Below, one piece after another: positions 1 to 64,000 of a stretch of 64,000 bases of DNA. Source of the DNA: Neisseriaceae bacterium TC5R-5 (GTDB taxonomy: Bacteria; Pseudomonadota; Gammaproteobacteria; Burkholderiales; Chromobacteriaceae). Below the pieces are notes generated by a model, which did not search any database, was not told the origin of the DNA, and saw only the letters and a list, made by a program, of their open reading frames with translations. The stretch spans positions 80,420 through 144,419 of the forward strand of contig JACCFC020000003.1 in the NCBI GenBank assembly GCA_020830965.2, in the 5' to 3' direction. How positions within the stretch are numbered: the stretch's first letter is position 1; the number at the start of each line of letters is the position of its first letter. The position numbers were made by a program, and so were the translations under genes.

Positions 1-1
1 G

Positions 2-94
2 GTCGGGCCAACGCGCATGGCTTATCAGCAAGTGATTCCGATTGTCGATATTACGTCCCGCCTGGTATCGAGCGCCTTGTCTTTTCCCGAGTGA
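2..94 (+). CDS. hrcA: HrcA heat-shock repressor, C-terminal end (partial)
   Basis: The open frame entering from the left edge ends at TGA 92-94 and reads V-G-P-T-R-M-A-Y followed by I-P-I-V-D-I-T-S-R-L. This matches the typical C-terminal end of HrcA, the repressor that binds CIRCE operators upstream of groE/dnaK. Only about 30 residues are visible, so the call rests on that short conserved tail. The rest of the gene lies outside the window. Confidence 0.7.
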   Translation, partial: VGPTRMAYQQVIPIVDITSRLVSSALSFPE

Positions 95-146
95 ATGCCG
101 TATGGTGGCGGGGTTGCTCCCCGCCAACCCGAATAGATGCTGCCCC

Positions 147-1202
147 ATGAAAACCACGCTTACGCTGGCGAGCTTGTTCGCCATTTTTTCCTCCACCTTG
201 GCGCTGGCTGATGCTGCCTTTCTAGCTCGTCCGGATGTCCAACGTTATGTGGATGAACAAGTCGCCACCGGCAAATTCAAGCGCGCCGAGCTGGAAGCGG
301 TATTTGCCAATGTGCAGCTCAAGCCGAATATCATCAAAATTCTGGATAAGCCCTCTACTTCGCGACCTTGGTATCAATTTCGCAACAGCACGATCAGTGA
401 AAAGACGCTGACCAATGGCGTCGCCTTCTGGAAGAAACATCAGGCGATACTGCAACGTGCCGAGCAGAAATATGGCGTGCCCCCAGAAGTCATCGTTGCT
501 ATCCTGGGCATAGAATCGAATTACGGACGCACTACCGGCAGCTTTCGCCTGGCCGATTCTTTGAGCACCATCGCCTTTAACTATCCCCGGCGTGCCGATT
601 TTTTCCGTAAAGAACTCACCGAGTTTCTGCTCTTGGCCAAGGAAGAAGGCAAGGACCCGCTGACACTGACCGGCTCCTATGCCGGCGCTATCGGCTGGCC
701 ACAGTTCATGCCCTCCAGCTATCGTAAATGGGCGGTGGATTTTGATGGCGACGGCCATCGCGACATCTGGAACAATCCGGCCGATGTGATTGGCAGTGTG
801 GCTTACTATTTCCAACTGCACGGCTGGCGCGCTGGCGATGACGTGCTGATCCCCGCCCAAGTACAAGCCGGACCACAAATTGATAAGCTGATCGCTGACA
901 AATTTAATCTGCACTACAAAGTTGCCGAGCTTAAAAAAATGGGCATTAGCCCCTATGCTCCAGTGCGCGACAATGTCCCTGCCGTGCTGGTGCCACTAGA
1001 AACGGCACCGGGCGTCACCGATTATTGGCTGGGCCTGAATAACTTTTATGTTATCACCCGCTATAACCGCAGCACGCTGTACGCCAAGGCGGCACAGGAA
1101 ATCAGCGAGCAACTGCGCGAGCGTTATCTGGCGCAATGGGCGCTGAATTCCTCAAACAAAAACAACTCTGCGACTAAACCTGTCGCTTTGCGTCGTAATT
1201 GA
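147..1202 (+). CDS. mltB: Membrane-bound/periplasmic lytic murein transglycosylase B
   Basis: This is a 351-residue peptidoglycan lytic transglycosylase of the MltB (Slt35) family, which cleaves MurNAc-GlcNAc bonds to form 1,6-anhydromuramyl ends. I chose ATG 147 over an upstream in-frame ATG at 42 because it begins a clear signal peptide (MKTTLTLASLFAIF, cleavage near ADA at residues 21-23); no lipobox Cys is seen, so the product may be soluble periplasmic. The catalytic Glu is E123 in I-L-G-I-E-S-N-Y-G. An EF-hand-like Ca2+ loop, D-F-D-G-D-G-H-R-D, lies near residue 198. The gene ends 17 bases before dnaX and may be co-transcribed with it. Confidence 0.93.
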   Translation: MKTTLTLASLFAIFSSTLALADAAFLARPDVQRYVDEQVATGKFKRAELEAVFANVQLKPNIIKILDKPSTSRPWYQFRNSTISEKTLTNGVAFWKKHQAILQRAEQKYGVPPEVIVAILGIESNYGRTTGSFRLADSLSTIAFNYPRRADFFRKELTEFLLLAKEEGKDPLTLTGSYAGAIGWPQFMPSSYRKWAVDFDGDGHRDIWNNPADVIGSVAYYFQLHGWRAGDDVLIPAQVQAGPQIDKLIADKFNLHYKVAELKKMGISPYAPVRDNVPAVLVPLETAPGVTDYWLGLNNFYVITRYNRSTLYAKAAQEISEQLRERYLAQWALNSSNKNNSATKPVALRRN

Positions 1203-1219
1203 AATTAAAATCCGCCCCC

Positions 1220-3049
1220 ATGAACTATCAAGTCCTCGCCCGCAAGTGGCGCCCCAAGCGTTTTGCCGACCTCGTTGGTCAGGAGCATGTGGTGCGCGCA
1301 TTAAGCAATGCACTGCATGAACACAAACTGCATCACGCCTACTTGCTGACTGGCACCCGTGGGGTGGGCAAAACCACGATTGCCCGCATTCTCGCCAAAA
1401 GCCTGAACTGCGAAACCGGCACCACCGCCGAGCCCTGCGGCGAGTGTTCGGCCTGCACCCAGATTGATGCCGGGCGCTTTGTTGATTTGCTGGAAATTGA
1501 TGCCGCTTCCAATACAGGTATCGATAATATCCGCGAGGTTCTGGAAAACGCCCAGTACGCACCAACGGCAGGGCGCTTCAAGGTTTACATCATCGACGAA
1601 GTGCACATGCTCTCCAAAAGTGCGTTCAATGCCATGCTGAAAACGCTGGAAGAGCCGCCGGCACACGTCAAATTCATCCTCGCCACGACCGACCCGCAAA
1701 AAGTACCGGTCACCGTGCTTAGTCGCTGCCTGCAATTTGCGCTGCGTAATATGACCCCGCAACAGGTCGCCAGCCATCTGGCGCATGTTCTGAACGTAGA
1801 GAACATCACACACGAAACCGCCGCGCTCAGCCTGTTGGGGCGTGCGGCAGCTGGCTCCATGCGCGATGGCCTCTCCTTATTAGATCAGGCCATTGCCTAT
1901 GGCATGGGTGCCGTCAAGGAAAGTGATGTCCGCGCCATGCTGGGTGCGGTGGATAGTCATTATCTCTATGCGCTGCTGCAGGCACTGAGCGATGGCGACG
2001 GCCGACAATTGATGGCGGAGGCCGCCGAACTAACCGAGCGCGGCATCGGTTTCGACAGTGTGCTCAGTGAACTAGCGATGCTATTGCAACAAATAGCGCT
2101 GGCCCAAACGGTGCCGCAGGCGATTGCTGACGATGAGCCAGAGCGAGACACGCTATTTACCCTGGCCGCAAAGATTGCCCCAGAAGAAGTACAGCTGTAT
2201 TACCAGATTGCCATTCATGGCCGTAAAGACCTAGCCCTTGCCCCAGACGAGCAGGCCGGCTTCACCATGACCTTATTACGCATGCTGGCTTTTCATCCGG
2301 TCCATAGCGGGGAAGCTACCCGCCATGACAAGAGCAGTACCAGACCTGCCAGCCAGCCCACCCCACAGGCAAGCCACACCCAGCCCAAGCTCGCTTCGCC
2401 AGCAGCCAAGGCCTTACAGGCTGCGGGTTTACCTACCAAAACTATCCCTGCTCCGCTCACACCCACGGCGGAATTTGCCGACATCAGCACACCCATCGCT
2501 GAACCGGCTCCTATCGTAAGCAAACCAGTGCCTGCTATCGCTGCTGCCCCCACACCAGCAGCAGCAACGGAACCGGAAGAAGACGCAGACGAGGAACTGG
2601 AACAGGTAACCGTTTGGCCGGAACCGCTAGAGCAGGAAGAAGCCGCCAAGACCAGCTATGATTTTGATGGTGACTGGCCTGGCTTGCTAACGCTATTGGG
2701 TGCCAAGCTGGGTGCCGCACGTATGCTGGCACAGAACTCGGTGCTAAAAAGCTGGACGCAGCAGCGTCTGGAACTGGCAGTACCGGAAAGCTTCCGCCAT
2801 ATGAGTGGGCGCGATTATCAGGACAAATTGCGCCAGGCGCTGAGCGATCAGTTTGGTCGACCTATCGAATTAGCAGTGGTGATAGAGGAGTTAGGGCAGG
2901 AGACACCTGCCATGCAGGATGCACGCCAGCGCCAGCAGCAGGTACAACTGGCACGCGAGTGTCTGCAGAATGACCCGGTAGTACAGCAGATGTTGCGTGA
3001 GTTTGACGCCACTTTGCTGATGGAAACAATTCAACCCATAAAGGAGTAA
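1220..3049 (+). CDS. dnaX: DNA polymerase III subunits gamma/tau
   Basis: This is the clamp-loader ATPase subunit of DNA polymerase III, 609 residues from ATG 1220 (M-N-Y-Q-V-L-A-R-K-W-R-P). A TTG at 1199 overlaps the mltB stop and is a less likely start. Walker A is GTRGVGKT (45-52), four zinc-binding cysteines are at 64, 73, 76 and 79, Walker B is D-E-V-H (126-129) and the sensor S-R-C is at 168-170. Residues about 370-490 are a Pro/Ala/Thr-rich linker, followed by a tau-type C-terminal domain. I see no obvious A-run slippery site like that of E. coli dnaX, so a shorter gamma form is not supported. The stop abuts the ybaB start (TAAATG). Confidence 0.96.
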   Translation: MNYQVLARKWRPKRFADLVGQEHVVRALSNALHEHKLHHAYLLTGTRGVGKTTIARILAKSLNCETGTTAEPCGECSACTQIDAGRFVDLLEIDAASNTGIDNIREVLENAQYAPTAGRFKVYIIDEVHMLSKSAFNAMLKTLEEPPAHVKFILATTDPQKVPVTVLSRCLQFALRNMTPQQVASHLAHVLNVENITHETAALSLLGRAAAGSMRDGLSLLDQAIAYGMGAVKESDVRAMLGAVDSHYLYALLQALSDGDGRQLMAEAAELTERGIGFDSVLSELAMLLQQIALAQTVPQAIADDEPERDTLFTLAAKIAPEEVQLYYQIAIHGRKDLALAPDEQAGFTMTLLRMLAFHPVHSGEATRHDKSSTRPASQPTPQASHTQPKLASPAAKALQAAGLPTKTIPAPLTPTAEFADISTPIAEPAPIVSKPVPAIAAAPTPAAATEPEEDADEELEQVTVWPEPLEQEEAAKTSYDFDGDWPGLLTLLGAKLGAARMLAQNSVLKSWTQQRLELAVPESFRHMSGRDYQDKLRQALSDQFGRPIELAVVIEELGQETPAMQDARQRQQQVQLARECLQNDPVVQQMLREFDATLLMETIQPIKE

Positions 3050-3394
3050 ATGACGATGTTTGGAAAAGGCGGGATAGCTGGTTTGATGAAACAGGCACAG
3101 CAAATGCAGGAAAACATGAAAAAAGCGCAGGAAGAATTGGCCACTATCGAAGTGGAAGGCCAATCTGGCGCGGGCATGGTCAAGGTTGTGATGACTTGTT
3201 CTCACGATGTCAAACGTGTGACGCTGGACGACAGCCTGCTGGCCGACGCTAAAGATGATAAGGAAATGCTGGAAGACCTGATTGCTGCCGCGATGAACGA
3301 TGCTGCGCGCAAGGTGGAATCGACGACGCAGGAAAAGATGTCCGGCTTCTCTGCCGGGCTCAACCTGCCGGCGGGGATGAAGTTGCCATTCTGA
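3050..3394 (+). CDS. ybaB: YbaB/EbfC family nucleoid-associated protein
   Basis: This 114-residue protein belongs to the YbaB/EbfC family of small dimeric DNA-binding nucleoid-associated proteins. The start [20 protein letters not shown] is typical, with an internal alpha-helical Q/K/E-rich stretch and a glycine-rich tail. Its ribosome-binding site (AAGGAG) sits inside the 3' end of dnaX and its ATG follows the dnaX stop directly, so translation is probably coupled. dnaX-ybaB-recR is a widely conserved gene order. Confidence 0.95.
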
Positions 3395-3401
3395 TTTAAT
3401 A

Positions 3402-3499
3402 GCCACGAAAACCACTAAAAAGCACGCAATGCGTCGTCTTATCCAGCAGTGTAGGCCGCTGACTATTTTGCTCGGCGCGTTTTTTGTGAATTTCGTGGC
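3402..3499. repeat. REP-like inverted repeat between ybaB and recR
   Basis: The left arm GCCACGAAAACCAC (3402-3415) pairs with GTGAATTTCGTGGC (3486-3499) across a loop of about 70 bases. The arm word CCACGAAA recurs near 15993-16010 as TTTCGTGGATTTCGTGG. The family of CCACGAAA-type intergenic palindromes occurs in many bacterial genomes (general knowledge). It may act as a REP element or as a weak transcription barrier in the dnaX-recR operon. Confidence 0.55.
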
Positions 3500-3520
3500 C
3501 AACCCCTCATATAAAGTGTG

Positions 3521-4120
3521 ATGAAAAATCCCCCCGCCCTCGAACAGCTGATTAACGCCCTCAAAGTCCTGCCCGGCGTTGGCCCTAAAACCGCACAGCG
3601 CATGGCTTTTCATTTATTGCAGCAAGACAAGAGCGGTGCGCAGAAGCTGGCACAAGCATTGGAGCGGGCCTTGCACAATCTGCGCCATTGTCAGCGCTGC
3701 AATACGTTTAGCGAGACCCCGCTTTGCCCGCTATGCAGCGATAGCAAGCGGCAACAGCAATTGCTGTGCGTGGTCGAGATGCCCGCCGACCTGTTTACTC
3801 TGGAACAGGCCAAATGTTTTGATGGTTTGTATTTTGTGCTGATGGGACGTATTTCACCGCTCGATAATATCGGCCCGCATGATATCAACCTCGATAAATT
3901 ACTGCTGCGCACGCAAGAAGAAGCGCTGCAAGAAGTCATCATCGCCACCAATTTCACCGCCGAAGGTGAAGTCACCGCGCATATGATCAGCGAGCTTCTC
4001 AAAGAACGCGGGCTGCAAGTCAGTCGTATTGCACGCGGCATGCCGGTAGGTGGTGAGTTGGAATACGTCGATTTGGGCACGCTGGCACAAGCGGTATATG
4101 AGCGGCGCGGTATCGGGTAG
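3521..4120 (+). CDS. recR: Recombination mediator RecR
   Basis: RecR works with RecF and RecO to load RecA on gapped DNA. The protein has 199 residues, normal for the family. It shows an N-terminal helix-hairpin-helix ([11 protein letters not shown], about 17-27), a C4 zinc finger (Cys 57, 60, 69, 72) and a Toprim domain beginning V-V-E-M-P-A-D-L. Most relatives read V-V-E-S-P-x-D here, so Met at that site is a small departure. ATG 3521 is preferred; a GTG directly before it (3518) is possible. The gene ends in TAG, so TAG is used as a normal stop in this genome. Confidence 0.96.
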
Positions 4121-4155
4121 AATCGCCTTTTCCCCAAACTGTGAGCCCTGCTACG

Positions 4156-4644
4156 ATGATCGAAATTGGCATTGTGATGGGTAGCAATAGCGATTGGGAG
4201 GTTATGCAACACGCCGCCCGTATGCTGAAGGACTTTGCTATCCCCTGCGAAACCCGTGTTGTTTCCGCCCACCGCACCCCCGATCTACTGTTCCACTATG
4301 CCGAAACCGCCGCTGAACGCGGCCTGAGTGCCATCATCGCCGGCGCTGGCGGCGCCGCTCACCTGCCAGGCATGCTGGCAGCCAAAACCAGCGTACCGGT
4401 ACTGGGCGTGCCCGTCCCCTCTAAATATCTGCGTGGCGAAGACTCCCTGCTCTCGATTGTGCAAATGCCCAAAGGTATTCCGGTAGCAACCTTTGCCATT
4501 GGTGAAGCCGGCGCTGCCAATGCCGCCTTATTTGCGATTGCCATGCTGGCCACACAAAGACCGGAGCTGGCGGCCAAACTGCATGCCTTCCGCCAACAAC
4601 AGGAGCAAACCGTGTTGAATATGACTTTGCCGGAGCTAAATTAA
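4156..4644 (+). CDS. purE: N5-carboxyaminoimidazole ribonucleotide mutase
   Basis: PurE converts N5-CAIR to CAIR in de novo purine synthesis. The class I PurE signatures are all present: M-G-S-N-S-D-W near the N-terminus, S-A-H-R-T-P-D, and [11 protein letters not shown]. From ATG 4156 the protein has 162 residues; a GTG at 4141 would add five. The stop shares one base with the start of purK (TAATG), indicating translational coupling, and PurK makes the substrate of PurE. Confidence 0.95.
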
Positions 4645-5774
4645 TGGCCGCCATCCTTCCCCCCGCTATGCTGGGTATTCTCGGCGGCGGCCAGTTAGGC
4701 CGCATGTTTGCTACTGCCGCCAAGACCATGGGCTATGGCGTCACCGTGTTGGACCCCGATCCGGATGCGCCCGCCGCGGCTTTTGCCGATCACCATATTT
4801 GTGCCGCGTTTGACGACAGCAGCGCACTCAAACAACTGGCCAGCACTTGCGCAGCCATTACCACCGAATTTGAAAACGTTAACGCCGAGGCGATACGTGA
4901 GCTGGCTAAAACCACGCGAGTCTCCCCTTCTGCCGACTGCGTGGCAGTTGCGCAGGATCGCATTGCTGAAAAATCCTGGATACGCAAAGCCGGGCTGGCG
5001 ACGGCTCCGTATCTGGTGATTCAGTGTGAGGAGGACCTACATGCTGATCTGACACCCTACCTGCCTGGTATTCTGAAAACCGCCAGACTGGGCTATGACG
5101 GCAAGGGCCAGCGGCGCGTCAGCACAGCAGACGAGGTCAGCAGCGCCTACGCCGAGCTGGGTAGCGCGGCCTGTGTGCTGGAAAAAATGCTGGATTTACA
5201 ACTGGAAGTGTCAGCCATTGTTACGCGTACCAGCCCGGCCCAGATAGCTGTGTTCCCGCTGGCAGAAAACATTCACGTTAACGGCATTCTGGATGAGTCT
5301 ATTGTCCCGGCACGGGTTAGCCCCGAATTAGCTGCGCAGGCGCAGCAGATGGCCTGCCAACTGGCCGAAGCACTTGATTACGTCGGGGTGCTGGCGGTGG
5401 AGTTTTTCGTCTTGCAAGACGATAGCCTGATCGTCAACGAAATCGCACCCCGCCCGCACAACTCGGGCCACTATACGCTTAGCGCCTGTTTCACCGACCA
5501 GTTCCAGCAACAAGTACGCGCAATGTGTGGCCTGCTACCTGGCCGCACCGATCTACTCAGCCCGGTGGTCATGGTCAATCTGCTCGGAGATTGCTGGCAG
5601 GATAATGGGAAGGCCCCCCACTGGGATGTGCTGGCAGAAGCGCCGAACGCTCAGCTACACCTCTATGGCAAAAAGCAAGCGCGACCCGGCCGCAAGATGG
5701 GCCACATCAACATTATGGCAGCCAACGTCGACGATGCTCTGTTACAGGCCCGATCGTTAAAAGACACGCTGTAA
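4644..5774 (+). CDS. purK: N5-carboxyaminoimidazole ribonucleotide synthase
   Basis: PurK is an ATP-grasp enzyme that makes N5-CAIR from AIR, ATP and bicarbonate. The 376-residue protein opens with the PurK-type dinucleotide-like motif L-G-I-L-G-G-G-Q-L-G-R-M. It has the ATP-grasp core (L-K-T-A-R-L-G-Y-D-G-K-G-Q) and the metal/ATP region V-N-E-I-A-P-R-P-H-N-S-G-H-Y-T near residues 265-280. It overlaps purE by one base and is followed by a strong hairpin, consistent with the end of a purEK operon. Confidence 0.95.
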   Translation: MAAILPPAMLGILGGGQLGRMFATAAKTMGYGVTVLDPDPDAPAAAFADHHICAAFDDSSALKQLASTCAAITTEFENVNAEAIRELAKTTRVSPSADCVAVAQDRIAEKSWIRKAGLATAPYLVIQCEEDLHADLTPYLPGILKTARLGYDGKGQRRVSTADEVSSAYAELGSAACVLEKMLDLQLEVSAIVTRTSPAQIAVFPLAENIHVNGILDESIVPARVSPELAAQAQQMACQLAEALDYVGVLAVEFFVLQDDSLIVNEIAPRPHNSGHYTLSACFTDQFQQQVRAMCGLLPGRTDLLSPVVMVNLLGDCWQDNGKAPHWDVLAEAPNAQLHLYGKKQARPGRKMGHINIMAANVDDALLQARSLKDTL

Positions 5775-5778
5775 TTAA

Positions 5779-5806
5779 AGCATGCCTGGCAAATGCCAGG
5801 CATGCT
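5779..5806. terminator. Hairpin between convergent purK and elaA
   Basis: A near-perfect palindrome: AGCATGCCTGGCA, two A residues, then TGCCAGGCATGCT. It lies between the convergent ends of purK (5774) and the acetyltransferase gene (5810), so a bidirectional terminator is the natural reading. It lacks a long T run on either side. Confidence 0.6.
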
Positions 5807-5809
5807 GGC

Positions 5810-6301
5810 TTACTCTGCGGCTTCTTTGTCCACATTGGCCGGATGGATGCGGCGCATATCCACATGCTCAATCCCGCCATCGTCATACGGCGGTGAGACC
5901 ACTTTGAAACCGAAACCCTCATATAGACCCACTGTTGACAACTGAGCAGACAGCATGATGTCGCAATTGGCAAAATGGCGCTGGCACTCGGTGATGGCTT
6001 GTGCCACCAGTTCCTGCCCCAAGCCTTGTCCACGCGCCTCTGCTGCCACCACGATACGACCGATAGCAGCAGCTTCCGGATAGCGGTCACCGGGTGCTAG
6101 CAGCCGGGCATACGCCACCAGATCGTCAGTATCGTCATGCCCCATCAAATGCAGGCAATGAATATCCATCCCATCTAGGTCGCCATACAGCGACTGCTGT
6201 TCCTGCACAAACACCTTGTCACGCAGTTGCAGCACCTGATACAAGGTCAAGGGCGTAAAGTAGTCAAAGGCGTGGCAGTGCCACATTATCCAATTTGCCA
6301 T
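5810..6301 (-). CDS. ElaA-type GNAT acetyltransferase
   Basis: This 163-residue protein is a GCN5-related N-acetyltransferase of the ElaA type. The N-terminal pattern L-Y-Q-V-L-Q-L-R-D-K-V-F-V-Q-E-Q with D-L-D-G-M-D matches ElaA. The acetyl-CoA loop (G-R-I-V-V-A-A-E-A-R-G-Q-G-L-G) lies near residues 88-102, and L-Y-E-G-F-G-F is the usual C-terminal strand. The substrate is unknown for the family. The start is ATG 6301, preceded by AAAGGGA at 7 bases. It is divergent from parC. Confidence 0.85.
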   Translation of the reverse strand: MANWIMWHCHAFDYFTPLTLYQVLQLRDKVFVQEQQSLYGDLDGMDIHCLHLMGHDDTDDLVAYARLLAPGDRYPEAAAIGRIVVAAEARGQGLGQELVAQAITECQRHFANCDIMLSAQLSTVGLYEGFGFKVVSPPYDDGGIEHVDMRRIHPANVDKEAAE

Positions 6302-6419
6302 AGTAGAATCCCTTTAAATTTCGGATGAGTAGCCATATTAAGCTTACGCTAAGGGGCTACTGGTAACTATAAACCTTAAAATAACGCACTATAACTCAAG
6401 CGCTAGCCAAGCTGCCGAT

Positions 6420-8787
6420 ATGAACCATAACGATTTGTTTACTGATTTACCGCCGGAAACCGGCGACAGCGCTCCCCCCCCCCCTACCACCCACCCCTCC
6501 GCCAGAATCGACGGAAGGGGAATGGGTCCCGCTCGACCTCTATGCTGAGCGCGCCTATCTGGAATACGCCATGAGCGTGGTCAAAGGCCGTGCTTTGCCG
6601 GAAGTAGCCGATGGTCAAAAACCGGTACAGCGCCGCATTTTATATGCAATGCGCGATATGGGACTATCCCATGGTGCCAAACCGGTTAAATCCGCACGTG
6701 TGGTCGGGGAGATTCTCGGTAAATATCACCCGCACGGAGATAGCTCCGCTTATGAAGCGCTGGTACGCATGGCCCAGGATTTTACGCTGCGTTATCCGCT
6801 GATTGACGGCCAGGGCAATTTTGGCAGCCGCGATGGCGACGGCGCCGCCGCCATGCGCTACACCGAAGCACGTCTGACACCGATTGCTGATTTATTGCTG
6901 GCTGAAATCGATATGGGCACCGTCGACTTCATCGCCAATTACGACGGCGCGTTCGAAGAACCACGCCTGCTGCCGGCAAGGCTGCCGATGGTACTGCTCA
7001 ATGGTGCCTCCGGTATTGCCGTGGGCTTGGCCACCGAGATACCGCCGCATAATCTGAGCGAGGTCGCCCAGGCCTGTCTGGCACTGCTGCACAACGCCGA
7101 TTTATCCACAGCCGAACTGATGCAATACATCCCCGGCCCGGACTTCCCGGGCGGCGGCCAAATCATCACTCCCAGTGCCGACATTCTCAGCGCTTACGAG
7201 GGCGGGCGCGGCAGTGTGCGTGTACGTGCCAAGTGGGAAGTGGAAAAGCTGGCTCGCGGTCAGTGGCGGGTGATTGTTTCCGAGCTGCCGCCAGGCTCGA
7301 GCGCGCAAAAAGTGCTGGCCGAGATCGAAGAAGCCACCAACCCCAAGATCAAAGCTGGCAAAAAAGCGCTGACTCAGGATCAACAGAATCTGAAGAGCCT
7401 GATGCTGTCACTGCTTGACCGGGTTCGTGATGAATCCGATAGCGCCTGTCCGGTACGACTGGTTTTCGAGCCCAAATCCAGCCGCCAGGACCCGGATGAC
7501 TTCATCAATACCCTGCTGGTGCAAACCAGCCTAGAAGGCAATGTTTCGCTCAACTTGGTGATGATTGGTCTGGATGGCCGCCCCGGGCAGAAAGGGCTGA
7601 AACCGATTTTAAGCGAGTGGCTGGACTTCCGCCGCCACACCGTCACCCGTCGCCTGCAGCATCGCCTGGCACAAGTGGAAAAGCGCATCCACATCCTGGA
7701 AGGCCGCATGATCGCCTTCGTCCACATTGATGAAGTGATCCGGGTGATTCGTGAGGCCGACGAACCTAAACCCGAGCTGATGGCCGCCTTTGGCCTCAGC
7801 GAGTTGCAGGCCGAAGACATTCTGGAAATTCGGCTGCGTCAGTTGGCGCGGCTGGAAGGCTTCAAACTGGAAAAAGAACTGGCCGAGCTACGCGAGGAAG
7901 GTGACGGGCTGCGCTATATTCTGGGTAATCCAACGGCACTACGCGAGCTGCTGGAGCAGGAAATCCGCGCCGATGCGGCCAAATACGGCGACGCGCGACG
8001 CTCCGAAATCAAAACCGCTGAGCGCGCCGTCCTCAATCAAACCATTGCCGACGAAGCGATTACCATCATCCTGTCGCAAAAAGGCTGGATACGCGCCAGG
8101 GTCGGCCACAATACCGAGCTGGCCACCCTGAGCTTCAAGGACGGTGACAGCCTGCACACCGTGCTGGAAACCCGTACCGTGTGGCCGCTGATTGTGCTGG
8201 ACAGCAAAGGCCGCGCCTACACTCTGGACCCGGCCGATGTCCCCACTGGGCGCGGCGATGGCGTACCAGTCGCCTCACTGGTGGACTTGCAGGATCAGGC
8301 CAAGCCAGCCCAACTGATTGCCGGTAAGGACAGCGCCCGCTTCGTGATAGCCGGAAGCGGCGGTTACGGCTTTATTGCCAAACTGGCCGATATGAGCGGA
8401 CGGGTAAAAGCCGGTAAGGCATTTATCACCCTCAATCCACTAGAAACCGTACTCCCCCCTATCGCCTTGGACAGCAAGCATGGCGACCATAGCCAAGTCG
8501 TTGTCGCCGCCAGCAGCGGCCGCCTGCTCGCCTTCCCGCTGGCAGAGCTGAAAGAGCTGGCCAAAGGACGTGGCCTGATGCTGATGGCGCTGGAAGAAGG
8601 TGAAACGCTTAGCGCGCTGGGCGTGGTCAACGGCGATAAAGTGCTGCTGGCCACCGAGTCGGTACGTGGCAAACTGGCCGAAGAAAAACTGGCACTGGCC
8701 GAATTCCAGGGCAAACGTGGCCGCCGGGGCCGACCGCTGGCGAAAAGAACACTGATCCACCGCATCAGCGAGCTGCCTGGTATATGA
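6420..8787 (+). pseudogene. parC: DNA topoisomerase IV subunit A, frame broken at a C11 run (parC)
   Basis: ParC decatenates daughter chromosomes together with ParE. The intact frame from 6571 carries [12 protein letters not shown], the [10 protein letters not shown] quinolone region (Ser and Glu as in sensitive enzymes) and the catalytic Tyr in A-M-R-Y-T-E (Y147 of the restored protein). ATG 6571 cannot be the true start: the expected [13 protein letters not shown] lies in frame just upstream, with no ATG, GTG or TTG there. Reading from ATG 6420 runs into a run of 11 C (6474-6484) and then TGA at 6543-6545. Ten C residues would give one 788-residue ParC. A sequencing error, phase variation and +1 slippage on CCC-C are all possible. 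The stop overlaps pilS (ATGA). Confidence 0.85.
6474..6484 (+). repeat. Homopolymer of 11 C inside the parC 5' end
   Basis: Eleven consecutive C residues follow codon 18 of the reading frame that opens at ATG 6420. A change of one C (to 10) joins that frame to the conserved ParC frame. Homopolymers of this length are prone both to replication slippage and to base-calling error. Confidence 0.95.
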
Positions 8788-10334
8788 CCCTCCCCAGCCC
8801 GGCGGCACCGCTCAGCCCACGCAGCGCGCTACTATTCCTCAATAGCTTTCGTACCGCGCTGCTGCTGGTACTGCTGCTGATGTCGCTGGTGCCGGCCAAA
8901 GACGGCGGCACACTGCTGCTGGCCAACCCGGCTTTCTATCTGTGGAGCAGCAGCTACGCCGTGCTGATTGCGCTGTGGTTTATTCTGCGTACCGGCCGCC
9001 TGGCACTCACCCTGCAACTCACACTGGCGATTGCCGCTGATATTGCGATGATTGTGCTGCTGATGGGGATGAACGATGGTATTCGCGGCGGTTATGGTGT
9101 GCTATTGCTACCCTATCTGGCCGTCGCCGCCCTACTGTCCAGCGGCCGCTATGCCTTGTTTTATGCGGCAATTGCCACGCTGGCGCTATTTGGCTATGTC
9201 GGCATCGAGTACTCCTTAGAACGCGGCCAGGCCAGTGATTTACTCTCCTCCGCCGCGCTGGCCGCCACCGGCTTTATCACCGCCATCGTCACTTGGCGAC
9301 TGGGCCGCATCGCCCGCGATTCGGAAGCGCTCGCCGTCCACCGTGGCGGTGAAATCGCCAATCTTAACCGGCTCAACGAACTGATACTGCAAAGCCAGCG
9401 CGATGCCGTACTCGTTCTTAACACCAGCGGCCTGCTGCAGCAATTCAACCAGCAAGCGCAGCATTACTTTGCCGATATCCGCCGTGGCCAACAAATCGTC
9501 GAACTGCTGCCCTTGGTCGAACGTTGGCGCCAGCATGGTAGCCTGGCCGCGCCCCTGCACATCGAATGCCAGGTAGGCGGCCAACAGTTAGTCGGTCGCA
9601 TGGTGCCGGTGCAAGTAGACCAGGTGCATGGCTTGGTGCTGTTCATGCGCGATCAAGTCGACCTGGCCGAAGAGGCCAAACGTATCAAGCTGGCCGCGCT
9701 GGGCCGCCTGACCGCCAATATCGCTCATGAGATTCGCAACCCCTTGGCCGCCATCAGCCACGCAGCAGAATTATTGCAGGAAGAAGAACGCGATCCGGCC
9801 AAACTGCGGCTCAATCACATCATTCAGCACCATAGCCAGCGCATTAACGCCATCGTCGCCGAAGTGCTGCTGCTGAACCGGCGCGACCGTATGCAGGCCG
9901 AAACCATCTTCCTGCCCACCTTTCTACATGAGCTGCTGGAACATTTCGGCCTGGCACAAGCACAGGCGGCAGCGGCAATTCACTGCCACTGCCCGCCACA
10001 AATCAGCATCCGCTTCGATCGTGGCCACCTCAGCCAGATTCTCACCAATCTGCTGAACAATGCTTGGCGGCATGCATCGCAGCAAACAGGCTCGGTCTGT
10101 ATCGAAGTCAACGCAGACACACAACAGACTATGCTACAAGTCAGAGATGATGGGCCCGGCCTTTCCGCCAGCGCTCAAGTCCATCTGTTTGAACCCTTTT
10201 TCACCACCGAACACAGCGGCACCGGCCTGGGCCTGTATATTGCGCGCGAACTGGCAGAAGCCAACGACGCGCAGTTGGATTACTGCCCGCCCGGCGGCGT
10301 GTTCCAACTGAGCTGTCACAAAACCTATGGCTAA
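8784..10334 (+). CDS. pilS: PilS-like sensor histidine kinase
   Basis: This is a 516-residue membrane sensor kinase. Residues about 15-175 hold some six hydrophobic segments, as in PilS, followed by a PAS-like region (about 192-290). HisKA has phospho-acceptor H315 in [10 protein letters not shown], and HATPase_c carries D-D-G-P-G-L and G-T-G-L-G-L-Y-I-A. It overlaps parC by 4 bases (ATGA) and overlaps its response regulator by 8 bases, so the two form a transcriptional unit. PilS/PilR pairs control pilin expression through sigma-54 in Pseudomonas and relatives. No pilin gene is in the window, so the target is inferred from the similarity of the regulator. Confidence 0.8.
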
Positions 10335-11664
10335 AGCTGCTTTACGGGTGCTGGTCGTGGATGATGAGCCGGATATCCGCGAACTGCTGGAACTGACCCT
10401 GCTGAAAATGGGGCTGGAAGTGGTGACTGCCGCTAACCTGGCCCAGGCCAAAAACTATCTGCAACAGCAGCACTTCGACCTGGCACTCAGCGATATGCGC
10501 CTGCCCGATGGCGAAGGCATGGCGCTGGTACACTATCTCAACGAGCAGGCACTCGATGTGCCCATCGCCATCCTCACCGCTTACGGCAATACCGACAATG
10601 CGGTACTGGCGATGAAAAGCGGCGCCTTCGACTATCTGCAAAAGCCGGTCAGCCTGGCGCAACTGCGCAGCCTGGTAAAATCGGCGCTCAAGATAGACAA
10701 GCACGCCACACCAGCCAAAGCACGGCTAGATGGCACATCGCCCGCCATTCAAGAAGTGCTGCGCCTGATCGATAAACTGGCGGGCAGCCAGGCCGCCGTT
10801 TATATCAGCGGCGAATCCGGCACCGGCAAAGAACAGGCGGCGCGCATGATACATGAGCATAGCTCACGCGCCGAACGCCCCTTTATCGCGGTCAACTGCG
10901 GCGCTATTCCGGAAACCCTGATGGAAAGCGAATTCTTCGGCTACCGCAAAGGTGCGTTTACCGGAGCCGACAACGAACGCGAAGGCCTGTTCCAGCAAGC
11001 CCATGGCGGTAGCCTGTTTCTGGATGAAGTCGCCGACCTGCCACTGGCCATGCAGGTCAAGCTACTACGGGCTATTCAGGAAAAGAAGGTACGCAAGCTA
11101 GGCAGTGCGCAAGAGGAGGCAGTGGATGTGCGCATCCTATGCGCCACCCACAAAGACCTGGCGGCCAAAGTCGAGGCGGGCAGCTTTCGTCAGGATTTAT
11201 ACTACCGCCTCAATGTGCTGCCGTTACGCCTGCCACCACTGCGTGAAATGCGCGAAGACCTGCCCCACTTCATCAATAAGCTGCTCAGCCAGTTTGCACA
11301 GGGCAAAGCGATCCCTCCGCTCAGCAGCGCAGCGCAACAGGCCTTGCTGGCTTACAACTACCCCGGCAATTTTCGCGAACTGGAAAACATTCTGGAGCGT
11401 GCCGCCGCACTGGCCGGCGGCAAACGTATCGAGCTGAGCGATTTACAGCTCACCCCCACCCCGCTGCAGGGCGAAGAAAGTGCACTACCCAGCGCAAGCT
11501 ATCCGGGAGGCGCATCGCTACAGGATTATCTGGACAAAATAGAACGCGAAGCCATTATCGCGGCACTGGACAGCACCCACTACAACCGCACTCAGGCTGC
11601 CAAGCAATTGGGCCTGAGCTTTCGCTCGATGCGTTACCGGATGGAGCGCTTGGGTATCAAATAA
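10327..11664 (+). CDS. pilR: PilR-like sigma-54 dependent response regulator
   Basis: This 445-residue NtrC-family regulator has a receiver domain (1-120, phospho-acceptor D56 in L-S-D-M-R-L-P). Its AAA+ sigma-54 interaction domain has Walker A GESGTGKE at 162-169 and the sigma-54 contact loop G-A-F-T-G-A at 209-214. A Fis-type HTH closes the protein ([17 protein letters not shown]). The S-F-R-S-M-R-Y-R end and the [23 protein letters not shown] region closely follow PilR rather than NtrC. It is the cognate partner of the overlapping kinase. Confidence 0.82.
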
Positions 11665-11683
11665 GGGCGAGCGTGCGAGTAAA

Positions 11684-11705
11684 AAACAGCCCGTGAGGGC
11701 TGTTT
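11684..11705. terminator. Intrinsic terminator after pilR
   Basis: The hairpin is AAACAGCCC-GTGA-GGGCTGTTT with A residues on the left and a short T run on the right. It separates pilR from the convergent end of the tail-fibre gene and marks one border of the tailocin cluster. Confidence 0.8.
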
Positions 11706-11731
11706 GGGAATCACAACCAGCATGAGCTGAT

Positions 11732-13138
11732 TTAGCTATAACTCAAATAAGCCCCACCATTTGCTCCGGTACCGATGGTAACCGGACTATAGGGCGTTGT
11801 ATTACCTGTCGAGGCTGCTTTGGTCGACCAAGCACTAATGACACCAAGAGCATCAGCCAAATAGCCCGTAGTACAGTTTTTCGCCCAGCCACTATCAGCA
11901 TGCATACAACTATTGACGGAACAATAGAAACCTATTCGACAGTTTTCAGCAATGGCCATCGGTACCATCATGACACCGCCCCAATTCGTATTAAAGCCGA
12001 TATCGCAATTGGTGGCTTTGCCACGAAGGCCAGCGGGTAAGAATTTTGTCACACCAGACCCCGTGTTACGCAGCCTACCTCCCTCATAAGCAACAAAGCC
12101 ATTGTTCGCCTGATCAACACTGGCGCCATCACACCAGATATACCCGTTACATGCAGCATAAATACCATATGCCACACCACTCACTTTAGCATCCGCCAAC
12201 CAGGCGCGCGAACCATCCTGACACAGTAAGCCGTTAGGGAGAATAGTAGGCGTATTCTGATTAATATGGGCGGGAATAACCGTACTAGTAGTCTTGCCAT
12301 CCCCCACTGCAGATAAGCTAGCGAGCTCAGCGGCCGAGCCGTTTCCGATAACTACCCCCCAATTCTTCGCCTTACTCACTTTAAGTCCGGTACTCACAAA
12401 GAAACTATTATTATTAACATACACACTGTTCACACCTCCCTCGACAATCAGCGCATTGGCAGCACTAACCACCTGCGAGCTATCCTGTACCAACAGACAA
12501 CGATGCGTCCAATTGGTGGCAGTGCCTTCACCGATCAGATGAAAACCAGAGAACGCCACCCCGCGCACATTGCTGAATATCACGCCATGGCTTTGTTTAT
12601 TCACATCGGCAATAAAACGGATTTTGCAGGCGGTCGGGTTGGCGATATTGCCTTCGATACGGATGCGATGGGCGAAAGGTTGGTGGGTCAAAGTGAGGCC
12701 GGTGGTTTTGTACTCGCCATCGGCCACCTTGATTAATACATCGGCTTGCAGGGTTTTACCGTTCAGGCTGTCCCAGGCATCCTGAATCGTCGCAAATGGC
12801 TTGCCGCTGCCGACATCCAGCTGGGTATAACCCTGCACACCCCAATCGCTGGTTTTCATCGCATCAGTAATGCCGTAACCGGCCAAAGTGGTGGGTCTGG
12901 CAGTGCCATTCCAGGCTACTTTTCTCACCGCTTGTAAGACTTGGTCTGTGCGTTTGGGGTCGACTGTTTGGCCACTGTCTTTAATCAGGCTGATTAATTC
13001 CTGCTGCGTGGCCGTGGTAGCGCCTTGCACACCGTTCAGCCAAGTGGCGTTAACGATGGTGCCGGGCTCGCCGCTGGCAGGGTTGCCGTCGTGAAACAGT
13101 TTATCGGTGGAATTAATGGTTTGGATAACATCTTGCAT
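11732..13138 (-). CDS. Tail fibre with beta-helix-like tip (fibre 1)
   Basis: This 468-residue tail fibre has an N-terminal particle-attachment region (residues 1-90) with F-H-D-G-N-P, G-T-I-V-N-A-T-W-L-N and the G-Y-G-I-T-D motif common in phage fibres. The remainder starts with a pectate-lyase-like opening (F-A-T-I-Q-D-A-W-D-S-L-N) and continues as short strand-turn repeats rich in N, G and C, as in a right-handed beta-helix, which may bind or trim surface glycan. The N-terminal region is closely similar to the distal fibre gene at 37099-38004, while the tips are unrelated. No tail-fibre assembly chaperone follows it. Receptor specificity cannot be read from sequence. Confidence 0.85.
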   Translation of the reverse strand: MQDVIQTINSTDKLFHDGNPASGEPGTIVNATWLNGVQGATTATQQELISLIKDSGQTVDPKRTDQVLQAVRKVAWNGTARPTTLAGYGITDAMKTSDWGVQGYTQLDVGSGKPFATIQDAWDSLNGKTLQADVLIKVADGEYKTTGLTLTHQPFAHRIRIEGNIANPTACKIRFIADVNKQSHGVIFSNVRGVAFSGFHLIGEGTATNWTHRCLLVQDSSQVVSAANALIVEGGVNSVYVNNNSFFVSTGLKVSKAKNWGVVIGNGSAAELASLSAVGDGKTTSTVIPAHINQNTPTILPNGLLCQDGSRAWLADAKVSGVAYGIYAACNGYIWCDGASVDQANNGFVAYEGGRLRNTGSGVTKFLPAGLRGKATNCDIGFNTNWGGVMMVPMAIAENCRIGFYCSVNSCMHADSGWAKNCTTGYLADALGVISAWSTKAASTGNTTPYSPVTIGTGANGGAYLSYS

Positions 13139-13252
13139 GTTCAGTACCTTGAGAGAGTATTGGAGAGGACAACAGAAGGGAAAAGAGAACTACCGAGTGG
13201 CCTGCCGCTAACACGGCAGGCATGATGAAGAGTGGCAGATAAAGCGAAGGGT

Positions 13253-13462
13253 TTATCGTGTTTCCTGCCCTCCTTGCTGAGTGGCCTCATCACTGTTTTC
13301 CGATATGGTTTCCAGCGGTGTGGTCGCGGCAATAAGGGCTGCCGGGTTGAGGTAGGCCAGTGGGTCGAGCATAGGCACATAATGGCTGTAAGCATAATTG
13401 TGCGCGCTGCCGGGCATAACTGTCATGGTGTCGGACATGGGGGTATTGTCGGTATTACTCAT
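13253..13462 (-). CDS. Small hypothetical protein of the tailocin fibre region
   Basis: A 69-residue protein beginning M-S-N-T-D-N-T-P-M-S-D, acidic and rich in T, S, A and P, with no recognised domain and no membrane segment. It sits between the fibre gene and the two tandem small paralogues, reads in the same direction and is preceded by an AGGAG-like site (CACAGGAGCCACTCC). Its location suggests a fibre- or baseplate-associated accessory role. That is inference only. Confidence 0.5.
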   Translation of the reverse strand: MSNTDNTPMSDTMTVMPGSAHNYAYSHYVPMLDPLAYLNPAALIAATTPLETISENSDEATQQGGQETR

Positions 13463-13486
13463 GGAGTGGCTCCTGTGGGTTGGGGG

Positions 13487-13645
13487 TTAATCGGGGATAA
13501 GAGATGGCGATGGCCGCAAAGGAGGAGGGCTGGGTACTGGCGGTAGGCTTGGCATGACCACATCCGGTACCGCCAGTGTGTAAGCCAGGTAATGCTCCGG
13601 CCCGATTTTTACGATACGTAATATAGAGTTATCTGAAGTGCTCAT
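13487..13645 (-). CDS. Small tailocin protein, tandem paralogue A
   Basis: A 52-residue protein from ATG 13645. The N-terminal half contains I-V-K-I-G-P-E-H-Y-L-A-Y-T-L-A-V-P-D and the C-terminal half is Pro/Ser-rich. It is a clear paralogue of the gene directly upstream at 13668-13826, both in protein and in DNA sequence. Frames extending upstream of this ATG run into the paralogue and are not supported. The function is unknown. Confidence 0.55.
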   Translation of the reverse strand: MSTSDNSILRIVKIGPEHYLAYTLAVPDVVMPSLPPVPSPPPLRPSPSLIPD

Positions 13646-13667
13646 GGTGTTCTCTGCTGGATTGAGC

Positions 13668-13826
13668 TTAGTCTCCACCTGTTGGTGGTGGTGGCCGCGA
13701 TGGTGCCGGATCTGGTGCTGGCGGTGGACTTGGCGTGACAGCATCCGGTACTGCCAGCGTGTAAGCCAGGTAATGCTCCGGCCCTATTTTTACGATATGC
13801 AATATAGATTTATCTGAGGTGTCCAT
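13668..13826 (-). CDS. Small tailocin protein, tandem paralogue B
   Basis: A 52-residue protein from ATG 13826 (ATG 13829 would add one Met), ending TAA at 13668-13670. The body I-V-K-I-G-P-E-H-Y-L-A-Y-T-L-A-V-P-D-A-V is followed by a Pro-rich tail that ends P-P-T-G-G-D. It is nearly identical to the next gene over its first 30 residues, so the pair arose by tandem duplication. The conserved globular half plus a low-complexity tail suggests a small structural or adaptor protein. The function is unknown. Confidence 0.55.
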   Translation of the reverse strand: MDTSDKSILHIVKIGPEHYLAYTLAVPDAVTPSPPPAPDPAPSRPPPPTGGD

Positions 13827-13847
13827 CATGTTTGCTGTTCCGGATAA

Positions 13848-14483
13848 TCAACCATTAGGCGCGACGCTTTTCACTACCGGCGAGGGGTTCTGATAGGCAA
13901 AGTAAACAAAGGTATGCGCCGGTTTCAAGTCCTGGAACACCTGCTCCAGCTTCGGTTCACCAAAACTGGTCAATCTCTCCCCTGCCATCGATTGACCGGC
14001 ACGGAACTGATAAACCTGGGTTTGGCTGCCAATCACCAGCACCTGCCAGACAAACGGAATATCGGCCACCCACAGTTGTTGCCCGGCGCGGTTAACACCA
14101 GCGCGAAATGGCTGTGGTTCGTTGATCTGGACGGTGTAACCCATGCGCCGGGCCAACTGGGTGAAGTAAGGAATGGACAGGCCCCCAGTCTCCATCAGCT
14201 TGGCCAGCACCGCCTGCTGACGCTCTTGGTAGGTGGCCGCGAGTGGCGGGGTCAGACCACACACCCGCTCCCAATCCGGCAGCAGGCTTTCGGCCAGAAA
14301 CGGGGTGGTGGCGCCCACCAGTTTTTCGGCACTGAGTTGTACCCGATCTAATGCCGCGCCTTCGCTGGCGAGTTCAGCTTGCAGCAAGGAGGGCTCAGCT
14401 TGCGGCAACTCACCGTCGCGACGATAGCTGATCGGCGGCAATAAGCGTGTGAGCAGTTCTTGATGGGAAGTCAGTTGGCTCAT
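13848..14483 (-). CDS. Baseplate protein, Mu gp48/YmfQ family
   Basis: This 211-residue protein belongs to the phage Mu gp48/YmfQ family (P2 gpI-like), part of the baseplate wedge that joins the fibres to the tail. Typical features are L-L-P-P-I-S-Y near residue 14, a central L-L-P-D-W-E-R-V-C-G-L, E-R-Q-Q-A-V-L-A-K-L, and a tail ending in a strand-rich T-F-V-Y-F-A-Y. Its start overlaps the stop of gp47 by 4 bases (ATGA). It lies just upstream of the small genes and the fibre, as in Mu-like phages. Confidence 0.85.
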   Translation of the reverse strand: MSQLTSHQELLTRLLPPISYRRDGELPQAEPSLLQAELASEGAALDRVQLSAEKLVGATTPFLAESLLPDWERVCGLTPPLAATYQERQQAVLAKLMETGGLSIPYFTQLARRMGYTVQINEPQPFRAGVNRAGQQLWVADIPFVWQVLVIGSQTQVYQFRAGQSMAGERLTSFGEPKLEQVFQDLKPAHTFVYFAYQNPSPVVKSVAPNG

Positions 14484-15547
14484 GGCATTAACCCCACCGT
14501 CACTTTACCCAGGCTCAGCCATTCGACAACTTCGGCATTTTCTAGCGCCTTGAGATTGCCACTCGGCGCACTAATCTGACGATCCAGTACCCCGGGCAGG
14601 TCAGAAATCAGCGCTTCCAACTGGCTTTTATATAACATCTGGCCGGGGATGAGCCGGGCAAAATAGGCTTGCAACACACTGTTGATCTGTGTGCTAAAGC
14701 TGGCTAGCTGGCTGCTATCCGCCAATTGCACATTAACACTGACCGCTACCTCTTTCTTTTTGGGCACAAAAATCAGACAGTCCTTGGCCGTCACCGGGCG
14801 CAGATCATCAATATGCGCTTGTACCGCCTTCAGCGTATTAGTCGATACCACACCGTCCTGGGTGGTAATCGCCACATCCACGGTGCCCAAGCCACGTCGT
14901 AGCGGGTAAACATAGGCCGCGACCACGCCTTCCACTTCCAGCGCCCAGCGACGGTAGTCATATTTATTACCACCGGCGGGCGGGCGGCGAATTACATCCA
15001 GCAGACGGGCCAGCAATTCGCTATCGCTTTCCTCATCGGTGCCCCCCTTCATTTCCTGAAAAGTCGCTTTGCTGGCAATGCCCATCGGAGCCGCCATCAG
15101 TTCACCGATGGTGTCGGCGAGTAGATTGCTACGGCTACCGGCCTGCGTGGCCAGCACTTCTACCACTAGCTCACCCTGACTATTCAGCATACCCGCCAGC
15201 GGAATTGAATACTCCAGCTCATTAGCCGAGACGATCAAGCCGCTTTTGAAGGTGGCATTAGGGTTGCCGGTCAATTTGAGCAAGCCGGCGGCACGGGTAG
15301 CGCCTTTGCGCATCAACCCACGCACTTGAGCGTGCTGTTCCAGATAGTCACGATCGGCGCTATCGGGGAAAATCTGCCGCGCTACCCAGCTCTGATGCTG
15401 ATACAAGCCTTCTACCGCGCTGGCCACCGAGCTGGCACGGACAAAAAAATCACTGTCTTCTTTGATATGGGCATCGGCACGCAAGTTTTGCAGGTCACGC
15501 AGCAAGGCACTGCGTATAGAGTCGAAATTAGGGGTGCTTAAAGGCAT
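14480..15547 (-). CDS. Baseplate J-like protein, Mu gp47 family
   Basis: This 355-residue baseplate wedge protein belongs to the gpJ/Mu gp47 family. It shows D-S-A-D-R-D-Y-L-E-Q-H-A near residue 64, the G-G-T-D-E-E-S-D-S-E-L-L-A-R-L region near 165-180 and R-W-A-L-E-V-E-G-V-V-A-A-Y-V-Y-P, all family hallmarks. With the gp25-like and gpI-like partners it forms the wedge that triggers sheath contraction. It overlaps both neighbours by 1-4 bases, which points to tight co-translation of the baseplate genes. Confidence 0.9.
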   Translation of the reverse strand: MPLSTPNFDSIRSALLRDLQNLRADAHIKEDSDFFVRASSVASAVEGLYQHQSWVARQIFPDSADRDYLEQHAQVRGLMRKGATRAAGLLKLTGNPNATFKSGLIVSANELEYSIPLAGMLNSQGELVVEVLATQAGSRSNLLADTIGELMAAPMGIASKATFQEMKGGTDEESDSELLARLLDVIRRPPAGGNKYDYRRWALEVEGVVAAYVYPLRRGLGTVDVAITTQDGVVSTNTLKAVQAHIDDLRPVTAKDCLIFVPKKKEVAVSVNVQLADSSQLASFSTQINSVLQAYFARLIPGQMLYKSQLEALISDLPGVLDRQISAPSGNLKALENAEVVEWLSLGKVTVGLMP

Positions 15548-15942
15548 CAGGCTATCCTCACGTGGTGTTGAAAGTTACGAATCTGGCCGCCGGTTTCTTC
15601 TACTTCGATCAGCAGCAAGAGTTGGCCATTATTGGGGCGTTGTGCATCAACGCTGATGCGCCGGGCGCGACCATCTTGCCGAATGGGGGCGAGGGCTTGC
15701 TCCGCGTACTGGCAGGCCAATAGATCAATCTGATTAGTGTCTTTGCTGCGGGTAAGCAGGTGCAGACGTGAGCCGAAATTCGGGTTAGCCCACCAGCCAC
15801 CCAGCGGCGTCATCAGACGCAGATAAACGGCATTGGCCAGCGTGTTGGTGGTGCTACCGGTGTAGTCACCAGTGGTAGGATCAAGTAATGGGTCCATAGC
15901 GGTATTGTCCAGGTTTAGAGGGGTTGAGCTAAGAGGAAACAA
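15547..15942 (-). CDS. Baseplate/sheath-initiator protein, Mu gp46 (gp25-like)
   Basis: This 131-residue protein is of the Mu gp46/T4 gp25 type, which joins the baseplate wedge to the first sheath ring. W-W-A-N-P-N-F-G-S-R-L-H-L-L and C-Q-Y-A-E-Q-A-L-A-P fit the family. An internal ATG at 15897 (M-D-P-L-L-D-P-T-T-G-D-Y) gives 116 residues and matches family starts well, so the first 15 residues may not be translated. Upstream, 15943-16028 holds a short copy of the TTTCGTGG repeat. Confidence 0.82.
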   Translation of the reverse strand: MFPLSSTPLNLDNTAMDPLLDPTTGDYTGSTTNTLANAVYLRLMTPLGGWWANPNFGSRLHLLTRSKDTNQIDLLACQYAEQALAPIRQDGRARRISVDAQRPNNGQLLLLIEVEETGGQIRNFQHHVRIA

Positions 15943-16028
15943 GTCAGTAGAGAGTAAGGAGCGAGGGCCTTATTTGCTGCGAAAAGCCGATCTTTCGTGG
16001 ATTTCGTGGACAATAAAAACCTTGGGCT

Positions 16029-16655
16029 CTACAAGGGCGCACTCGTGGTACCACCGGAGTCGCCACGATGAGTATGGCCTTGCAGGCTCTTGCCGCCCGC
16101 CACCACATCGCCGCTCGTGCTGAGGCTGCCCTTGACACTGGCACCGCTGCCGCCCTGAATCGCCAAGCCACCATTGCCATTGATCTGGCCCTGCGCGTTA
16201 AACTGGGCACTGGTGTTCAGCTGCGGCGTGCTGAAGCTGGCCTGCTCGCTAGCGTTGACCTGCCATTTTTTGCAATTGAGCACAAAGCTATCGCACTCCA
16301 CCTCAATCAGCCGACCTTGCTTGAGCACGATCTTGCTACCTTCGTTGGTATACAGCGCCACCTCACCGGATTTGAGCTGCTTCAGGCGAAAGTCGCCATG
16401 CTCAGTAGCAATCACAATGCTATGCTCGCTATTACCACCCAGTGGCAACACCATCGCCATGCTGCCCGGCGGCGGGTTAGCGGTGTAGCCATAGTGTTGA
16501 AACAACTCCACATCTTGCAATTGCTCGCCGGCCAGCCCAGCCAACTGGCCGGTTTGCACCTCGCCCTGACTATCGATCAGGCCGACGACAGCGCGAAAAC
16601 CCTGGCGCACATTGCCGAACGCGCGGCGGATACGTTGATCTACATCATTCCACAT
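16029..16655 (-). CDS. Central spike protein, Mu gp45/gpV family
   Basis: This 208-residue protein forms the membrane-piercing spike under the tube. It has an N-terminal OB-like domain (E-L-F-Q-H-Y-G-Y-T-A-N-P-P-P-G-S) and a beta-helical region of repeated short strands (about 115-190). It ends with G-H-T-H followed by a Gly/Thr-rich tip. In P2 gpV and Mu gp45 an HxH motif at the tip holds an iron ion, and the same motif is seen here. It is required in any contractile injector and supports the tailocin being functional. Confidence 0.88.
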   Translation of the reverse strand: MWNDVDQRIRRAFGNVRQGFRAVVGLIDSQGEVQTGQLAGLAGEQLQDVELFQHYGYTANPPPGSMAMVLPLGGNSEHSIVIATEHGDFRLKQLKSGEVALYTNEGSKIVLKQGRLIEVECDSFVLNCKKWQVNASEQASFSTPQLNTSAQFNAQGQINGNGGLAIQGGSGASVKGSLSTSGDVVAGGKSLQGHTHRGDSGGTTSAPL

Positions 16656-16695
16656 CGGAAAGTCCTTTGTATAAGAGGGGTATGGCAGAGGATGA

Positions 16696-17799
16696 TTACT
16701 GGCCAGCCTTGGCCATCACCGGAATCCAGCATTTGTCTTGTTTCAGCGTCAGCCGTGTCAGCGTGCCTTGGCTACGCCCACCAATAAAGGTACGCGCCAT
16801 CAGGAAAAACACGCCGTCGATACCATGCGGTTCGCTCAATACATGGATGCGCTGGCCAGGCGTCCACAACTGGCTCGGCGCACCCGGCGTGCTGCCGCTA
16901 TCACGGTGACCGGCGACGGTCACGCTTAGCGTGTAGCCACCCAGTTTGGCATCAGCCATCATTTTTTCAGCACGCGCTTTCAGTTGCGCTTCATTAATGG
17001 CGGCGGGGTCCACCACGATCAGCGGCTTGTAATAATTCAGATCGGTCAGCACCGGCGATTTCATATCATTCTTTGCCGCTGCATTGCTTTGGCGCGCACT
17101 CTGCGCCCGCACTTCCAGCGTCGAATAACGCCCCACATGCGAGTGGGTTTCCTCCAGACTCAGCACATTATTGCCCTGACCATTACGTCGTAAGATCAGA
17201 TGCGCGCTCACTTCCTTGCTGTAATCGGGCCCGCCGATAAACAGCGTGCCATCCGGCTCAAACCAGACCGTGGCGCCGGCATCTTCGGCAGCGGTTTTGA
17301 TCACCTCCCACATACTGCTGCCGGGGGTAAGCCGTACTTGCGGAATACGGTGCGCCAGAAAAGCGTCCCCCACTTTGACAGTGATACCCTCAATACCAGT
17401 CAGCACCTTTTGCGCCAAGTCCGCTAGGCTGATGTTCTTGCTATTGATTTCCGGCGGCGCACTACAATCCAGCAGCATGCCGGCCATATCACGGCCCGAC
17501 AGATTAAGCTGATGCCCCTGGCGGCTAATGCTATGGCTGATCTGATCGACCCGCCCCAGCAGCACCACCTCGCCGCCGACCGTGACCCGGACTTTCTCGC
17601 CCGCCGCCACCTCAGGGGGAATACTGCCCTGCGGCATACCCAGCCCCAGTTGCCAGCCATCGGCCGCTAGTAACAGATCGGAATCGATGTTGTAACTCGT
17701 CCAGAAACTATGACAACGCGCACCGATTTCCAGACTCACCATCTCCTGAGGTGCCGCAGCAGCAAGCGCAGCACCGACACTGCTAGTTGGCATAAGCAT
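16696..17799 (-). CDS. Baseplate hub protein, Mu gp44 (gpD-like)
   Basis: This 367-residue protein is of the phage Mu gp44 / P2 gpD late-control family, forming the hub ring between tube and spike. Typical features are V-S-L-E-I-G-A near residue 21, L-N-L-S-G-R-D-M-A-G-M-L-L-D-C-S at about 95-110, and the conserved G-Q-R-I-H-V-L-S-E-P-H-G-I region near the C-terminus. A strong ribosome-binding site (GGAGGTGATCA) precedes ATG 17799 inside the 3' end of the gp43 gene, with a 17-base overlap. Confidence 0.88.
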   Translation of the reverse strand: MLMPTSSVGAALAAAAPQEMVSLEIGARCHSFWTSYNIDSDLLLAADGWQLGLGMPQGSIPPEVAAGEKVRVTVGGEVVLLGRVDQISHSISRQGHQLNLSGRDMAGMLLDCSAPPEINSKNISLADLAQKVLTGIEGITVKVGDAFLAHRIPQVRLTPGSSMWEVIKTAAEDAGATVWFEPDGTLFIGGPDYSKEVSAHLILRRNGQGNNVLSLEETHSHVGRYSTLEVRAQSARQSNAAAKNDMKSPVLTDLNYYKPLIVVDPAAINEAQLKARAEKMMADAKLGGYTLSVTVAGHRDSGSTPGAPSQLWTPGQRIHVLSEPHGIDGVFFLMARTFIGGRSQGTLTRLTLKQDKCWIPVMAKAGQ

Positions 17800-19099
17800 T
17801 GATCACCTCCCCGGCCGCTAACATATTGGGATACTTCAGTTGCGGGTTGAGTCGTAATAACTCATCGGCACGCTGACCATCGCCATACCACAGGTGCGCA
17901 AGCTGGCGCAGATTGCTGGCCGCTTCCACCCGGCGCGTAATCAACGGCGGCTTGGTCGCGATTAAGCCGGCCGCACCGTTTTGGATTTGCAATGCCAGCT
18001 CGCGCAGGCTTTCAATCACCGCATAGCTATCTGCGGTGGGCATGCAGTTGCGCCATTGATCGATACAGGCTTGCAGGCTGTTGCGCACATCGGCAGCAAT
18101 CTGCTCCACCCCCGGTGGCGTTAAGGTGGGCTGGCTGGACTCACGCTGAAATACCCCGGCGGCAGCCTGAGCCAGGCTAGTGGCCGCATTTAACTCAATC
18201 AGCACGGCGATGCGCTGCTGATCCAACTGCCATTCCTTACGCAGGCTGGCGCTATTGCTACTGCCCGCCAGCACCTGATCCACCGCTTGAATCCGTTTCG
18301 ATACCCCAGTCAGACGCTCCCGCAACGCGTTCCAGTCCGCCAGCGTGGCATTGGAAAAGCCCACCTTGGCACCGATACGGGCATTCGGCCACAACTCGGC
18401 ATCGAGCGTGAATGACCAATTAGCTATCTTGTCTATCGTCGACGTGACCTCAGCAATGAACACCTGCGGTACCGCCAGCAACTCACGCACCTGGTTCACA
18501 CCCTGCTGCGCCAAGCGCCCCAACTGCTGCGCAGTTTGCGCCATTTGTTCACGAAAGGCATTGATACGGCTTAGGGCACCAGTGCCGGTTTCAAACAACG
18601 CCTGCACCTTGAGAAAAGCGTCCCCTCCCAGCGCACGCACCTTATCCACCAGCGAGCCGATGATGTCGATCTGCTGGCTGGACTTTTGACTGGCAAAGAA
18701 GGGGTTGCCCGGGGTGGCCTCTATCCAATTGATTTCCACCGTGCAGGAATCCGGCGCATCCGCCTCGTGGTTGATCTGGTAATCGATTAACTGCGCCTGC
18801 TGCATACTGCCGAATACCGGGTGAACCAATTCACCCGGGCCGGACTCATCCAGCGCCGCCACAAACTGGCGCAGGCGTTGCTGATAATCCGCCCCCCAGA
18901 AAATGGCACTGAGCGACACCTTGCGCGCCTTACGGCCCAGGTCTTCCACGTCCGCACCCTGTACATACGGGTACTCGTGCAATGCATGGTCGCGCTGCGC
19001 GCTATCCACACTGCGTAAACAGTCAAAACGTACGCCACGAAAGCGAGCGTCCACCAGGGTGCCGGCGGCAGAGCCGGCGAATAGGCTGAGGCTAAACAT
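17783..19099 (-). CDS. DNA circularisation/tail protein, Mu gp43 (N) family
   Basis: This 438-residue protein has the N-terminal domain of the Mu gp43/N family (D-A-R-F-R-G-V-R-F-D..., then A-V-W/A-I-F-W-G-A-D-Y). It is a tail protein lying beside the tape measure and also described as a DNA circularisation protein. The C-terminal Y-P-N-M-L-A-A-G-E-V-I-N-A-Y resembles the LysM-like P2 gpX end. In a particle without DNA only the tail role is expected. It overlaps the upstream AT-rich gene by 8 bases. Confidence 0.85.
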   Translation of the reverse strand: MFSLSLFAGSAAGTLVDARFRGVRFDCLRSVDSAQRDHALHEYPYVQGADVEDLGRKARKVSLSAIFWGADYQQRLRQFVAALDESGPGELVHPVFGSMQQAQLIDYQINHEADAPDSCTVEINWIEATPGNPFFASQKSSQQIDIIGSLVDKVRALGGDAFLKVQALFETGTGALSRINAFREQMAQTAQQLGRLAQQGVNQVRELLAVPQVFIAEVTSTIDKIANWSFTLDAELWPNARIGAKVGFSNATLADWNALRERLTGVSKRIQAVDQVLAGSSNSASLRKEWQLDQQRIAVLIELNAATSLAQAAAGVFQRESSQPTLTPPGVEQIAADVRNSLQACIDQWRNCMPTADSYAVIESLRELALQIQNGAAGLIATKPPLITRRVEAASNLRQLAHLWYGDGQRADELLRLNPQLKYPNMLAAGEVINAYAN

Positions 19100-20414
19100 T
19101 GCTTGTCCTTAGATTAGATTGATGGTTGTGGGCCTGGAAGGCGCGGTAAATATTGCCGTCATTGACGCTAATGAGAATGGGTCGGGAGGGCATGGTCACT
19201 TTGCCTTGTCCCGAATCACTGACTACTTGTTTTAATTGGCTTGCCGTTTTATTTGATGGTTTTTTATTCTTACTGATTGGTTGACGGCTAGCCTGAATTT
19301 TGTCTTTGGCAGCTGCGCTGGCAGCATTTTTTAATAAGCTCTCTAACCCAGGGGTAACGGTTTTTATTTTCTTGCCGTTTATCGTAGCAATACTTTCTTC
19401 ACCCAGCGTTTTGCCATTGAGGTCATAATAAATAATTTTATTGATAACTGTGTTTTTGTCTTTGTAGTACGCGACCTCATAAATAGTCCCTGCGTTGCGA
19501 GCCCATATTTTTTTGATAGTGACATTTTTGTCACTATCAGAATAAGATTTAAATTCTTGACCATCAGGAGTTAAACCGTTTTTAACATTATTAGTTTGTT
19601 CTTTTTGTATTTTTTTTTCTTTTATTTTGTCTTGAGTTAAAAAATACTTGCTTTCTTCAGTGTAAACAATGTTTAAACTATTGATAATTCTTTGATCTAG
19701 CACGGGATAAAAGTCTGTCTTTGCTCTAGAGTAAGAGGATCGATCAATCCAAACAGGTGTTGTCTCATACCACTGATAAACATCATTTATTTTAACCAAA
19801 CTATATTTTTTACCATCAACATCTTCTATTGTTGGTTTAATATTGGTGTGCGAAGTGATGTTTTTTTGAGACTCTCTAACAATATATTCAGCCAGTTTAG
19901 CGGCTAATTTTCCACCCTGATCGGCAGCAATAGCTCGCCCCGCTATTGCACCTGCTGCTGCGCCAGCCCCAGGAATTACCAGACTACCGGCAACACCACC
20001 AAGCGAGCCGCCAATTACACCTCCCAACACCTCAGCACTCAGAATAGCTAATTGAACAAGAGCTTCATAATCACCTGTTAACGCATGTTGTATAACCTTA
20101 ATAGACTTATCTATCATGTCTAAGGCTTTTAACTTCGAGGCAGCAACTTGCCCAAGGCCACGAACTACTTCGCTACGGTGTTTTTCTGCAAGTGCCTCTG
20201 CTATGTTCTCTAAATAATGACGCGCATCAGCAACTTGTTCCGTGGGGAAAATAGATTTTGTTGTAGGATTATTATCAACTGATTTAGCCCCATTACTTAT
20301 CAGATTTTCTAGCACTTTCTCTTTTGCTGCTTTATCAAAAGTAATACTGTGGTTTTTATTTTTTATGTATACGTTTTCCGTATTTACTTTTGGTTTATTT
20401 GTTTTTTCTGACAT
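19092..20414 (-). CDS. Unrecognised AT-rich protein in the tape-measure slot
   Basis: I do not recognise this 440-residue protein. Its DNA is visibly richer in A+T than the flanking tail genes. Residues 1-115 are charged and helical. Residues about 130-165 form a Gly/Ala-rich zipper (G-G-V-I-G-G-S-L-G-G-V-A-G-S, then G-A-G-A-A-A-G-A-I-A-G). Residues 200-370 are Lys/Tyr/Asn-rich with strand-like character. The final segment I-L-I-S-V-N-D-G-N-I resembles the C-terminus of the next protein (I-N-I-S-V-D-V-Q-D-G-N-I). A hydrophobic Gly zipper occurs in tape measures but also in membrane-active toxins. It could be part of a split tape measure or a carried payload. Both are inference. Confidence 0.6.
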   Translation of the reverse strand: MSEKTNKPKVNTENVYIKNKNHSITFDKAAKEKVLENLISNGAKSVDNNPTTKSIFPTEQVADARHYLENIAEALAEKHRSEVVRGLGQVAASKLKALDMIDKSIKVIQHALTGDYEALVQLAILSAEVLGGVIGGSLGGVAGSLVIPGAGAAAGAIAGRAIAADQGGKLAAKLAEYIVRESQKNITSHTNIKPTIEDVDGKKYSLVKINDVYQWYETTPVWIDRSSYSRAKTDFYPVLDQRIINSLNIVYTEESKYFLTQDKIKEKKIQKEQTNNVKNGLTPDGQEFKSYSDSDKNVTIKKIWARNAGTIYEVAYYKDKNTVINKIIYYDLNGKTLGEESIATINGKKIKTVTPGLESLLKNAASAAAKDKIQASRQPISKNKKPSNKTASQLKQVVSDSGQGKVTMPSRPILISVNDGNIYRAFQAHNHQSNLRTSNV

Positions 20415-20553
20415 CTTAATCGCTCCTTATTTTTATTTAACACACGACCTTAATAGAGATTGATTTCTACGATAAGCACCCAAGCAGCATTGATCAAAAT
20501 AACGCTTGCCACATTGCAGATACCCCTGGCCTGTGCGTATAAGAAACGGGGCC

Positions 20554-22185
20554 TTACCCACGCCGCCCGTCCTGGCTGATCTGCTGCTGCACAAAGGCGA
20601 CGATATTGCCGTCCTGCACGTCTACCGAGATATTGATAGGTTGCGCCAGCATTGCCTGCAGTTGCGCCACTGTGATTTGCAATTGGGCGACGATGGTTTG
20701 TAACTCGCCTGGTGAGGAGGCTTGACCAGCAGGTGCAGGGGTTGTGATTGTCGCGGCGCTGTCTTGACCTGTCGGCTTAGATGTTTGCTTGCTAGCGTTA
20801 TTCCCAGCAATTTTGTCCGCTTTAGGCTGCTCGTCAGCCTTTTTCTTGAGTGCGTTAGCCTCAGAAACTTTGCGTGCTTTAGCTTGTTCGTCAGCTTTTT
20901 GCTTGGCTGCGTTAGCCGCAGCAATCTTACGCGCCTGGATCTGCTCTTGAGCTTGTTGTTGCTTGGCCTGTGTGCTGCTGCCATCTTTTAAATATTCGGA
21001 TTTAGGACGAATATATTTCAGTGGCTCTCCCCAATAACCATTATCTTTACCAAACTTGGCCGAAGCTGGGCCGGTACTAGTTTGTGAACCAAAAAAAGTC
21101 CCTTTACTCGTTTTGGTATCGAACTGTTCAACAATTCCAGTGTGGCCACTCCATAAAGCAATATCACCTGGTTTAACATCTTTTGGATCAACCGCATCAT
21201 AGTATTTAGATCCTTTTAAACTCTTTGTATTTTCATAGGGAATATCGTAGCCAGCTCCTTTAACGGCTTGATTAACCAAGTTAGAGCAATCTATTAAATT
21301 AACTCCCTTGGAATTTTTTTCACCCTTACCACCTAGTTTATATTTGTAGCCTTTGAAATTTTTTCTTTGGTTAAGGATGTCATTGGCTTTTTTAATATTG
21401 GTGTTTAGATTTTCTGCTGACTGTACTGCTGGCTTGGTTACTGATTCTGCTGTTTTATTTTCTACTTGCTTACTATTCGCTCTTTGATCTGATAATATTC
21501 CGAATGAAGGTGAAGCTGTATCTTGAGCAAAGCGCTCTCCAAGATCCATCATCTTAGACATATTCAGATATGCTTCTTTTACACTGATGGAACCATCCTT
21601 ATAAAGCCCACGGTTACGAGAAATAATATTTCTAGATAATATTTCACTTATTTTAATATTTGGATTTTCTTTAAGAGCTTTGAGAAATTTTTTGCCACCA
21701 CCTTGCCCTAAATTATGTAAAGCATACACATTAGCACTATCATCTTGACCACCGTAACGTTTTCCTATTTCAACGTTCTCTCTAGAAAACTCAGCCAGCA
21801 TCGCAGCCTGTAATGTAGTATTTTTTCGATATTGATTAGCTTGTACTTTGGTAAGATTTTTAGCATTGGCAATACCATACTTGTCACCATATTTCTTAAG
21901 CATGCCCAACCATGTGTCATCAGTAAACTGACCTAAACCATAGGCTGATGACATAGCCATAACACCGTCAAACTGTTTGGTATTATTCAGATGAGCATTC
22001 TTTTTTCCTGCAATGGGGCGCGCATTAACTTTAAACCCCGTACTTTCAAAGTAAGCAATACGTGCAAGCGTGGCTGGGTCTACACCTGCTTTTTGGGCAG
22101 CGGTTATAATGCCTTGTTTCACCTGCAGCCAACGCTGCCAGTCTAATTCAGCTTTGGAGGGGCCCTTTTTTATTTGTTTAGTCAT
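20554..22185 (-). CDS. Tape-measure-slot protein with lytic transglycosylase and NlpC/P60 domains
   Basis: This 543-residue protein carries two cell-wall hydrolase domains. Residues 20-170 are an SLT-type transglycosylase (catalytic E47 in A-Y-F-E-S, then S-S-A-Y-G-L-G-Q-F at 79-87). Residues about 275-400 are an NlpC/P60 peptidase (C300 in L-I-D-C-S-N-L-V, H348 in W-S-G-H-T-G-I-V). Residues 405-475 form a charged K/A/E coiled coil with near repeats, and the end is I-N-I-S-V-D-V-Q-D-G-N-I. It takes the position of Mu gp42, the tape measure. Hydrolase domains in tape measures are known from phages of Gram-positive hosts; here both are fused in a Gram-negative tailocin. The DNA is AT-rich, suggesting recent exchange. 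Confidence 0.8.
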   Translation of the reverse strand: MTKQIKKGPSKAELDWQRWLQVKQGIITAAQKAGVDPATLARIAYFESTGFKVNARPIAGKKNAHLNNTKQFDGVMAMSSAYGLGQFTDDTWLGMLKKYGDKYGIANAKNLTKVQANQYRKNTTLQAAMLAEFSRENVEIGKRYGGQDDSANVYALHNLGQGGGKKFLKALKENPNIKISEILSRNIISRNRGLYKDGSISVKEAYLNMSKMMDLGERFAQDTASPSFGILSDQRANSKQVENKTAESVTKPAVQSAENLNTNIKKANDILNQRKNFKGYKYKLGGKGEKNSKGVNLIDCSNLVNQAVKGAGYDIPYENTKSLKGSKYYDAVDPKDVKPGDIALWSGHTGIVEQFDTKTSKGTFFGSQTSTGPASAKFGKDNGYWGEPLKYIRPKSEYLKDGSSTQAKQQQAQEQIQARKIAAANAAKQKADEQAKARKVSEANALKKKADEQPKADKIAGNNASKQTSKPTGQDSAATITTPAPAGQASSPGELQTIVAQLQITVAQLQAMLAQPINISVDVQDGNIVAFVQQQISQDGRRG

Positions 22186-22299
22186 ATGCTCTACTTTTCA
22201 CGGGGGATGTAATAAAACAATTTAGCTCTTTAAGAACAACCAGCGGACTACGAAAGCCCGCCGGTGAGCTCACAAGAAAAGGATTAGCCTTCGTTAGTG

Positions 22300-22674
22300 T
22301 TATTCCACAATCTTCCGCAGTGATAACAACTTAATATCGCGACGGGCTTCGTTATCGACGCCATATTTCTCGCCCACTTCCAAAGTGAAGCAATCCAGAT
22401 AGCTGGTACGCTTGCCGCCCAAGGCCATTGGGTATTCGGTCAACTTGGCGCCTTCAATCGCTTCCCAATCCAATTCGCCGGAGAGCGGGATGGAAACGGT
22501 AACCGACAACTCGTACTCGGAAATACCGCGTGCAAAGCCGCGTGCACGGCCGCTGCTATTCATGGTTTTCACCAGCTTGCGGCCGGTTTTGCTGCTGACA
22601 TTCAAGTCGATCACATCAATTTCCTGACCGTTTACTTCCAGAATGATGGAACCTGCGTATTCTTTTAAAGCCAT
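22300..22674 (-). CDS. Tail tube protein, Mu gpM family
   Basis: This 124-residue tail tube protein is of the Mu gpM type. The start M-A-L-K-E-Y-A-G-S-I-I-L-E-V-N-G-Q-E-I and the core R-K-L-V-K-T-M-N-S-S-G-R-A-R-G-F are characteristic. Hexamer rings of this protein stack to form the rigid inner tube driven through the target membrane. The 114 bases to the next gene leave no room for the tail assembly chaperones normally encoded between tube and tape measure. Confidence 0.9.
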   Translation of the reverse strand: MALKEYAGSIILEVNGQEIDVIDLNVSSKTGRKLVKTMNSSGRARGFARGISEYELSVTVSIPLSGELDWEAIEGAKLTEYPMALGGKRTSYLDCFTLEVGEKYGVDNEARRDIKLLSLRKIVE

Positions 22675-22787
22675 GTGACTTTCCTTTGCTATTTAAAGTG
22701 AGGTGGCGCAGCGGCAGGGCCGCCTAGCCGTGATGTCATCTGTGTACCGGGGGCAAAGCGGCGATCAACACCGCTTTGCGTTAACGC

Positions 22788-24212
22788 TTACAGCAACAGG
22801 TCGATACGGCCAGCGAAGACATGCAGGCCATTTACCACGTCAACTGGAATCTTCGCGTCCAAACGGTTAACGTCCTGGGAGTCGCGCTCAACGATGAGGC
22901 CTTCTTTATTGGCTTCTACCGCTTCGATGATTTCCAGCTCTTCCAGCTTGTAGAGCACGTCCAATAGTTCGGAACGAACTTTAGCCGGGGTGCGCTCAGA
23001 CAGCTTTTCACGCGGGAAGCGCAGCGCGATGCGTTCGCGGCAGGCTTTGCGGACGTAGTCCAGTGTGCGGATGGTGGTGATGTCTAATAGCGATACGTCG
23101 TCCACGCCTTGGGCATCTTTGGTGTAGGTGCTGAGGGCACGTACAATTTGCACGCGTTCGCCGGGGCCCACTTCGAGAGGGGTAAGGCCGCTGTAAAGGG
23201 CGCTTTCCTGTTCGGTACGGCTACTGCGGTCGGCCATGGCCACCACGTCCAGGCTTTTCAGTTCCAGCGTGTTCAATGGACGTGCCGGATCTTCTTCACT
23301 CGCCACTACCGCTGCGTAAGCTGCAGCGATTTCTGCCGGTGAGGTGGCCGCACCACGGTACCAGGCCAGTGTCACTCGGCCGCTGGCCAATTTGCCTGCC
23401 AAGGCAGTGGCTTCGGCTAGGCTACCGTTGTTGGCCATAACGCCAATCGCGCCGCGCTGCTCCAATGGGCCAGAGACGAAATCCAGATGGTTACGCAAGG
23501 CTGTGATAGCCGCATCGTGGCTGAACGGGTTAATCACGATATGGTGTCCACCGCTGACAGCGACTTTCAGTGCTGGCGCGATATCGGGATCCAAAGTGCC
23601 GCCTTTCATCGCGACAACAGCAACCGTCATACCCGCCACCTGTGCAAAGGCTTTTAGTACCAGGCTATTGCCGACAGTACCTTTATGGCGGGCGGTAATG
23701 TTGACGACGGTCGCAGTGGAACCAGCGGCAGCGCTTACCTGCAGATCGGCTAGCTTATTGATAGCGGCGATAGCTTGGCTGGCCAGGCTTTCTGGCGTGT
23801 CTTTCGCAGCCACGGACAAGTCAACACGGGTACCGGCAATGTTTAGCGAGATGGTACCGGCGCTGGTCGCGGCGTTTGCAAAGGTAATGGAGCCGGCTGC
23901 TGCGCTACCTGCCGGATCATCGACCGCGATAGCGGTTAATTGCAGATAGGGGTTGGCAGCAATAGCTGCACGCACCATCAGATGGGCATTGGAGCCACGG
24001 CCAAAAGCCTGGGCGGCTTGTTCGTCACTGAAGATATCCAGCGGGTTTAATGCCGGCTGCGAACCGTTGATCAGACGCTGGCCGATCAACAGGACGCGTT
24101 GCGGGTTGCCCGGCAGGGTGCGTACTGCCAGCTTGGTATTGAATTCGAAATATTTACCCGGCTTACGGATAGAGGCCGGAATTTGGTCGAAGCTGATGTT
24201 AGGGCTGGCCAT
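22788..24212 (-). CDS. Contractile tail sheath protein, Mu gpL family
   Basis: This 474-residue tail sheath subunit is of the Mu gpL family. The N-terminus I-S-F-D-Q-I-P-A-S-I-R-K-P-G-K-Y-F-E-F-N-T and the C-terminal handshake region (D-V-L-Y-K-L-E-E-L-E-I-I-E and N-G-L-H-V-F-A-G-R-I-D-L-L-L) are typical. It forms the contractile outer cylinder. An RNA hairpin with a T run precedes it, so it may be transcribed partly from its own promoter. Confidence 0.93.
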   Translation of the reverse strand: MASPNISFDQIPASIRKPGKYFEFNTKLAVRTLPGNPQRVLLIGQRLINGSQPALNPLDIFSDEQAAQAFGRGSNAHLMVRAAIAANPYLQLTAIAVDDPAGSAAAGSITFANAATSAGTISLNIAGTRVDLSVAAKDTPESLASQAIAAINKLADLQVSAAAGSTATVVNITARHKGTVGNSLVLKAFAQVAGMTVAVVAMKGGTLDPDIAPALKVAVSGGHHIVINPFSHDAAITALRNHLDFVSGPLEQRGAIGVMANNGSLAEATALAGKLASGRVTLAWYRGAATSPAEIAAAYAAVVASEEDPARPLNTLELKSLDVVAMADRSSRTEQESALYSGLTPLEVGPGERVQIVRALSTYTKDAQGVDDVSLLDITTIRTLDYVRKACRERIALRFPREKLSERTPAKVRSELLDVLYKLEELEIIEAVEANKEGLIVERDSQDVNRLDAKIPVDVVNGLHVFAGRIDLLL

Positions 24213-24243
24213 AAAGAATGGACTCCTGTGTGTTGCTGTGGGG

Positions 24244-24268
24244 AAAAAACCGCACCAGTTGATGCGGT
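24244..24268 (-). terminator. Hairpin plus T run upstream of the sheath gene
   Basis: On the minus strand ACCGCA, an 8-base loop and TGCGGT are followed by TTTTT (24249-24244). It is an intrinsic-terminator-like structure lying after gp37 and 32 bases before the sheath start, so it could attenuate or separate the lysis/early part from the structural part of the cluster. Confidence 0.55.
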
Positions 24269-24294
24269 AACGGGGAAAACATAACGGGCACTTT

Positions 24295-24389
24295 ACGAAG
24301 GCACCGGGCAGGACACGGTCAGTCAGCAGGAGAGCGTTGATGCAAAACAGCGGAGGTTATAACCGCCATGCCCTGGCCGGTGCCTTCGT
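24295..24389 (-). repeat. 13-bp perfect inverted repeat between gp37 and sheath
   Basis: ACGAAGGCACCGG (24295-24307) is exactly complementary to CCGGTGCCTTCGT (24377-24389) across 69 bases. The right arm ends just before the gp37 stop at 24405. It could close a large RNA domain in the tailocin transcript. No known family was recognised. Confidence 0.55.
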
Positions 24390-24404
24390 CAGGCTTTATT
24401 GCGT

Positions 24405-25094
24405 TTAAACAGGCCGAGTATGAACTTCATCCTCAGCCTTGATTTGCGGCTTGTCGTCAAGGCTGTAGCTGAGCTTGGTGCTGAGCCAGTCTTGCGCCGG
24501 GCCTTCCAGACGACCGTCAAAGCGTTTGAACAACGCATCGATATCGGTCTCGTTTTGCGGGGCAGGCCAATGACCGTTTTCCAATGCGTCATCCAACCAA
24601 TGGGTGCTGAAGTCGCAGGCAATCACGCTCCAGGGTTTGCCATCGCGCAGTGCCTGGCCAAGCGGACGCACACCTTCCGGGATTAACGGGAAAACCGGTA
24701 AGCCAAAATCCTGGGCAGCCAGTAGACGGCGAACGGCATAAACCATATTCCAGCAACCCGCACCTTGGTATTGGCTGTCTACATGCAGGCGGTCGCCGAC
24801 AATAACCGTGTAGCGGGCATAGGCCTTGTAGCGTTGGCGCTGGCTGGTAGCAGGCAGGCAGCTGGTGATGCCACCGGCGACGACCCAGGCAGCGGGCAGT
24901 CGTGCCAGCACTTGGACATTTAGGCCAGGGCTGGCCTCTGCCGGGGTGATCCGGCTTTGGTAATTACCTTGTTTCAGATCCATGCCACATACTGTGGTTT
25001 CGTCCAGATCGGCAGCCACTTCGCGCGCCATACGACCCAAGCCTTGGCGCAGACGGTCACTCATCGCATCTTGTAATTGAATCAGCAGGGACAT
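24405..25094 (-). CDS. Mu gp37-like tail protein (DUF1834)
   Basis: This 229-residue protein has the layout of phage Mu gp37 (DUF1834): a short N-terminal helix with I-Q-L-Q-D-A-M-S-D-R-L, a central Y-T-V-I-V-G-D-R region, R-R-L-L-A-A-Q-D-F and a C-terminal D-F-S-T-H-W near residue 175. In Mu this gene lies just before the sheath, as here, and the product is thought to act at the tail terminus. In a DNA-free particle it may cap the tail. The family assignment is from gene position and pattern, so moderate. Confidence 0.65.
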   Translation of the reverse strand: MSLLIQLQDAMSDRLRQGLGRMAREVAADLDETTVCGMDLKQGNYQSRITPAEASPGLNVQVLARLPAAWVVAGGITSCLPATSQRQRYKAYARYTVIVGDRLHVDSQYQGAGCWNMVYAVRRLLAAQDFGLPVFPLIPEGVRPLGQALRDGKPWSVIACDFSTHWLDDALENGHWPAPQNETDIDALFKRFDGRLEGPAQDWLSTKLSYSLDDKPQIKAEDEVHTRPV

Positions 25095-25190
25095 CGTTTC
25101 CTCTTCTACTGGGGTGGGTTGCTTGATGAGGACATTGTCGGGCTTTGTCGGGTTTTGACTTAGCTGAGCGATGTCAGTAGCACTTGGAAC

Positions 25191-25403
25191 TTAAACGAAG
25201 CGTTTGATGATTTCGTCGGCAGCAACGGCGAGCATGGCAGCCAGGCCGCCATAGATGGCACCATTGCGTGAGGCTTTCATTTCCAGGTCGCGCAGACGGG
25301 TATCCAGCTCCACCAGTTTTTTGTCCTGCTTGGCAAGATGGCTAACAATCATGTCCAGCTTGCCCTCGATACGGCCTAAGGCCATTAAGTCAATGTCTGG
25401 CAT
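25191..25403 (-). CDS. Small coiled-coil/single-TM protein, XhlA-like lysis candidate
   Basis: A 70-residue protein with a coiled coil (G-R-I-E-G-K-L-D-M-I-V-S-H-L-A-K-Q-D-K-K-L, about 10-45) followed by one C-terminal hydrophobic segment (G-A-I-Y-G-G-L-A-A-M-L-A-V-A-A). This layout resembles XhlA-type haemolysin/holin partners in phage lysis cassettes. It lies two genes away from the endolysin. The assignment is by architecture only. Confidence 0.55.
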   Translation of the reverse strand: MPDIDLMALGRIEGKLDMIVSHLAKQDKKLVELDTRLRDLEMKASRNGAIYGGLAAMLAVAADEIIKRFV

Positions 25404-25415
25404 AACAGCTCCTGC

Positions 25416-25613
25416 TTAGCCTTCGGCTAGTTGTTGACAGATCACGCAGCGACGGCAGTGGCTGAGTACGGCGCGGCGTGCTGCCGGAATCGGGTCGCCA
25501 CAGTCTTCGCAGTGGCTGTAGCTAGTGGTGTTATCAGTGGTTTGATAGCGTGCCAGCGCTTGTTCTCGAAAGTGTTGCTCGAGTTCGCTGGCGCGATCGA
25601 ATAGATCACTCAT
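25416..25613 (-). CDS. TraR/DksA-type zinc-finger protein
   Basis: This 65-residue protein is of the TraR/DksA C4 family. C-E-D-C-G-D-P-I-P-A-A-R-R and C-R-R-C-V-I-C supply the cysteines after an N-terminal helix. Small members are frequent in P2- and Mu-like phages and can bind the RNA polymerase secondary channel, as TraR does. Here it may tune tailocin expression. The target is inference. Confidence 0.8.
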   Translation of the reverse strand: MSDLFDRASELEQHFREQALARYQTTDNTTSYSHCEDCGDPIPAARRAVLSHCRRCVICQQLAEG

Positions 25614-25792
25614 GGTGTTATTCCTCAGATAGTTTGTAGATTGGGGTGGTTGTTACAGACGTAGTGGTGCCTTGGTCAGCGGCAATTTTTTTAAACAAGG
25701 AATGAGCAGAAAAGTCTAGGGCTTGCTACGAGTGGAAAGCTAACGGCTAACACGCAGGTTTTTGTTTATTCCGAAGAAAAACGGAGTCAATA

Positions 25793-26011
25793 CTAAGGCT
25801 TGTTTTTATTGCGCCAGGCGTTAAGTAAACGCGAGCCGGCAGAGAAGCCCCCAACAATACCCAGATAAATCAGCCAAATTTCGGTATCCAATGTACCGCG
25901 CCAACCTTCGATCATGAAAAGAATGGTGGCAGCAGCACAGGCGATATGTGTCCACAGGCGGCTGGGTAGCTCTGCACGCGGGCGACGCGTTGGTGGTTTT
26001 TGCATACCCAT
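25793..26011 (-). CDS. Putative holin (two-TM protein)
   Basis: A 72-residue protein with a basic N-terminus (P-P-T-R-R-P-R-A), two hydrophobic segments (I-A-C-A-A-A-T-I-L-F-M-I and I-W-L-I-Y-L-G-I-V-G-G-F) and a basic tail (N-K-N-K). It shares one base between its start and the stop of the endolysin gene, the usual place for a holin. Family membership was not recognised. The holin role is inferred from topology and context. The preceding 179 bases (25614-25792) hold no gene that I can support. Confidence 0.6.
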   Translation of the reverse strand: MGMQKPPTRRPRAELPSRLWTHIACAAATILFMIEGWRGTLDTEIWLIYLGIVGGFSAGSRLLNAWRNKNKP

Positions 26012-26415
26012 CAGGTCTTGTCCTTTAGTTCAAAATGTGGAAATTCACGGTGGGAGGCACGAGGATGACCGTGCCAGTCCAAATCCAGTTCCATTCCTAT
26101 CCTGCCCATCACCTGCCAGTGTGGGTGCCCCAGGTCCCACACCGGTTTGCCGGCTACCAGTGGTAGAACGTCAAAGGCTTTTGCTGCCGGGCTACCGTAC
26201 AGCATCGCGTTATGAGCCGATTGCCCGGCTCTGGCGTGGGTAAGCTTGATGCCCGGCGCGCTACGACCTTGTGCATAGAGTAAGCCTTGCTCTGCTGCCG
26301 GGCGCCAGGTACAGGTGATCAGCACCTCGACCCCGGCATCACGGCAACGACGGATAAAGGTTTCTGCCAAGGGTTGTAGTTGTGGATGCAGGTCGGAAAT
26401 CGCTCGGCTGGCCAT
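26011..26415 (-). CDS. M15-type peptidase endolysin
   Basis: This 134-residue protein is of the VanY/CwlK-like M15 peptidase group (L-alanyl-D-glutamate or D-Ala-D-Ala peptidases). The metal and catalytic pattern is clear: G-Q-S-A-H-N (H68), A-F-D (D82) and H-F-E-L (H127), with A-E-Q-x-x-L-Y-A-Q-G-R before them. It has no signal peptide, as expected for a holin-dependent endolysin. It presumably releases tailocins by host lysis. Confidence 0.88.
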   Translation of the reverse strand: MASRAISDLHPQLQPLAETFIRRCRDAGVEVLITCTWRPAAEQGLLYAQGRSAPGIKLTHARAGQSAHNAMLYGSPAAKAFDVLPLVAGKPVWDLGHPHWQVMGRIGMELDLDWHGHPRASHREFPHFELKDKT

Positions 26416-26514
26416 AAATAATCTTTAGAAGAAATGAGCAAATAATAATAATCGGTTCTATTCTTAAGAATGTAACAACAGATAGCCGCTTGATTTAACT
26501 GTACTGACATCGGC

Positions 26515-26922
26515 TCAGCACATCACTGGCGTCTTGAGAATACGCCAGATCATGCGGTCGCTTAGGCGATAACGCATCGCCAGTACACTAACCGATTCAT
26601 TAGCCCCCAAGCCTTGATCCAATAAGGCATCAAAGTCACGGACGAGTTGCTGATTACGTGCCTGACGCACTGCCTGGCTACAACGCGGGATATACAACAC
26701 ATCGCCACCAAAGTGTTTGGTCAGCTTGTTAGCGGCTTTTTCACCAATGACATCGACCAAGGCGGCAAAACGCAGTCGTCCAGCAGGGCTATGATTTTTA
26801 GAAATAGGGAACGTCGTTCCACCCAAGGTCTGTACTAGCTGCAAAGTCTCTGGTACGCCTATCAACTTAGCAACTAAACGCATCGTTTCTGGCAAAGCAG
26901 GAGGAATAAATGTGTGACTCAT
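26515..26922 (-). CDS. Mor-type transcription activator
   Basis: This 135-residue protein is of the Mor/C activator family of Mu-like phages. Family words include P-E-T-M-R-L-V-A-K-L-I-G, L-G-G-T-T-F-P, R-F-A-A-L-V-D-V-I-G, L-Y-I-P-R-C, and the C-terminal HTH A-M-R-Y-R-L-S-D-R-M-I-W-R-I-L-K. Mor activates the middle/late promoter in Mu. Here it is the first gene of the leftward tail-lysis operon and probably its activator, set against the divergent S24 repressor. Confidence 0.9.
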   Translation of the reverse strand: MSHTFIPPALPETMRLVAKLIGVPETLQLVQTLGGTTFPISKNHSPAGRLRFAALVDVIGEKAANKLTKHFGGDVLYIPRCSQAVRQARNQQLVRDFDALLDQGLGANESVSVLAMRYRLSDRMIWRILKTPVMC

Positions 26923-27251
26923 GAGAAATTATCCTTTAGTCTCTGAGATGAGACGCATAGTTCTAAATAAGTTATAATGTAGCGGCTATTCTGCTTGCTT
27001 GGGATTTTGACTGTCATGTCCTATATATAAAACAGAGATACCAGTAAAAATCATTTTCAACCAACCAAGAATTTAGCCATTACATTGACATCGCCCCGTT
27101 TTTTTGGAACTTTTTGTTTTATTATTAGTGCTATTTTAGTTCAAAAAACCAACCGACACAATTAGAACTATGTCACTACCTGATCTTTTGTACAGGTTTC
27201 TTTGCTGGGAAAACTAGGTGCATCCTTGTGTCGGCTTAACAAGAGTTCTAT
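26923..27251. promoter_or_regulatory. Divergent control region of the tailocin with repeated TAGTTC half-sites
   Basis: This 329-base gap separates the Mor-like gene (leftward) from the repressor (rightward). CATAGTTCTAA (26956-26966) recurs as an exact reverse complement within 27162-27172, and partial copies TAGTTCA (27137-27143) and AGTTCTA (27244-27250) follow. A TATAAT lies at 26973-26978 on the plus strand. Repeated half-sites around divergent starts are what an S24/CI-type operator region would show. Binding is inferred. No ORF in the gap is credible. Confidence 0.5.
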
Positions 27252-27974
27252 ATGGATAATGATTTAGAGCAAGGCGGGTTTCGACAACGCTTGCAGTTAC
27301 TGATGGGCGAAGAGAGACCTTATGCCTGGGCTGCACGACTGGGCATCAATAAAGGCTCGTTTACCAATATGTGGTATCGGGGCGGTATTCCGCGCGCCAG
27401 TACCGCTCAAAAAATTGTCGATGCCACCGGCTGCCGACTGGAATGGCTGCTACAAGGTTTGGGCGAGCCATTCCCGCTTGCGTTCTCTGTGGCGGAACCA
27501 AGACCACAAATAGAACAAGACTCGAATTGCTTTGTGCCTGAAAACGTCTTGGATGAGTTCTGTTTTATACCGCGTTATAACTTGAAAGCCTCGGCTGGCT
27601 TTGGCACCCAGGCAGAGCAAGAGACGCCCTTGTTTTATATGGCCTTCAGAAAGTACTGGATTAAGAACTATCTCAACACTTCACCGCACAATCTGGCTGT
27701 TATCAGCGTGAAAGGTGACAGCATGAGCGGCGTGCTTGAGGATAGAGACACTATCCTGATTAATACTGCCGACACCACACCCAGCGAAGGCATCTATGTC
27801 ATTCGTATGGGCGATGATATTTTTGTCAAACAATTACAACGCCTACCAGGCGGAGCGGTGCAAGTGCGCAGTAGCAATCCTTTGTACGATGCTTTTACTG
27901 TGGATTTGGTGAAAAATACCGGGGAATTCGAGGTGGTGGGCCGTGTCGTCTGGTTTGGTCGTCAGATTAGCTAG
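27252..27974 (+). CDS. CI/LexA-like S24 self-cleaving repressor
   Basis: This 240-residue phage-type repressor has an N-terminal HTH (R-L-Q-L-L-M-G..., A-A-R-L-G-I-N-K-G-S-F-T-N-M-W) and a C-terminal S24 peptidase with catalytic S157 (V-K-G-D-S-M-S-G) and K193 (F-V-K-Q-L). A candidate Ala-Gly cleavage site is A115-G116. RecA-stimulated self-cleavage of this family couples it to the SOS response. It diverges from the Mor-like gene and most likely represses the tailocin operon until DNA damage occurs. Confidence 0.9.
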   Translation: MDNDLEQGGFRQRLQLLMGEERPYAWAARLGINKGSFTNMWYRGGIPRASTAQKIVDATGCRLEWLLQGLGEPFPLAFSVAEPRPQIEQDSNCFVPENVLDEFCFIPRYNLKASAGFGTQAEQETPLFYMAFRKYWIKNYLNTSPHNLAVISVKGDSMSGVLEDRDTILINTADTTPSEGIYVIRMGDDIFVKQLQRLPGGAVQVRSSNPLYDAFTVDLVKNTGEFEVVGRVVWFGRQIS

Positions 27975-28051
27975 CAAAACTTAACGCCATTGGGCCATCG
28001 TGATTTTGTTAGCCGGCTTCGAGCAATATTTAACGCTTTTTCTGCGGCAAT

Positions 28052-28090
28052 AAAAAGCCGACCTCTGTCGGTAATCAGAGATCGGCTTTT
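28052..28090. terminator. Bidirectional terminator between repressor and secA
   Basis: AAAAAGCCGACCTCTG and CAGAGATCGGCTTTT form a long stem with A residues on the left and T residues on the right, between the convergent repressor and secA genes. It marks the other border of the tailocin cluster. Confidence 0.85.
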
Positions 28091-28109
28091 ATCTGCTAAA
28101 CGTTATGGA

Positions 28110-30824
28110 TCAGGCTAGCTTGCCATGGCACTGCTTGTACTTAAGGCCGCTCCCACAGGGGCAAGGGTCATTGCGACCAATGTATTGCCCACGCGCGGCC
28201 ATTTGCACCGGCGACAGCACTTCGCTGTCACTATCGTCACCCAGCACTGACCCTGCATCGGCATGCTGCATCTGGTAACCACCCTGTTCGTGTGGCTCTA
28301 CCGCATCGACATCTTGCTGGTTACGAATCTGTACCGTCATCAGAACATTCACTACGCTGCGCTTGATGCGCTCCAACATATCGGCAAACAGCTCAAATGC
28401 TTCGCGCTTGTATTCCTGCTTAGGGTTTTTCTGCGCATAGCCGCGCAAATGAATACCCTGACGTAAATGATCCATCGCCGCCAGATGTTCACGCCAATGA
28501 TTATCCAACATCTGTAACACCAGCCCGCGCTCAAACTGATGCATGACTTCCGCACCGGCCAACGCCTGCTTAGCCTGGTAGGCTTCGGCGGCCAGCTGAA
28601 TAATGCGCTCACGTACTTGCTCAATATCTAGCGAGGTCTCCGCCTGCAGCCACTCACTCACAGGTGCATGCAACATATATTCCGCCTGCAGTGTTTTTTC
28701 CAGACCGGGCAGATCCCACTGCTCCTCCAGCGACTCTGGCGGCATATGGATATCAACCAAATCGGACAACACTCCCTCACGCATATTCACGACAACAGCG
28801 GAAACGTCGCTTTCCAGCAGAATATCGTTGCGCTGCTGATAGATAACCTTACGCTGATCATTGGCTACATCGTCATATTCGAGCAATTGCTTACGAATAT
28901 CGAAGTTACGGCCTTCAACCTTGCGTTGTGCATTTTCAATGGAACGCGAAACCCAAGGATGCTCAATCGCCTCCCCTTCCGGCATTTTGAGCCTATCCAT
29001 GATGGCCGCAACACGATCCGAAGCGAAAATGCGCAGCAAGGGGTCTTCCAGACTCAGATAAAAACGCGAAGAACCAGGGTCGCCCTGACGACCGGAACGC
29101 CCACGCAGCTGGTTATCGATACGGCGGGATTCATGACGCTCGGTACCAACAATATGCAGACCTCCTGCGGCCAGCACCTTATCGTGCGCTAACTGCCAAG
29201 TAGTACGAATCTGCTCGACCTGATTTCTTTTATCCAGCGCCGATAGCGTATCGTTCTGCTCTATCACTCGAATTTCAGGTTCCGGATTACCGCCTAGCAC
29301 GATATCTGTGCCACGCCCCGCCATATTGGTGGCCACGGTAATCACCCCGGGACGGCCAGCCTGCACCACAATATCCGCTTCACGGGCGTGTTCTTTGGCA
29401 TTGAGTACATTATGTGGCAGCTTGGCTTGCTTCAGCAGCTCGGCTATCAGCTCCGAGTTTTCAATACTGGTCGTTCCCACCAGTACCGGCTGACCACGCT
29501 CGTGGCAATCCTTGATATCGGCCAGAATCGCTGCATATTTCTCTTTAGCCGAGCGATACACTTTGTCCTGCGCATCCTTGCGCACCATCGGCTTATTCGT
29601 TGGAATCACCACAGTTTCCAGGCCATAAATGCTCTGGAACTCATAGGCTTCAGTATCCGCCGTACCGGTCATACCGGCCAGCTTGCCGTATAAACGGAAG
29701 TAGTTCTGGAAAGTAATCGAAGCTAGCGTCTGGTTTTCGCGATTAACTTCCACCCCTTCCTTGGCCTCAACGGCCTGATGCAGCCCCTCAGACCAACGTC
29801 GACCCGCCATCAAGCGGCCGGTAAACTCATCCACAATGATGATTTCGCCATCCTGTACCACGTAATGCTGATCCAGATGAAACAATGAATGGGCGCGCAG
29901 CGCAGCCATTAAATGATGCATCAGCGTGATATTAGTGGCGGAATACAGGCTATCGCCCTCAGCCAGCAAGCCCAGACGAGTAAGAATTTGCTCACTATGC
30001 TCATGGCCAAGCTCTGACAACATCACACTATTGGATTTCTCATCCACCCAATAATCGCCCTCGCCCTCTTCGGTAGTCTGACGCTGCAACATCGGAGGAA
30101 CCGCGTTCATGCGCTGATACATCTCAACATTATCGTCAGCCGGGCCGGAGATGATCAACGGAGTACGCGCCTCGTCAATCAGAATAGAGTCCACCTCATC
30201 CACCACGGCAAAGGCCAGCTTACGCTGTACCTTTTCTTCTTGACTGAACACCATATTGTCGCGCAGGTAATCAAAACCAAATTCGTTATTGGTACCATAA
30301 GTGATATCGCAGGCATAAGCCGTCTGCTTTTCATCATGGGCCATCTGCGACAGATTCACACCGACAGATAAACCTAAGAAGTTGTAAAGCTTGGCCATCA
30401 GCGCCGCATCACGGCTGGCTAGGTAATCATTCACCGTCACAACATGAACGCCGTTACCCACTAAGGCATTCAGATACACCGGCAACGTCGCCACCAGCGT
30501 TTTACCCTCACCGGTACGCATCTCGGCGATCTTGCCATGATGCAGCACCATGCCGCCTACCAGCTGCATATCGAAGTGGCGCATATTCAATACCCGGCGC
30601 GAAGCTTCCCGACATACGGCAAAAGCCTCTGGCAACAGAGCATCCAACGTCTCACCCTTGGCCAGCCGTTGTTTGAATTCATCAGTTTTAGCGGTCAACG
30701 CTTGGTCAGACAGGGCTTGCAAATCTTTTTCCAGCGTATTGATACGCTGCACAGTCTGGCGAAATTGCTTTAACAGGCGGTCATTACGGCTGCCGAATAC
30801 TTTTTTCAGTAGGGAGGAAATCAT
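28110..30824 (-). CDS. secA: Preprotein translocase ATPase SecA
   Basis: SecA drives export of unfolded proteins through SecYEG. The 904-residue length is normal. Walker A is seen in M-R-T-G-E-G-K-T-L near residue 104, the DEAD-like [15 protein letters not shown] follows near 210, and [10 protein letters not shown] and [11 protein letters not shown] belong to the second helicase domain. The C-terminal SEC-C zinc motif [13 protein letters not shown] contacts SecB. It is divergent from the DciA-like genes. Confidence 0.97.
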
Positions 30825-31018
30825 GTTGTGGAATCCAGAGACCAGCGGCCAAAATTAAAAGGCTTGCAAAAAATGGCTCAAAGTGTAGCACACTCGGCGC
30901 TATCGTTATGGGGGCATAGCTGCGCAACATCAAGCTTAGCCATTAAAAACTCGCCGCAGATGAGTGTGACGCTAGCACAATCAAATCATTATAATGCTTT
31001 AACTTTTCTAAAAAATTA

Positions 31019-31342
31019 ATGGATAAAATGATGACTGAACAGACCCGCCCCGACCCCGACAAGGGTGAGCCGTCCTTAGCGCAAGCGAAGTCCCCAGCGC
31101 AACAACTGCTGCTATTAGATGAAGCCTTCAAAGCCCTTTTGCCTGACACAATGCTCGCTGAAGCGTGCCAAGTGATGCGTCTTCATAAGGAGGAGCTAGT
31201 AGTGTATGCCGATAATGACGCTATCGCTGGCCGACTCCGCGTAATTGCGCACGGCATCCTCTCTGCGCTGAGCAAACAGGGTTATGTTGCTAAGACGATA
31301 AGAATCAAAGTCAATTTGCGCACCGCCGCTAGAAAGCCGTAG
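31019..31342 (+). CDS. DciA-like (DUF721) protein, short copy
   Basis: This 107-residue protein contains the DciA/DUF721 core (L-L-L-L-D-E-A-F-K-A-L-L-P-D-T, then R-L-R-V-I-A-H-G-I-L and I-R-I-K-V-N-L). DciA loads the replicative helicase DnaB in most bacteria, and its gene is often near secA. It is a clear paralogue of the next gene but is shorter at the C-terminus. Which of the two, if either alone, is the helicase loader cannot be told from sequence. Confidence 0.7.
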   Translation: MDKMMTEQTRPDPDKGEPSLAQAKSPAQQLLLLDEAFKALLPDTMLAEACQVMRLHKEELVVYADNDAIAGRLRVIAHGILSALSKQGYVAKTIRIKVNLRTAARKP

Positions 31343-31390
31343 CGCAGCATCATGCGTCCATTGTTCGCTTGCCTGCCTTGTTAATACCCC

Positions 31391-31822
31391 ATGTCTGAAC
31401 GTCATTTCTCCGATATCGCCAATAGTGATCACTTGCTCAAACAACTGAGTGCACAAGCACATCAGTTGCTGGCGCTGGACAAAGCTTTTCAAGCACTGTT
31501 GCCCGATACTTTGAACCACGCCTGCCAGGCCGTACGTATCCGCGAAGGTGAATTAGTCGTGTATGCCCACAACGGCATTGTGGCTGCGCGGCTGCGCATG
31601 ATGGCGCATGGCTTGCTCCCTAGCCTAGCTAGGCAGGGTTATATCGCCAGCAAAGTACGCATTAAAGTGGATTTACAACTGGCCACCAAAGCCCCCCCTC
31701 CCAAAAACCTGCATATCAGCACACAAGCTTTGGATGCGATGGAACAGGCCGCGCAAAGTATTAGCCAGCCGCTGGTAAGTGCGGCGCTGGCTAAGTTAAT
31801 TGCGCGGCAGCGCGGCGGGTAA
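31391..31822 (+). CDS. DciA-like (DUF721) protein, long copy
   Basis: This 143-residue DUF721 protein has the same core as its neighbour (L-D-K-A-F-Q-A-L-L-P-D-T, R-E-G-E-L-V-V-Y-A, A-A-R-L-R-M-M-A-H-G, R-I-K-V-D-L) plus a helical C-terminal extension ending A-L-A-K-L-I-A-R-Q-R-G-G. It starts 48 bases after the first copy in the same direction, so the pair is probably one transcript. It is the better DciA candidate because of its fuller length. Confidence 0.75.
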   Translation: MSERHFSDIANSDHLLKQLSAQAHQLLALDKAFQALLPDTLNHACQAVRIREGELVVYAHNGIVAARLRMMAHGLLPSLARQGYIASKVRIKVDLQLATKAPPPKNLHISTQALDAMEQAAQSISQPLVSAALAKLIARQRGG

Positions 31823-31834
31823 TACCGATGCCGT

Positions 31835-32143
31835 TTAATGGATAAGCGGCAAATCGGCCTTGATGTGCGCTATCCAGCTCTCACACTCACGAGCGAGCTC
31901 CGACAGCAAGCATTGCACCAGCACGAGCTGACATAGTGTTGCCTGATCGGTGAGCTGATGATGGGCGCACTTGGCCATTAAGGTCACCAGCGCAAATTGG
32001 CCATCAAGACATTCGGTATGCAAAGTACGCAAGCAGTCGCGGGCGTCGTCGCTATTCAGCGCCTAGCCCCGATGCTGAGCGGCAAAGCACTCCAGTACTG
32101 GTAATAAGGCAGAAAGCCGCGAAGGAGGATGGCTTGGGTTCAT
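31835..32143 (-). pseudogene. Small ORF behind the structured leader, in-frame TAG at codon 27
   Basis: From ATG 32143 (ribosome-binding site GGAG, 6 bases before) the frame reads M-N-P-S-H-P-P-S-R-L-S-A-L-L-P-V-L-E-C-F and stops at TAG 32065-32063. It then continues open in the same frame to 31835, for 103 codons in all. The downstream part is Cys- and Leu-rich (C-L-L-S-E-L-A-R-E-C-E-S-W). A CAG-to-TAG nonsense change explains this simply. No family was recognised. Its leader is shared with the gene at 55180-55512, but the proteins are not obviously similar. Confidence 0.55.
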
Positions 32144-32394
32144 GGTTAACTCCCTGGTAGTTGAAGCCAACCATCCCTGTCATCAAACAGGAATGGCAGG
32201 CACATGACAGGGTTGACGAACCGATACCAGGGAAACGGCAGGGCCGAAGCCCTCCCCACCATGGCCCGCCGTAATGGCAGCAATGGCATGTTCGACAGAC
32301 CGCATAGCACTAAGCGCTTGGCAGTCTGCCCCGATATCAGGTCGTCAAACCCGGTGCCAACAAGATGTCAGCACGGTGGCATTTTAACGGATTT
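32144..32394 (-). ncRNA. Structured leader RNA candidate, copy 1
   Basis: About 251 bases directly upstream of the small ORF. It aligns with 55513-55764 in blocks: the 5' word CGTTAAAATGCC, the block ACGGCGGGCCATGG, then TCAACCCTGTCATGTGCCTG, and the GGAGTTA-CCATG start region. A UUCG-capped hairpin (AGGGC-UUCG-GCCCU, 32253-32240) and a 10-bp hairpin (32196-32171) both keep pairing in copy 2 through compensatory changes. The words R-R-A-M-V-G and N-P-V that can be read in it recall Ash/Icd-like prophage loci (unverified memory). A cis-regulatory role is inferred from its position. Confidence 0.7.
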
Positions 32395-32461
32395 GTGGCG
32401 GAAGGGTGTGGGGGAATTAACGTGGATGTGATGAGGCGATAACGTCATCACATAATGTCGT

Positions 32462-32489
32462 GTAGAGACAAGGCATGCCTTGTCTCTAC
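32462..32489. repeat. 28-bp perfect palindrome (GTAGAGACAAGGCA type), copy 1
   Basis: GTAGAGACAAGGCA is followed directly by its exact complement TGCCTTGTCTCTAC. Further copies are at 55084-55111 (one mismatch) and 55799-55826 (perfect). In both leader loci one copy sits 35-70 bases beyond the 5' end of the structured leader. Palindromes of this type are dispersed in many genomes. Confidence 0.9.
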
Positions 32490-32537
32490 GGGTTACGAAC
32501 CTTGTCTCTACGGATTACGGGCCTTGTGTCTACGGCT
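32478..32537. repeat. 22-bp tandem repeat, three units
   Basis: Units beginning CCTTGTCTCTACGG start at 32478, 32500 and 32522, spaced exactly 22 bases. The third is degenerate (CCTTGTGTCTACGG) and runs over the stop codon of the gene ending at 32530. The first overlaps the palindrome, so the array probably grew from it. Confidence 0.8.
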
Positions 32538-34332
32538 TGAGACCTAACAGATAACCATTAGGCGAGCGATACAACACGGTGAAATGATCTTCATAGGCAC
32601 TAATATCCGGGATAGCAGCCAAAGGCAAGGCAATCATGCGGGAGTGAAATGACAACATATAGCGTTTTAGTGCCGCCGAACTGAGCAGTGGGCAACCTGG
32701 CCTCGTGCAATCCCCCAGTTGCGAATAGCGCGCCGGGCCAAAAACCTGACCGTAAACCACACCGTTAAAGAAAAACGTCACATCTTCAAAGTTCAAATTC
32801 ATCAGGCCATGGCCATACACAGCCGTCTGCGTATTGGCAAAAACCAACAGATCATAGCCAACCCGGGAGTGCAGAATCTCTGTCCACTGCTGACGCTCAA
32901 GCTGAAACTGTTTTACCGTTTTATGCAGCAAATTCCCCACTGCAATCAGCAATAACAAAGTGGGCAACAGTTTTGCGATCTGGCGATGATTTAGCCAACC
33001 ACTATTACTACGCTTGGCGATAAGCGAGACAGAATCAGCCAGCATCAAACAGAGCAGATAAATACCTATTCCGCTGATCAAGCCAAGATAACGATAAACC
33101 TGCGTGTAAACGAACCAGAATAAAAAATAAAGCAGAATGGACAGCATGCCGGCTTTTTCCCCGGCATTACACTGCCGCCAGCGATAGACGGAGAAAGGCG
33201 CTAACAACATAGAGCGCATGCCCGCCAGAACCACCGCACTGGGCATCTGCTGCAATACCCGTTTGGTGCCAAAAGTGGCTTGTTCCAGCTTCTGATTGAG
33301 CAAATCCTGGGCATTCCACAGGTAATATCCAAAAATAGTCCCCCCGGCTGGATGAATAGGGTCACCAGAAACGAGCCACGCCCGCAGATACCAACCGCCC
33401 CCCACCATCAGCGCCGTCATGCCACTACGCACAACCGCCCAAACATCACGGCCAAATAGCAAAATCGCCAAGTAAGCCACCGCCACATACACCCCACCAA
33501 AATATTTAGTCCCGATGGCCCCGCCCGCAAAGATACCCGCCAGGTAATACCAGCGCTTATTGAGTGTTTTCTGTTCCGACTCAAGATACATGGCGATGAA
33601 AACAGCAGACATGGCAAAGCAGAACAGGGCCAGGGTTTGATCGATATAGGCATAGCCCAGCGTATTTTTCAGCGGGGCAAGTGTCACCAACAGGGGCAAG
33701 GCAAAATACGCTGGCCAGCGCTTGCCCAGCTTCGCCTCCACCAATCCGACAATCCCCATCCACATCAGCAAAACCGGCATCGCCATAAAAGCTTGTGCGA
33801 CAAAGACCCCTTGCTCTTTACCAAGAAAGATAAAACCAAGCGACATCAATAAATTGGCAAATTGTGGAAAGAGCGGGAAGCGGATGTACTGGCTAACATA
33901 CAAGCTACCGTGCTCTGCATAGCCAAGTGCCAAAGGCAGATGGTACATAGTGTCATCACTATTACCCGGCACCCGCACAGCGAGCAGGAAATAACAGATA
34001 AAGGCGATGATGAGCAAGCCCAACTCTAAGCGGCCAAATGCTTTAAGCAGTGTATCGATAGTCAACAAAGAGCGATGATAGAGCAACGCCAACAGTACAA
34101 TAAGGCCGACGACAACGGGCAAAGGAGACAGCCAATTGACTAGGCCCAAACCAAAGAGCAGCAAGCCAAATAAGACATAGCCGCTAGCCGCAGCAAAAAA
34201 AACGGTGAGGTAGGGGTTGAGTAGCAGCAGCGATGGCTGAGCCAACAGCTTTCTATTTGCTTGCAGACCAATCAGTAATAGCGCGTTAAACAACAGCAGA
34301 AAGGTGACTGCGGCGGCAGCAAAATTAGGCAT
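32530..34332 (-). CDS. Integral membrane GT-C type glycosyltransferase (GtrC-like)
   Basis: A 600-residue polytopic protein with about 12 hydrophobic segments. The first large loop carries G-N-S-D-D-T-M-Y-H-L-P-L-A-L-G-Y, the acidic pair expected of GT-C enzymes that use polyprenyl-phosphate sugars. A C-terminal soluble part of some 100 residues is probably periplasmic. It follows GtrA-like and GtrB-like genes in one leftward unit, the layout of phage-type gtr operons in which the third gene adds the sugar to O-antigen. The sugar and linkage are unknown. Confidence 0.65.
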   Translation of the reverse strand: MPNFAAAAVTFLLLFNALLLIGLQANRKLLAQPSLLLLNPYLTVFFAAASGYVLFGLLLFGLGLVNWLSPLPVVVGLIVLLALLYHRSLLTIDTLLKAFGRLELGLLIIAFICYFLLAVRVPGNSDDTMYHLPLALGYAEHGSLYVSQYIRFPLFPQFANLLMSLGFIFLGKEQGVFVAQAFMAMPVLLMWMGIVGLVEAKLGKRWPAYFALPLLVTLAPLKNTLGYAYIDQTLALFCFAMSAVFIAMYLESEQKTLNKRWYYLAGIFAGGAIGTKYFGGVYVAVAYLAILLFGRDVWAVVRSGMTALMVGGGWYLRAWLVSGDPIHPAGGTIFGYYLWNAQDLLNQKLEQATFGTKRVLQQMPSAVVLAGMRSMLLAPFSVYRWRQCNAGEKAGMLSILLYFLFWFVYTQVYRYLGLISGIGIYLLCLMLADSVSLIAKRSNSGWLNHRQIAKLLPTLLLLIAVGNLLHKTVKQFQLERQQWTEILHSRVGYDLLVFANTQTAVYGHGLMNLNFEDVTFFFNGVVYGQVFGPARYSQLGDCTRPGCPLLSSAALKRYMLSFHSRMIALPLAAIPDISAYEDHFTVLYRSPNGYLLGLKP

Positions 34333-34736
34333 TAACTTTCCTCAAAACGTTTTTTGAACACGACTTTGCGAGCCAATAAGTAATTAACCGCCAGTCCGAC
34401 AGCACTGCCAATAGCCAGAGAGAACAAAGAGCCAAAGGGCACAGTACGCAGCAGCGCAAGCGCGAACAGTGAACTGGAGAGATTGCACGCGCCACCGGCT
34501 GACATGGATAGAAAATAGAGACCGAACTCTTGCCACCATCGCCGATGACGACGATCAGCTTTAAAAGTCCAGGCGCGGTTGCATAGCCAAGTAGTAGCAA
34601 CAGCTAGGACAAAGGCGATGAGCCGAGCCGGAACGAAGGAAACCCACAGCACCGCAAGCTGGTAACCTGTGTAATCGACCAAAAACCCCAATATCCCTAC
34701 ACCGGCAAAACGGAGAAATGGTGTACTAAACCTCAT
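34332..34736 (-). CDS. gtrA: GtrA family flippase-like protein
   Basis: A 134-residue protein with four hydrophobic segments. R-F-A-G-V-G-I-L-G-F-L-V-D-Y near residue 9 and C-N-R-A-W-T-F near residue 51 are GtrA signatures, as is N-Y-L-L-A-R-K-V-V-F-K at the end. GtrA is thought to flip undecaprenyl-phosphate-glucose across the inner membrane. It overlaps the GT2 gene by 4 bases and shares one base with the next gene. Confidence 0.88.
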   Translation of the reverse strand: MRFSTPFLRFAGVGILGFLVDYTGYQLAVLWVSFVPARLIAFVLAVATTWLCNRAWTFKADRRHRRWWQEFGLYFLSMSAGGACNLSSSLFALALLRTVPFGSLFSLAIGSAVGLAVNYLLARKVVFKKRFEES

Positions 34737-35704
34737 GTCTTGGGTATGGCCAGATAGGCTAGGCGCTTACTTTCATGCCGCCCCTTAGTCACATTGTCCA
34801 ATACCAGACCAGAGGTAAACGATAATAAAGCGCAGACCATCAGAGAAGCGCTCAGCACCGCTGTCGGTAACCGCGGCACTAGGCCGGTTTGCCAGAAAGT
34901 ATGAATCAGCGGCCATGACAAAATCAGAGCAGACAAACTAAGCACCAGCGCAGCCAGGCCATAAAACTGCAAGGGGCGCTCATGAACATAGAGCTGCATG
35001 ATAGTCTTGAAGATGCGTAAACCATCCCGATAAGTGGACAATTTGCTAACTGAGCCTTCTGGTCGTGCCCCATAAGGGGTATCGACTTCAGCCGTCGGCA
35101 TGCGTAACTCTAAAGCATGCACCGTCAATTCCGTTTCGATTTCAAAACCATGGGAAATGGCGGGAAATGATTTGGCATAGCGGCGAGAAAAAGCACGATA
35201 GCCGGAAAGCATATCGGTGAACTCGCCGCCAAAAATCTGTCGCACACTACGCGTCAGCATCCGATTACCAAACTGATGGCCCTGGCGATAGGCTGCCTTG
35301 CTGATCTGCTCGCTTACTTTACGACAACCCACCACCATATCTGCCCCGCCATCAATTACCGCGTCTACCAGCTTTAACACCGAAGCGGCGTCGTACGTGG
35401 CATCGCCATCGACCATCACGTAGATATCGGCTTCAACATCAGCAAACATGCGACGAACAACATTGCCTTTGCCCGGAAGAGGGACGTCGATTACCTAGGC
35501 ACCATGCGCCAGCGCCAACTCCTTGGTTTTATCTGTGGAGTTATTGTTGAAGACATAAATTTCCAAGGCTGGCAGCGCTCTTTGGAAATCTTGAATCACC
35601 AGAGGAATAGCGATTTCTTCGTTATAACAGGGAACGAGTAAAGCAATTTTGCGATTTCGGCACATAGGGCTGCGGCTGGTCGGAAAGAAAAAATGATGAT
35701 TCAC
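34733..35704 (-). pseudogene. GtrB-like family 2 glycosyltransferase with in-frame TAG
   Basis: From ATG 35704 the frame begins with a family 2 start (A-L-L-V-P-C-Y-N-E-E, then Y-V-F-N-N-N-S-T-D-K-T) and stops at TAG 35497-35495. It then continues in the same frame through V-I-D-V-P-L-P-G-K-G-N-V-V-R and V-M-V-D-G-D-A-T-Y to two C-terminal hydrophobic segments. The whole would be 323 residues, the GtrB/polyprenyl-phosphate glycosyltransferase layout. Relatives typically have an ordinary residue at this position (CAG to TAG is the simplest change). Unless read through, the enzyme is lost and the cluster would be silent. Confidence 0.85.
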
Positions 35705-35783
35705 TCATCGTAGGGGAGTGAGTATAACCGAAGCAAAGATTAGATTGCCTATCCAACCGTAAACAACAGGGAGTGATCGCTGC

Positions 35784-36848
35784 TTACTGTGCATGTTTAC
35801 TATTGACCGAAGCAGTAATCGCTAGGTGGCTAGACGAACTAGCCGCAATATAGTGTGAGCTTCTTTTCAGGCATTTTTTCTCGATAAAGTGCCAGGACAA
35901 TAATGCGGCAGCGAGCGTTAATACCAGAGCCAAAGCTAAGCCCAACCACGCATTCAATGCAAAGACATTCAAGAAGATCAGTAGCTGAATAATGGGAAAA
36001 TGATAGAGGTAAACTCCAAAAGATATATCGCCATAGCGACCCAATCCCAAGTTACGAACAGCAGAAGTAGATAGGTAAATCACGAGACAAGTAAACGCTA
36101 ATGGTTCAATCACTAATCTGGCGGAAGGGCTCTTGATAAAAATCAACATCAACAAAGAAGCCATTGCCAAGTATTTTATATTAGCCAGTATTTTTTGGTT
36201 GACCGAGAATAAAGAACCGATGACAAAATAAGATAACTGTCCTGGGAACTGACGTGCTATTTCCTCACCCTTACCACCGCTGTAAATGTGAATAAAGTAA
36301 TATACCCAACATACACTAAGGAAAAATAAAACTAGGCTGCTAATTAATGAACCCCACTTCTTAAAGAACCAAGCGACAAAAGGAAGACAAGCATATAGCA
36401 TCACTTCTACTTTTATTGTCCAGAGAGAACCATTTAGCGTCGGTAGCGGGTTAGCATCAAAAACGCCCGGTAGAGTAGGCTGTAAAAAATTCAATAGCAG
36501 TAGATTGGAAAGCAAATACTTTAGCGTAATACTAGATAGCATAAAATTGGATAAGCTTAAACTACTCACAAACGCACCTATCAATAAGCAAACTATAATC
36601 ACGACAAAATAACCAGGGTAAATGCGTCGAACTCTTTTTTCTAAATACTCCCTAATGTTATGACTACTGTGATAGCTTTTCATCACTAAAAAACCACTAA
36701 TAGCAAAAAAACCTTTCACTGCAAAATCAGCATTAAAAATACTATTAAAAAACTGAAAGCTTGATAGTTGCGTTAAGGTAGCCAGATGAGCAAAAAAAAC
36801 GGTTAACGCTAGCGCAATCCTTACACCATCAAAATTATTCTTGTCCAT
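35784..36848 (-). CDS. Acyltransferase 3 family membrane protein (O-acetyltransferase-like)
   Basis: A 354-residue membrane acyltransferase of the OafA/Oac group, with about ten hydrophobic segments. Family hallmarks are F-D-G-V-R-I-A-L-A at the start, F-F-A-I-S-G-F-L-V near residue 48 and K-R-V-R-R-I-Y-P-G-Y near 72. Such proteins acetylate O-antigen or other surface sugars. The DNA is AT-rich against its neighbours, a sign of transfer. It heads the leftward gtr-like cluster. Confidence 0.88.
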   Translation of the reverse strand: MDKNNFDGVRIALALTVFFAHLATLTQLSSFQFFNSIFNADFAVKGFFAISGFLVMKSYHSSHNIREYLEKRVRRIYPGYFVVIIVCLLIGAFVSSLSLSNFMLSSITLKYLLSNLLLLNFLQPTLPGVFDANPLPTLNGSLWTIKVEVMLYACLPFVAWFFKKWGSLISSLVLFFLSVCWVYYFIHIYSGGKGEEIARQFPGQLSYFVIGSLFSVNQKILANIKYLAMASLLMLIFIKSPSARLVIEPLAFTCLVIYLSTSAVRNLGLGRYGDISFGVYLYHFPIIQLLIFLNVFALNAWLGLALALVLTLAAALLSWHFIEKKCLKRSSHYIAASSSSHLAITASVNSKHAQ

Positions 36849-37098
36849 GTATTCTGTACTTGTGGGTAGCTTAGGGCTTTAAAAAACTGGGGAGCTAGTT
36901 GGCTTATTCGGCAGGGGTTTTAACGAAACCCCCTATCTATGAGATTAGTCGCTTGACCACCTTTGATCATGAATCGCTAGCATATCGCCACATCAAGTTG
37001 GTGCGACAGCATGCTAGCGGATAGAGCATATATATGCAATGTGTGCCAAGTGTAGGTTGTCGGGCAAGCTGATCAGTCTTGCCCATCTTTCAATGCAC
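36849..37098. other. Gene-free gap with two inverted repeats
   Basis: Between the acyltransferase and the second fibre gene I see no gene. It holds GGGGTTT-TAACG-AAACCCC (36914-36932), a terminator-like hairpin without a T run, and a 9-bp inverted repeat CGCTAGCAT/ATGCTAGCG (36975-36983 and 37011-37019). Confidence 0.5.
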
Positions 37099-38004
37099 TT
37101 AATAGCTTATACAAATCAATAGCTTTACCCCTGCAGCCAGATTAGCCGCACCGCCCGTTTCACTAATGCCAACATTATGGCCGTGCGCACCAGCTGCATT
37201 CAATGAAACCCCCGTTCCAGAAATATTTGTTTGAACCCCTGTATTCACACCAGCAGCATAGGAGCCACTCCCCGCTCGAGTGCCATCCATCGCCATAAAG
37301 GAGATGCTATGGCTATGCCCAGGGTCATTAACAGTGTGTGAGTGTGAACCTTGAGAGTCTGTCCAAGCGCTGTGTGTATGCTTAAGTAGCTCCCCCACCA
37401 CTCGCCCGCCCACATTACTACTCGTGCCCCCCAATAAGGCATAGCCGTCAGGCACATTCGGCAAATGAAACGTCGTTGAGCCATCCCCTGTGCCGTAGCG
37501 GGTGCCTATCACTTTAAATAGGGCTGCATAAGTGGTACGGGATACCGTTGCGCCATTACAAGCCAAAGTACCAGCAGGCGGGCTAGTGCCGAAAGACGCA
37601 ACTAAGCAGCCCGGCTTCGACACCAAGGTCAGCACTTGCTGTTCAGTTATCGCGTCGCTAATGCCATAGCCGGCCAGCGTTGTCGCTTTTGTCGCCTTGG
37701 TATCGAGCTCGGTCTTGGTGGCGCCGTCGGTAATGCCATACCCCGCCAGCGTCGTCGGCCGCACCGTGCCATTCCAGGCCAGCTTTTTAATCGCTTGCGC
37801 TAGTTGGTCGGTACGCTTGGCATCAACTGTTTGGCCGCTATCTTTTACGACGCTTAATAGCTCCTGCTGTGTGTTAATCGTGGCGTCCTGCATATCGTTT
37901 AGCCATGTGGCAGTAACGATGGTGCCCATTTCGCCAGTGCCGGGGTCGCCATCGTGGAAGCGATTGTCCGAACTGCCGCTAATGGGCTTGATGGGGTTGA
38001 GCAT
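37099..38004 (-). CDS. Second tail fibre with collar domain and His-rich tip (fibre 2)
   Basis: A 301-residue fibre. Residues 1-90 follow fibre 1 closely (F-H-D-G-D-P, G-T-I-V-T-A-T-W-L-N, D-S-G-Q-T-V-D-A-K-R-T-D-Q, T-L-A-G-Y-G-I-T-D). Residues about 125-145 repeat the G-Y-G-I-S-D motif. Residues 150-210 are a phage collar domain (A-G-T-L-A-C-N-G-A-T-V-S, F-H-L-P-N-V). The distal part has H-T-H and two H-S-H motifs, like iron-binding fibre needles. It stands alone, 24 kb from fibre 1, with its own ribosome-binding site (CAGGAG). Confidence 0.88.
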   Translation of the reverse strand: MLNPIKPISGSSDNRFHDGDPGTGEMGTIVTATWLNDMQDATINTQQELLSVVKDSGQTVDAKRTDQLAQAIKKLAWNGTVRPTTLAGYGITDGATKTELDTKATKATTLAGYGISDAITEQQVLTLVSKPGCLVASFGTSPPAGTLACNGATVSRTTYAALFKVIGTRYGTGDGSTTFHLPNVPDGYALLGGTSSNVGGRVVGELLKHTHSAWTDSQGSHSHTVNDPGHSHSISFMAMDGTRAGSGSYAAGVNTGVQTNISGTGVSLNAAGAHGHNVGISETGGAANLAAGVKLLICISY

Positions 38005-38398
38005 GGGGTTTTCTCCTGTGGCTTAAGTGAATGAAAGACGGGCGTAGCGCCTGACTTGCGCCGTTATCGTGTGCGGCAAGATTGGCAGCTATTGTGCAAG
38101 CTCACAGGAAAGCGCGGCAGAGGACGGATGTCAGTATGCTGACTAGCAAGCATGGTGGGGTGAAGGGGGATAATATACTGTTGAGACGCCTTCGCTAAGT
38201 GTCTATACAATAAAAAATAGATGGTGTAGTTTTTTCCATTTTTGCTCATGTTTCAAGCTAAAAACCATGCAAACATCCAACAAAATACAAAATAAAATCA
38301 CTATAAATCAATAATATAAATCGCCATTGCTTGTCGGGCATTGACAACACATCTTCACCTCTGTAATTGTATATACAACAAAGTCAGGAACAGACCCT
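38005..38398. promoter_or_regulatory. Intergenic region with the hut promoter/operator
   Basis: TTGTATATACAA (38367-38378) is a perfect palindrome of the kind bound by HutC, 20 bases before the hutI start. A TTGACA (38341-38346) lies upstream with no good -10 at the right distance, so the promoter probably overlaps the operator. The left part is the 5' side of the fibre 2 gene, and a short leftward frame in it has no support. No hutC gene is in the window. Confidence 0.6.
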
Positions 38399-39643
38399 AT
38401 GCGTGCATCCTCCCCTTCTCGCCCCAGCTTATGGATTAATGCCCGTCTCGCCACGATGGACCCAGCACACGGCGACACTTATGGTGTACTCGAGCAGCAT
38501 GCTTTGCTGGTCGAGCAAGGTCGCGTCCGTGCCATTGTGCCGCAGCAAACGATAGGGCTTGCCGACTTTAGCGGCGAAGTGGTGGATGTGGCTGGACGTT
38601 GGGTAACACCCGGTTTTATCGATTGCCACACGCATTTGGTATATGGCGGCAACCGTGCGGCAGAGTGGGAGAAGCGTTTAAACGGCGTACCTTACCAGCA
38701 GATTGCCGCCGAGGGTGGCGGGATTGTGTCTACGGTACGGGCAACACGGGAGCTGTCGGAACAGGCCCTGCTGGAACAAAGTGTGCCGCGCTTGCAGGCG
38801 CTACTGGCCGAGGGTGTCACCACGCTGGAGATCAAGTCCGGCTACGGTTTGAGCTTGGAACAGGAATTAAAGCAGCTACGCGTAGCGCGAGGCCTGCAAC
38901 AGGCATGGCCGGTAGAAGTAGCCAGTACGCTCTTGGCCGCGCACACAGTACCACCAGAGTACGCCGGCCGTGCCGATGCTTATATCCAGCTGGTGATTGA
39001 GCACATTTTGCCAGCCGTGGCCGCCGAGCAGCTAGCTGAGGCGGTAGATGTATTTTGTGAGAGTGTCGGCTTTTCGCTGGCGCAAACTCGCCGGGTGTTT
39101 GCCGCGGCGCAGGCACAGGGTTTGCGCGTGAAGGGCCATGTCGAACAGCTGTCGAATCTACATGGTGCGGCCTTGGTGGCGGCGTTTGGCGGTTTGTCGG
39201 CGGACCATATTGAATACCTGGATGCCGCCGGTGTCGCCGCCTTGCGTGAGGCGGGTACCGTCGCGGTGTTGCTGCCGGGGGCGTTTTATTTCTTGCGCGA
39301 AACGCAGAAGCCACCCGTTGAGTTATTGCGCGCTGCCGGGGTGCCAATGGCGGTATCTACCGATCTTAACCCTGGCACCAGCCCATTTGCATCGATTCGG
39401 CTGGCGATGAATCAGGCCTGTGTGCTGTTTGGGCTGACCCCGGCTGAGGCGCTGGCAGGTGTCACGCGGCATGCGGCGCAGGCACTGGGTCGGGCGGGCA
39501 GCCACGGCCGTTTAGCGGCTGGCTATGTGGCGGATTTTCTGGTGTGGGATATCGAGACTCCCGCTGAGATTATTTATGGCCTGGGTAGCAATCCTTTACA
39601 ACAGCGGGTGTTCCGTGGCGTGGCTCAGCACATGCCGGCTTAA
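38399..39643 (+). CDS. hutI: Imidazolonepropionase
   Basis: HutI hydrolyses imidazolone-5-propionate to formiminoglutamate, the third step of histidine breakdown. The 414-residue amidohydrolase has the metal motif D-C-H-T-H-L-V-Y-G-G-N-R, then T-L-E-I-K-S-G-Y-G-L, H-V-E-Q near residue 245 and S-T-D-L-N-P-G-T. It is the first gene of the hut operon, directly after the HutC-like palindrome. The start at 38399 gives the family N-terminus W-I-N-A-R-L-A-T-M-D-P. Confidence 0.95.
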   Translation: MRASSPSRPSLWINARLATMDPAHGDTYGVLEQHALLVEQGRVRAIVPQQTIGLADFSGEVVDVAGRWVTPGFIDCHTHLVYGGNRAAEWEKRLNGVPYQQIAAEGGGIVSTVRATRELSEQALLEQSVPRLQALLAEGVTTLEIKSGYGLSLEQELKQLRVARGLQQAWPVEVASTLLAAHTVPPEYAGRADAYIQLVIEHILPAVAAEQLAEAVDVFCESVGFSLAQTRRVFAAAQAQGLRVKGHVEQLSNLHGAALVAAFGGLSADHIEYLDAAGVAALREAGTVAVLLPGAFYFLRETQKPPVELLRAAGVPMAVSTDLNPGTSPFASIRLAMNQACVLFGLTPAEALAGVTRHAAQALGRAGSHGRLAAGYVADFLVWDIETPAEIIYGLGSNPLQQRVFRGVAQHMPA

Positions 39644-39672
39644 ACGCTCCGCTTATCAAGCAAGAGAACAAG

Positions 39673-40608
39673 ATGACGATTGATATGAGTGTCTGGAACG
39701 GACGCGTTGATGCTGACGAAGGTGAACTAGCCCGCCGTTGGCATCAGTTAGCGCAACCATTTACACCCGGTTTACCTGCCGGAGTGGGTTTGCTCGGTTT
39801 TGCCTGCGATGAAGGCGTGCGCCGTAATCAGGGCCGGCTTGGTGCGGCGGCTGGGCCGCTGATTATCCGTAAGGCTTTGGCCAACCTGGCTTGGCATCAA
39901 CAACAGCCCTTATGGGATGCCGGTGATATTCATTGTCACGATGGCGATCTGGACGCCGCACAGCGACGTTTGGGTGAGCAGGTACAGCAGTTGCTAGCGC
40001 AAGGGCAGTTTCCGCTGGTGTTAGGCGGCGGACATGAAACCGCTTACGGCACTTGGCGTGGCCTGGCGGCGGCGCAGCCGGATAAGGTCATCGGCATTAT
40101 CAACTTTGATGCGCATTTTGATATCCGCGCGGCCGATGTGGCCACTTCCGGTACGCCGTTTGCGCAGATCGCCAGCGACTGTGCCGCCAGTGGACGTCCT
40201 TTTCATTATCTGTGTCTGGGTGTGGCCGAGCCTTCCAATACTCAGGCCTTGTTCGAGCGCGCCCGTAGCTTAGAGGTGCAGTGGATATTAGACAGCGATA
40301 TGACGCTGGATACCTTGCCGAATGTACGGCGCGATGTCATGGCGTTTGTCGATCAGGTCGACCTGGTGTACCTGACCATTGATCTGGACGTCTTACCTGC
40401 CAGTGTGATGCCGGCGGTATCCGCCCCGGCGGCCATGGGTGTGGCCTTGCCGGTGGTCGAGGCACTGGTTAAACGGATTGCCGCTAGCGGCAAATTGGCT
40501 GCGGCTGATCTGGTTGAGCTGAACCCGCAGTTTGATATCGATAGTCATGGTGCCAAAACTGCTGCCCGACTCGCGTGGAGTATTACCCGTCATTTAAAAA
40601 AACCTTAA
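39673..40608 (+). CDS. hutG: Formimidoylglutamase
   Basis: HutG cleaves N-formimidoyl-glutamate to glutamate and formamide. The 311-residue protein is in the arginase/ureohydrolase family. The Mn2+ ligands are seen in G-G-G-H-E (about 119-123), N-F-D-A-H-F-D-I (about 145-152) and T-I-D-L-D-V-L-P (about 237-244). It lies 29 bases after hutI in the hut operon. The formamide-forming route, rather than a deiminase plus deformylase, is indicated by this gene. Confidence 0.94.
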   Translation: MTIDMSVWNGRVDADEGELARRWHQLAQPFTPGLPAGVGLLGFACDEGVRRNQGRLGAAAGPLIIRKALANLAWHQQQPLWDAGDIHCHDGDLDAAQRRLGEQVQQLLAQGQFPLVLGGGHETAYGTWRGLAAAQPDKVIGIINFDAHFDIRAADVATSGTPFAQIASDCAASGRPFHYLCLGVAEPSNTQALFERARSLEVQWILDSDMTLDTLPNVRRDVMAFVDQVDLVYLTIDLDVLPASVMPAVSAPAAMGVALPVVEALVKRIAASGKLAAADLVELNPQFDIDSHGAKTAARLAWSITRHLKKP

Positions 40609-40656
40609 ACCTGTCATCCGGTTTAGCGGTGTTATCCCTTACTCAGGAGAAATCTT

Positions 40657-42324
40657 ATGTTTGATCCCCGCCACGATTCATCCCGTGTTATTCGCGCTCC
40701 GCGTGGTAACCAACTGACGTGTAAAAGCTGGCTGACAGAAGCGGCCTATCGCATGATCCAGAACAATCTGGATGCCGAAGTGGCAGAGCACCCGCAAAGC
40801 CTGGTGGTTTACGGCGGTATTGGCCGTGCCGCGCGTGACTGGAAGTGCTACGACACCATTCTGAACGTACTCGAACGCCTGGAAGATGATGAAACCTTGC
40901 TGGTGCAGTCCGGCAAGCCGGTGGGCGTGTTTAAAACCCATACCGATGCGCCACGGGTGCTGATTGCCAACTCCAATCTGGTACCGCACTGGGCCAACTG
41001 GGAGCATTTCAACGAGCTGGATAAAAAAGGCCTGATGATGTACGGCCAGATGACTGCTGGCTCTTGGATTTATATCGGCTCACAAGGCATTGTGCAGGGT
41101 ACCTATGAAACCTTTGTCGCTATCGCCAAGCAACACTTTGCTGGCCAGCCGCAAGGCCGCTGGATTCTGACAGGTGGCTTGGGTGGGATGGGCGGTGCGC
41201 AACCACTGGCGGCCACCATGGCCGGCTTCAGCATGATTGCGGTGGAATGCGACGAAACCCGTATCGATTTCCGCCTGAAAACCCGCTATGTCGATCGCAA
41301 AGCCAATACGCTGGACGAGGCACTGGCGATGATTGAAGAAGCCAAACATAGCGGCAAGCCAGTATCTGTCGGCCTACTCGGCAATGCTGCCGATGTGTTT
41401 ACCGAACTGGTGACTCGTGGCATCACCCCCGATGTGGTAACCGACCAAACCTCAGCCCACGACCCGGTGCATGGCTACCTGCCACAAGGCTGGACTGTGG
41501 CACAGTGGCGCGACAAACAAAAAACGCATGCCGTGCAAGTGAGTGAGTTAGCCAAGAAATCCATGGCGGTGCAAGTACGTGCAATGCTGGCCTTGCAGCA
41601 ACGCGGCGCGGCCACCCTGGACTATGGCAACAATATCCGCCAAATGGCGCTGGAAGAAGGGGTAAAAGATGCCTTCAACTTCCCCGGTTTTGTCCCGGCC
41701 TATGTTCGCCCGCTGTTTTGTGAAGGCATCGGCCCGTTCCGCTGGGTAGCTCTTTCTGGCGACCCGGAGGATATCTACAAGACCGATCAGAAAGTCAAAG
41801 AGCTGATTCCTGACGACCCGCACCTGCATAACTGGCTGGACATGGCACGCGAACGCATCAGCTTCCAGGGTTTACCGGCGCGTATCTGCTGGGTAGGCCT
41901 GAAAGACCGTGCCCGTCTTGGTCTGGCCTTTAATGAAATGGTAAAAAATGGCGAACTGAAAGCTCCCATCGTCATTGGTCGTGATCATCTGGATTCCGGC
42001 TCCGTCGCCAGCCCCAACCGTGAAACCGAAGCCATGAAAGATGGCTCTGATGCCGTTTCCGACTGGCCTTTGCTTAACGCCTTGCTCAACACCGCCGGCG
42101 GCGCTACCTGGGTATCACTCCACCATGGCGGCGGCGTAGGCATGGGCTTCTCGCAGCACTCCGGCGTGGTCATTGTGTGTGACGGCACCGATGCCGCAGC
42201 CAAGCGCGTGGGTAGAGTATTACGTAATGATCCCGCGACCGGCGTGATGCGCCATGCTGATGCTGGCTATGAGATTGCACAGAACTGCGCACGTGAACAG
42301 GGCCTCGATTTACCCATGCTGTAA
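40657..42324 (+). CDS. hutU: Urocanate hydratase
   Basis: HutU converts urocanate to imidazolone propionate using tightly bound NAD+. The 555-residue protein is of normal length and very conserved: [24 protein letters not shown] and [12 protein letters not shown] are all present. The catalytic Cys region is A-R-I-C-W-V-G-L. The start has a good AGGAG site 8 bases before. Confidence 0.97.
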
Positions 42325-42405
42325 GGTCAATATCAATCAGCTTCAAGCCAGAAACCACCGTGATGTGGTTTCTGGCGTTTAAAAAGTATTTTCTGGAGTC
42401 GCTAT

Positions 42406-43938
42406 ATGAGTAAGTTAACAATTGTTCCTGGCCAACTGACACTGGCCGATATGCGTCGCATCGCACGTGAGCCCGCTTTACAAATTCAACTGGATCGTGA
42501 CAGCCACGCCGCTATCGACGCTGCTGCTGCCACCGTGGCGCGAGTCCTATCCGAAGGCCGTACCGCCTATGGCATCAATACCGGCTTTGGTCTACTGGCC
42601 AACACCCGTATTGAACCGGAAGAATTGGAATTGCTGCAGCGTTCCATTGTGTTATCACACGCGGCCGGTATTGGTGCACCGATGAGCGATAGCACGGTGC
42701 GCCTGGTGATGGCGCTGAAAATTAATTCGCTGGCACGCGGCTTCTCCGGTATTCGCCGCCTGGTGATTGAGGCCTTGGTCACTCTGTTTAACCAGCGTAT
42801 TTATCCGGTGATTCCACAAAAAGGCTCGGTTGGCGCGTCTGGCGACCTGGCGCCGCTGTCTCATATGAGCGCAGTGCTGATCGGTGAAGGTGAAGCGTTT
42901 GTCAACGGCACCCGCGTACCCGGTGCCGTGGCCATGCGTAGCGCTGGTCTGGAGCCGATTGTGCTGGCACCGAAAGAAGGGCTGGCCTTATTAAATGGCA
43001 CCCAGGCCTCCACCGCTTTTGGGCTGGAAGGCTTGTTTGCCGCTGAAGACCTGTTCGCCTCCGCCATCGTGGCCGGTGCCATGTCCGTCGAGGCCGCGCA
43101 AGGCAGTCGCACCCCATTTGATGCCCGCATCCACACCGTACGCGGCCATGCAGGGCAAATCGACGCCGCCAGCGCCTACCGTGCTTTGCTGGAGCACAGC
43201 GAAATCGAACACTCCCACGAAGATTGCGGCAAAGTACAAGACCCGTACTCGCTACGTTGTCAGCCGCAAGTAATGGGCGCCTGCCTGACGCAAATCCGTC
43301 ACTCGGCAGGTGTGCTGGCAATTGAGGCCAATGCGGTATCCGATAATCCGCTGGTGTTTGCCGAAGATAACGATATTCTATCCGGCGGTAACTTCCACGC
43401 CGAGCCGGTGGCGTTTGCGGCGGATAATCTGGCACTAGCGATTGCCGAGATTGGCTCACTGTCCGAACGACGCATGGCCTTGCTGATCGACAGCAATCTA
43501 TCCAAGCTGCCGCCCTTCCTGGTCAATAACGGTGGCGTCAACTCCGGCTTCATGATTGCTCAGGTCACCGGTGCGGCCTTGGCCTCAGAAAACAAATCGC
43601 TGGCTCATCCGGCCTCCGTCGACAGTCTGCCGACATCAGCCAATCAGGAAGACCATGTGTCCATGGCGACCTTTGCCGCTCGCCGTTTGAAAGATATGGC
43701 AGAAAACACTGCCGGTATTCTGGCGGTAGAGCTATTGGCCGCCTGCCAGGGCGTCGACTTCCGCGCCCCGCACAAAACCTCGGCCAAACTGGAATCGGCC
43801 AAGGCTGAATTGCGCGAGCAAGTCAGCTTTTACGATAAAGACCGCTACTTCGCACCGGATATCGAAAAAGCCGCCACCCTGGTAGCCAGTGGTTCGTACA
43901 ATCGCTTTGTTGCCAGTGGCTTATTACCATCTTTGTAA
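42406..43938 (+). CDS. hutH: Histidine ammonia-lyase
   Basis: HutH deaminates L-histidine to urocanate, the entry step. The 510-residue protein carries the A144-S145-G146 triad ([13 protein letters not shown]), which cyclises to the MIO cofactor, and Y-G-I-N-T-G-F-G near residue 55. It is the last gene of the operon and is followed by a strong terminator. The order hutI-G-U-H means the pathway is complete to glutamate. Confidence 0.97.
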
Positions 43939-43953
43939 AAAGTGATAAGTATC

Positions 43954-43989
43954 AAAAACCCCGTCAGCGTTAAACTGGCGGGGTTTTTT
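43954..43989 (+). terminator. Terminator of the hut operon
   Basis: AAAAACCCCGTCAG, a short loop, then CTGGCGGGGTTTTTT. It is a strong stem with a six-T run, 16 bases after the hutH stop. Confidence 0.9.
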
Positions 43990-44001
43990 GTTTAGCTAGG
44001 C

Positions 44002-44119
44002 TTAGAGCCGCTAACAAAACCTCGAATAGCACCTGAGCCGAGGCCCGCCGACGCAGACAGTACAAGTAGTATGGTAAGGAGGTGCGATGCTGGATCAGGG
44101 GTTTTGTTAGCGGCTCTAA
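44002..44119. repeat. MITE-like element, copy 1
   Basis: A 118-base element bounded by perfect 20-base terminal inverted repeats, TTAGAGCCGCTAACAAAACC at the left end and its complement at 44100-44119. It has no coding capacity. Related copies are at 45563-45680 (opposite orientation), 45804-45860 (internally deleted) and 52710-52825. No matching transposase is in the window. Confidence 0.8.
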
Positions 44120-44248
44120 ACCAAAAGGGTTGATTTAACACTCAGGCACACCCGGCGCAACATTCATTTTGCGTACCATATCCGTGCATCTTTAGGCATA
44201 CTAGCTAAAACACCCCATCTCCTCTTCGGTCAATGGAAATACGCGTCG

Positions 44249-45553
44249 ATGAATTTGCACCACCACACCTTATTAAGCGGCCTGCTATTACTGACTTTCA
44301 GCCTATCCGGTCACGCTTTTGACCTGATGCAGGCCTGGCAATCCGCCCGTCAGTTCAATGCCGATTTTTCGGCTGCCCGCGCCGACCGTGACGCGGGTCG
44401 TGAAAAGGCCGTACAAGGCCGGGCACAACTGTTGCCAGCACTTTCTGCCAGCGCCAACTACGCCTATAACAAACCGCTGGAGCCCGCCGGGCAAAGCCGT
44501 TATGACAGCACAAGCTATGGTCTCAATCTGCAACAAGCGCTATTCGACATTGGCAAATACAGCGCCTACCAACAGGGTAAAACAGCGACACAACAAGCGG
44601 AAATCCGCTTTCAGGCCAGCGAACAGCAACTGATCCTCGATACGGCTCAAGCTTATTTCAACGTCCTCAAAGCACAGGACACGCTGGCCGCCACTCGCGC
44701 CAAAAAGAAAACCTTTCTCCAACAACTGGCACAAGCCAAGGCCGCTTTTGAGATAGGAACCGCCACCATTACCGATACCCACGAAGCTCAGGCCGGTTTT
44801 GATGGGGCGGTGGCAGAAGAAATTAACGCACTAAATGATCTGGAACTGGCAGAAAATGACCTCGCACGTATCAGCGGCCTGGAAACCAAAGGCATCCAAG
44901 CGGTACAAGATCAACTGCCACTCGCCCCACCACAGCCCACCAGCTTAGCAGCCTGGCTGGACATCGCCATGCAGCACAGCCTCGATATTCAGCTTGCCGA
45001 GCAGACGCTAACCCTGGCCAAGCAGACGCTGACCGAGAAAAAGGGCAATCACCTGCCAGTAGTTAGCCTCAGCGCCGGCTACAACGACAACAGCACACGC
45101 GCCCCCAACCAGCCGACACAAAGTCGCGGCAGCAGTATCGGCGTGGGTGTGAGCCTGCCATTATTTTCCGGTGGCGGTATTGACTCGCAGGTGAGAGAAG
45201 CTGCCGCGCAGGAAATGGCTGCCAAGGACAGGCTGGAAGCCAGCAAACGCCAAGTGCGCGAAAATGTGCGGCGCACCTTTTTAGGGGTAACCAATGGCGC
45301 AGCACTGGTACGGGCACAACAGCAGCTATTGCTCTCGGCACGCAGTCAGGTGGAATCCACCCGCTTGGGTAAGGATGTAGGGATACGAACCAATATTGAT
45401 TTGCTGCAAGCCGAACAAAGTTATTACAACACGCTTACTAGTCTGGCCAATGCCAAGTACAGCTATTTGACGGCCAGATTAGCCCTGCATCAAGCAGCGG
45501 GCAAGCTGGATGAAACGGTGCTGGCCGAGGTGAATACGCTGATTCGGCGCTGA
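44249..45553 (+). CDS. TolC-family outer membrane efflux protein
   Basis: This 434-residue outer membrane factor is of the TolC family. The signal peptide is residues 1-23 (L-L-L-L-T-F-S-L-S-G-H-A-F). Two TolC repeats follow, each with coiled-coil helices (A-R-A-D-R-D-A-G-R-E-K-A near 42, Q-T-L-T-L-A-K-Q-T-L near 250) and a strand pair (V-G-V-S-L-P-L-F-S-G-G near 305). It is an orphan: no RND, ABC or MFS partner is beside it. MITE copies in opposite orientation bracket the gene. Cargo is unknown. Confidence 0.88.
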   Translation: MNLHHHTLLSGLLLLTFSLSGHAFDLMQAWQSARQFNADFSAARADRDAGREKAVQGRAQLLPALSASANYAYNKPLEPAGQSRYDSTSYGLNLQQALFDIGKYSAYQQGKTATQQAEIRFQASEQQLILDTAQAYFNVLKAQDTLAATRAKKKTFLQQLAQAKAAFEIGTATITDTHEAQAGFDGAVAEEINALNDLELAENDLARISGLETKGIQAVQDQLPLAPPQPTSLAAWLDIAMQHSLDIQLAEQTLTLAKQTLTEKKGNHLPVVSLSAGYNDNSTRAPNQPTQSRGSSIGVGVSLPLFSGGGIDSQVREAAAQEMAAKDRLEASKRQVRENVRRTFLGVTNGAALVRAQQQLLLSARSQVESTRLGKDVGIRTNIDLLQAEQSYYNTLTSLANAKYSYLTARLALHQAAGKLDETVLAEVNTLIRR

Positions 45554-45562
45554 GCACCGCAT

Positions 45563-45680
45563 TAAGAACCGCTAACAAAACTGCTGATCCAGCGTTGCGC
45601 CTGCTTGCCGTAGCACGGGTACTATTTGCGTTAGCACGCCTTGGCTCACAGGCTCTGCGAGCTGCTGTTAGCGGTTCTTT
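45563..45680. repeat. MITE-like element, copy 2 (inverted relative to copy 1)
   Basis: Ends TAAGAACCGCTAACA and TGTTAGCGGTTCTTT. The internal CTGATCCAGC near the left end is the complement of the GCTGGATCAG near the right end of copy 1, so the orientation is reversed. It lies 10 bases after the tolC-like stop and may serve as its terminator. Confidence 0.75.
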
Positions 45681-45803
45681 TTCAGGCCATCGTTAAGCTA
45701 GTTGTTTAATTTTTTATGGCAACTGTAGCTTTTTATTAAACACAAAATTAGAATGCCAATAAGCACTAAGTGCTTGTCTTGACAATGTAAGTAGTGAACT
45801 CGT

Positions 45804-45860
45804 CTTAAGAACCGCGAACAAAGCGCAACGCTATCGCGGGGTTTTGTTAGCGGTTCTTAG
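45804..45860. repeat. MITE-like element, copy 3 (deletion derivative)
   Basis: Only the ends remain: TTAAGAACCGCGAACAAA at the left and TTTTGTTAGCGGTTCTTAG at the right with about 20 bases between. It lies 60 bases before gabT. The gap 45681-45803 is AT-rich and holds no gene that I can support. Confidence 0.7.
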
Positions 45861-45919
45861 TCGCATGGTGGCCCAGCCCGCCTTTACCCGGCTGATATTG
45901 CAAAACAAAGGAGCAAACA

Positions 45920-47185
45920 ATGAGTAATCAAGAATGGATGCAACGCAAAGCGGATGCCACTCCACGTGGCGTGGGTGTAATGTGCAGTTTTTTTGCCGAA
46001 CGTGCCAAGAATGCCGAAATTTGGGACACCGAAGGTAAGCGTTATATCGACTTTGCCGGCGGAATCGGCGTACTGAATACCGGCCATCTGCATAATCAAG
46101 TGCAAGCAGCGGTACAGGAACAGCTTTCCCGCTTCAGTCATACCTGCTATCAGGTTGTCCCTTACGAATCCTATATCCGTCTGGCAGAGAAGCTGAACCA
46201 GCTCACTCCCGGCAGCCATGCCAAGAAAACCGCCTTGTTCAGCACCGGCGCCGAAGCAGTAGAGAACGCCATCAAGGTTGCTCGCGCGGCAACCGGCCGC
46301 TCCGGTGTAATTGCTTTTGGCGGTGGCTTTCATGGCCGCACCATGATGGGGATGGCACTGACCGGTAAAGTGCTACCGTATAAAGCCGGTTTCGGCCCCT
46401 TCCCCGGCGAGATCTATCACGCGCCCTATCCGAATGCCCTACATGGTGTGTCGGTTGCTGACTCCATTCATGGTATTGAAAAGCTGTTCAAATACGATAT
46501 CGACCCCAAGCGAGTAGCGGCGATTATTTTTGAGCCGGTACAGGGCGAAGGCGGTTTTTATGTTGCTCCGGCCGAGTGGATCGCTCAATTGCGTAAATTG
46601 TGTGATGAGCATGGTATTTTGCTGATTGCCGACGAAGTGCAGTCCGGCTTTGCGCGTACCGGAAAATTACTTGCCATGCACCACTATAAAGATCAAGCCG
46701 ATTTGATTACTATGGCGAAGTCGCTGGCTGGTGGTTTTCCATTATCCGCGTTGACTGGTCGCGCCGAAATCATGGATGCCCCGGCACCAGGTGGCTTAGG
46801 CGGCACTTATGCGGGTAGCCCGCTGGCCATTGCCGCAGCGCTGGCGGTTATTGATGTGATCGAGCAGGAAAAACTGCTGGACCGTGCCAATCATCTGGGT
46901 AACAGTCTGAAGGAAAAACTGCACAGCCTGAAAGATGCCGTGCCGCAGATAGCCGAAGTACGCGGTCTGGGTGCGATGGTGGCAGTAGAGTTCAACCAGC
47001 CTGGCACCCACGAACCGGATGCCGCCTTTACCAAGAAAGTACAAGATAAGGCGCTGGAATCCGGCCTGATCCTGCTGACTTGCGGCGTGTATGGCAATGT
47101 GTTGCGTTTCCTGTTCCCATTGACCATAGAAGATGCGGTGTTTGCTGAAGCCTTAAGCAAACTGGAAGCGGCTTTGAAAGCCTAA
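45920..47185 (+). CDS. gabT: 4-aminobutyrate aminotransferase
   Basis: GabT transfers the amino group of GABA to 2-oxoglutarate, giving succinate semialdehyde. The 421-residue class III PLP enzyme shows G-A-E-A-V-E-N-A-I-K-V-A-R, F-H-G-R-T-M-M-G-M, I-A-D-E-V-Q-S-G-F-A-R-T-G and the PLP lysine K267 in M-A-K-S-L-A-G-G-F-P. The gene next to it, gabD, uses its product. 5-Aminovalerate may also be a substrate, as for relatives. Confidence 0.95.
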   Translation: MSNQEWMQRKADATPRGVGVMCSFFAERAKNAEIWDTEGKRYIDFAGGIGVLNTGHLHNQVQAAVQEQLSRFSHTCYQVVPYESYIRLAEKLNQLTPGSHAKKTALFSTGAEAVENAIKVARAATGRSGVIAFGGGFHGRTMMGMALTGKVLPYKAGFGPFPGEIYHAPYPNALHGVSVADSIHGIEKLFKYDIDPKRVAAIIFEPVQGEGGFYVAPAEWIAQLRKLCDEHGILLIADEVQSGFARTGKLLAMHHYKDQADLITMAKSLAGGFPLSALTGRAEIMDAPAPGGLGGTYAGSPLAIAAALAVIDVIEQEKLLDRANHLGNSLKEKLHSLKDAVPQIAEVRGLGAMVAVEFNQPGTHEPDAAFTKKVQDKALESGLILLTCGVYGNVLRFLFPLTIEDAVFAEALSKLEAALKA

Positions 47186-47280
47186 AACGCTAGCGCGGTT
47201 TTGGTGTAAGGGCCAAGCTGATTATCCGGCTTGGCCATTGTATTCATCACTTTGCCATTTATTCTTTGCTGGAGATTAAG

Positions 47281-48741
47281 ATGCTGAACCTGAAAGACCC
47301 CACTCTGCTTAAACAGCAGTGCTACATCAATGGTAGTTGGCAGGATGCCAATAATGGCGAAACCATCCCTGTTGCCAATCCGGCCACCGGCGCCATCATC
47401 GCCAGCGTTCCCAAGATGGGCAAAGTGGAAGCAGAACGTGCGGTAGCAGCGGCCGCTGCTGCCTTTGCCGGCTGGAAAAAAACCCCAGCCAAAGAACGTT
47501 CTAAGTTATTGCGCCGCTGGTTTGATCTGATGATGGCTAATCAGGATGACCTGGCCTTGATCCTGACTTCCGAACAAGGTAAACCCCTGGCAGAAGCCAA
47601 GGGCGAGATCGCCTATGGCGCCTCTTATGTTGAATGGTATGCCGAAGAAGCCAAGCGGCTGTATGGCGATACCATTCCTGCACTGGCTTCCGATCGCCGT
47701 ATTATCGTGACCAAAGAGCCGATTGGTGTTGCCGCCGCCATTACCCCGTGGAACTTCCCCAACGCGATGATCACCCGCAAAGTGGCTCCGGCCCTGGCGG
47801 CTGGTTGCCCGATTGTGGTCAGACCCGCCAGCCAGACACCGCTATCGGCACTCGCTATGGCGGTTCTGGCCGAACGTGCCGGTATTCCGGCGGGAGTGTT
47901 CTCGGTGATTACCGGTGGCTCCAGCGAAATCGGTGGCGTACTCACCGGCAGCGATCTGGTGAAGAAGTTCTCTTTCACCGGCTCTACCGAAGTAGGTCGC
48001 AAACTGATTGCACAATGTGCGCCTACCGTGAAAAAAGTATCGATGGAACTGGGCGGCAATGCGCCGTTTATCGTGTTTGACGATGCCGATCTGGACGCTG
48101 CGGTAGAAGGCGCCATCATTTCCAAATTCCGTAATGCTGGCCAAACCTGCGTGTGTGCCAACCGTATCCTAGTGCAGGACGGCGTCTATGATGCTTTTGC
48201 CGCCAAACTGACTGCTGCGGTCGCCAAGCTCAAAGTCGGTAATGGTGCCGAAGAGGGCGTGACCCAAGGGCCGATGATTGACCAGAACGCCGTCACCAAG
48301 GTGGAAGAACACCTGGCCGATGCACTGGCCAAAGGCGCCAAACTGTTGCTGGGCGGCAAACGCCACGCACTGGGCCAGAGCTTCTTCGAGCCCACCGTGC
48401 TGACCGATGTCACCACCGAGATGAAAGTCACCAAAGAAGAGACTTTCGGCCCCTTGGCACCGCTGTTCCGCTTCAAAACCGAAGAAGAAGCCATCCAGTT
48501 GGCCAACGACACCGAATTTGGTCTGGCGTCTTATTTCTACGCCCGCGATGTGGGTCGTATCTTCCGCGTTTCCGAAGCACTGGAATACGGAATGGTCGGC
48601 GTGAATAACGGCTTGCTGGCTAATGAAGCTGCCCCGTTTGGTGGCGTCAAGCAATCCGGTCTGGGACGCGAAGGCTCCAAGTACGGCATCGAAGATTACC
48701 TGGAAATCAAGTACACGCTGCTGGCTGGCTTAGATAAGTAA
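47281..48741 (+). CDS. gabD: Succinate-semialdehyde dehydrogenase (NADP+)
   Basis: GabD oxidises succinate semialdehyde to succinate. From ATG 47281 the protein has 486 residues; a TTG at 47266 is in frame, but the GGAG at 47270-47273 fits 47281. Aldehyde dehydrogenase signatures are I-T-P-W-N-F-P-N, F-T-G-S-T-E-V-G-R, M-E-L-G-G-N-A-P-F and catalytic C290 in G-Q-T-C-V-C-A-N-R. Unusually, the residues before the second cofactor loop read V-V-R-P-A-S-Q-T-P where most relatives have a Lys (V-x-K-P-A). Arg there could alter NADP+ binding. Confidence 0.94.
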   Translation: MLNLKDPTLLKQQCYINGSWQDANNGETIPVANPATGAIIASVPKMGKVEAERAVAAAAAAFAGWKKTPAKERSKLLRRWFDLMMANQDDLALILTSEQGKPLAEAKGEIAYGASYVEWYAEEAKRLYGDTIPALASDRRIIVTKEPIGVAAAITPWNFPNAMITRKVAPALAAGCPIVVRPASQTPLSALAMAVLAERAGIPAGVFSVITGGSSEIGGVLTGSDLVKKFSFTGSTEVGRKLIAQCAPTVKKVSMELGGNAPFIVFDDADLDAAVEGAIISKFRNAGQTCVCANRILVQDGVYDAFAAKLTAAVAKLKVGNGAEEGVTQGPMIDQNAVTKVEEHLADALAKGAKLLLGGKRHALGQSFFEPTVLTDVTTEMKVTKEETFGPLAPLFRFKTEEEAIQLANDTEFGLASYFYARDVGRIFRVSEALEYGMVGVNNGLLANEAAPFGGVKQSGLGREGSKYGIEDYLEIKYTLLAGLDK

Positions 48742-48767
48742 TGGCGCTAAGAGCTTAACGCTGCGAT

Positions 48768-48795
48768 AACGGGCTGGTTTTCCAGCCCGTTTTTT
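48768..48795. terminator. Bidirectional terminator between gabD and prfA
   Basis: AACGGGCTGG-TTTT-CCAGCCCGTT followed by TTTT, between convergent genes. A strong stem with a T run on the gabD side. Confidence 0.88.
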
Positions 48796-48808
48796 ATGTA
48801 CCAGTGTA

Positions 48809-49885
48809 TCAATCTGCCAACGCAGCCAGCAATTCGGCCTGCTGCTCCGCCACCAGTGCGCCGGTCAACTCGGCCAAATCGCCATCCATCATGTAATCCA
48901 GCTTGTATAGCGTCAGATTAATACGATGGTCGGTAATCCGCCCTTGTGGATAATTATAAGTACGAATGCGTTCCGAACGATCACCAGAACCGATCAGGCT
49001 TTTACGTTCGGCCGCTTCTTTCTGTTGCTGCTCGCGCCGCTGAATATCATTGATACGTGCTGCCAACACCTGCATGGCACTGGCTTTATTAGCATGTTGT
49101 GAGCGGCCATCCTGGCATTCAGCAACAATGCCCGTGGGCAGGTGAGTAATACGCACAGCAGAATCGGTCTTGTTGATGTGCTGACCACCGGCACCACTGG
49201 CGCGGAAAGTATCGATACGCAAATCAGCCGAATTGAGCACCACGTCCACCAGTTCATCAGCCTCCGGCATCACCGCCACCGTACAGGCCGAGGTATGGAT
49301 GCGGCCCTGGGTTTCGGTTGCCGGGACGCGCTGCACACGGTGACCGCCAGACTCAAACTTAAGCTGTGAATAAGCACCCTGGCCAATCAGGCGCAAAATC
49401 ACCTCTTTATAACCCCCAAGGTCGGACTCACTGGCTGACAGGATCTCCACCTGCCAACGATTACGTTCCGCATAGCGGGTATACATACGCAATAGATCAC
49501 CCGCAAACAACGCGGCTTCATCCCCCCCCGTACCGGCACGAATTTCCAGAAAGACGTTTTTTTCGTCAAGCGGATCCTTCGGCAATAGCTGCTTTTGCAG
49601 CTCTATTTCCAGCTCTTCCAGCCTGGCCTGACCTTCTTCGATCTCGGCTTGGGCAAAGGTTTTCATTTCAGGGTCGGCCAGCATTTCTTCGGCCGTAGCG
49701 ATATCACTGGTGCACAGGCGATACGCCTGAAAAGTGGTAACAACGGGCGTAAGTTCAGCATGTTCACGGGTGAGTTTGCGAAAGGCATCCATATCCTGAG
49801 TAGCCGATTCACTAGCCAACAGATGCGTTACTTCTTCCAGACGATCCACTAATTGTTCTAATTTGGCAGCGATTGACGCTTTCAT
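48809..49885 (-). CDS. prfA: Peptide chain release factor 1
   Basis: RF1 terminates translation at UAA and UAG. The 358-residue protein has the codon-reading P-A-T motif at 188-190 and the G-G-Q motif at 233-235 ([12 protein letters not shown]). Both are intact, so UAG should be a true stop in this organism, which bears on the two TAG-interrupted genes in the window. It overlaps hemA by 4 bases (ATGA). The usual prmC partner is not next to it. Confidence 0.97.
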
Positions 49886-51138
49886 GAGGACTCCGGAGGT
49901 AAACGGTAAAGACGCGCAATAGTATCAAGCTGCGCTTCATGCTCTGCCCCATACCCGGCAGACAGCGCCTTGGTAGGAGGGTGCATGAGTTTATTGGTGA
50001 GCTGATGCGAGAGCAACTCCAGCACCGCTTCTGGCGATTCGCCACGTTTCAATTGTTTTAAAGCACGTGCCAGTGCCTGACGACGATGGCGGTCGGCCTC
50101 ATCGCGTAGCGCGCGTATCATCGGCACGGTTTCGCGTTTTTTCAGCCAGTGGCTGAACTCATCCACACGGGTCTGAATGATGCTTTCCGCTTCGGCTGCC
50201 GCCTGCTGCCGCGCCTCCTTGCCCACCTCCACCACCTTGGCGATATCGTCTACGCTATACAGAAAAATATCGTCGAGGCTGCCAACTTCTTCCTCAATAT
50301 CGCGTGGCACCGCCAAGTCCAGCATAAACACCGGGCGATGACGCCGCGCTTTAATGGCACGTTCCACCATACCCTTGCCGATGATGGGCAACTGGCTGGC
50401 GGTAGAGGTCACCACCACATCGTAACGTGGTAACGCATTAGGCAATTCGGCAAAGGTAATGGCATTGCCACCAAAACGCTGTGCAAGCTGCTGCCCACGT
50501 TCCAGCGTGCGATTCACAACGGTGATAGAAGCCGGCTGGCGGGCGGCAAAATGCGTCGCCACCAGCTCAATCATTTCCCCAGCACCGACAAATAAAATAT
50601 TCAGCTCGCTGATACTGGGGAAAATTTGCTCGGCCAGCTTAACCGCCGCAGCCGACATCGACACTGAATTTGCCCCCACCGCCGTATTGGAACGTACTTC
50701 TTTCGCCACCGCGAAGGTGCGCTGGAACAAGCCATTGAGCAAAGTCCCCAGCGTTCCGGCGCTTTCAGCATAACGCACGGCCTCTTTCAACTGCCCGAGA
50801 ATCTGCGTTTCTCCCAGCACCATGGAATCCAGCCCGGAGGCGACGCGAAAAGCATGACGTGCCGCCTGATCGGCCTCCAACTGATAGAGATAAGGCTGTA
50901 CTTCGGTCAAGGGTAATTGGTGATAATGCGATAGCCACTGCAAGGCTGCTTGCGGTGTTTGGCTGGAGCAATAAATTTCGGTGCGATTACAGGTGGAAAC
51001 AATGGCCGCCTCACCCACCGCGTGTGACGCCAGCAAGCTGCCTAGCGCGCCAGGCAAGCGCTCAGTCGGAAAAGCCAGCTTTTCCCGAATAGACAACGGC
51101 GCAGTATCGTGATTGAGGCCAAAGGCAAACAGATGCAT
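49882..51138 (-). CDS. hemA: Glutamyl-tRNA reductase
   Basis: HemA reduces glutamyl-tRNA to glutamate-1-semialdehyde, the first committed step of C5 haem synthesis. The 418-residue protein has catalytic C50 in S-T-C-N-R-T-E-I-Y, the [15 protein letters not shown] motif and the NADPH site V-G-A-G-E-M. hemA-prfA is a widely conserved pair; here they overlap by 4 bases. Confidence 0.97.
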
Positions 51139-51270
51139 GGGCGGTGGGGCCGCAAATAGTAAGGTAACTCAGTATTTTAGCCTAACTTTAACCACAAGTC
51201 CCTAGTGACCGCCCGGCTTGCCAAATCAAAGGTAAAGATATTTAGACAATTCCATGCCCAAGCGGGAACC

Positions 51271-51990
51271 CTATCCTCTATATGGCGAGTGCTCTTCAGC
51301 CAAAGCTTCATCAGCAGCAGCCTCCGCATGGAGCAAAGTAGTGTCAAACAGCGGGAGATCGGTATCACCTGCGCTTAACAACATGCCTATTTCCGTACAA
51401 CCTAAAATTATCGCCTGGCAACCACGTGCTGCCATGCTGTTAACAATATCAACAAAGCGTTGCCGTGATGTCGTCAACACCTTACCTAAGCACAGCTCTT
51501 CATAAATGATTCGGTGGATATCCCGCCGCTGAGCTTCATCCGGAATCTCAACCTGCAAACCATAGCGCTCAATTAAACGTTCTCTATAGAAAGCCTGCTC
51601 CATCGTAAACGCCGTCCCTAACAGAGCAAGTTTTTGCACCCCGGCAGCGAGCAAAGCCTGCGCGGTAGGGTCGGCGATATGCAGCAAAGGCAGCGACGAA
51701 GCCTGCTCAATCTGCCCGGCAACCTTATGCATTGTATTAGTACACAGCACCACAAAATCGGCACCGGCCTGTTGCAGCCTAAGCGCAGCCTGCGCCAACA
51801 GCGCACCGGCCTCCTGCCATTCCCCGCCACGTTGCAGGGCTTCAATCTCCGCAAAATCAACACTGTACAGGATGATTTTTGCCGAATGCAGCCCCCCTAG
51901 CCGACGCTGAACCGCACGATTGATAAGTTGATAATAAAGTGTACTGGACTCCCAACTCATCCCACCTAATAGACCGATTGTTTTCATCAC
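51271..51990 (-). CDS. Aspartate/glutamate racemase family protein
   Basis: This 239-residue PLP-independent amino-acid racemase is of the Asp/Glu racemase (YgeA-like) family. The catalytic cysteine pair is C83 (V-L-C-T-N-T-M-H-K) and C198 (I-L-G-C-T-E-I-G). [11 protein letters not shown] is the family start. Substrate range cannot be read from sequence; broad-specificity racemases occur in this group. It is divergent from pdxH. Confidence 0.87.
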
Positions 51991-52071
51991 ACCGTTTGTC
52001 CTGAACTTAACACTAAAAACTCTATAAACATGGCAGAGAAAGCCGTTATCATCCTACTCACAGGAGGCATT

Positions 52072-52709
52072 ATGTCACTCAACCTTGCCGATATTCGTAA
52101 AGACTTTTCCAAAAAAGAACTCTCCCCAGAAGATTGCCTGGCCAAGCCCTTAGCGCAACTGGAACAATGGCTGCAAGAAGCCATCGGTGCTCAGGTACCG
52201 GAGCCGACAGCGATGAATCTAGCTTCGGTCGATGCGCAAGGTCGACCCAGTGCCCGCATGGTACTGCTCAAAGGCATCGAAAATGAACAGCTGGTGTTTT
52301 ACAGCAATTATCACAGCCGCAAAGGTCAGCAACTGGCCAACAACCCCTATGTTGCACTCACGTTTTTCTGGCCGGAACTGGAACGCCAGGTGCGCATTGA
52401 AGGCCGCGTGAACCAAGTCGCACCCGAGGTATCCGATGCCTACTTTGCCAGCCGCCCCTACACCAGCCGCGTCGGAGCCTGGGCCAGCGAGCAAAGCAGC
52501 GAAATCAGCTCAAAAGCCGTGCTGGTGTCGCGTGCTGGCATGTTTGGTCTGCGCTATCCCGTTGCCGTACCACGTCCACCGCACTGGGGCGGCTATGCGG
52601 TGCAGGCGGAGCGGCTGGAATTCTGGCAGGGGCGTCCCAGCCGTCTGCATGATCGTGTGCAATACACCCTGCAGGGTGAGGACAACTGGCAGATTGTACG
52701 GCTAGCCCC

Positions 52710-52713
<4 letters not shown>
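52072..52713 (+). CDS. pdxH: Pyridoxine/pyridoxamine 5'-phosphate oxidase
   Basis: PdxH oxidises PNP/PMP to pyridoxal 5'-phosphate with FMN. The protein has 213 residues from ATG 52072, preceded by AGGAGG at 6 bases; an upstream in-frame ATG at 52030 is not favoured. Signatures are [22 protein letters not shown] and P-P-H-W-G-G-Y near the end. A MITE-like repeat overlaps the region just after its stop. Confidence 0.96.
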
Positions 52714-55083
<2,370 letters not shown>

Positions 55084-55128
55084 GTAGAGACTAGGCATGC
55101 CTTGTCTCTACGAACGACAGGCAGCACC
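55084..55128. repeat. Left boundary repeat of the cassette (palindrome plus inverted-repeat arm)
   Basis: A one-mismatch copy of the GTAGAGAC palindrome (55084-55111) runs into CTACGAACGACAGGCAGCAC. The 25 bases 55104-55128 are the exact reverse complement of 55772-55796. Confidence 0.85.
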
Positions 55129-55179
55129 GCAGTCAAGCCACCAGCGAGCGTAAAACGGGAACGATTGCGGTTGTGGCAT

Positions 55180-55512
55180 TCATCGCGGCACCTCCTGCTG
55201 TGCCAGCGCATCGTGCAGGCTGCCGAGCAAACCTAACAGCCAGCCTTTTAAGCGCTGCTGCTCCAACGTCAGTTCGCCATCCAAACCTAAACGCAACAAC
55301 ACCGCCTGCTGACAACGGTACAGCGTGGCACTCACACTTTGCGGCTGGGTAGCCAGCGCAAATGCCAGCTCGCCTTCAAGATAACCCGCCAGATAAGCCT
55401 GAGTAGCCGCATCACGCTTGGCGTGCAAACGATAGTGTTCGACGATTTGCGGGGCCAGGGTGGCAAAGGGAGAAGTTTCGGGGTGAAACGGGATAAGCGG
55501 TGTAACAGACAT
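55180..55512 (-). CDS. Small protein behind the structured leader, unrecognised
   Basis: A 110-residue helical protein from ATG 55512, with AAGGAG 6 bases before. It reads F-A-T-L-A-P-Q-I-V-E-H-Y-R-L and G-Y-L-E-G-E-L-A-F-A-L-A, then a Leu-rich C-terminal half (Q-Q-R-L-K-G-W-L-L-G-L-L-G-S-L). No signal peptide or known domain was recognised. A 16-codon frame overlaps its stop (ATGA) and may be nothing. The gene sits inside a 743-base segment with inverted-repeat ends, and its leader is shared with the locus at 32 kb. The function is unknown. Confidence 0.55.
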   Translation of the reverse strand: MSVTPLIPFHPETSPFATLAPQIVEHYRLHAKRDAATQAYLAGYLEGELAFALATQPQSVSATLYRCQQAVLLRLGLDGELTLEQQRLKGWLLGLLGSLHDALAQQEVPR

Positions 55513-55764
55513 GGCTAACTCCTTCTTCTTGAGTTTAAGCCTGTATTCCCGCTCTCAAACGGGAATAGCAGGCACATGACAGGGTTGAGAGACCGGCAAG
55601 AAGGACCCGGCGGCCCGAAGGCCCCCCACCATGGCCCGCCGTAAGGCATAGCTATGGTGTTGGTAACGAACATAGAAACCGCATGGCTGCGGTGCTGTCC
55701 GCCTTCTTGCTCGGCTCTCATCCCGAATGCTCAATCTGAGCACGCCGGCATTTTAACGTATTTG
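55513..55764 (-). ncRNA. Structured leader RNA candidate, copy 2
   Basis: 252 bases between the small gene and the 5' word CGTTAAAATGCC (55751 region). Hairpins: GGCC-UUCG-GGCC (55623-55612) and TATTCCCG/CGGGAATA (55567-55544). Both align to hairpins in copy 1 with paired substitutions. The length matches copy 1 to one base. It ends at a shared GGAGTTAGCC-ATG start region, as expected of a leader that controls the gene behind it. Confidence 0.72.
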
Positions 55765-55771
55765 AGAAATG

Positions 55772-55826
55772 GGTGCTGCCTGTCGTTCGTAGAGACATGT
55801 AGAGACAAGGCATGCCTTGTCTCTAC
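55772..55826. repeat. Right boundary repeat of the cassette (inverted-repeat arm plus palindrome)
   Basis: GGTGCTGCCTGTCGTTCGTA and the next five bases (55772-55796) are the exact reverse complement of 55104-55128. A perfect copy of the 28-bp palindrome follows at 55799-55826. With the left boundary this frames the small gene and its leader. Confidence 0.85.
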
Positions 55827-55827
55827 A

Positions 55828-55897
55828 GGGTGGCGGGTGGCGGGTGGCGGGTGGCGGGTGGCGGGTGGCGGGTGGCGGGTGGCGGGTGGCGGGTGAT
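55828..55897. repeat. 7-bp tandem repeat GGGTGGC, nine full units
   Basis: Nine exact GGGTGGC units (55828-55890) and a degraded tenth (GGGTGAT). The array directly follows the cassette palindrome and ends 50 bases before the stop of the large STAND gene. Length variation between strains is likely. The remaining 49 bases hold no gene. Confidence 0.95.
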
Positions 55898-55946
55898 GGG
55901 GGACGACGCCTTGCCCCTACCAATATTGCCAGACCGTCATTCCCGC

Positions 55947-58900
55947 CTAAGCGGGAATTCCGTAGCTAGGTAGCACCGCTCCACTGCGCTGATAGAGCGC
56001 CTGGTATTCTTCTAGGTCTTGGGTAAAGCGTGCGGGGTAGGTTTGAGCCAGTTTTTGGAAAATATCCAGCGCTTGCTGAAGCCTTGCCAGCGCCTGGGGG
56101 ATGTCACCTTGTTGCCGCAATATTTGGGCATAGTTAGCGAGTGACTTCGCCCAATCAGACTCAAAGCGTTGTGGTGTGTTGTCGGCGAGTTCGGCGAAAA
56201 TATCTACAGCCTGCTTAGCGTATTGGGTGGCTTCATCAAGCCGGCCCTGTGCAGCCAAACGGTTAGCGTAATTATTGAGAGACCCTGCCCACTCAGATTT
56301 AAAACGTTCTGGTTTATTACGGGCTAGTTCCTCGTGAATTTCCACAGCCTGCTTAGCGTATTGGGTGGCTTCGTCAAGCTGGCCCTGTTCAGCCAAATGG
56401 ACAGCGTAATTATGAAGAGATGTAGCCCAATCAGGCTTGAAACGTTCGGGTTGCTTACAAGCTAGCTCCTTGCGAATCTCTAGGGCTTGCTTAGCGTATT
56501 TAGTGGCCTCAGCAAACTGGCGCTGTTCGGCCAAACGTTTAGCGTAATTATTGAGGAACATCGCCCAGTCAGGTTGAAAGAGTTCGGAATTCTTAGTGAC
56601 CAGTTTTGTGTAAATCTTCAGAGTCTGCCTATCGTATTTGACCGCCTCATCAAGCTGACCTTGGTCAGCCAAGCTAGCAGCGTAGTTATTGAGAGACCTA
56701 GCCAAGTCAGCTTTAAAACTTTCGGGGTTGTTAGCGGCGAGTTCTACGTAAATCTCCACAGCCTGCTTATCGTATTTGAGCGCTTCATCAAACTGACCCT
56801 GTTCAACCAAACGAGCAGCGTAATTGTGGAGAGACCCTGCCCACTCAGCTTTAAAACTTTCGGGGTTGTTAGCGGCGAGTTCTGCGTAAATGTCCACAGC
56901 CTGCTTAGCGATGGGTAAAGCTGCCGAGAAGCTACCTTGGGCAACCAAACAGATGGAGAGATGGTTAAGTGCGACGGCGAAGGCTTCAGAGTCAATCTTG
57001 GTTTTAGCAGCCAGTTGTTCGGTTCGGCTTTGCCAGAGTAAAACCGACAAATCAACCAAGGGGAGAATTTCGTTTAGTCGATGTTTTTCGAGTATTCCGA
57101 ACACCTGTGCCTGTTGTGCCTGTGTTAACTGTCCAAATGCTTGCTCCACCAAGCCCGGCAAGGGGCTAGGGGTGGCGATGATGACTGTGACTAAATCATC
57201 AGCACAGGCGGCAAAGTGGCGGCTAAGCGCGGGCAAGAGCTGTTCACCACGCGCAGGCCATTGCCGCAGCATCCGCGCCAGTACGGTCAGGCTGTTGCGG
57301 CGCAAGCTTGGCTGGCCGCTGCCGAGCACGGCATCCAGTAAGGATGCGCCAGCGTCGCTAAGCAGGGTGTGCGCGACTAAGGCTTCGCCGAGTAGGTCTG
57401 GGCGCAGGGCGGGCAAGCCCTGGCTGGTTTGCGGGTAGAGCGGGGTTAGTTGCCTGAATAAGCGTTGGAGGGTGCGCTTATCGCTATCGCTGGCTTGTTG
57501 CCAGATGTCTTGATAATTGCGTGATGAAGGCAGGCCATCCGCCAGCGTCGCCAGCGTCAGCAGTAGCTCGGCGTGCTCGGGATGTTCGGGATGTTCGGCT
57601 TCGCCCAAGGCGCGCTGCCAGTAGCGTTGTTCATAGCCGAGCAGTGTGCGGGTAAGGCTTTGCGCCGAGCCGGCTTGTTCGCCCTGTAAGACGAGCAGCG
57701 CGGCCATTTGCAGGTAAAGCGGCTGGGCGAAGTGGGCTTCGTGCAACTGCGGCTGGCTGGGGTTGGGGGGGAGGCCGAGCTTGGCGGCCAGCGCCTGCAT
57801 CGCTCGCTGGTAGGCGGCGACGCGGCTGTCTAGGCTGTCGTGCAAGCTGGGCAGCATAAACGGGCCGCTGGTGGCGAGGCCATCCAGTAAATCGGTACAG
57901 GCTGAGTCTATATGGGGCAGGCGTTGCCACCATTCGCCGCTATCGCGTGCCAGCAGCAGCAGGCGTACCGACTGGGCTGGCGGGCGGGCGCGTAGCGCTT
58001 TGAGGAGGTGGAGGAAAGCGGTTTGCCGGGTTTCGGCGTAGTCCAGCACTAGGCAGCTAGCTTGGGTGCTGTTGGCCAAGTAGCCTGCGACGTCGCTGAC
58101 GGGGGTTGTATGGGGCAGCAGACCAGCCTGCCAGCCGTCTTGCTGCAAGCGGCGGCACAGTTCTAGCGCCAGCCGGGTTTTGCCGCTGCCACCGCTGCCG
58201 GTGAGTAGGCGCACGGTCAGCGGGTAGGTGGAGTCGTGCACCCAGTCCCATTGTTGTTGCAAAAAGGGTTCGCGGGCGGGGTCGAAGGGAATGGCGGCTT
58301 CTTCGGCGCGTAGTAGTCCGTTGGGACTTAGGCCGCTATTGGGCTGCCAGCGTGGTTGTGGCAGTTGTAGTAGTGAAGGGGCTTGGGGGGTGATTGTGGG
58401 TGCCGGGGTGTGTACTGCAATGGGGGTGTTTTGTGCCGGTGCAGGTGTAGACCAGCCTAGTATCTCGGCAAACTGGTCGGCGCAGTGTTTCCAGCTATAG
58501 CGTTGCAGCAGGGTGTTGCGTAGTTGACTGGCTTTGTTGCGGGCGTCTGGTGGGTTTTTGGCGATTTGAATCAGGGCATCGGCGACGAGTTGGCAGTCTT
58601 TGTCCTGAAAAAACGGCTCATCCACGCTACCGGCGATATCCAATGGCGTAATTTGATGTTTGAGGTTTTCATCTTGCAGTAAGCGGTAGACCCCGCTTGC
58701 CTGGCTGAGCAGCAGAGGCACCCCGGCGGCAATGGCATCCCAGGCGACCAGGCCAAAGCCTTCGTGCCAGGAGGGCATCAGCGCGACGCTGGCGCGGCTT
58801 AAGTCTGTAAACAGTTTTTGTCTGTCCGTGGTGAAGGGCAGTGCTTGCAGATTGACCACGCGCCCGGCGTACTGCTGCGCAAAGCTTTTTAGGCCTTGTT

Positions 58901-59699
58901 CGGCGTTACTGTGTTCGGCAGTTTGGCTGTGTTCCATGTCCACACCACGCAGCGTGAGCGTCGGGCCTTGGCTGCCTTGCAGGCAATCGGGTAGGCCAGA
59001 ATCGTTATCGGCTCGCTTAATGGCGCTGGCAAAGCCCGCTACGCCCAGATGGGCTTGTTTGATTTTTTGCTCGCTCAGGCGGCCACTGATAAAACCTTTA
59101 AAAGTCTTTGGGGTTGGTTTTTCTGTAATGTCGGCTAGGCCGGGTATCAACATCTCAATGGTATGGTCAGGCAGCATATCGGCCAGCGCATCACGCAGCA
59201 GGGGGCCGATGGCTAACACGATGTCGGCTTGTTGAAATAGCGCTTCCTGTTGTTCGGCCTTGGTCGTGGCGCTGTGGCTGTTTTCGGCGAAAGCTTCGTA
59301 ATGCTGATAGCTCATATGGTGGATGAGGGCGCTTTTGCCGCCGTGTGTCTGTGCTGCCGCCAGCGCTATCGCTCCGGTGATGCGGTCATGGCCTAGCCAG
59401 ACGGTGTGCTCAGGCGGTAAAGGCGGCTTTGCTAGTTTTTCGTTCAGCTTGTGCCAGACCAGGGTTTCCAGCGTTGCTGGTAAGCCGTCTGTTGTGGGCG
59501 AACCGAGTGCAATCAGCGTAACTTGCTGCTCGGCTGCGGCGGTTTGTTGTTCCGGGCTGGCGTCTGGCACTACGCAGTAGACACGGGTGTGTGGCGCGGG
59601 GTAGGCGGTGGCAAGGGCGAGTAGCAGGTCGTGGTTAAAGCTGTTGATGCCGCCAAATTGCGGCCCCCAGCCGGTGGCGAAGGCGATGAGTGTGTGCAT
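55947..59699 (-). CDS. Glycosyltransferase-STAND NTPase-TPR fusion protein
   Basis: I chose ATG 59699 (M-H-T-L-I-A-F-A-T-G-W-G-P-Q-F-G-G-I-N), giving 1250 residues. Residues 1-420 are a GT-B (GT4-like) glycosyltransferase, whose usual E-x7-E reads E-G-F-G-L-V-A-W-D, Asp replacing the second Glu. After a Pro-rich linker (about 425-470), residues 480-900 are a STAND-type P-loop NTPase (Walker A G-S-G-G-S-G-K-T, 501-508; Walker B C-L-V-L-D-Y-A-E near 550). Residues about 910-1245 are some seven TPRs with a 46-residue period. STAND-TPR proteins are known as conflict/defence switches, in which the N-terminal domain acts as effector. A glycosyltransferase there is unusual. The role is inference. 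Confidence 0.85.
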   Translation of the reverse strand: MHTLIAFATGWGPQFGGINSFNHDLLLALATAYPAPHTRVYCVVPDASPEQQTAAAEQQVTLIALGSPTTDGLPATLETLVWHKLNEKLAKPPLPPEHTVWLGHDRITGAIALAAAQTHGGKSALIHHMSYQHYEAFAENSHSATTKAEQQEALFQQADIVLAIGPLLRDALADMLPDHTIEMLIPGLADITEKPTPKTFKGFISGRLSEQKIKQAHLGVAGFASAIKRADNDSGLPDCLQGSQGPTLTLRGVDMEHSQTAEHSNAEQGLKSFAQQYAGRVVNLQALPFTTDRQKLFTDLSRASVALMPSWHEGFGLVAWDAIAAGVPLLLSQASGVYRLLQDENLKHQITPLDIAGSVDEPFFQDKDCQLVADALIQIAKNPPDARNKASQLRNTLLQRYSWKHCADQFAEILGWSTPAPAQNTPIAVHTPAPTITPQAPSLLQLPQPRWQPNSGLSPNGLLRAEEAAIPFDPAREPFLQQQWDWVHDSTYPLTVRLLTGSGGSGKTRLALELCRRLQQDGWQAGLLPHTTPVSDVAGYLANSTQASCLVLDYAETRQTAFLHLLKALRARPPAQSVRLLLLARDSGEWWQRLPHIDSACTDLLDGLATSGPFMLPSLHDSLDSRVAAYQRAMQALAAKLGLPPNPSQPQLHEAHFAQPLYLQMAALLVLQGEQAGSAQSLTRTLLGYEQRYWQRALGEAEHPEHPEHAELLLTLATLADGLPSSRNYQDIWQQASDSDKRTLQRLFRQLTPLYPQTSQGLPALRPDLLGEALVAHTLLSDAGASLLDAVLGSGQPSLRRNSLTVLARMLRQWPARGEQLLPALSRHFAACADDLVTVIIATPSPLPGLVEQAFGQLTQAQQAQVFGILEKHRLNEILPLVDLSVLLWQSRTEQLAAKTKIDSEAFAVALNHLSICLVAQGSFSAALPIAKQAVDIYAELAANNPESFKAEWAGSLHNYAARLVEQGQFDEALKYDKQAVEIYVELAANNPESFKADLARSLNNYAASLADQGQLDEAVKYDRQTLKIYTKLVTKNSELFQPDWAMFLNNYAKRLAEQRQFAEATKYAKQALEIRKELACKQPERFKPDWATSLHNYAVHLAEQGQLDEATQYAKQAVEIHEELARNKPERFKSEWAGSLNNYANRLAAQGRLDEATQYAKQAVDIFAELADNTPQRFESDWAKSLANYAQILRQQGDIPQALARLQQALDIFQKLAQTYPARFTQDLEEYQALYQRSGAVLPSYGIPA

Positions 59700-59876
59700 G
59701 CTGTGTGTGGTGAGGGGTGGCTGATGGCGGTGGTGGCAATCATGCAGATGGGATGATAAAGCAGATTGGCGGTATGGGGCAGATTTAGTGTGGCTTGCGC
59801 TAGGCGAGTGGCCTCGCTTTTGAATGTGGCTTTGGCTCTTATGGCCTGCCAAGCTAAGCCTTGGCCGGCGATGTTT

Positions 59877-60659
59877 TTAGAAGAAGTTGTATTTCAGGCT
59901 ATAGATCAGCGCATTTTGATTCCCTGCTACGCCCAGCTTATTCACCGCATAGCGGTATTGCAGGCCAGTTGTTAGGGCTTTGACCGGTGTCCACCACAAG
60001 GCGACGGCGCCATTCTGGCCGGTACGATGTTGCTCTGTGCCCGTTGGGGTAGCCAGGGTAGTGAAGTGTTCGCGGCGTTTGAATTCGGTTTCGTGCCATT
60101 GGGTGACGCTGAAGGGCTGGCCAAAGGCGTTGAAGTCAAAGCCGGCCACATAGCCGGTCATATAGCCGTTAAAGTGCGCGCCTTGCTGATATTGCAATTC
60201 TTGATGCCAACCCAGGAAAGGCTTGAACCAGACTTGGCCGAAGCTGAGGTCGGCGCCTAGCCCTAGCACCCGGTTCTGGTCGAAGAATTCGTGGCCTCTA
60301 GTGTCGTAGACATGGGTATAGAGTTTGACCGGTACGGTGCCGATATCGGCCAGATTAAAGCGTGCGATCAGTTTGCTGGTGTAGCGGCGGTCGGCGGCTT
60401 TGATTTCGGTTTCGTTGCGGTTCCAGTTTTCCAGATCAAAAAAACCGTAAACATCGCCCCAGGAGCGGCCTAAACCGCCTTCGGCTTCTAGGTACTGAAA
60501 GTTACGCTTGGCTCCGAATGGGCCTGCCTGAGTGCGTTCTAGCGTGCTGCCTGACCAATTCAGCTGATTGATGCTGATATTGGCAAATTGATAGTCGGCG
60601 GCCTGGGCAGAAGCTGCCGAACAAAGTGTGGTGATAAGTAAGAATTGACTGGTTTTCAT
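59877..60659 (-). CDS. Tsx-like nucleoside-specific outer membrane channel
   Basis: This 260-residue protein has a signal peptide (residues 1-20, ending A-Q-A-A) and a beta-barrel layout ending in F, as needed for Bam recognition. Y-Q-F-A-N-I-S-I-N-Q-L-N-W and D-V-Y-G-F-F-D-L-E-N-W match the Tsx/OmpK family, which passes nucleosides and is used as a receptor by some phages and colicins. The ligand is not provable from sequence. Confidence 0.8.
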   Translation of the reverse strand: MKTSQFLLITTLCSAASAQAADYQFANISINQLNWSGSTLERTQAGPFGAKRNFQYLEAEGGLGRSWGDVYGFFDLENWNRNETEIKAADRRYTSKLIARFNLADIGTVPVKLYTHVYDTRGHEFFDQNRVLGLGADLSFGQVWFKPFLGWHQELQYQQGAHFNGYMTGYVAGFDFNAFGQPFSVTQWHETEFKRREHFTTLATPTGTEQHRTGQNGAVALWWTPVKALTTGLQYRYAVNKLGVAGNQNALIYSLKYNFF

Positions 60660-60676
60660 GATACGGTTTGATAGGT

Positions 60677-60961
60677 TTATCTTTGTTGCTGTAAAAAACT
60701 TTGCTTGGCCTGCGAGCTAAGTTGCTTGAAGGCGTATTCCATTTGCAGCGCACGGGAGCGATTTTCGCACTCCCATATCTGCGCAATATTTAATGGTGGG
60801 TTAAGCCGGGTATAGCGGGCGCCTTTGCCGGCACAGTGTTGCGCATAGCGGCGTGTGACATCGGTGGTGATACCGGTGTACAGCGCGCCATTGCTACAGC
60901 GCAACACGTAGACAAACCAAGGCTTGTTGCTGCCAGGTTTAGCCGGTGGTGACTTCGGCAT
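60677..60961 (-). CDS. GIY-YIG nuclease domain protein (YhbQ/UPF0213-like)
   Basis: A 94-residue single-domain GIY-YIG protein: the motif appears as V-Y-V-L then L-Y-T-G-I-T, followed by R-x-x-x-H (R-R-Y-A-Q-H) and a later conserved Glu in A-L-Q-M-E-Y-A-F-K. Members related to UvrC nuclease and YhbQ act on DNA, but the role of this one is unknown. Its start overlaps the end of the upstream TerC-type gene by 23 bases. Confidence 0.85.
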
Positions 60962-62528
60962 CGGCTAGGGGGCTGATCAGTACCCGTTCGGTACGGTTGC
61001 CTTTTTGCAGGGTCACTTGTAGTTTCCAGTCGCCGATGATGATTTCGTCGCCTTCGCGCGGGATGCGTTCTAGGTAATCCATCAGCAGACCGGCTACGGT
61101 GTGGAAGTCTTCGTCATCAAAGCTGCCCAGCGTCAGGTATTGTTCCAGCGTCACCAGTTCCATGCTGCCTTCTACATCGTAGCTGCCGTCTGCTCTGGAT
61201 ACGATGGAGGCCAGTCCATCGCGTTCGTGCTCTTCTGGAAATTCACCGGCAATCGCTTCCATCAGGTCTTTTTGCGTAACAATGCCTTCCAGGCTGCCGA
61301 ATTCATCCACAACAAAGGCCATGTCGGCGGCGTGGGTGCGGAAGCTTTCCAGTGCTTTGAGCACGGTAACGGTTTCCGGCAGCACCAGCGGCTGACGCAA
61401 GGCGGCATGGATGTCCAGCTCGCCGCCATCCAGTAATTGCGCCAGCAGGTCTTTACGCGCCACGATGCCCAGTGGTTCGTCTATGCTGCCATCGCGAATC
61501 ACTATCAGGCGTGAGTAAGGGCTGTCGCGCAGGGTTTTACGTTGCGCTTCGTTACTCTGGCTCAGGTCTAGCCGATGCAGATCAGCACGTGGAGTAGCGA
61601 TGACGCGAATCGGCCGTTCGGCCAGGGTGAGTACGCTGTGAATCATCGCCCGCTCGTTGTGTGCAAAGGCTTCTTCCGTTTCTTCGTCGATATTGTCTTC
61701 GATCTTGCTATGGTCTTCATTGCTGCTGACGGCAGTTAAACGTGTACCCAACAGGCTTAGTACCGTATTGGCTGTGCGTTCGCGCAATGATTGATTGCCA
61801 TGCAGATGGCGGGTGCGGTTGGCTTGCGATACTTGATTGAATGCTTCAATCAATACGGAGAAACCAATAGCAGCATACAAATAGCCTTTGGGAATGTGAT
61901 AGCCAAAGCCTTCGGCAACTAGGCTAAAACCAATCATCAACAAGAAGCCCAGGCATAGCATCACCACGGTAGGGTGGGCGTTAACAAAGGTTGTCAGCGG
62001 CTTACTGGCGGCGATCATCAGGATCATGGCAATCACCACGGCAGTCATCATCACCGGTAGGTGCTCGGCCATGCCGATGGCGGTAATTACCGAGTCAATC
62101 GAAAATACAGCGTCCAGCACCACAATCTGGGTAACGATGGTGGCAAAGGCGGCATATACTTTTTGGTTATTGCTTTTAACTTCGTCCACGCCTTCCAGGC
62201 GTTCATGCAGTTCGGTGGTGGCTTTGAATAGCAGGAATATCCCGCCGCCGAGCATAATGAGGTCTCTACCAGAAAAGGGTTGGCCCAGAATGTGGAAGAG
62301 TGGAGTGGTGAGTGTGACCAGCCAGGAAATACTTGCCAGCAGAATCAGGCGCATGACCAATGCAAAAGACAGGCCAAGAATGCGGGCGCGGTCGCGTTGA
62401 TCAGGGGGTAATTTGTCCGCCAGAATGGCAATAAAGATAAGGTTGTCAACCCCTAGTACAACTTCCAGAATAATCAGTGTAAGCAGGCCCAGCCAGGCCG
62501 AGGGGTCGGATAGCCACGTGACGTCCAT
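60939..62528 (-). CDS. TerC-family membrane protein with CBS and CorC/HlyC domains
   Basis: This 529-residue protein is of the YegH/YoaE type. Residues 1-235 are a TerC domain with about seven hydrophobic segments and the acidic motif V-L-G-V-D-N-L-I-F. Residues about 300-430 hold two CBS domains ([30 protein letters not shown]). Residues 445-525 are a CorC/HlyC transporter-associated domain. TerC proteins are linked to metal ion (Mn2+) export and tellurite resistance. The substrate is inferred. Confidence 0.88.
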
Positions 62529-62649
62529 GATGAAAAATCAGATTCCTTAGTAATGAAAACTCGACAAAAATACCACAAGGCCCAGTCGCCTTGATATTTG
62601 TTTTATGTCAGCAGGCCAACGACTTAGGAAAAGTGTCGTGTCCATACAT

Positions 62650-62686
62650 CAAAAAATGCAAAAGGCCACGGCAAGTGACCGTGGCC
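62650..62686 (-). terminator. Terminator after ccsB
   Basis: On the minus strand GGCCACGG-TCACTTG-CCGTGGCC is followed by TTTTGCATTTTTT, 17 bases after the ccsB stop. Confidence 0.85.
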
Positions 62687-62702
62687 AACCACAACAGTTG
62701 CT

Positions 62703-63848
62703 TTATAGCGTACCGTAGGAATGTAAACCAGCTAGGAACATATTCACGCCCAGAAAGGCGAAGCTAGTCACGAACAGGCCAATCACTGCCCACCAGGCTA
62801 GCGGCGCACCGCGCCACCCTTTTACCAGGCGGATATGCAGCCAGGCGGCATAGTTAAGCCAGACAATCAGCGCCCAAGTTTCTTTCGGGTCCCAGCTCCA
62901 GTAGCCACCCCAGGCATCCGCCGCCCACATCGCCCCCAGGATGGTGGCAATGGTGAAGAATAAAAAGCCGACTGAAATCACTTTATACATGATTTCGTCC
63001 AGCACTTCGGCGGCTGGCAAGCGGTCTTTCAGCCAGCCTTTCAGCACTAGCAGTTGGGCAATACCCAGCATTGCGGCAATGGCAAACGCTCCGTAACCGA
63101 CAAAATTGGCCGGTACGTGGATTTTCATCCACCAGGATTGCAATGCAGGAATCAGCGGCTGAATTTCATGCGCCTGGCGCTCAAAGGTGTACCACAGGGT
63201 AAAGGCGACGGCGACATTGATAATCAGCAGCACAAATGCGCCCATCTGCCGCGCGGCGTATTTGGCTTCGTAGTACAGATACATCAGCGCGGTAATGATG
63301 GTGAACATCACGAAGACTTCGTACAGATTGGACACCGGTATATGGCCGATGTCGGGGCTGATTAAATAACTTTCGTACCACCGTGTCAGTAATCCGGCCA
63401 GCCCCATAGTGGCCGCTGCCCAGCACAGACCGCTGCCGAGCATGGTCAGCGTGGATGAACGTACCAGTAAGCCGGCCCAATAACTGAGATTAGCCAGGAA
63501 AAACAGCGTACACATCCACATAATGGCCGACTGACTGGCCAGCAGATATTTCAACCAGAACGCGGTTTGGCCGCGCGCCAGATCACCCTGATAGGCCAGA
63601 ATAGCCAGCAGGGCAATACCTGCCGTCAGTGGAAAAAACCAGCGCAAGGGTTTCCAGAACCAGCCCAGTGCAATCAGTCCCAGTGTGGCACCAACAAAAA
63701 TAGCTTGTTCGTAACCATCCATATAGCTGCGATACAGATGAAAGCTATACGCCGTCGTCAGGCAGAGCAGCAGCGCATACAGCCAATCTGCGATGCCCAG
63801 CCGCTTTAGCCCTGAGTGCTGTGTAAATGAGTGACTAAGTTCCATCAT
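62703..63848 (-). CDS. ccsB: Cytochrome c biogenesis protein CcsB (ResC/CcsA-type)
   Basis: This 381-residue polytopic protein is of the system II cytochrome c maturation pathway. The tryptophan-rich haem-handling motif W-G-G-Y-W-S-W-D-P-K-E-T lies near residue 313. Conserved histidines are in K-I-H-V-P-A-N-F and near A-W-L-H-I-R-L. With ResB it carries haem to the outside and attaches it to apocytochromes. The start overlaps the resB stop. System II is usual in betaproteobacteria. Confidence 0.93.
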   Translation of the reverse strand: MMELSHSFTQHSGLKRLGIADWLYALLLCLTTAYSFHLYRSYMDGYEQAIFVGATLGLIALGWFWKPLRWFFPLTAGIALLAILAYQGDLARGQTAFWLKYLLASQSAIMWMCTLFFLANLSYWAGLLVRSSTLTMLGSGLCWAAATMGLAGLLTRWYESYLISPDIGHIPVSNLYEVFVMFTIITALMYLYYEAKYAARQMGAFVLLIINVAVAFTLWYTFERQAHEIQPLIPALQSWWMKIHVPANFVGYGAFAIAAMLGIAQLLVLKGWLKDRLPAAEVLDEIMYKVISVGFLFFTIATILGAMWAADAWGGYWSWDPKETWALIVWLNYAAWLHIRLVKGWRGAPLAWWAVIGLFVTSFAFLGVNMFLAGLHSYGTL

Positions 63849-64000
63849 ATCCCTCGTAACAACTGTTTGATGGCGTCGCAGTGACGCGTGAAATCGGTGT
63901 CCAAATCGCGATTGTGCCGGTTGGAAGCCATAGCGATACGCACTTGCTTATCGTGCAGGCTGACCCACAAGCGTAATTCACGGACGTAAAACATCAGGAT
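63845..64000 (-). CDS. resB: ResB/Ccs1 cytochrome c biogenesis protein, C-terminal end (partial)
   Basis: The frame entering from the right edge ends at TGA 63847-63845 and reads L-M-F-Y-V-R-E-L-R-L-W-V, then R-I-A-M-A-S-N-R. This is the typical ResB C-terminus, and the gene overlaps the start of ccsB. The rest lies outside the window. Confidence 0.85.
   Translation of the reverse strand: MLMFYVRELRLWVSLHDKQVRIAMASNRHNRDLDTDFTRHCDAIKQLLRGI

Follow-up and report, generated by a model that had tools for sequence, protein, structure and literature searches.

Two leader RNAs of a Neisseriaceae bacterium belong to a large, re-coded chromosomal set of C4 antisense RNAs

In phages P1 and P7, C4 RNA is described as a product of RNase P cleavage of a longer transcript, its b' segment partly covering a ribosome-binding site (RBS) and its a' segment adding specificity (PMC5320573). 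In P1, expression of ant is reported to be repressed by C4 (PMC8546580, PMC8198154). An icd/ant-type operon is a feature of P1 and not of the RNA family, RF01695, which was listed together with the c4-a1b1 motif in 2010 (PMC2864571). Related arrangements are described for IsrK (Gifsy-1) and for SeqA/CI/SeqC of phage P4, where a 5' RNA is complementary to a segment located further downstream in the same transcript (PMC4825925).

The window, that is, the whole stretch of 64,000 nucleotides analyzed here from Neisseriaceae bacterium TC5R-5, contains two matching leaders of 251 and 252 nt (32394-32144 and 55764-55513), which read into GGGAGTTAACC-ATG and AAGGAGTTAGCC-ATG, respectively. Lengths and ends agree with the original prediction, whose description was corrected with regard to strand, both leaders being on the minus strand. 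It had presented them as a new structured RNA occurring twice. Rfam searches of the whole window (cut-off 45) showed copy 1 to be a C4 antisense RNA (RF01695, 32276-32189, 56.0 bits, E 4.2e-8), and copy 2 matched the same family 0.6 bit under the cut-off (55646-55561, 44.4 bits, E 3.2e-5), each copy aligning to model positions 1-87 of 87. A covariance model made from the 14 C4 loci of the genome gave 95.4 bits for copy 1 and 87.2 bits for copy 2, as expected by construction. With the score of copy 2 being borderline, the C4 identity of the leaders is, taken together, regarded as firm. A known RNA family, the C4 of P1/P7 immunity, had thus been correctly spotted without being recognized as such, the mention of icd/Ash motifs pointing to the right family; its members are new, and the set, with 14 matches in this genome, is unusually large and re-coded. 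What was supposed to be a new RNA becomes a testable case of a known antisense switch multiplied with differing codes. The upstream half of copy 1 gave a weak match to c4-a1b1 (RF03163, 18.9 bits vs a cut-off of 46.7), none being listed for copy 2 up to E 5, and no isrK match (RF01394, cut-off 50) was listed in the window.

From 5' to 3' on the minus strand, each leader consists of a TTAAAAT box, a hairpin, a1/b1, C4, and a2/b2 ending in the RBS, followed by the start codon. The box is common to several other loci of the genome, and a scan found no sigma-70-type promoter in either copy. The parts, with the basis of each assignment, are the following.

32142..32394, minus strand: copy 1, whole putative C4-operon leader (hairpin near the 5' end, a1/b1, C4, a2/b2, RBS); Rfam and fold
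32329..32349, minus strand: copy 1, a1 (32349-32342) and b1 (32338-32329), upstream of C4; duplex of -32.5 kcal/mol
32189..32276, minus strand: copy 1, C4 core, RF01695
32212..32235, minus strand: copy 1, antisense segments, b' loop (32235-32223) and a' junction (32220-32212); Rfam alignment and pairing
32187-32180, minus strand: copy 1, a2; pairing test
32151..32159, minus strand: copy 1, b2, RBS segment TACCAGGGA, 9-nt exact complement of b'; pairing test
31835..32143, minus strand: copy 1, downstream gene of family B with an in-frame TAG at 32065-32063 (codon 27); sequence
55511..55764, minus strand: copy 2, whole putative C4-operon leader; Rfam and fold
55702..55720, minus strand: copy 2, a1 (55720-55715) and b1 GCAAGAAGG (55710-55702), b1 being a 9-nt exact complement of b'; duplex of -31.4 kcal/mol
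55678..55693, minus strand: copy 2, terminator-like hairpin between a1/b1 and C4; consensus match only
55561..55646, minus strand: copy 2, C4 core, RF01695
55584..55605, minus strand: copy 2, antisense segments b' (55605-55595) and a' (55592-55584); pairing test
55559-55552, minus strand: copy 2, a2; pairing test
55520..55527, minus strand: copy 2, b2, RBS segment AAGAAGGA, 8-nt exact complement of b'; pairing test
55180..55512, minus strand: copy 2, downstream gene of family A, 110 aa, intact; sequence and homologues
55133..55183, minus strand: truncated family-B start, 16 codons and a stop, overlapping the end of the copy 2 family-A gene; reading of the sequence

As in P1/P7, the match extends over the full length of the model, b' complements the RBS of the first downstream gene and a second target lies upstream. 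Unlike P1/P7, there are many chromosomal copies with different codes, and in this genome the genes behind them are small ones of three families (A, B and C) instead of icd-ant. It is very probable that each copy heads a C4-type antisense operon in which C4 silences the small gene through a2/b2 and the RBS, with a1/b1 as an upstream pairing partner. A single transcript from a presumed promoter would carry, in this order, the a1/b1 target, the C4 RNA and the a2/b2 target, b2 being the RBS of the first small gene. By analogy with P1/P7, RNase P would release C4 as an RNA of about 77 nt, cleaving where the P1 stem begins with GG; a GG-containing start of this stem is present in the sequence. Pairing of a' and b' with a2/b2 would then hide the RBS and keep the small gene silent, so that repression of the gene behind C4 is likely. 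The role of a1/b1 is hypothetical: by pairing with the same parts of C4 it could sequester the RNA or, alternatively, it may affect early termination or translation, as in phage P4 and IsrK. In copy 1, b1 and b' form 10 consecutive pairs, two of them G-U, with an exact Watson-Crick run of 4 nt.

The correspondence between b' and its targets was assessed by permutation, a procedure that takes loci as independent, some of which are related. Across the 14 loci of the genome, b' matched the upstream target of its own leader over a mean exact run of 7.64 nt, compared with 4.62 nt for other leaders, and its own RBS over 6.64 versus 4.28 nt; in neither case was any of 5000 permutations as good. By this measure the own leader was best or tied in 11 of 14 rows for the upstream target and in 9 of 14 for the RBS. 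Duplex energies of the b'-a' stretch averaged -28.6 (own) versus -18.6 kcal/mol (other) upstream and -20.5 versus -16.6 kcal/mol at the RBS (0/5000 permutations each), the own partner being best in 11/14 and 7/14 rows. When eight tests were run, seven gave 0/20000 permutations and the a' run upstream gave 17/20000; a' by itself discriminates less among loci. Family C, with its three loci (L012-L014), is an exception: b' fits b1, but its RBS match is just 3 nt at each locus. The relatives' loci were drawn from 123 gathered C4 elements (more exist), with coordinates from listed matches. The automatic parser of a' and b' left 5 of the 123 unparsed and misread others; 5 were set by hand and 6 dropped (four unparsed, two misread), leaving 117 elements in the pairing tests, 100 of them with an assigned RBS. 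For relatives, distinct b' sequences only were used (15 + 40 of 86 with an RBS), and start codons were picked automatically, some of them probably wrongly. The 40 distinct codes outside the 15 of family D (see below) gave 7.33 versus 4.60 nt upstream and 6.50 versus 3.92 nt at the RBS (0/5000 each), the own partner being best or tied in 27 and 23 of them, respectively. Since loci carry different b'/b1/b2 codes, each should mainly control itself, and the C4 loci may be a naturally occurring collection of insulated RNA regulators.

The C4-operon reading is thus supported by the RF01695 matches, by the pairing of each C4 with its own targets over those of other loci, by the P2 stems drawn while pair types vary (see below), by below-threshold c4-a1b1 and isrK matches at a1/b1 and by the Bro-N proteins found in relatives (see below). 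It is weakened by the scores under the cut-off of copy 2 and of 5 of the 14 genome matches, the degenerate b1 of copy 1, rows in which the own partner is not the best, the unmatched RBS of family C, the weak discrimination by a', a scan negative for sigma-70-type promoters, downstream genes of the window copies that are not antirepressors, the restriction of RNAalifold to P1 and predicted folds that favor a1/b1:C4.

The last of these points bears on the less likely alternative that C4 acts mainly on its own leader, in the manner of P4 CI or IsrK, so that b'-b1 pairing decides termination or folding and RBS occlusion is secondary. In the predicted whole-leader folds of both copies the a1/b1:C4 duplex is favored over a free C4 fold, and the terminator-like hairpin of copy 2 is in the right place. 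Against this, a scan of the leader reported no such hairpin in copy 1, and the RBS is matched exactly over 8-9 nt in both window copies, which termination alone would not need. IsrK is resembled at the a1/b1 part, where isrK covariance matches occur in this genome and in relatives, all of them under the cut-off of 50 bits (best 36.0 at L011, followed by 33.9 at L003). Besides the folds and the copy 2 hairpin, action on the leader is supported by family D, represented by 15 distinct leaders of the same genus, in which b' matches b1 over 9.20 nt (own) versus 4.52 nt (other; 0/5000 permutations) and hardly the RBS (4.53 versus 4.29 nt); the three family-C loci behave alike. These leaders were picked for one constant RBS sequence, its constancy being thus due to selection. 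Even so, the RBS match of one of them (L076) is 8 nt long, and just 139 of 5000 permutations equalled the slight advantage of the own RBS in this family. Given that both targets are matched in the other relatives and b1 but hardly the RBS in family D, C4 may work in two ways, either by occluding the RBS or by acting on the upstream leader only. Family-D loci (L108, L109, L117, L118, L122 and others, in G001, G002, G005, G013 and G018) have paralogous proteins of ~145 aa behind C4, with b'/b1 re-coded, up to 12 exact pairs, and the RBS sequence unchanged.

It is rather unlikely that these C4s act mainly in trans, giving immunity against incoming related phages or controlling unlinked genes, as proposed for the Group 1 sRNAs of Acinetobacter. 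The comparison is a close one, as Group 1 also represents C4-like RNAs multiplied in one genome with variable specificity segments, A. baumannii AB5075 being reported to have 21 of them with a variable a' segment (PMC5320573), and in the present genome C4 is kept in front of some broken genes (the copy 1 gene with its TAG, and the gene at L008, which is in two pieces). The codes nevertheless fit their own leaders, favoring control in cis: here, a target can be recognized in the leader of most C4s, which are also followed by a gene. In A. baumannii, expression and processing have been demonstrated; for the present C4s they are predicted.

Still less probably, both stretches are inert relics, left either by old prophages or by the duplication of a single operon. 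In favor of this, C4 is an RNA known from phages, the copy 1 gene carries a TAG, and at two family-A loci of the genome, G000:C94:11659 (A with TAG; L143) and G000:C61:227816 (A intact; L146), C4 is wholly or mostly lost, the leader start and the a1 segment being similar. Drift, however, would destroy the complementarity that codes differing by locus still show to their own targets, and none of the 10 neighboring ORFs scanned, among which the long ORF 55947-59852 was not included, is a phage gene.

That a conserved peptide or ordinary coding gene underlies the similarity is virtually excluded: the leader does contain possible short ORFs (such as 55654-55896 on the opposite strand), yet pair-preserving changes, a covariance match over the full C4 length and antisense-target complementarity rule it out. 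The original view that RNA structure, not a peptide, is kept is borne out. Between copies 1 and 2, the UUCG hairpin switches its second pair, counted from the loop, from G-C to C-G; sequences and folds likewise show, in the hairpin before the start codon, the predicted changes of C-G to U-A and of U-A to C-G, together with one of U-G to U-A. These changes stand as covariation; the decisive covariation, that between antisense and target, had been overlooked. Folding of the leaders was far more stable than that of 200 dinucleotide shuffles of each (z -6.5 for copy 1 and -7.1 for copy 2; 0/200 as good). RNAalifold run on the 14-row alignment returned 17 pairs, all of P1, the alignment being poor around the UUCG loop, and P2 was counted separately for this reason. 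Picking the best possible stem, a procedure biased toward finding one, gave a P2 of at least 4 pairs, with varying pair types, in every one of the 115 distinct C4s; many of the loops found were not UUCG.

The genes behind C4 were compared. The downstream genes had been called unrelated. With family B behind copy 1 and family A behind copy 2 they are not simply so: the copy 2 A gene has a truncated B start after it, and the two families are neighbors behind C4 at L001, L004 and L011. Family A has 7 matches in the genome, one with a TAG, family B has 12, four of them with an internal stop and 2 more short fragments, and family C has 3 loci. Among 19 genomes of the genus, family A occurs in 7, its own included (in one only at E 7e-4), and family B only in its own. 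Profile searches of Pfam, NCBIfam and PHROGs with representatives of A, B and C (4 proteins) yielded no match over the cut-off. One A protein had no tblastn match in phages or plasmids, and a scan of genome contigs gave one weak match (L124, 41% identity, query residues 2-47). The predicted structure of family A reached a pLDDT of 69.4 and that of family B, which is helical, 82.3; the B model had 0 structural matches at E <= 0.001 in PDB or BFVD. Assignment of family B to Avd was rejected (E 0.0013, 19.1 vs 80 bits). Family C is a remote relative of DUF1484 (E 0.01 and 0.0014, below cut-off). No antirepressor gene lies directly behind either window copy. Bro-N is the antirepressor type associated with such operons, and 2 of 8 C4-preceded proteins scanned in relatives are Bro-N proteins.

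The distribution of C4 was surveyed in the window genome (3.53 Mb in 148 contigs), where 9 of the 14 matches are over the cut-off and 5 below, and in its relatives. C4 was present in 26 of 41 genomes examined and in 48 of 61 genomes of the taxonomic family, its own included in both counts. Within the genus, 37, 29, 35 and 39 matches were found in G002, G005, G013 and G018, respectively, 13 in G001, 13-14 in the window genome (G000) and 1-6 in each of 13 other genomes. At L089 (G013:C23:340224-340753), L107, L112 and L069, two or three matches lie within ~600 bases.

In several genomes of the genus, the gene immediately behind C4 encodes a DUF1484 protein of 138 aa. The product of vioS, a violacein/quorum-sensing repressor of Chromobacterium, is likewise described as 138 aa long with DUF1484 at 32-138 (PMC5339254). 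All six published vioS primers match one C4-led locus, G007:C34 (L158, L160), without mismatch. Here vioSBF and vioSER span 195 bases (published: 196) and C4 begins 86 bases past vioSER, followed by the gene, so that the published vioS promoter fusion ends before C4. At the same locus of G006, vioSER and KNvioSKF are exact, VioSBFw and KNvioSBR have one mismatch each, and vioSBF and VioSHR are unmatched, with 6 and 5 mismatches, respectively. A single code, whose RBS match is 9 nt long (ATCCAGGAG), is common to the six loci L159-L164. Rfam confirmed C4 in 14 of 14 DUF1484 loci fetched for a nearby C4, and found none in six further DUF1484 regions; L147, L150, L153 and L154 have no C4 in the stretch before the gene. 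Hence, vioS-like paralogues without C4 exist. The 14 C4-DUF1484 loci have 4 distinct codes only and make a weak pairing test, with 432/5000 and 210/5000 permutations as good. From the vioS loci, the genus is presumed to be Chromobacterium. The window genome itself gave no DUF1484 match at E <= 0.001; family C is its remote link to this group, and the window copies differ from vioS loci in preceding families A and B.

That C4 precedes vioS is a sequence observation; control of vioS by C4 is put forward as a hypothesis, which offers a concrete candidate for control of that repressor. A search of one literature collection found no paper tying C4 antisense RNA to vioS, violacein or Chromobacterium, and the words antisense, leader and untranslated are absent from the main text of PMC7240160 and PMC11019928. 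Further investigation of vioS expression and regulation was called for in 2017 (PMC5339254), and repression of vioS by VitR, at the promoter, was demonstrated afterwards (PMC11019928); control through a C4 leader would come on top of this, after the promoter step. Levels of vioS mRNA are reported to drop under tetracycline (PMC7240160), which, speculatively, a translation-coupled C4 leader could explain. On balance, we lean to the view that this genus has adopted the C4 switch of phages as a permanent regulatory cassette of the chromosome, present in 13-39 copies in six genomes and re-coded at b'/b1 (often also at the RBS) against cross-talk of paralogous operons, with vioS as a client, so that a phage-type antisense RNA would gate quorum-sensing output (violacein, proteases) from outside the published promoter fusion. 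The exact match of all six vioS primers to a C4-led locus adds to the probability of this view.

The surroundings of the window copies also bear on the proposal that the leaders are cis-regulators of mobile small genes. Control of the gene behind is probable; mobility is unsupported, the 10 neighboring ORFs scanned around both copies being ordinary chromosomal genes and families A and B having been found in 7 and 1, respectively, of the 19 genomes of the genus. Two neighboring ORFs, 31019-31342 and 31391-31822, each match DciA. Repeats related to GTAGAGACAAGGCATGCCTTGTCTCTAC, some of them complete palindromes, lie beside both copies (32460-32490, 55085-55112 and 55795-55828) and near L002 and L012, and have the look of a dispersed repeat family. 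A tandem GGGTGGC repeat, immediately upstream of copy 2, was seen by eye at 55835-55900.
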